Below are positions 1 to 24,748 of a DNA stretch of 24,748 nt, one piece after another; position 1 is the first letter of the stretch, and each line of letters opens with the position of its first letter. The stretch covers positions 1-24,748 of the forward strand of contig JAFROA010000197.1 in assembly GCA_017429885.1 (NCBI GenBank). Reading direction: 5' to 3'. The notes under the pieces are model-generated. The model was not told the origin of the DNA and did no database searches. It worked only from the letters and a program-made list of their open reading frames with translations. The position numbers were made by a program, and so were the translations under genes. Source of the stretch: Bacteroidales bacterium. Lineage in GTDB: Bacteria; Bacteroidota; Bacteroidia; Bacteroidales; UBA932.

Positions 1-1499
1 TCCTGGCAGTGAGCGGCAGCCTTGGCCTTGTCAAGCTGGTTGGTGAGGATGTAAGCGAGGACAGTGTTGTGGCAGCAGCCCTTGGCATCCTTAAGATCCT
101 CGACAGCCTTGTCGTAGTTGCCGGAGAGGATGTCGATGACACCCTGGTTGGCCTTAGCGACATCGTTGCCAGCCTTCTTGAAGCAGCTGGCGGCCTTGGC
201 GAGATCACCATTGCGGAGAGCGAGGACACCCATAGCGTTGTCAAGCTCAGCGTCCTTGGTCTCGACGGCGGCGAAAGCCTTCTCAGCATTCTTGAGGTCA
301 CCGGCGTTCAGATAAGCGGTACCGAGGTTGAACCTGGCGGCGTCGCTGTCGAACTTGCTGATAGCCTTGTTGTAAAGTTTCACCTTGCTGTCAAGATCCT
401 TCACGAGAGTGGCGGCCTTAAGGAGAGCGGGCTCGTCGAGAACCTCACTGTTGTTGTTGATCATCTCAAGAAGCTCGTCAGGAGTGTAGTTCTTGAACTC
501 AACGTTGGCGATGAAGCGAGCGCGGCGGAGCTCAGGGAGAATGTCATTCTTAAGCTCAGAGTAGATAGAAGACATGTTCTTGATCTCGCTCTCACGAACG
601 GCAGGATCGCTGTACATGGAGAGAACGCGGAGGATGAGATCCTTGTCGCGGATGTCAGAGTTCTGGACAAGCTCCTGGAAGCCTTCCCAGTCCTGACCGA
701 TGCTCCTGACCTCAGGGTCGGTGACAGTCTTGCCCTTGACGACCTTATCCCAAGCCTTGTCAGCGGTCTTGGAACGGTTGTCGGAGAGCTTGCGGTTGAG
801 CTTCTCACCACCATCCGGGGAGGCGTAAGCGACGACCTCAGTTCCGACGAGGGTCTTGCGCTCGTTAGCGGCGATCTCGTCGAGAGCGTTCTGGAAGTTC
901 TTGATGGACTCGCCCTTGAGCTGCTTGCTCTGGACATCGGCGGAGTTGATCCTATAGAGGATCTGGCCCTCAGCGGTCTGCTTGAGGATAGCCTCGTAAC
1001 CGTCAGCCTTGAGAGGGACAAGACCACCGGCCTTCACGAGCTGATAGGTGGTGTTGACACCATCAGCAACCTTCTTGGTAGGAAGAGCGATGGACTTTTT
1101 CTTGTACTTCGCGACACCGCGGAGCTCGAGATGAGACTTCTCCATTCCCTCGACAAACGGGAAATGAAGCTTCTCGGTCACTGTTGAACCATCCTTGGGA
1201 ACAACTTTGTAGTTGTCCTTGACTTTCTCGCCCTGATACATGAGGGGAGCCATTTTGGACTCGCCACCCTCATACACGATGACGGGAGTGACCTCGAGGA
1301 TGGCCTTCGGATGGAAGTAGTTGGCCGGATAGGTCACAGAGACGGTGGGATCAACGTTGCCAGCGACAGCCTCAAGAACGGCGTGGTTGCAGGTAACAAT
1401 AACATTGTCAGCAAGTTCAGCCATCTTCTTGGCCGAAGAGCAAGCGACGGCGGACAGCACGATAGCAGCCGCTGCAAGAATCTTAATTGCTTTCTTCAT
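1..1499 (-). CDS. OmpA/TPR-like outer-membrane lipoprotein, 3' end beyond window
   Basis: Read on the minus strand from ATG at 1499; the frame stays open for 499 codons to the window edge, so the C-terminus is missing. The N-terminus is a lipoprotein signal: KK, a hydrophobic stretch, then LSAVAC with the lipidated Cys at residue 20. A central segment (about residues 225-245) with AYASPDGG..LNRKLSDNRS resembles the peptidoglycan-binding OmpA core (D/S-x-x-G-x-x-x-x-N-x-x-LS-x-x-R). From about residue 380 there are alpha-helical repeats like TPRs (FNLGTAYLNAGDLKNAEKAF). Inference: an abundant envelope lipoprotein linking outer membrane and cell wall. Codon choice is strongly biased (GCC, GGC, AAG, CTC), fitting high expression, and this bias leaves an antisense frame open by chance. 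A promoter lies just upstream. Exact family not known to me. Confidence 0.8.
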   Translation of the reverse strand, partial: MKKAIKILAAAAIVLSAVACSSAKKMAELADNVIVTCNHAVLEAVAGNVDPTVSVTYPANYFHPKAILEVTPVIVYEGGESKMAPLMYQGEKVKDNYKVVPKDGSTVTEKLHFPFVEGMEKSHLELRGVAKYKKKSIALPTKKVADGVNTTYQLVKAGGLVPLKADGYEAILKQTAEGQILYRINSADVQSKQLKGESIKNFQNALDEIAANERKTLVGTEVVAYASPDGGEKLNRKLSDNRSKTADKAWDKVVKGKTVTDPEVRSIGQDWEGFQELVQNSDIRDKDLILRVLSMYSDPAVRESEIKNMSSIYSELKNDILPELRRARFIANVEFKNYTPDELLEMINNNSEVLDEPALLKAATLVKDLDSKVKLYNKAISKFDSDAARFNLGTAYLNAGDLKNAEKAFAAVETKDAELDNAMGVLALRNGDLAKAASCFKKAGNDVAKANQGVIDILSGNYDKAVEDLKDAKGCCHNTVLAYILTNQLDKAKAAAHCQ

Positions 1500-1556
1500 T
1501 GCTAAAATTTAATTTATAATTGGACAATTGCTCAATTTGCCTTTTACATCAGTAGG

Positions 1557-1588
1557 CAAATATAACTATTATTTTCGTAACTTTGCAA
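1557..1588 (-). promoter_or_regulatory. Bacteroidetes-type promoter of the OmpA/TPR-like lipoprotein
   Basis: On the minus strand a -33 TTG (1588-1586) is followed after 21 bases by a -7 TATATTTG (1564-1557), matching the phylum's TTTG / TAnnTTTG pattern. The implied transcript starts near 1550, leaving about 50 bases of leader before the ATG at 1499. The -33 element directly abuts the -7 element of the opposite-strand promoter. Confidence 0.65.
1578..1585 (+). promoter_or_regulatory. -7 promoter element (TAACTTTG) of the sigma-54 activator operon
   Basis: TAACTTTG matches TAnnTTTG and ends only four bases before the ATG at 1590. No good -33 TTTG is visible 17-23 bases upstream, so the element is weaker than others here. 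If it is used, transcription would begin at or next to the start codon and the mRNA would be leaderless or nearly so. Confidence 0.45.
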
Positions 1589-1589
1589 T

Positions 1590-2819
1590 ATGGACTCACA
1601 AGATTTACAAAGGCTGAAGAACAAGTACGACATCATCGGTAATGATGCCGCCCTGAATCGCGCGCTTGAGACAGCCATCACCATAGCTCCAACCGACCTC
1701 ACCGTCCTTGTTACAGGAGAAAGCGGAGTCGGCAAGGAGAATATACCCAAGATAATTCACCAAAACAGCCGGAGGAAGACAGGTAAGTATTTCGCTGTCA
1801 ACTGCGGGGCGATTCCGGAGGGAACTATTGACTCAGAGCTTTTCGGCCATGAGAAAGGCTCCTTCACAGGAGCCATCGAGACGAGGAAGGGATATTTCGA
1901 GGAGGCGGACGGTGGCACACTTTTCCTTGATGAGATAGGCGAGTTGCCTCTCCCCTCACAGGCAAAACTCCTCAGGGTCCTGCAAAGCGGGGAATTCATC
2001 AAGGTGGGTTCCTCCAAAGTCCAGAAGACCGATGTAAGGGTCATCGCGGCCACCAACAACGACCTTATCCACGCTGTCAGCAAAGGCAAATTCAGGGAAG
2101 ACCTCTATTACAGGCTCAACGCGATACAAATAAGAATGCCCGCCCTGCGTGAACGCAAAGAGGACATCTATCTCTTCTTCAGGAAGTTCTCCTCTGACTT
2201 CTCTGAGAAATACGGAATGGGCAAAGTGTCCCTCACTAACGAGGCGATAGACTTGCTGATCAACTATCGCTGGCCCGGAAATATTCGCCAACTGAAGAAT
2301 GTAGCCGAGACAGTGACGGCTCTCGAGTCCGAGAAACTCACCCCCACATCAGGGAGATGTGTGGTGGACGCCGCCACATTGGCCGGTTATATGCCTAAAG
2401 AGGACGTGAACCTTCTGCCTGCCATCCAGGATGGCGGCCGAGGTGAGACGATGTCCGACTCCGACAGGCAGATGTTCATCAAGGCCATCCTGGACCTCAA
2501 ACGTGAAGTGGATGACCTTAAGGCTCGTGTGAACGGAGCCGCCCACGAGGATCCTGTAGTCCTTAATCCCCACGTGATGGCGGAGGAGGCGGAGTGGCAA
2601 GGGCAAGGCGCCCCTGTATCAAGCGAGGAGATAGGCAAGGTGGTGGACATCAATGTCCAAGACAATCAGTCCGATGATCTTTCCATAAAGAAGTCCAATC
2701 TCGAGAACATAGTCAAAGCCCTCGAGAAGCATCATGGCAACAGGAAACTGGCAGCCCGTGAGGTTGGCCTGTCCGAAAGGACCCTCTACAGAAAGATCAA
2801 AGAATATCATTTGGAATAA
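1590..2819 (+). CDS. Sigma-54-dependent transcriptional activator (AAA+ / Fis HTH, no receiver domain)
   Basis: A 409-residue bacterial enhancer-binding protein. The AAA+ domain starts almost at the N-terminus: Walker A GESGVGKE at 43-50, the sigma-54 contact loop GSFTGA at 90-95 (the common form is GAFTGA), Walker B GGTLFLDE at 108-115, and the RxDLYYRL arginine region near 169-176. A linker of about 100 residues without a recognised fold leads to a Fis-type helix-turn-helix at the C-terminus (GNRKLAAREVGLSERTLYRK). There is no receiver, GAF or PAS domain, so the signal it senses is unknown. The start is supported by the short N-terminus (LQRLKNKYDIIGND) that I recall in Bacteroides homologues. 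It heads an operon with lptE, a TPR-like gene and secG; the lptE start is five bases after its stop. Family assignment is firm, target genes unknown. Confidence 0.95.
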   Translation: MDSQDLQRLKNKYDIIGNDAALNRALETAITIAPTDLTVLVTGESGVGKENIPKIIHQNSRRKTGKYFAVNCGAIPEGTIDSELFGHEKGSFTGAIETRKGYFEEADGGTLFLDEIGELPLPSQAKLLRVLQSGEFIKVGSSKVQKTDVRVIAATNNDLIHAVSKGKFREDLYYRLNAIQIRMPALRERKEDIYLFFRKFSSDFSEKYGMGKVSLTNEAIDLLINYRWPGNIRQLKNVAETVTALESEKLTPTSGRCVVDAATLAGYMPKEDVNLLPAIQDGGRGETMSDSDRQMFIKAILDLKREVDDLKARVNGAAHEDPVVLNPHVMAEEAEWQGQGAPVSSEEIGKVVDINVQDNQSDDLSIKKSNLENIVKALEKHHGNRKLAAREVGLSERTLYRKIKEYHLE

Positions 2820-2824
2820 AGAAT

Positions 2825-3334
2825 ATGAGAAGAATCGCCATATCAGCCTTGATCGCGGTCTCCTTCCTTCTGGGAGGCTGCTCGATAGTCAAGTACTCCT
2901 TCTCCGGCACCTCTATCCAGCCGGATGTCAAGACGGTGACTATCAACTATTTCGAATACAAGGCACTTAAAGTCAACCCTACTTTGAGCAACGACCTGAC
3001 CGAGGCGATGAAGGAAAAGTTCCGCAAGCTGACAAAGCTCGAGCAGGTGGACATGGACGGAGACCTTGAGCTCTCCGGGACTGTGACAGGCTATGAGGTG
3101 AGGGCTGCCGCCGTCACCGCCAACGAAGTCGCGGCCATGAACCGTCTCACTGTGAACGTCAGCCTCAAATTCACCAACCGGAAGTATCCGGAGGAGGATT
3201 TCGAGAAGAGTTTCTCGGCATATTCAGACTATGACTCCACCAACTCGCTGGATGCGGTGGAAGCGTCCCTCTGCGAGGAGATAGTGGAAAAATTGGCCGA
3301 GGACATGTTCAACGCCAGTGTGGCTCAATGGTAA
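2825..3334 (+). CDS. lptE: LptE-family LPS-assembly lipoprotein
   Basis: A 169-residue lipoprotein with signal MRRIAISALIAVSFLLGGC, lipid-anchored Cys at residue 19. The mature N-terminus CSIVKYSFSGTSIQPDVKTV, with a following FEY motif, resembles Bacteroidetes LptE proteins (C-x-I-x-x-x-SF-x-G-x-S-I). LptE plugs the LptD beta-barrel at the outer membrane and helps insert lipopolysaccharide; this role is family knowledge. The fold expected is a small alpha/beta sandwich, consistent with its length. It follows the sigma-54 activator by five bases and its stop lies four bases before the next start, so it is inside an operon. Its place between a sigma-54 activator and secG is an arrangement I recall from Bacteroidales. 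Confidence 0.85.
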   Translation: MRRIAISALIAVSFLLGGCSIVKYSFSGTSIQPDVKTVTINYFEYKALKVNPTLSNDLTEAMKEKFRKLTKLEQVDMDGDLELSGTVTGYEVRAAAVTANEVAAMNRLTVNVSLKFTNRKYPEEDFEKSFSAYSDYDSTNSLDAVEASLCEEIVEKLAEDMFNASVAQW

Positions 3335-3338
3335 GGTC

Positions 3339-4001
3339 ATGGAAGCTGTCGGAAACCTCAAGTCTTTGACTACGGACGAATTGACCAGCGTGATCAAGAA
3401 CTGGCCATGGTTCGGCGCCGCCAGAAGGGAGCTCTGCGAGAGGATGTCCAAAATGGGAGGAAGCGAGTGGGGCAAGGAGCAATATGCCGACGCCGCCATG
3501 TACATCGCTTCTCGCACCATAGTCTCCGACATTGTCCGTTCCAGTCGCAAAGAGGATTATTCCGACAAGGATGTCCAGACCCTCCTGAAGCGTTTCATCG
3601 CCCCTGAACCGAGGCCTGTTTCCGAAGCATTGTCCGGCGTGCAGTCCGGGGACAGCGAAGTCCATCCTCGCTCCGCCGCGGCCGTGCCGAAACCGTATCG
3701 CAGGACCGTCAAGGTCGCTGGAGCTGACTTTTTCTCCCAAGATGAGTACAAGGATGTCACCCTTGAGGAAGACAACTACTTCGCCAGATTCAAGGTCACT
3801 AAAAACGACGAGAGTGACGGAAGGAAATGGGAGGATCCGGAACTCGGATTCTGCACCGAGACTCTCGCCTGGATTTACGCCGACCAAGGCTACTATGCTG
3901 AGGCAAAGAAGATTTATTCCCGCCTAATGTTGCGATATCCGGAAAAAATCGCTTACTTTGCAACCCTTATCGAAAAATTGGACGAAGAAATTAAAAAATA
4001 A
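3339..4001 (+). CDS. TPR-like protein of unknown function between lptE and secG
   Basis: A 220-residue protein with no signal peptide or membrane segment, probably cytoplasmic. The N-terminal region (about 1-90) is helical with a NWPWFGAARRELCERM segment; the middle is polar and Pro/Ser-rich (about 95-125); the C-terminal part has one TPR-like helix pair (ETLAWIYADQGYYAEAKKIY, then LMLRYPEKIAYFATLIEKLDEEI). The ATG at 3339 was preferred to an in-frame GTG at 3318, because the GTG would overlap lptE by 17 bases and the ATG follows the lptE stop by four bases. I recall similar proteins in this position in other Bacteroidales, where they remain uncharacterised. The function is not known; membership in an envelope-biogenesis operon is the only hint. 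Confidence 0.85.
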   Translation: MEAVGNLKSLTTDELTSVIKNWPWFGAARRELCERMSKMGGSEWGKEQYADAAMYIASRTIVSDIVRSSRKEDYSDKDVQTLLKRFIAPEPRPVSEALSGVQSGDSEVHPRSAAAVPKPYRRTVKVAGADFFSQDEYKDVTLEEDNYFARFKVTKNDESDGRKWEDPELGFCTETLAWIYADQGYYAEAKKIYSRLMLRYPEKIAYFATLIEKLDEEIKK

Positions 4002-4006
4002 CTAAT

Positions 4007-4366
4007 ATGAATACCTTATTCACAATCCTCACAATCCTGATTGTCATCGCCGCGGTTCTGCTTATCGCCGTCGTCCTCCTTCAGAGTGGAAAGGGCGAGG
4101 GTATGGCCAGCAACTTCACGTCAGCCAATCAGACACTTGGAGTCAGGCAGACCGCCGACATCCTTGAGAAGGTTTCCTGGGGTCTCGTGACCTTCATCCT
4201 CGTGGTCTCAATCGTCACTTCCTTCACCGTCCGCAACCATGTCTCTGGTGTGGATGTGAACGACATCATTGAGAACGTCGAGGAGCAGCCCGCTTTCCCT
4301 TCAGCTCCCGTCCAGCAGGACGCTCCCGCCGCTGAGGCTCCCGCTGCTGAGGTTCCCGTGAACTAA
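4007..4366 (+). CDS. secG: Preprotein translocase subunit SecG
   Basis: A 119-residue inner-membrane protein with two transmembrane segments (about 4-26 and 56-75) separated by the conserved cytoplasmic SecG loop, LLQSGKGEGMASNF followed by LGVRQTADILEK. SecG assists SecYEG in exporting unfolded proteins with SecA. The tail from about residue 90 is acidic, then rich in Pro and Ala, and is longer than in E. coli; such tails are common in Bacteroidetes as far as I recall. It begins five bases after the preceding stop and is the last gene of the operon, followed at once by two hairpins, the second of terminator type. Confidence 0.95.
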   Translation: MNTLFTILTILIVIAAVLLIAVVLLQSGKGEGMASNFTSANQTLGVRQTADILEKVSWGLVTFILVVSIVTSFTVRNHVSGVDVNDIIENVEEQPAFPSAPVQQDAPAAEAPAAEVPVN

Positions 4367-4412
4367 CTGACAATCTGTCAGTCTAACTCTGTTGGAACAT
4401 ATTTTGACCTCT

Positions 4413-4441
4413 AAATGTCTGGCCACATGGCCGGACATTTT
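4413..4441 (+). terminator. Rho-independent terminator after secG
   Basis: AAATGTCTGGCC (4413-4424) pairs with GGCCGGACATTT (4429-4440) around an ACAT loop, with one G-T pair, and the sequence ends in TTTT. A smaller hairpin, ACTGACA/TGTCAGT with a three-base loop (4366-4382), sits directly on the secG stop. Together they should end the secG operon transcript. Confidence 0.8.
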
Positions 4442-4445
4442 GATT

Positions 4446-4568
4446 ATCTGGGAAGGTGGTCCCCTTCCGGAACCACTGCCACCCTCGGCAAGTTAAGAGG
4501 GGGGACCGGAGCGAAGCGAGCGGTGGGGCCGCGAAGCGGCGGTTACGAAGGGGACCACCTTCCCAGAT
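4446..4568. repeat. Long inverted repeat (hairpin A) in front of clpB
   Basis: The outer arms, 4446-4466 and 4548-4568, are perfect reverse complements over 21 bases. The 81-base interior holds weaker internal pairing (AACC with GGTT next to the arms), a small GCCGC-GAA-GCGGC hairpin (about 4529-4541) and AGCGAAGCGAG at 4510-4520. The outer arm ends six bases before the Shine-Dalgarno sequence of clpB. No T-run follows, so it is not a typical intrinsic terminator. A second hairpin with different arms but the same 11-base interior motif lies just after clpB. Confidence 0.85.
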
Positions 4569-4574
4569 AGAAAC

Positions 4575-4581
4575 AAGGAGG
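4575..4581 (+). promoter_or_regulatory. Strong Shine-Dalgarno sequence of clpB
   Basis: AAGGAGG lies seven bases before the ATG at 4589. Such full anti-16S complementarity is unusual in this phylum and is stronger than at most other starts in the window. It fixes the start at 4589 and so supports a genuine protein without the ClpB N-domain. It sits just outside the stem of hairpin A. Confidence 0.7.
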
Positions 4582-4588
4582 TACAAAG

Positions 4589-6784
4589 ATGGACAACAGA
4601 AACAATAACAACAATTTGCAGTTCCTTCCGAAGTTCGCCATCAACCTTAATGAGCAAGCTTCCCAAGGCAAACTCGACCCTGTCATCGGCAGGGATGACG
4701 AGATAAGAAGGGTTCTCCAGATCCTTAGCAGGAGAACCAAGAACAACCCGATCCTGGTCGGTGAGCCCGGAGTCGGAAAAACCGCCATTTCCGAAGGCAT
4801 CGCCCAAAAGATTATCGACGGCGACGTCCCGGAGAACCTTAAAAGCAAGAAGGTCTACTCCCTCGACATGGGAGCCCTGATCGCGGGAGCCAAATACCAA
4901 GGAGAGTTCGAGGAAAGGCTTAAAGGTGTTGTCAAAGAAGTGGTTGACAGCGCCGGAGAGATTATCCTGTTCATAGACGAGATCCACACCCTCGTCGGCG
5001 CCGGAAGGACATCCGGAGCCATGGACGCCTCTAATATTCTTAAACCTGCCCTCGCGAGGGGTGAGCTCAGGACCATAGGATCCACCACTCTGGACGAGTA
5101 CCAGAAATATTTCGAGACCGACAAGGCCTTGGAAAGGCGTTTCCAGATGGTCATGGTCGACGAGCCCTCAACGGCCGAGTCGATAGCGATATTGAGGGGG
5201 CTTAAGGAGAAATACGAGAACCACCACAGGGTCAAGATTGAGGATGACGCCTTGATAGCCGCTGTCAACCTGTCTCATAGGTATATAACCAACCGCTTCC
5301 TTCCGGACAAGGCTATCGACCTAGTTGACGAGGCCGCGTCCAAGCTGAGGCTTGAGATGAACTCCGTCCCGGAGCCTCTGGCTGAGCTCAACAGCGACAT
5401 CCGTCAACTTGAGATTGAGAAAGAGGCTGTCAAGAGGGAGGGAACCTCCTTGAAATCAGAGAGAATCGAGAAGGACCTCACCGACAAACTCGCAGAGAGG
5501 GACGCCCTCATGAAACGCTGGAATGACGAGAAAGACATACTCTCCGGCCTTCAGGAAGCCCGTCAGAAGATGGAGGACTATAAGATCGAGGCCGCATCTG
5601 CCGAAAGGGCCGGTGATTATGGCAAGGTGGCTGAGCTGCGCTACGGAAAGATGGCGGAGATACAGAAAACCATCGACGAGCTTTCCGCCAAGCAAAGCGC
5701 CATCGAGGATCCTATAGTGACAGAGGCTGTAACTCCCCAGGATATTGCCGAGGTCGTGGCCAAATGGACCGGAATACCTGTCCAGAAGATGCTTGAGAGC
5801 GAGAAGGAGAAACTCCTCCGCATTGAGACCGAGCTCCACAAGAGGGTGGTCGGGCAGGATCAAGCGATCCAGGCCGTAGCGGACGCTGTAAGGCGCTCAA
5901 GGGCAGGTCTTTCCAACGAGAAAAGGCCTATCGGTTCCTTCCTGTTCATGGGTACCACAGGTGTCGGAAAAACCGAGTTGGCGAAGGCGTTGGCAGAGTT
6001 CCTCTTCAACGACGAGAATATGATCACCCGTATTGACATGAGCGAATATCAGGAAAGGCACACCGTGAGCCGTCTCGTGGGTGCGCCTCCGGGATACGTT
6101 GGTTACGACGAGGGTGGTCAGCTTACCGAGGCCGTCCGCAGGAAGCCATATTCGGTGATTCTGCTGGACGAGATCGAGAAGGCCCATCCGGATGTGTTCA
6201 ACGTGCTTCTGCAGGTGCTTGACGACGGTCGTCTGACCGACAACAAGGGACGCACGGTCGATTTCAAGAATACCATCTTGATAATGACCTCAAATGCCGG
6301 TTCTGACATAATCGCCTCCTACATGGAGTAGTTGCCTCAGATCGGGCTTCCAGGCTCCGACCCCACCGGGGAAATGAAGTCTATAGCCAAGAGGCGTGAG
6401 ATGCTTGAGGAGTGCAAGGATAAGGTGATGGACGTGCTTAAGATGACGGTCCGCCCCGAGTTCCTAAACAGGATTGATGAGATAATCATGTTCGACCCTC
6501 TGACTCGTAATGACATCAGGGATATTCTCCACATCCAGATGCGCCAGCTCCAGGATAAATTGGCTGAGGAGGGTGTGACGATTGATTTCACCAAAGCATT
6601 TGAGGACTGGATGGTCGAGGGAGGTTATGACCCGGCTTATGGCGCCAGGCCCATTAAGAGGTTGATGCAAAGGGAACTTGTCAATCAACTCGCCAAGGAA
6701 ATCCTGGCCGGAAGGGTCCATAAGGACTCAGCCATCGAGGTCGATTCCGTCGGCGGCAGCATCGTCGTCCGCAACAAATCCTGA
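4589..6784 (+). pseudogene. clpB: ClpB-like AAA+ disaggregase lacking N-domain, interrupted by in-frame TAG
   Basis: Codons from 4589 to 6784 form one ClpB-like frame of 732 codons including the stops, broken only by TAG at 6329-6331. Order: Asn-rich leader (1-10); first AAA+ domain with Walker A GEPGVGKT (58-65) and Walker B ILFIDEIH (about 125-132); coiled-coil M-domain (about 275-395), which marks ClpB rather than ClpA; second AAA+ domain with Walker A GTTGVGKT (about 455) and Walker B ILLDEIEK (about 522). The TAG follows the sensor-1 segment MTSNAGSD by seven codons. After it come NRPEFLNRID-type arginine-finger sequence (RPEFLNRIDE) and the C-terminal small domain with GARPIKR. The usual N-domain of about 145 residues is absent. 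ClpB works as a hexamer with DnaK to dissolve aggregates. Without readthrough, the 580-residue product lacks the second arginine finger and sensor 2 and should be inactive. An ATG at 6374 could restart the C-terminal piece. A sequencing error remains possible. Confidence 0.85.
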
Positions 6785-6801
6785 CACGGCATATCTGACA
6801 C

Positions 6802-6887
6802 TCCACGTCAGGACACTGGCCTAAGGCCGTACTCAGCCGCAGCGAAGCGAGAATGGACGCGGCCGTGGCCAGGTGTCCTGACGTGGA
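6802..6887. repeat. Long inverted repeat (hairpin B) between clpB and the sugar kinase gene
   Basis: The left arm (6802-6821) pairs with the right arm (6867-6887) over about 20 bases with a single bulged C. The loop contains an inner GCCGC/GCGGC pairing and AGCGAAGCGAG at 6841-6851, the same 11 bases found inside hairpin A. It fills the space between two convergent genes and could act as a two-way transcript end, although no T-run is present on either side. It could also be a dispersed palindromic repeat. Confidence 0.8.
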
Positions 6888-6892
6888 CAAGC

Positions 6893-7819
6893 CTAAAGCC
6901 GGAGGGAGGAAGCGAGGTCGGGGGTGATGTAGTTGAAGGAGGATTGGCAGCAAGAGGCCGAGAAACACTGGGCACTGGCCACGAGGGCGTCCCAGCGGTC
7001 TGCAGGAAGCCCTGAAAGAAGGTCCGCCTTGGTGATTCCATTCTTAATAAGGCCGTAGATGAACCCGGCATTGAAACTGTCCCCAGCGCCAATGGTGCTG
7101 ACAGTTTCGACCGGGGCTACGGGATACTCCAACGAAAGCCCGTGAATATCTCTAACCTTCAAGGGCTTAGACCCGAAAGTGCAGATAAAGTTGCCGCAGC
7201 GGGAGGATATTTTCTCATTGAAAACCTCGTCAGCGTCGTCAAGACCGAAAAGAGTAATGAAATCCTCGTGGCTTCCGCGGACGATATCGGCGAACTCGAA
7301 GTTTTCCCAAAGGGCGTTTCCGATATTCCCCAAGTCCTTAACATGAGATGGACGGAAATTGACATCGTAATACAGGATGGCGCCGGAAGCCTTGGCATAC
7401 TCCAGGAAACGCTTCACCGCCTCCCGGCATGCCGGATTCAACGCATAAAAGGAACCGAACAGGACCACATCATCCGGGAATATCTCTGGATACTTGAAAT
7501 CCTGACGCTCAGGGACCTGCTCCCTATAGAACGTGTATGAGGCGTCATTTTTCCCATCCAGGAAAGCCAAAGACAGGGGCGTCTTTGCCGGAAGTATATT
7601 CACGAAGCCCGGGTCAACCCCGTTGTCTGTCATGAACTCTCTGATTATGGAGCCCACCTTGTCGTCACCCACCTCGGACAGGAAGTCCGCCGGGATTCCG
7701 CATCTACCAATGGAAATCATTGAGTTAAAGGTAGATCCTCCAGGCACAGCAGCAGTCGGCTGGCCTCCCTTGAAGACTATGTCATAGACAGTCTCCCCTA
7801 TTCCGATCACTTTGCGCAT
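6893..7819 (-). CDS. PfkB-family carbohydrate kinase (fructokinase-like)
   Basis: A 308-residue cytoplasmic sugar kinase of the ribokinase/PfkB superfamily, transferring phosphate from ATP to a sugar hydroxyl. It shows the N-terminal sugar-binding GG (27-28, in AAVPGGSTFN), the central YYDVNFRP segment, and the C-terminal ATP and anion-hole motif TIGAGDSFNAGF, with catalytic Asp at 247. Spacing is typical for fructokinases, but the substrate cannot be fixed from sequence. The ATG at 7819 was chosen because family homology starts there (RKVIGIGETVYD); an upstream in-frame start would overlap the previous gene. It is the last gene of an operon with two peptidase genes, seven bases after the S46 stop. 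Its own stop is TAG (6895-6893), evidence that TAG is a normal stop in this genome. Confidence 0.9.
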   Translation of the reverse strand: MRKVIGIGETVYDIVFKGGQPTAAVPGGSTFNSMISIGRCGIPADFLSEVGDDKVGSIIREFMTDNGVDPGFVNILPAKTPLSLAFLDGKNDASYTFYREQVPERQDFKYPEIFPDDVVLFGSFYALNPACREAVKRFLEYAKASGAILYYDVNFRPSHVKDLGNIGNALWENFEFADIVRGSHEDFITLFGLDDADEVFNEKISSRCGNFICTFGSKPLKVRDIHGLSLEYPVAPVETVSTIGAGDSFNAGFIYGLIKNGITKADLLSGLPADRWDALVASAQCFSASCCQSSFNYITPDLASSLRL

Positions 7820-7826
7820 GGGTTCA

Positions 7827-9857
7827 TTAATAGAACTCGAACTCTTTGACGATTCGTTTAAGGCCGAGAGCCCTGTCAAGGTACCACAATATCAGATGCA
7901 TGTCGGTGCTCACGCTCGCGCTACGGCCTTCTTGATAAGTCAAGATACCAGTCTTAGTCTCAGTGGTTCCACCTGAGACCACTCCAATAAGATGGCCCTC
8001 GGCATCGAGGATTGGGGATCCTTGGCAGCCGTCCACAAAATCATTGCTGGAGATGAAATCCATCATCATCCTGTGTCTTTTTCCTCCGACCTTGAAACCC
8101 CAACGACTCCAGAAGTCTTTCTCTATCAGTTGCTTCAGACGAGGTGTTACACTCTTGTACGGATCAGCCTGATCCAAAGTACGGAGAAAATCGGAAGGTA
8201 TGGTGTACCAACCGGTCTGGGGATCCTCAGCCCCCTGGAGAGGGCCGATAGTCCCATAAGTGAGCCTCATTGTGGAATTGGCGTCCGGATAGATGGGGGT
8301 CCCTTTCCGAAGACCCTCACGGTAGAGCGTCCTCATATACTCTTCAGACAATGAACGAGCCTTGTCCAGGCCTTCTTTATGACCACTTCTGCCATCATAC
8401 AGGCTTATAGGAGTGTCACTAAGGAACCTGTAAAGCAAATCGTCCTTGATCTCGGACATATCTTCCATACCCATAATCTTCGAAGGGGAATTCAGAAGAC
8501 TTCCCTTCCAGAGATATTCCGCGGCGGCATCGAAATCGTAGCCGAAGCGGTCCTGAATCCACCTTTGGTACGGACCGAAATAGAGGTCGTCCATATTGGT
8601 GTAATACTCTGAGAGCGCATATTCCAAGAGTTCTTTCTCAACCCCGGGATCAGTCTCGGAACTGCCTGCAAGCAGAATCTCTTTCATCCTGTCAAGGCTA
8701 CCGGCGGAAGCGGCGCGACGAAGATAAGATGCGGCGAAAGTGCCGTTCTGAATGGTCTCTGTCCTGAGCAGCTTGTCGTATTCCACACGAGTGGTACTCT
8801 CAAAAGCATCCCTCAGACCTGACATTAATCCATCCGGCATCCATCCCTCGCCGTTTTCCTTGATACCGACTAGGCCGGAGGCCTTGTAATAAGCCGCCAA
8901 TCTTTTGCCTTCATTGAGCGACTCCTCCAACTCGGATGCCCTTTCTGAATATTTGCTCCGAACAGACGGATTCCCATCCATCCCGAGTCTCATGATCTCG
9001 AGTCGGGCTCCACGGATGGAATTGGTCAGCGGAAGGGAGACTCCTTCCCTGAAACGGGCATCTACCGAAGAGACATAGCGTTCCGTCAATCTCGGGTATC
9101 CTATCGTCATCATGAAAGCGCCACTAGTATAGCCGTCAAGGCACACATCCAGGCACTTGGCCCCCGAGACTGGGCGGCCGTGATCATAAATCCGGAACAA
9201 GGCGAAATCGCACCTCGGGGTAGGCCAGGACCATTTTCCATCGGCATCTCCCGCGCGGGACATAGACAAAGGCGGCATGACGACCAACCGCACATCGTCA
9301 TAGACTTTGTAAGCGGAGATATAATACTTCTCCCCCGCCCACTCAGAAGACAAGCGGCAAGTCACCGTGGTCGACTCCTCGTATGCTTTCTCGATTTTAG
9401 AGACGACCTCCGCATATTCCATCCCCCGATTCAGCAATGTCTTGACATCCTCGGTCACGTCGAACACTCTCTTCAGGGAATAGACTTTCTCTCCCTCGAG
9501 GGGAATCTCACGATCGTCCGACACGGCGTGGAAACCTTCCTTGAGCAGCTGCTGTCCAACTTCCCCGAGCCTGTCCATATAATCGATGGCGGGATCGGCG
9601 GATGTCAGCACCAGTCCCCAGTTGGAGACAAAGCATCCCGTGTACTTGAACCCGAAGGTCAACACGGCATCAGCAAGTCCTGAGCCTGGGGAGTCCACAT
9701 TGTAGATTTCCTTGGGGCGGAGTTTGATTCCCCGTTCCCTCATATCTTTCTCCAGGGTGTGATTGATGTCCTGGATAGGCCAAAAACCTTTATCTGCCGA
9801 AGCCGCCGAGCTGATGAGAATGGCGGCAGCGGTGAGAATATTCCTTAAACCTCTCAT
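7827..9857 (-). CDS. S46-family dipeptidyl-peptidase homologue with missing catalytic His and Ser
   Basis: A 676-residue exported protein with a signal peptide ending near ASA at 19-21. Fold-wide similarity to the S46 dipeptidyl peptidases (DPP7/DPP11 type), which act in the periplasm: KGFWPIQDIN near the mature N-terminus, GCFVSNWGLVLTS (74-86), CDFALFRIY around the expected catalytic Asp, a MMTIGYPRLTERY segment, and a C-terminal FVDGCQGSPILDAEG. Active S46 enzymes have TNHHCGY and GNSGSP at the His and Ser sites; here these read TSADPA (85-90) and GCQGSP (610-615), so both the His and the nucleophile Ser (here Gln612) are gone while the Asp context is kept. It is probably proteolytically inactive. 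The start ATG overlaps the preceding C69 stop by one base (TAATG), indicating coupled translation. Confidence 0.88.
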   Translation of the reverse strand: MRGLRNILTAAAILISSAASADKGFWPIQDINHTLEKDMRERGIKLRPKEIYNVDSPGSGLADAVLTFGFKYTGCFVSNWGLVLTSADPAIDYMDRLGEVGQQLLKEGFHAVSDDREIPLEGEKVYSLKRVFDVTEDVKTLLNRGMEYAEVVSKIEKAYEESTTVTCRLSSEWAGEKYYISAYKVYDDVRLVVMPPLSMSRAGDADGKWSWPTPRCDFALFRIYDHGRPVSGAKCLDVCLDGYTSGAFMMTIGYPRLTERYVSSVDARFREGVSLPLTNSIRGARLEIMRLGMDGNPSVRSKYSERASELEESLNEGKRLAAYYKASGLVGIKENGEGWMPDGLMSGLRDAFESTTRVEYDKLLRTETIQNGTFAASYLRRAASAGSLDRMKEILLAGSSETDPGVEKELLEYALSEYYTNMDDLYFGPYQRWIQDRFGYDFDAAAEYLWKGSLLNSPSKIMGMEDMSEIKDDLLYRFLSDTPISLYDGRSGHKEGLDKARSLSEEYMRTLYREGLRKGTPIYPDANSTMRLTYGTIGPLQGAEDPQTGWYTIPSDFLRTLDQADPYKSVTPRLKQLIEKDFWSRWGFKVGGKRHRMMMDFISSNDFVDGCQGSPILDAEGHLIGVVSGGTTETKTGILTYQEGRSASVSTDMHLILWYLDRALGLKRIVKEFEFY

Positions 9858-11602
9858 TATCTCACACGGATGACGTCGCCGTGATCTTTGATGACGGCCT
9901 CTTTCCACTTGTCGGTGTAGCCAGGATTCGTGATCCCCGCCGGAGTGCCGACATTGTATTTCGAGTGCTTGAAGCTCCCATCCTCATTCTGGGCCTTGAC
10001 GTTGCCGTCAATGAACTTCACAGTGATCATCTCCTCGAGAGCCACCCAATCCTCAAACTGCTTCTGGGCAGTCCCGACAGAGTATTCTGTCAGCATCTTC
10101 TTCACAGGGGCGAACCAATCCTTGGCCTCTGGATCTTTCTTTCCGATCTTGGCAAGTATGGCATTGTAGGCGGCAAGCGCCTTGGCGTCCATCTCGGGAA
10201 CCTTCGTGCCCAGCTGTTCGTTCTCGAACTTGTCGATAGCCGCACGGACCGTGGGAGCCATGATATTGTAGGCCTTGTAGCAATCATTCGCCACACGGTT
10301 GTTGATCCAGAAAGAAGCCGTGTTTGAATATTCAAGCATATTGCCGTTACCCACCCTGAAGCACTCCGGCACATCGTTGGTGTTGGAATAGATAGGGGTG
10401 ACGTAGGATGTCGCGGCATCGTCAGTTCCAAACCAGATGATTCCTCCAATCACGTCAGGTAGGTCATGCCTGGCCTGAGCCACGAACCAGAAACCAGTCT
10501 GCTGGGTGGCAATCGCCCTCTCGTTGGTATAGCTCCATCCATCCTTTGAGAAACCCATGGGTCTCCACCTGTAAGGAAGAGCGTTACCGCCGGCTCCGAT
10601 GTCGGTGGTCATATCCAACGGGGTTCCCTCAAAATGGTCCCTCATCGCGTCAGCGACATCCTTGACAGTGATTTTCTTGGAAGGCTTGACGAAGAGAGGC
10701 ATCCTCTTGGAAAGATCCTTTCCGGTGATATAGTCATAATACGCGGAGGCAGGCTCAGTGACCATCTTGCCGTCTTTCTCATAAATGAACTCACCTCCGG
10801 TCAGGATATTGAAAGCGCTCCAAGCGCGGGCGTCACACCCTCTTGCTCCACCGAAATCGACCGGGCCGAAAGCGGCGGTGAAATCGAAATCCTTGTCCTC
10901 GCCGCTGAACCAACCTTTCTCCCTGGCGAACTCGATCATTCCAGGAGCGAAAACGCAATTCTCGGGATCATTCTGCGGGAAAGTCTGGATACGGGCTTGG
11001 TTGGCGTGCGAGCAGATGTAACCGTCCGGAATCCTGATGGCGACATAGTTAATACCCTTATTGTCAGGACCTTTTCCCACCAAATCCATGACCCAAGCCT
11101 CATCCTTGTCGGCGATGGAGAAAGACTCACCGGAAGAAGCGTATCCATATTCATTGGCCAAGTCGATAATTATCTGGATGGCCTCCCTGGCTGTCTTCGC
11201 CCTTTGGAGAGTGATGTAGATCAAAGAGCCATAATCCATGATTCCGGCAGGATCGTGCAGCTCCCTACGGCCTCCCCAAGTGGTCTCGCCTATGATCAGC
11301 TGATACTCGTTCATGTTACCGACCGTCTTGTAGGTCCTGGCGACCTGAGGGATGCTCCCTAACGGGCGGTAAGAGTCCCAGTCCACCACATCCAGCATTG
11401 AACCGGCCTTCCAAACAGCCGCGGGATGGAAATACAGCTCCCCGTAGAGCACATGGGAGTCGGCGGCATAGGAAACGATGTTAGAATTGTCGGCGCTGGC
11501 ACCCCTTGTCACGATGATGTTGGTACAAGCTTTGCTCCTTACTCCTCCGGCCAGAAGGACAGAGGCGGCGAGAGCGGCGGCGAAGATTGCTTTCCTAGTC
11601 AT
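9857..11602 (-). CDS. Peptidase family C69 dipeptidase (PepD-like), exported
   Basis: A 581-residue Ntn-hydrolase of family C69. A signal peptide of about 25 residues precedes Cys26 in SKACTNIIVTRGAS; in this family the Cys becomes the N-terminal nucleophile after processing. Further family features are NEYQLIIGETTWGGR, GESFSIADKDEAWVMDL and YVAIRIPDGYICSHANQARI. C69 enzymes cleave dipeptides, and the signal peptide puts this one in the periplasm or outer membrane space. It is the first gene of a minus-strand operon with an S46 homologue and a PfkB kinase. The intergenic region upstream is only about 60 bases and is shared with the divergent gene at 11662; I found no convincing -7 element for the minus strand there. 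Confidence 0.93.
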   Translation of the reverse strand: MTRKAIFAAALAASVLLAGGVRSKACTNIIVTRGASADNSNIVSYAADSHVLYGELYFHPAAVWKAGSMLDVVDWDSYRPLGSIPQVARTYKTVGNMNEYQLIIGETTWGGRRELHDPAGIMDYGSLIYITLQRAKTAREAIQIIIDLANEYGYASSGESFSIADKDEAWVMDLVGKGPDNKGINYVAIRIPDGYICSHANQARIQTFPQNDPENCVFAPGMIEFAREKGWFSGEDKDFDFTAAFGPVDFGGARGCDARAWSAFNILTGGEFIYEKDGKMVTEPASAYYDYITGKDLSKRMPLFVKPSKKITVKDVADAMRDHFEGTPLDMTTDIGAGGNALPYRWRPMGFSKDGWSYTNERAIATQQTGFWFVAQARHDLPDVIGGIIWFGTDDAATSYVTPIYSNTNDVPECFRVGNGNMLEYSNTASFWINNRVANDCYKAYNIMAPTVRAAIDKFENEQLGTKVPEMDAKALAAYNAILAKIGKKDPEAKDWFAPVKKMLTEYSVGTAQKQFEDWVALEEMITVKFIDGNVKAQNEDGSFKHSKYNVGTPAGITNPGYTDKWKEAVIKDHGDVIRVR

Positions 11603-11633
11603 TTTGTGATTATTCGATTATTGATTAATTTTG
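11603..11633 (+). promoter_or_regulatory. Promoter of the small periplasmic protein / pheS unit
   Basis: TTTG at 11603-11606 and TAATTTTG at 11626-11633 are separated by 19 bases, an exact fit to the Bacteroidetes TTTG-N19-TAnnTTTG pattern. The start would fall near 11640, giving a leader of about 20 bases before the ATG at 11662. The -33 box touches the first codon of the divergent C69 gene. Confidence 0.75.
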
Positions 11634-11661
11634 TCTGTTGATATTTACGAACTGTAAAGAT

Positions 11662-12060
11662 ATGAAAAAAATATTGTTCGCGGCTATCGCCCTTCTCTTT
11701 TCGATCGGAACCGCCCTCGCACAGGAGCAGATGAGCCCTGAGGAGAAGGAGAAAAAGTTGGATGAGTACATCCAGAAGCAGGTTGAGAGACTTGAGTCCA
11801 GCCTCAAACTTGAGGACTGGCAAACTTTCTATGCGGACTCGATTCTCAACCACGACTACCGTGCCCTCCAGGAGGAGCTGAACTCTCTCCAAGAGGCAAA
11901 GGTTTCCAATGCCGACCTCTACACCCAGGCAAGCGACAAATGGGCGGAGAAGATATACGAGGCCATGCACGGTATCCTCAACGAGGAACAGTGGGCCAAA
12001 TACCTCAAGCAAGGCGCTGCAAGGGAAAAGAAAGCCCGGGACAAAAGGAAAACGAAGTAA
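11662..12060 (+). CDS. Small exported helical protein of unknown function
   Basis: A 132-residue protein with a clear Sec signal peptide (MKKILFAAIALLFSIGTALA, cut before QEQ). The mature part is highly charged and predicted all-helical, with YADSILNHDYRALQEEL in the middle and LNEEQWAKYLKQGAAREKKA near the end. The EEQWxKY element is reminiscent of LTxxQ-type periplasmic helical proteins (Spy/CpxP-like), but the similarity is weak and this is only a suggestion. I recall comparable short proteins elsewhere in Bacteroidales, without known function. The ATG at 11662 was chosen because it begins the signal peptide and follows a good promoter by about 20 bases. The pheS start is 17 bases after its stop, so the two are likely co-transcribed. 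Confidence 0.8.
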   Translation: MKKILFAAIALLFSIGTALAQEQMSPEEKEKKLDEYIQKQVERLESSLKLEDWQTFYADSILNHDYRALQEELNSLQEAKVSNADLYTQASDKWAEKIYEAMHGILNEEQWAKYLKQGAAREKKARDKRKTK

Positions 12061-12077
12061 ATTTCTTTAAGAGATAT

Positions 12078-13112
12078 ATGAAAGAAGCGATTGAACAGTT
12101 GCTCGCGCAGGTCGCCGGATTGAAGGCCGCCAACGCCAAGGAAGTTGAGGAAGCCAGGGTAAGGCTTCTCGGGAAGAAGGGTGAGATCACAAGGTTGTTT
12201 GAGGAATTCAGGACTTGCAGCCCTGACCTTAAAAGGGAGTTTGGAAGAAAATTGAACGAGCTCAAGCAAGCCGCCACCGCGAAGATTGAGGAACTCAAGG
12301 ATTTGACAGCTTCATCAGCGGCTTCTGAAGGCCCAAAAGAGGATCTAAGCATGCCCGGCACCCCATTCGCACTCGGATCAAGGCATCCCGTCTCGATTGT
12401 CCGTCAGGAGATTGTGGACATATTCCGTAAATTCGGTTATGACGTGGCCGAAGGGCCGGAGATCGAGGATGACTACCATGTGTTTGAGGCTCTCAATTTC
12501 CCTCCGAACCACCCTGCGAGGGACATGCAGGACACTTTCTTCGTGTCCGCGGGCCATCTCAACCCGCTTCTTCTGAGGACCCACACCTCTTCTGTCCAGG
12601 TTCGCGCGATGGAGACGATGAAGCTCCCTATCAGGGTAATATGCCCCGGAAGGGTTTTCCGCAATGAGGCGATCTCAGCCCGCGCCCACTGTATATTCCA
12701 TCAAGTCGAGGGTTTGTATATCGACGAGAACGTGACCTTCGCCGACCTCAAGCAGGCCATCCTGCTTTTCGCACGTGAGATGTTCGGTCCCGACACGGCT
12801 ATCCGTATGAGGCCTTCATATTTCCCGTTCACCGAGCCCTCCAGCGAGGTCGATGTCAGTTGCAATATCTGCCATGGAAAGGGTTGCAACATATGCAAGG
12901 GTACCGGCTGGCTCGAGATCCTGGGCTGCGGAATGGTCGACCCGAATGTCCTTGAGGCCTCCGGGATAGACAGCAAGAAATACAGCGGATTCGCTTTCGG
13001 CATGGGCCTCGAGCGAATCGCGATGTTGAAATGGCAGGTCAACGACCTCCGTCATTATTTCGAGAACGACATCCGTTTCCTGTCTCAATTCAAGACATCC
13101 ATAGAGGTCTGA
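12078..13112 (+). CDS. pheS: Phenylalanine--tRNA ligase alpha subunit
   Basis: A 344-residue class II aminoacyl-tRNA synthetase subunit that, with PheT, charges tRNA-Phe. An N-terminal coiled coil (about 1-90) precedes the catalytic core, which shows motif 1 (HPVSIVRQEIVDIFRKFGYD), motif 2 (CPGRVFRNEAISARAHCIFH) and motif 3 (GFAFGMGLERIAML). Between motifs 2 and 3 is a four-Cys insert, CNICHGKGCNICKGTGW (about 261-278), likely binding zinc; E. coli PheS lacks it, but I recall it in Bacteroidetes. The ATG at 12078 fits the normal N-terminus; a longer frame upstream overlaps the previous gene. pheT is not adjacent. The gene meets the convergent sialate esterase gene with only 12 bases between the stops, spanned by a five-base-pair hairpin (13113-13127). 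Confidence 0.97.
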   Translation: MKEAIEQLLAQVAGLKAANAKEVEEARVRLLGKKGEITRLFEEFRTCSPDLKREFGRKLNELKQAATAKIEELKDLTASSAASEGPKEDLSMPGTPFALGSRHPVSIVRQEIVDIFRKFGYDVAEGPEIEDDYHVFEALNFPPNHPARDMQDTFFVSAGHLNPLLLRTHTSSVQVRAMETMKLPIRVICPGRVFRNEAISARAHCIFHQVEGLYIDENVTFADLKQAILLFAREMFGPDTAIRMRPSYFPFTEPSSEVDVSCNICHGKGCNICKGTGWLEILGCGMVDPNVLEASGIDSKKYSGFAFGMGLERIAMLKWQVNDLRHYFENDIRFLSQFKTSIEV

Positions 13113-13124
13113 TAGGCTCTCTGC

Positions 13125-14570
13125 CTAAAGATTCCAATTATCCGTGCGGAAAGGCGCGGCGGGAATGCCATAGTTGTTAAACATGGTACCGACTCCCCAA
13201 TTCCTGAAACAGTAGCGTACTGCCACAGGTTCCGGCACGTCCGGGCTGCTGACTATGACCACGTTGTTCCAGTTCTTAACATGGGCTGACGCGGGATGGA
13301 AGACTTTGTCTTCTCCGGCAATCTCAAAGCCCTCCAGATTGACCCCTGCCGGAGACAAGCCCCTGCGATCCACCTTCATGGTGATCACAGCCTCACCATT
13401 CTCAAACACGGCGCTCTCAAAAGTGGGAGCGTCCGGATCTATTCCTGTGAAACCATAGTCCTTGACAAGGGCCTGATAGGCCAGACGGTTTCCGACATCC
13501 TGCTTCTTGCAAGGGTGAATGGTACCGTATTCTCCAATATCCACCGTGGCAGCCATCCCGCTATGGGGAATGACATCCAAAGACTTGAGCTGGGCCTCGC
13601 AGAAATAGCCCGAGGTCCAATCGTCAGGATTGCCGTAAGGATAGGGGGCGATCTGGGTAAAATAGAAGGGGGCATCAGGATTCTGGAATATATCCCTCAT
13701 CATTGCCACATATTCCTTCTGCAGACGGATATATTGCTCAGCCCTGCCTCGGTTGGCCTCGCCCTGGTACCAGATCATGCCTTTGAAAGTGAAAGGAACC
13801 AAGGGTGCGACTTGACCGTTGAAAAGTGTGCAAGGAGTCTGGAACTGATTGTTAATCAGCTTGTCACCATCAAGGAACGCAAGGTCGAACTCCTTTCCGA
13901 ACTTGCTCTCCATAGTCTCCCTGTTGATCCACGTCTCAATCGTGGAACCGCCCCAGCATGAGATAAGGATTCCTACCGGAATGTCTAACATCTCCTGGAG
14001 CTTCTTCGCAAAGAAATATGCCGTGGCACTGGTGTTCGAGACCGCCTCAGGAACATTCTCACTCCATGATCCCTCACATTCCTGTAGGGGCTTCAACGAG
14101 GCCTTTCGCATGATGGTGCACATGCGGATAGGGGTTTTGGCCCTGGCTCCGAGAATGACATCAGCGGCACCTGCTGCAGGTTGTCCTGAATATCCTCCCA
14201 CAGGCATCTCCATGTTGGACTGGCCGGAACAGAACCAAACCTCCCCAATAAGGACATTCTGAAGCTCACATCTTTCGGATTTGTCTCCGTCTGAGATGAA
14301 TATCTTGTAAGGTCCTCCGGCCTCAGGGGTTGTGATCCTGGTCATCCATTTACCATTAGCGTCGGGAGTGGCGGTGAATTTGACTCCGGTCCAAGTGGTT
14401 GTGATCGTGACTTTACCACCGGTGTCAGTCCAACCCCAAATCGCGGCCTCCGTGTTGCGTTGAAGTACCATATTATCGCTGAAGAACGAAGGCAGAGTCA
14501 CTTTGGCCTCGAGCTGCAAGGTCCCGATCAAGGCCAGGACCAGCGGAAGAAAGAATTTTCTCATAATCAT
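13125..14570 (-). CDS. Sialate O-acetylesterase, exported
   Basis: A 481-residue SGNH-type esterase of the sialate O-acetylesterase (SASA) family, which removes O-acetyl groups from sialic acids or other glycans so that glycosidases can act. A signal peptide (about 1-22, ending LQLEA) is followed by an N-terminal beta domain (SFFSDNMVLQRNTEAAIWGW), then block I WFCSGQSNMEMP with the catalytic Ser at 118, WGGSTIETWI, the block with MIWYQGEANRGRAEQY, and the C-terminal catalytic His context in YGTIHPCKKQDVGNRLAYQA. A beta-rich tail ends the protein. Either ATG 14570 or 14564 could be the start. The stop is TAG. It is transcribed divergently from the DUF1080 gene. Confidence 0.93.
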   Translation of the reverse strand: MIMRKFFLPLVLALIGTLQLEAKVTLPSFFSDNMVLQRNTEAAIWGWTDTGGKVTITTTWTGVKFTATPDANGKWMTRITTPEAGGPYKIFISDGDKSERCELQNVLIGEVWFCSGQSNMEMPVGGYSGQPAAGAADVILGARAKTPIRMCTIMRKASLKPLQECEGSWSENVPEAVSNTSATAYFFAKKLQEMLDIPVGILISCWGGSTIETWINRETMESKFGKEFDLAFLDGDKLINNQFQTPCTLFNGQVAPLVPFTFKGMIWYQGEANRGRAEQYIRLQKEYVAMMRDIFQNPDAPFYFTQIAPYPYGNPDDWTSGYFCEAQLKSLDVIPHSGMAATVDIGEYGTIHPCKKQDVGNRLAYQALVKDYGFTGIDPDAPTFESAVFENGEAVITMKVDRRGLSPAGVNLEGFEIAGEDKVFHPASAHVKNWNNVVIVSSPDVPEPVAVRYCFRNWGVGTMFNNYGIPAAPFRTDNWNL

Positions 14571-14593
14571 TATGGATTGGTTATTACTAGATA

Positions 14594-14601
14594 CAAATAT
14601 A
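14594..14601 (-). promoter_or_regulatory. -7 promoter element of the sialate O-acetylesterase gene
   Basis: TATATTTG on the minus strand matches TAnnTTTG and lies about 24 bases before the start codon. No clear TTTG is present at the usual distance upstream. On the plus strand, TATATTCG at 14622-14629 is a one-mismatch candidate for the divergent DUF1080 gene. Confidence 0.5.
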
Positions 14602-14655
14602 CGCAATGATTCTGAAATAATTATATTCGCGTAAAGAACAAATAATTAGGTGTTT

Positions 14656-15468
14656 ATGAAAAAGACCAAGCTCATTGCCCTATTTCTGGCGTCATTGATG
14701 ACCTTCTCCGCCGGGGCGCAGGTATTCGATGGAGATCCCACCCCTAAAGCCCCACGGAAGAAGACGGCCCTTTTCAACGGCAAAAACTATAAAGGTTGGG
14801 ACATACAAATAAACCCCAGGGGCCTTGAAGGCTCTCCAGATGAGGTCTTTGGCGTGAAAGATGGAGCCATGAGCATAAATGGCAAGGCCTTGGGCGGTTG
14901 CACGACTAAAAAGGCTTATAAAGACTATCATCTTACCTTAGAGTTCCGTTTTGTAGGTGACGCCTATGCGAGCCGGATAGGGAAAACAGCTGACGGAGGG
15001 TTGCTTTTCCATTGCGTCGGACCCGAGGGAAGCGGAACAAAGGACACCTGGCATCTCTCTTTCGAATACAATATCATCCAGGGAAGGAGCGGGGACTTGA
15101 TAATAGTGGATTCGAATCCGGAGTACAAGGGACACCTTTCGGCAAAGGCGTATGTGGATGATCTTGGCCGGTGGGATCCGGACGGTAAATTGAAGGAGCT
15201 CAAAACAGGTCGTGTCAACAGCAAGACTTATGACCCCTCATGGAAGGACGTCTCAGACCAGCCCTCTGTCTGGCCTGAGAAGGAGTATGGTGAATGGAAC
15301 ACCGTTGAGCTGATCTGCGACGGCGACACCGCGGAGTATGTCCTCAACGGTGTCACAGTTCTGAAGCTGTTCGATCTCAAACCCAGCGGTGGACGCATCC
15401 AGCTCCAAAGTGAATTCCACGCTATCGAATACAGGAATATCTTTATCGAGCCGATAAGAAAAAATTAA
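14656..15468 (+). CDS. DUF1080 (3-keto-glycoside hydrolase-like) exported protein
   Basis: A 270-residue protein with a Sec signal peptide (MKKTKLIALFLASLMTFSAGA, cut before QVFDG). The mature part is a DUF1080 domain with a concanavalin-like fold: TALFNGKNYKGWDI at the start, LTLEFRF in the core, DGGLLFHCVGPEG, and the C-terminal strand set GEWNTVELICDGDTAEYVLNG and GGRIQLQSEFHAIEYRNIFIEP. DUF1080 is now described as 3-keto-disaccharide hydrolase for some members; others are of unknown activity. A one-mismatch -7 element (TATATTCG, 14622-14629) sits upstream. The gene is single, divergent from a sialate esterase, so a carbohydrate role is likely. The exact substrate is unknown. Confidence 0.88.
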   Translation: MKKTKLIALFLASLMTFSAGAQVFDGDPTPKAPRKKTALFNGKNYKGWDIQINPRGLEGSPDEVFGVKDGAMSINGKALGGCTTKKAYKDYHLTLEFRFVGDAYASRIGKTADGGLLFHCVGPEGSGTKDTWHLSFEYNIIQGRSGDLIIVDSNPEYKGHLSAKAYVDDLGRWDPDGKLKELKTGRVNSKTYDPSWKDVSDQPSVWPEKEYGEWNTVELICDGDTAEYVLNGVTVLKLFDLKPSGGRIQLQSEFHAIEYRNIFIEPIRKN

Positions 15469-15475
15469 AAAAATC

Positions 15476-15505
15476 TTGCTCGTTAAGAAAATTGTCGTAT
15501 CTTTG
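15476..15505 (+). promoter_or_regulatory. Promoter of tRNA-Gly
   Basis: TTG at 15476-15478 and TATCTTTG at 15498-15505 are separated by 19 bases, as in other Bacteroidetes promoters. The predicted start is about 40 bases before the mature tRNA 5' end at 15550. Confidence 0.75.
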
Positions 15506-15549
15506 CAGTCCCGATTCACCAAAACGGGAGTACGAAACTACAAAATACT

Positions 15550-15622
<73 letters not shown>

Positions 15623-15623
15623 C

Positions 15624-15660
15624 AAAGGCCTTCTGGAGCGATCTAGAGGGCCTTTTTTTT
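15624..15660 (+). terminator. Rho-independent terminator of tRNA-Gly
   Basis: AAAGGCCTTCT (15624-15634) pairs with AGAGGGCCTTT (15645-15655) with one G-T pair around a ten-base loop, followed by a run of eight T. It begins two bases after the tRNA. Confidence 0.9.
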
Positions 15661-16008
15661 GTAGTTTTTTACTTTGTTTTAACGTTAAATTGTCATTATT
15701 TGTGTCAATTTTGCGATCAATAATTGACTCGTCACAACCATAGTCGCGGATTTGAATTAATAACACCACCACCGTGCGGCGACCCGTGTTACGGAAATAG
15801 TTTATATTCAAGAAATTACAACATCAGATGGTGGCCAAATCGACACCATCTGATTGCATAATTCATTATAAATCAAACCATTATACACCACAGCCGCTAA
15901 CCGAAACGAGCGATAAGCTTCGAGAGCACCTGAACTGTTGCTTTGATGAGCGCCGTCAGACGCCTTGGACTCGTCTCATTTGTCGCGGGGCACAAGCCAA
16001 GATAAATG
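15661..16008. other. 348-base stretch without a recognisable gene
   Basis: No open frame here has a family signature or plausible start context. The only structure I see is the hairpin at 15823-15854. The sequence is more AT-rich than the surrounding genes, which suits untranslated or decayed DNA. I found no copy of the tRNA-Gly 3' end here, so there is no sign of an attachment site. Confidence 0.5.
15823..15854. repeat. Perfect 11-bp hairpin in the gap after tRNA-Gly
   Basis: ATCAGATGGTG (15823-15833) is exactly complementary to CACCATCTGAT (15844-15854) across a ten-base loop. No T-run follows on either strand, so a terminator is unlikely. It could be an operator-like palindrome, part of an unrecognised RNA, or the end of a lost mobile element. 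Confidence 0.6.
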
Positions 16009-16503
16009 TTAAAATAGTCGCTTTGTCCTGATGACATGCCCCTCTTGCGCGGCGGCGAACGTGGCTATAGCCGCCACAATGGCAATAGGATTCACAGACC
16101 AGAACACGGACGGGGCCGCAAGAAAAAGAAGTATACCGGTCAGTTTATTAGCCCATGTGTGAGGAAAACAGAATCGTTTGAGGACGACTAGGACTGACAC
16201 CTGGTTCAAAATCTTGATGAAGACAATCACCCCGGCCCAGATCCACAGCCAAACAGGAATCTCAAACACTTGCGACAGACGGGCAGCGCAGCATACCACG
16301 AATATGATGTCGGCCACACTATCCAAAATGGCTCCAGTCTTGCTTTCCGCATGGAGTTTTCTTGCCAGCCATCCGTCTAATATATCGCTGAACCCGCATA
16401 GTGCATAGAGTGTCCAGAATGGCCATCCCTTCACATTGCAAAACAGCAGGCTGGTGGAGCCTGCGATCCTTAGTGTTGATATGAGATTCGGCAAATGCTT
16501 CAT
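16009..16503 (-). CDS. CDP-alcohol phosphatidyltransferase family membrane protein
   Basis: A 164-residue integral membrane enzyme with the full family signature: D40-ILD43-G44-WL-AR(47-48)-x8-G57-x3-D61-x3-D65. These acidic residues bind the metal ions used to transfer a phosphatidyl group from CDP-diacylglycerol to an alcohol such as glycerol-3-phosphate or inositol. Several hydrophobic stretches (for example about 66-100 and 118-150) give four to six membrane spans. The protein is short for PgsA, so whether it makes phosphatidylglycerophosphate or another lipid headgroup cannot be decided. It stands alone on the minus strand in an AT-richer stretch. Confidence 0.88.
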   Translation of the reverse strand: MKHLPNLISTLRIAGSTSLLFCNVKGWPFWTLYALCGFSDILDGWLARKLHAESKTGAILDSVADIIFVVCCAARLSQVFEIPVWLWIWAGVIVFIKILNQVSVLVVLKRFCFPHTWANKLTGILLFLAAPSVFWSVNPIAIVAAIATFAAAQEGHVIRTKRLF

Positions 16504-16678
16504 ATCACTTCACCGTAGAAACTCAACGGTCTTCGATAAAACCAGATTTATCACAAACTACACATATGGGCCGTTTTTCGGAAGTCGTTTATCTATAGTG
16601 TTTTAAGTAATAATGGGTGGTTTATTTTCCCATGCATATTAAGCCAATCGCTTTACAATTAACCACTTATGAAATACA

Positions 16679-17044
16679 CTAATTGACAGAATATCCAGTG
16701 GATTTAAGCAACTCTATGGCATGTTCAAAGCATTCAGATTTTGTCAGGATGTAATCCGTGTTGAATGTGGAGATGGCGAAAATACCGACTTTCCCGTCGG
16801 CAAGCACTTTTGAGATATCCGCAAGAATACCAATAAGCGAGAAATCCAATGTGCCTTCTATGCGGAAAGCACGCCATCCATCATCACGTTCCACTGTATT
16901 GCCAGGCACTAACCTGGTAGGGCATACTAACGAATTCTCCTCATCGGTTGAGCCTATGAACACAAAAGGAGATGACAAGTTGATTTCCCCATAATCCTTA
17001 ACCTTGCAGATGCTGAATATTTCATCAATAATCTTAAGTGTCAT
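16679..17044 (-). CDS. ACT domain-containing protein
   Basis: A 121-residue cytoplasmic protein. The C-terminal half carries an ACT-like domain of the type found in small stand-alone proteins: FSLIGILADISKVLADGKVG, then IFAISTFNTDYILTK and a closing helix (ECFEHAIELLKSTGY). ACT domains bind amino acids and usually control metabolic enzymes; the ligand here is unknown. The N-terminal half resembles the partner ACT-like repeat of these proteins. It is preceded by a -7 element (17080-17073) and ends in TAG. No operon partner is near: the next minus-strand gene starts 175 bases downstream, and I see nothing recognisable in that gap. Confidence 0.85.
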   Translation of the reverse strand: MTLKIIDEIFSICKVKDYGEINLSSPFVFIGSTDEENSLVCPTRLVPGNTVERDDGWRAFRIEGTLDFSLIGILADISKVLADGKVGIFAISTFNTDYILTKSECFEHAIELLKSTGYSVN

Positions 17045-17072
17045 ATTGCTGAATAACCCATTTTATCTGACA

Positions 17073-17080
17073 CAAAGATA
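17073..17080 (-). promoter_or_regulatory. -7 promoter element of the ACT-domain gene
   Basis: TATCTTTG on the minus strand, about 28 bases before the ATG at 17044, matches TAnnTTTG. A TTTG lies only 11 bases upstream of it, too close to be a standard -33 box. Confidence 0.5.
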
Positions 17081-17167
17081 GGAATTCTTCACAAAGCGCC
17101 TGTCACTTGAACAATAATCGCTAAAAGAAGAAAGTCCCCGTGTCGTGAACCCTGCATTGCCAACCTA

Positions 17168-17198
17168 TTTGCATTTATTCTATAATCACATAGTTTTG
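17168..17198 (+). promoter_or_regulatory. Intact promoter upstream of the frameshifted secreted-protein remnant
   Basis: TTTG at 17168-17171 and TAGTTTTG at 17191-17198 are 19 bases apart, an exact Bacteroidetes promoter. The start would fall near 17205, about 25 bases before the ATG at 17230, which has AGGAG at 17224-17228 before it. Confidence 0.7.
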
Positions 17199-17229
17199 TG
17201 TGTTTTCGACTGATAATCAAATAGGAGTT

Positions 17230-17449
17230 ATGAAGCATTATCCTGATCGTGGCTCTGCTGTTTGGAATCGCTGAGGGTTCCCGCGCACAGAATTATATCA
17301 CCGACTTGATGACGGTCGATAGCCAAAACCATAGCACATACACGGCGCAGGGCTGGACGGTCATCGGCAAGGATTTGAACGCCGGCGCCGGGGGCAAGTA
17401 CATTTATCTCCTCTACAAGACGAACAGCAGCCAGGGCGGTTTGACATAA
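17230..17449 (+). pseudogene. Frameshifted, short secreted-protein remnant
   Basis: An ATG at 17230 with AGGAG just upstream starts M-K and then runs into TGA after about 14 codons. Shifting frame after the second codon gives a clean signal peptide (IILIVALLFGIAEGSRAQ) and about 47 further residues ending in TAA at 17447-17449. The mature piece contains GWTVIGKDLNAGAGGKYIYL, a pattern I loosely associate with repeats in Bacteroidales surface proteins and with MABP-like domains; this is memory only. The reading is a gene broken near its start and probably cut short at its end. A GTG at 17249 could give a 66-residue product, but that would lose part of the signal. Confidence 0.5.
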
Positions 17450-17575
17450 TTAATTAATAATCAATTATTTCCATAAAATTCGCTATATGCTGCGGATTAA
17501 GGCAGAGTCAAGACCATCCCCATTTTTTATCGAAATAAACCACGCTTATTATTATAACCATTAAAGGTTTTTGCC

Positions 17576-17583
17576 TATTTTTG
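17576..17583 (+). promoter_or_regulatory. -7 promoter element of the M49-like lipoprotein gene
   Basis: TATTTTTG matches TAnnTTTG and lies 45 bases before the ATG at 17628. No clear -33 TTTG is present at the right distance. Confidence 0.5.
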
Positions 17584-17627
17584 TAAAATCAAAGATATCA
17601 ATGGTCTATATTAAAAGATTTGTCATA

Positions 17628-19232
17628 ATGAAAAAGTATTTGGTTCTTGCCGCTATCTCTCTTGCGGTCGCAGTATCCTGTGCTGAATCTCCGGAATCGC
17701 CCTTCACTCGCAAAGTGGCGGATTATGCGGAGGTCACTTTTGACGCTCCAGATTTGAGCGGCATCACAGACCACGGGAAAGAGGTCCTCAGGCTTTACCG
17801 CTATGCCGCTGATATAGTCGATTCCATTTATTGGCGTCAATACTTCGGTGACAAACAGGCCCTGCTTGACGGAATGACCGACCCTCTGCAGAAGACTTTC
17901 GCCGAGATCAATTACGGCCCATGGGACCGCACCAATGGCAAATCGTTTGTGGAAGGCTATGATGATCGTCCGGCCGGAGCTGGTTTTTATCCTACGGATA
18001 TGACGGTGGAGGAGTTTGAAGCCTGGGACAATCCTGACAAGAACAGCCCTTATACACTTATCCGTCGCGCCTCTGACGGCTCTTTGGAAGCAGTATGGTA
18101 TCACGATGCCTACAAGCCCTACATTGAAAAGATAGAAAACTACCTTAAGGTGGCGGCTGACGTCACAATCAAGCCTAGCGTGAGGGACTATCTCCTGGCC
18201 AAAGCCGAAGCCCTGAAGACAGACAATTACTACGAGAGCTCCATAGCTTGGCTGGACATGGATGACAGCAAGATGGATCTTGTCATAGGTCCAAACGAGG
18301 TCACGGACGACCAACTATTGGGAATCAAGCGCTCCTACGAGGCTTACGTACTGCTGAAGAATGAGGCCCAAACCAAAGAACTGATGCAATATGTGTCACG
18401 TATCCACGAGTTGCAGGAAGACCTTCCCGGCGATCCTGAATATAAAACCTTCCAGCCCGGAACCGGTTCAAACATCTTCTCATGCGACGCTCTTTACTAT
18501 GCTGGTAAAGCTAACGCCGGCGTGAAGGTCATCGCTTTGAACCTGCCTTTTGACGCGGATGTCCAGCGAGATCGCGGCACCCGTACAATATTGCTTCAGA
18601 ACGTCATCAAGGCAAAGTATGATAAAATCATCGCCCCTACAGGTGAACGCCTCCTTGACGCCGAAACCGCGGAGCACCTTTCCTCCGACGCCTTCTTTTG
18701 GACCATCGTGTTCCGCGAGGTGGCCCACGAACTTGGTGTAAAAGAAACCGTCAATGGCAAGGGTAGTGTGGAGCAAGCTCTTGGAAGCGCCGCCGCGACA
18801 TTTGAAGAGTTGAAGTCAAATGCCGCCAGCGCCCTCCTTGTCTGCAAACTCCAGAAACACTTCGACATCCATAACCATTATTTCTACAGGGATGATGTCC
18901 TTACGACCTTCTTCGCCTCCATCGTTCGTTCCGAGCGATTCGGAGAAGCCTCCGCACTTGGCCGTAGTAGTGTGGTTATCTACAACTATCTCAAAGAGGC
19001 CGGCGCTTTCAAGCATAAGCCTTCGGGACAATACGATTTGGACCTGAATAAAATGGAGAACGCTCTTTCCGATCTCACCGCCTTCGTCCTCAAGACACAG
19101 GCCACCGGTGACCATGAAGGTGCCATGGAATTCGAAAGCAAGTACTCAAAACGCGGAGAAGACTACGAGGAAGACCTGTGGAACCTTCGCTCGGTGGATA
19201 TTCCGGCGGACATAAGGTTCAACTTCAAATAA
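17628..19232 (+). CDS. M49-like (dipeptidyl peptidase III family) lipoprotein with altered zinc motif
   Basis: A 534-residue lipoprotein; the signal ends in VAVSC (Cys about residue 18), placing it on a membrane facing the periplasm or outside. It resembles the bacterial branch of peptidase family M49 (DPP III and related Zn hydrolases): DSIYWRQYFGDKQALL, INYGPWDRTNGKSFVEGYDD and FYPTDMTVEEFEAW in the N-terminal half, and ELGVKETVNGKGSVEQALG in the active-site half. In active relatives this segment begins HExxH; here it reads R363-E-V-A-H367, so the first zinc-binding His is Arg. The third-ligand region EExKAD is EELKSN (393-398). The enzyme is therefore probably inactive or has changed activity. 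ATG 17628 was chosen because it starts the lipoprotein signal; two upstream in-frame ATGs would add a non-signal extension. Confidence 0.85.
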   Translation: MKKYLVLAAISLAVAVSCAESPESPFTRKVADYAEVTFDAPDLSGITDHGKEVLRLYRYAADIVDSIYWRQYFGDKQALLDGMTDPLQKTFAEINYGPWDRTNGKSFVEGYDDRPAGAGFYPTDMTVEEFEAWDNPDKNSPYTLIRRASDGSLEAVWYHDAYKPYIEKIENYLKVAADVTIKPSVRDYLLAKAEALKTDNYYESSIAWLDMDDSKMDLVIGPNEVTDDQLLGIKRSYEAYVLLKNEAQTKELMQYVSRIHELQEDLPGDPEYKTFQPGTGSNIFSCDALYYAGKANAGVKVIALNLPFDADVQRDRGTRTILLQNVIKAKYDKIIAPTGERLLDAETAEHLSSDAFFWTIVFREVAHELGVKETVNGKGSVEQALGSAAATFEELKSNAASALLVCKLQKHFDIHNHYFYRDDVLTTFFASIVRSERFGEASALGRSSVVIYNYLKEAGAFKHKPSGQYDLDLNKMENALSDLTAFVLKTQATGDHEGAMEFESKYSKRGEDYEEDLWNLRSVDIPADIRFNFK

Positions 19233-19286
19233 TAACCGGCGTTAAACCCTATTGCCTTTTTTCTGACATTAATTTCTCCAATTCGG

Positions 19287-19330
19287 AATCAGGTTTTTCT
19301 TGGATTTCTTTGTCCTGGAAAAACCTGGTT
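19287..19330. repeat. 13-bp hairpin between the M49-like gene and the amino-sugar operon
   Basis: AATCAGGTTTTTC (19287-19299) pairs with GAAAAACCTGGTT (19318-19330) with a single G-T pair around an 18-base loop. It ends about 50 bases before the promoter of the next operon. No T-run follows the 3' arm, but a run of six T occurs at about 19256-19263, just after the M49-like gene. Confidence 0.55.
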
Positions 19331-19377
19331 AGCATTGTGGCGTTAAGATAGCACAAATTCTTGAGAATTGACCGCTA

Positions 19378-19411
19378 TTTGAATCTACAAACCACATTTT
19401 CCTTATCTTTG
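19378..19411 (+). promoter_or_regulatory. Promoter of the Gfo/Idh - MFS - nagA - nagB operon
   Basis: TTTG at 19378-19381 and TATCTTTG at 19404-19411 are separated by 22 bases, at the long end of the accepted range. The start would fall near 19418, about 20 bases before the ATG at 19439. No obvious repressor palindrome overlaps it. Confidence 0.65.
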
Positions 19412-19438
19412 TGAAAGGCCATATTTTTTATTAACCAC

Positions 19439-20428
19439 ATGAACAAACGAATCTTAATAATCAGTCTTTTGGCATTGATCGCCCAGATCATGTCAGCGCA
19501 GGTGATCAAGATCGGCATTATCGGCCTTGACACTTCCCATTCCACGGCGTTCACACGCCTGATCAATACCAACGAGATCGGTAACGGCGAATTCAAGGTC
19601 GTCGCCGCTTATCCTTATGGCAGTAAGAACAGTGAATCGGCATATAGCCGTAGACCAAAGTACACGGAAGAAGTCAAGGGATATGGCGTGACGATTGCCC
19701 CCAGCATCGCGGAATTATTGAATATGGTCGATTGCGTGCTTCTGGAGACCAATGATGGCAATGTCCACTTGGAGCAGGCGGAGGAAGTGTTCCGATCCGG
19801 AAAGAAGGTATACATAGACAAACCCATAGGTGCCACTTTGGCACAGGCGATAGCGATCTATAAATTAGCGGAAAAGTACGGAGTGACCACCTTCTCTTCC
19901 TCCGCTGTCCGTTTCACCGCTTTGAATCAGGAGATACGGGATGGGAAATATGGAGAGATACTTGGAGCTGACACTTATTCCCCGCATCACCCCGAGCCAT
20001 CTCATCCTGATTTCGGTTATTATGGCCTTCACGGCGTCGAGGAGCTTTACACGGTCATGGGCACAGGTTGCAAGGAAGTCAGCCGCGTCCACATCCCTTC
20101 AGGCGATGTGGTCTCAGGAATATGGGCCAATGGCAGAATCGGGACATTCCGCGCCAACATAGACCCGCCCGGAGGCTATGGCGGCAGGGTATTCACAAAA
20201 GATGGCGTGAAACTGACAGGAGGATACACCGGATATCAGCCTCTATTGGCCGAGATTCTCAAATTCTTCCAGACTGGTGCATGCCCGGTTGACAAGGAAG
20301 AGACATTGGAGATATTCACATTCATGGAGGCGTCGAATCTCAGTCTGCGGAAGGGAGGAAAGACTGTATCCATGGACAAGATCCGTGAAAAAGCTGAGAA
20401 AGAGGCTCGAAAACTATTACGGAAATGA
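19439..20428 (+). CDS. Exported Gfo/Idh/MocA-family oxidoreductase
   Basis: A 329-residue protein with a Sec signal peptide (MNKRILIISLLALIAQIMSA). The mature part starts with a Rossmann strand VIKIGIIGLDTSHSTAF, a subtype with no standard GxGxxG, followed by VDCVLLETNDGNVHLEQA, the family motif KKVYIDKPIG (EKP in most members) and a C-terminal alpha/beta domain with HHPEPSHPDFGYYGLHGVEEL. These enzymes use NAD(P) to oxidise or reduce sugars; some act as glycosidases through C3 oxidation. Export implies it carries a tightly bound cofactor or works on glycans outside the cytoplasm. It is the first gene of the amino-sugar operon and overlaps the transporter gene by four bases (ATGA). Confidence 0.88.
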   Translation: MNKRILIISLLALIAQIMSAQVIKIGIIGLDTSHSTAFTRLINTNEIGNGEFKVVAAYPYGSKNSESAYSRRPKYTEEVKGYGVTIAPSIAELLNMVDCVLLETNDGNVHLEQAEEVFRSGKKVYIDKPIGATLAQAIAIYKLAEKYGVTTFSSSAVRFTALNQEIRDGKYGEILGADTYSPHHPEPSHPDFGYYGLHGVEELYTVMGTGCKEVSRVHIPSGDVVSGIWANGRIGTFRANIDPPGGYGGRVFTKDGVKLTGGYTGYQPLLAEILKFFQTGACPVDKEETLEIFTFMEASNLSLRKGGKTVSMDKIREKAEKEARKLLRK

Positions 20429-21690
20429 AACGAAAGGAGTACATCCTCTCGCTGGTGATGCTGGCGAGCCTGTTCTTCATTTTCGGCCTTGTCTCATGGG
20501 TCAATTCAATACTTGTCCCCTATTTCAAGGTCGCCTGCGATCTCAAGACCGGTTTTCAAAGCTATCTGGTCACCTTCGCGTTCTACATAGCATACCTTGT
20601 CATGACGATTCCGGCCGCATTGCTGTTAAACCGCACCGGTTTGAAAAAAGGAGGCGTCATCGGGTTGCTCATCCTCGCCTTGGGAGCCATGCTTTTCTGG
20701 CCGGCCGCATTGACCAGGACATACGGCCTGTTCTTGCTTGCCCTATTCACGATGGGAACAGCGCTAGCTATTCTCCAGACGGTAGCTAACCCATTCGTCA
20801 CCATCATCGGCCCTGAGGAAAGCGCCGCCAGACGCATCAGCGTTATGGGCGTATGTAACAAGTTCGCCGGAATCATCGCCCCTTTGGTTTTCGCCGCTTT
20901 GGTGATCCGCCCTCAAGACAAGGCCACAATGGACCTGATCGGCCAGGGCAGCCTGGCTGGGCAGGCAAAAGAAGCAGCGTTGGACGAACTTGTCAGAGGT
21001 GTGATCCCGCCCTACATAGTCCTGGCCATACTGCTGGTTGTTTTCGCCTTCGTATTCCGCTATTCCGCACTGCCGGACATCAATCCTGGACGGGATAATC
21101 TCTCATCATCGGAGGGAACTGACAGGAAATCCATATTCTCCTATCCCTACCTTATCCTCGGAGTGGTCGCCCTCTTCGCCCATGTCGGCTCCCAGCAGAT
21201 CACAATCAGCACAATAATCAGCTACGCCCAGAGTCTCGGCATGGACCTGGACGCCGCCAAGCTATTTCCCTCCTACACCCTGGGCTGTATCCTTGTGGGC
21301 TACTTGATAGGCATTATCACAATACCAAAATATCTCAGCCAGCAAACCGCCCTGCTCATCTGCACGATCACAGGTCTTGTCCTGTCAATCCTTGTCCTTG
21401 CCTTTCCGCCAAGGGCATCCATCTGGTTCCTCGTGTTACTGGGAATTCCTAATTCACTGATATATGCCGGAATCTGGCCTTTGGCCATCAAAGGTCTGGG
21501 ACGATGGACCAATCTTGGTTCTTCGCTGCTCGTGATGGCTCTTTGTGGCAATGCCATCATGTCCCTATTATATGGGCTTGAGGCCGACCGTCTAGGCGAA
21601 CATGCGGCCTACTGGCTCCTTATCCCATGCTTCGTCTACATGATATTCTATGCGGTATATGGCCATAAAATCCGAAAAGACACGATATGA
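20425..21690 (+). CDS. MFS sugar:H+ symporter, FucP/NagP type
   Basis: A 421-residue inner-membrane carrier with about 12 transmembrane segments. FucP/glucose-galactose/NagP subfamily signatures are FFIFGLVSWVNSILVPYFK in the first span, FQSYLVTFAFYIAYLVMTIP, AILQTVANPFVTIIGPEESA and RRISVMGVCNKFAGIIAPL. Members import fucose, glucose/galactose or N-acetylglucosamine with protons. Its position between an oxidoreductase and nagA/nagB, with four-base overlaps on both sides, makes N-acetylglucosamine or a related amino sugar the likely cargo. NagP imports unphosphorylated GlcNAc, so a GlcNAc kinase would be needed; none is in this operon. Confidence 0.9.
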   Translation: MKRKEYILSLVMLASLFFIFGLVSWVNSILVPYFKVACDLKTGFQSYLVTFAFYIAYLVMTIPAALLLNRTGLKKGGVIGLLILALGAMLFWPAALTRTYGLFLLALFTMGTALAILQTVANPFVTIIGPEESAARRISVMGVCNKFAGIIAPLVFAALVIRPQDKATMDLIGQGSLAGQAKEAALDELVRGVIPPYIVLAILLVVFAFVFRYSALPDINPGRDNLSSSEGTDRKSIFSYPYLILGVVALFAHVGSQQITISTIISYAQSLGMDLDAAKLFPSYTLGCILVGYLIGIITIPKYLSQQTALLICTITGLVLSILVLAFPPRASIWFLVLLGIPNSLIYAGIWPLAIKGLGRWTNLGSSLLVMALCGNAIMSLLYGLEADRLGEHAAYWLLIPCFVYMIFYAVYGHKIRKDTI

Positions 21691-22868
21691 AAGAAGGTAA
21701 AACCGCGATTATTCGAGGAAAGGTTCTCACCCCGAATGGTGAGACTCAGAAAGTATTGATATTCAAAGACGGTATCATTCTCGGTCTGGCCGACGAAGCG
21801 CCTTCGGACGCTGACGAGGTCATCGACGCGTCAGGTTGTTATGTCTCCCCCGGGTTCATCGATATCCACACACATGGAGCCGGCGGAGCCGATTTCATGG
21901 ACGGCACGGTGGAGGCTTATCTGACCGCTGCCAGGATGCACGCCATCCACGGAACAACCCTGTTGTATCCTACCACATTGACTTGTAGTGACGAGGTTCT
22001 TTTCCGATCCTTCGACGTGTATCGAGACGCCCGCGAGGCGAACACCGAAGGCGCCCAATTCGGAGGTATTCATCTTGAGGGACCGTATTTCTCCCCCGCG
22101 CAAGCGGGAGCTCAGGATCCCCGCTACCTGCGGAATCCTCGTCCGGAGGAATACCTCGCCATCCTGGACCGTTGTCCAGACATAGCCCGGTGGAGTTTCT
22201 CCCCCGAGTTGGAAGGTGCTTCAGCTTTCGCCGCTGAGCTTCATCGTAGAGGCGTTCTGGCGTCCATAGGTCACACCAACGCCACTTTCGATGAGTGCGA
22301 CGCCGCATTCAAGGCTGGAGCCAGGCATATGACACATTTCTTCTCATGCATGAGCACTATCGTCCGTAGAAACTCTTACCGTACGGCCGGAGCTCTTGAA
22401 TATGGCTACTATCAGGAAGGAATATCCCTTGAGATTATTGGAGACGGGATTCACGTCCCGTCCACTTTGCTCCGAATGATAATCAGGGTCAGAGGGGTGG
22501 ACAGCATCGCCCTTATCACGGATTCAATGAGGGCGGCCGGTATGCCGGACGGAATCTACAAGCTCGGAGACATTGAGACCGGACAAGACGTGATAGTGGA
22601 AGACGGAGTGGCGAAACTCATGGACAGGAGAGCTTTCGCGGGCAGTGTCGCCACGACAGACAGGCTGGTGCGCACCCTGATCCGGGATGGAGGATGCACT
22701 CTGCTGGAGTCCGTACAGATGGCATCCGCCAATCCCGCCAGATTCATGGGCATACAGGATCACAAGGGTAGCCTGGAAAAAGGGAAAGACGCGGACATTG
22801 TCATCTTCGATGAGGGCATAAATATCAAGAGAACAATCATTAAAGGAAAAACAATCCACAAATGCTGA
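21687..22868 (+). CDS. nagA: N-acetylglucosamine-6-phosphate deacetylase
   Basis: A 393-residue cytoplasmic amidohydrolase that converts GlcNAc-6-P to glucosamine-6-P and acetate. Visible active-site elements: the metal-site-type HTHG at 61-64, HLEGPYFSP with Glu131, GHTNAT with His196, HMTHFF with His217, and TDSMRAAGMPDG with catalytic Asp279. FAGSVA and the closing GSLEKGKDADIVIFDE are typical of the family, and the length is normal. The start overlaps the transporter stop by four bases (ATGA), and its own stop overlaps nagB by seven bases, so expression is translationally coupled. Confidence 0.96.
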   Translation: MKEGKTAIIRGKVLTPNGETQKVLIFKDGIILGLADEAPSDADEVIDASGCYVSPGFIDIHTHGAGGADFMDGTVEAYLTAARMHAIHGTTLLYPTTLTCSDEVLFRSFDVYRDAREANTEGAQFGGIHLEGPYFSPAQAGAQDPRYLRNPRPEEYLAILDRCPDIARWSFSPELEGASAFAAELHRRGVLASIGHTNATFDECDAAFKAGARHMTHFFSCMSTIVRRNSYRTAGALEYGYYQEGISLEIIGDGIHVPSTLLRMIIRVRGVDSIALITDSMRAAGMPDGIYKLGDIETGQDVIVEDGVAKLMDRRAFAGSVATTDRLVRTLIRDGGCTLLESVQMASANPARFMGIQDHKGSLEKGKDADIVIFDEGINIKRTIIKGKTIHKC

Positions 22869-23626
22869 TAAAGAATTTCAAGGTCGACAGGCTATCTGTG
22901 AAAGTCTTCGACAGCAGGGAGTCGATGGGAAAGGCGGCCGCCAGCGAAGCGGCCACCCGTCTTAGGGACATCCTCTCAAGGAAAGAAGAAGTGAACGTTG
23001 TGTTCGCTGCCGCCCCTTCGCAGAATGAGTTTCTGGCAGCCCTCTCTAAGGCCGAAGGAATCGACTGGGGACGGGTTATAGCCCTTCACATGGATGAATA
23101 TGTGGGATTGCCAGAAGACGCTCCCCAAGGATTCGGAAACTTCCTCAAGCGTGCCATATTCGACAAGGTCCCTTTCAAGGAAGTCTTTTACATAGGCTCC
23201 CAACTTCCTAAGGAAGAAGCGGTAGCTAGATATGACAAGATACTGTCGGAACGGCATATAGACATAGTGTTCATGGGAATAGGAGAGAATGGCCATATCG
23301 CCTTCAACGATCCCCATGTGGCTGATTTCAACGACCCTTTCCGCATCAAGGAGGTTGACCTGGACCTCAAATGCAGGACGCAGCAGGTTCATGACGGTTG
23401 TTTCAGCGCCCTCGAGGACGTCCCTGAATATGCCCTCACCCTGACCTGCCCGGTTCTTTTCGGGGCTGACCACCTGTTCTGTGTCGTTCCGGCGAAAACC
23501 AAGGCCGAAGCCGCCCGGGCGATGCTTCAAGGCCCCATAGCGGAAACTTGTCCGGCGTCTATCCTACGACGCCACGAAAGCGCCACCTTGTATCTTGACC
23601 GGGACAGTGGCAGCCTCATTATGTAA
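22862..23626 (+). CDS. nagB: Glucosamine-6-phosphate deaminase
   Basis: A 254-residue cytoplasmic isomerase/deaminase turning glucosamine-6-P into fructose-6-P and ammonia. It shows the phosphate-binding AAAPSQNEF (a variant of the family's GSTP-type loop), LHMDEYVGLP with Asp78, and MGIGENGHIAFNDP with His145 of the catalytic centre. The residue two before that His is Asn rather than the Asp of E. coli NagB, as in B. subtilis-type enzymes. The Ala-rich phosphate loop is somewhat divergent, so a related sugar-phosphate isomerase is possible, but the coupling to nagA makes NagB by far the best reading. Confidence 0.92.
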   Translation: MLIKNFKVDRLSVKVFDSRESMGKAAASEAATRLRDILSRKEEVNVVFAAAPSQNEFLAALSKAEGIDWGRVIALHMDEYVGLPEDAPQGFGNFLKRAIFDKVPFKEVFYIGSQLPKEEAVARYDKILSERHIDIVFMGIGENGHIAFNDPHVADFNDPFRIKEVDLDLKCRTQQVHDGCFSALEDVPEYALTLTCPVLFGADHLFCVVPAKTKAEAARAMLQGPIAETCPASILRRHESATLYLDRDSGSLIM

Positions 23627-23636
23627 TTAATAACCA

Positions 23637-24748
<1,112 letters not shown>

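Follow-up and report, generated by a model that had tools for sequence, protein, structure and literature searches.

Disaggregases of the ClpB/Hsp104 family (TIGR03346) require the arginine finger and the small domain of their second ATPase domain (D2) for function. TAG codons lying within conserved genes are known from genomes with stop-codon reassignment, where TAG is read as glutamine or as pyrrolysine. A third described case is the nonsense pseudogene of draft genomes, for which Cooley and Wright (2024; PMC11017572) provide the comparison. The clpB locus of the 24,748-nt contig analyzed here in full (JAFROA010000197.1, from the draft assembly of an uncultured gut-type Bacteroidales bacterium; hereafter the window) can be compared with all three. 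It shares D1, M-domain, D2, arginine finger, sensor 2, and D2 small domain with ClpB/Hsp104, but these are split between a head and a tail; it differs further by the lack of the N-domain, a trait of its genus, and by a premature TAG at residue 581, found in the window only. With reassigned genomes it shares the in-frame TAG in a conserved gene, but in its own genome TAG terminates genes normally and part of RF1 is present. With draft-genome pseudogenes it shares the single in-frame stop, the conserved frame, and the intact relatives, although here the stop may be assigned either to a real mutation or to an assembly error. The genus of the window and its close relatives is probably Candidatus Cryptobacteroides, as judged from the names of two database proteins (P0163 and P0177) and from taxonomy. 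No paper joining Cryptobacteroides and a stop codon was found, and the literature matches listed for clpB premature stops and N-domain loss contain nothing on this case.

The window sequence and its list of open reading frames place the TAG at 6329–6331 (forward strand), in frame with the ATG at 4589. The head (4589..6331, forward strand; 580 codons and then the TAG) encodes D1, the M-domain, and most of D2, including Walker A and B and sensor 1. Past the TAG the frame is open from 6332 to a TGA at 6782–6784, and this tail (6332..6784, forward strand; 150 sense codons and the TGA) encodes the arginine finger, sensor 2, and the D2 small domain. Apart from the TAG, the whole frame counts 732 codons; read through with X at the TAG, it gives 731 residues. 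The head matches positions 145–724 of the TIGR03346 profile (NCBIfam, ClpB) and the tail positions 727–852; Pfam identifies AAA, AAA_lid_9, and AAA_2 in the head and ClpB_D2-small (PF10431) in the tail. By these two sources, the tandem D1 and D2 with the M-domain between them is present in the head. Judged by profile matches, a single protein is encoded, with the tail following on from the head, and the frame is unbroken in a close relative (G017); chance is excluded as the source of the tail. The original prediction of an in-frame TAG in an otherwise intact ClpB-like gene is thus confirmed. The arginine-finger and sensor-2 residues that it described as well preserved (R622, G685-A686-R687-P688, and K690-R691) are indeed invariant in an alignment of 30 sequences. 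The D2 arginine finger, sensor 2, and small domain are encoded, yet after the TAG, and so not in the same polypeptide as the head.

Both parts score below the equivalog cut-off of TIGR03346 (986 bits for the head and 137 for the tail, against 1232), and so does the stop-free relative P0003 (1118 bits), whose match starts at profile position 146, the N-domain being absent. Frames that are not cut short have 683–766 codons in the rows of the genus, against 863–923 in those of other families. On sequence comparison, ClpB without an N-domain is therefore normal for the genus rather than a lesion. Since this was the sole apparent further defect, the claim that the gene carries no other lesion stands. 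Outside these rows, the N-domain is also missing from the ClpB of another Bacteroidales genome (L052, 710 aa). The ClpB structure 1qvr of the PDB aligns with residues 11–726 of P0003, and a model of P0003 (mean pLDDT 78) has a helix at 572–581 and the next one at 592–620. Residue 581 is thus predicted to be the end of a helix, just before a loop and the long helix that leads to the arginine finger.

The closest clpB found is that of genome G236 (97.9% nucleotide identity over 1912 aligned bases, 4589–6500), followed by that of G017 (91.8% over 2202), whose unbroken frame of 732 codons is 98.5% identical to the window over 731 residues. Comparison of the codon in these close relatives, which had been proposed as a check, shows AAG (lysine) in both at the place of the TAG. 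Among 154 distinct loci crossing the site (21 more end short of it), the residue is lysine in 45, arginine in 29, asparagine in 12, another residue in 24, and a gap in 43; the sole stop is that of the window, the other 153 having none. In this alignment the TAG is a private change, derived from a lysine codon. The origin first suggested, a C-to-T change from CAG, does not agree with the AAG aligned in both G236 and G017, and glutamine is rare at the site (3/154). The stretch following the site is variable in length, and 11 of the 30 loci examined lack it. In these genus loci (L024–L034), D2 is shorter by about 40 residues (about 571–617 in P0003), missing after sensor 1 and ahead of the arginine finger; many genus matches end near residue 571, which fits this D2 deletion. 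A 3-aa ClpB deletion in Bacteroidetes is described in PMC1887533. A further genome, G073, was rejected as a closer relative: it is 99% identical over 233 residues, but its DNA is only 86.6% identical, and the contig does not extend as far as the site.

Could the TAG be read as an amino acid in this organism? PfkB (6893) and a sialate-esterase-like gene (13125) end in TAG, and in G236 and G017 their counterparts do so at the matching position; hence TAG is a true stop at these two positions as originally claimed, and the third gene named, ending at 16679, does end in TAG and has no counterpart in the stretches compared. In the genome of the window (G000), TAG ends 23 of 99 sampled ORFs of at least 150 aa, clpB included, a few of which may be counted twice as some sampled stretches overlap. 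Of the frames that stay open beyond another TAG, the longest (436 codons, on L210) carries an ATG of its own at the second codon and resembles an independent gene. Two results could speak for reassignment. A full-length RF1 was not found in this genome by family search, but prfA starts normally on its contig C78 and is cut after 40 codons by the contig end, which explains the missed match; 58 of 61 genus genomes, G017 among them, have RF1 above the cut-off. Weak pylS-like matches occur in 23 of 41 genomes, including the incomplete genome of the window (20.3 bits against a cut-off of 178), but none of the 41 has pylS above the cut-off, and the family also matches 13 of 14 control genomes, one of them above the cut-off. 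Recoding is contradicted by these data, and its probability is negligible, in agreement with the original view that general recoding is unlikely, given that TAG ends conserved genes and that the start of RF1 is present.

The comparison with relatives also gives indications on the age of the change. Between the window and G236, the clpB head has 36 synonymous and no nonsynonymous codon differences, and the tail has 4 synonymous and 2 nonsynonymous ones (the stop and S598); with G017 taken as judge, both arose in the lineage of the window. Between the window and G017 there are 136 synonymous and 3 missense differences in the head and 32 and 7 in the tail; between G236 and G017 there are 140 synonymous and 3 nonsynonymous in the head and 26 and 6 in the tail. 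The tail thus has a faster baseline than the head, and the tail of the window shows no decay beyond its own baseline. As the tail is also faster between G236 and G017, its rate does not point to prolonged decay. Constraint on the tail still seems to be in place, which suggests either a recent event or an error. Of the two possibilities first raised by the conserved tail, a very recent event or continued use, the former is thus favored and the latter has no positive evidence.

Elsewhere, 11 stretches compared between the window and G236 (4142 codons) have 306 synonymous and 38 nonsynonymous differences, and no further stop or frameshift was seen in them. Among the window genes comparable with G236 or G017, clpB is the only broken one; those that we take by reading to be a CDP-alcohol transferase, ACT, Gfo, MFS, NagA, and NagB have no counterpart in the stretches compared, and a 553-aa gene has one only in G017. 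Two stops at residues 14 and 15 of PheS in G017 were discarded as breakage, the ORF beginning upstream of the likely real start.

The main rival to a mutation is an error of the consensus or of strain mixture, with a sense codon in the organism and the TAG stemming from a base-calling mistake or from a minority strain in the metagenome assembly. A lone private substitution in a fragmented draft genome (68% complete, 466 contigs) fits such an error. Some of the breaks in clpB of the genus look technical: among 107 loci, 4 have runs of N and 18 run off an end, and in G298 a TAG lies near the contig end. Moreover, many internal-stop pseudogenes of assemblies are errors, chiefly at low coverage, according to PMC11017572. 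Against this, random errors would mostly be missense changes or indels, yet the 580-codon head is free of nonsynonymous differences from G236, as are four stretches taken together (a sigma-54 regulator, SecG, the ClpB head, and a 140-aa gene; 1251 codons), and the nearer contig end is more than 6 kb from the site. An error is therefore a possible explanation, though not the favored one.

A different alternative is that both parts are used, either by readthrough, by an unseen suppressor, or by reinitiation at TTG or ATG, giving a second polypeptide that would complete D2 in trans. The break is predicted to fall between two helices, in a stretch that is variable in length and missing in 11/30 loci; the tail frame is intact with unchanged catalytic residues. 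An in-frame TTG (6332) follows the TAG directly, and the first in-frame ATG, 14 codons further (6374..6376, forward strand), is the putative start of a predicted 136-aa protein (P0123). However, none of the other loci among the 154 has a stop at this site, and the nearest relatives have either a one-piece gene (G017) or a different break (G236). Among the best 120 of 2179 matches, the only sequence identical to the tail is P0123 itself, and no common split site was seen by eye among separate tail proteins, whose starts vary (30 sequences). A search for a suppressor tRNA, proposed at the outset, gave no CTA anticodon among the 15 tRNA genes found in this 68% complete genome. Readthrough or a two-piece protein, both listed in the original prediction, thus remain without positive evidence, and use of both parts is improbable.

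How often clpB is broken was assessed on 107 distinct loci of the genus, read by the D1 motif (from 131 loci, 118 with the motif before removal of duplicates; the set was purposely enriched for odd rows). Eighty of these are open for at least 640 codons to a stop; the others comprise the 18 running off a contig or locus end, the 4 with runs of N, and 5 broken without N. The latter are the window, G236 (a frame-breaking 58-nt deletion of its own in the same clpB tail), G208 (a frameshift), G298 (whose TAG precedes the contig end by about 20 codons), and G397. In G397 (L161) an in-frame TAA lies near the C-terminus, with the frame conserved beyond it. Among the 13 loci without the D1 motif, 10 were aligned and have no internal stop; G150 (L197) changes frame. 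The breaks are scattered, so residue 581 does not stand out among them. Read by eye, the C-terminus of the database protein P0005 (805 aa) is aberrant beyond GARP. Several apparent breaks were rejected: runs of N account for the seeming loss of the M-domain in G026 and for the interruptions in G375, G385, and G241, and stops tabulated in the matches of relatives (L157, L031, L253, L254, and 20 further places) are in no case inside the gene. The tabulated stops were left out of the final count; they also missed the stop of G397, which lies outside the match, and rows such as those of G146 and G202 are unread.

A clpB-type match is found in 388 of 400 genomes and in 149 of the 150 better ones, at a threshold that admits ClpC-like matches too. 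A ClpB-grade match is present in at least 61 of 77 genomes in a set picked for weaker or no matches, and in 80/80 and 80/80 in two other sets. Among the matches listed for the 77 genomes, where short clpB pieces may be missed, nine have only matches of 46–56% identity (G090, G133, G159, G173, G197, G247, G329, G352, and G355), G325 and G402 have no row, and five have no match at 1e-20. Such cases include fairly complete genomes: only ClpC-like proteins of 51–56% identity are among the matches listed for G173 (98% complete) and for G133, G159, and G247 (90–91%), and no match is listed for G071 (95%). By sequence matches, clpB may thus be absent outright in some genomes of the genus, and its loss tolerated; this weakens the objection to a real loss and leaves the odds as they were. 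A second clpB, another proposed check, was not found in the 68% complete genome of the window. An AAA protein on its contig C253 (L002) was rejected as a candidate, having 50–53% identity and a ClpC-like layout; we presume it, by reading, to be ClpC-like.

The leader of clpB contains a palindromic repeat (4445..4569, no strand assigned) with arms of 23 nt each at 4445–4467 and 4547–4569. It has 22 matches in its own genome (itself, its two arms, and 19 elsewhere), and is hence a dispersed repeat, with no Rfam match at the gathering threshold. The corresponding insertion, about 140 nt in the genome of the window and absent in G236 and G017, was rejected as a second lesion, a like element being present at the same place in L133, L134, L139, and L144, with different arms by eye. 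A second palindromic stretch lies just 3′ of clpB (about 6787–6892) and is partly matched in G236 and G017.

Taken together, the TAG is probably a recent loss-of-function nonsense mutation, in a draft genome where no other clpB was found. A single-base change would have converted a lysine codon bordering the variable loop of D2 to TAG, and translation is expected to stop there, giving a 580-residue product. Because the arginine finger, sensor 2, and small domain of D2 would be missing from it, this product is predicted to be a non-functional disaggregase; we infer both this and the reality of the base. The downstream frame would persist because the time has been too short for decay. The stop is private, the frame otherwise conserved, and relatives are intact, as in a recent nonsense pseudogene. 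That clpB is removable is indicated by the null mutants made in Pseudomonas putida (PMC4263515), and the separate 58-nt tail deletion of G236 fits a weak constraint on clpB here. Against a mutation, most genomes of the genus retain clpB, and the tail shows no decay past its own baseline. The original interpretation holds in taking TAG as a true stop and the event as very recent, and fails in deriving the stop from CAG.

The breaks in the window and in its nearest relative, in two draft genomes, suggest weak constraint on clpB. As each of the two has lately broken the same tail in a different way (a stop and a 58-nt deletion), one may speculate that this clade is shedding ClpB while most of the genus keeps it, or still has a working split ClpB, its two pieces connected via the variable loop; this is doubtful. 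The TAG of the window lends no support to recoding or suppression. Should it prove to be an error, it would be a further example of why isolated in-frame stops in metagenome-assembled genomes call for reads before they are interpreted. If the mutation is real, another conserved stress chaperone would have been lost in a host-associated bacterium, with the copy of a close relative broken independently.
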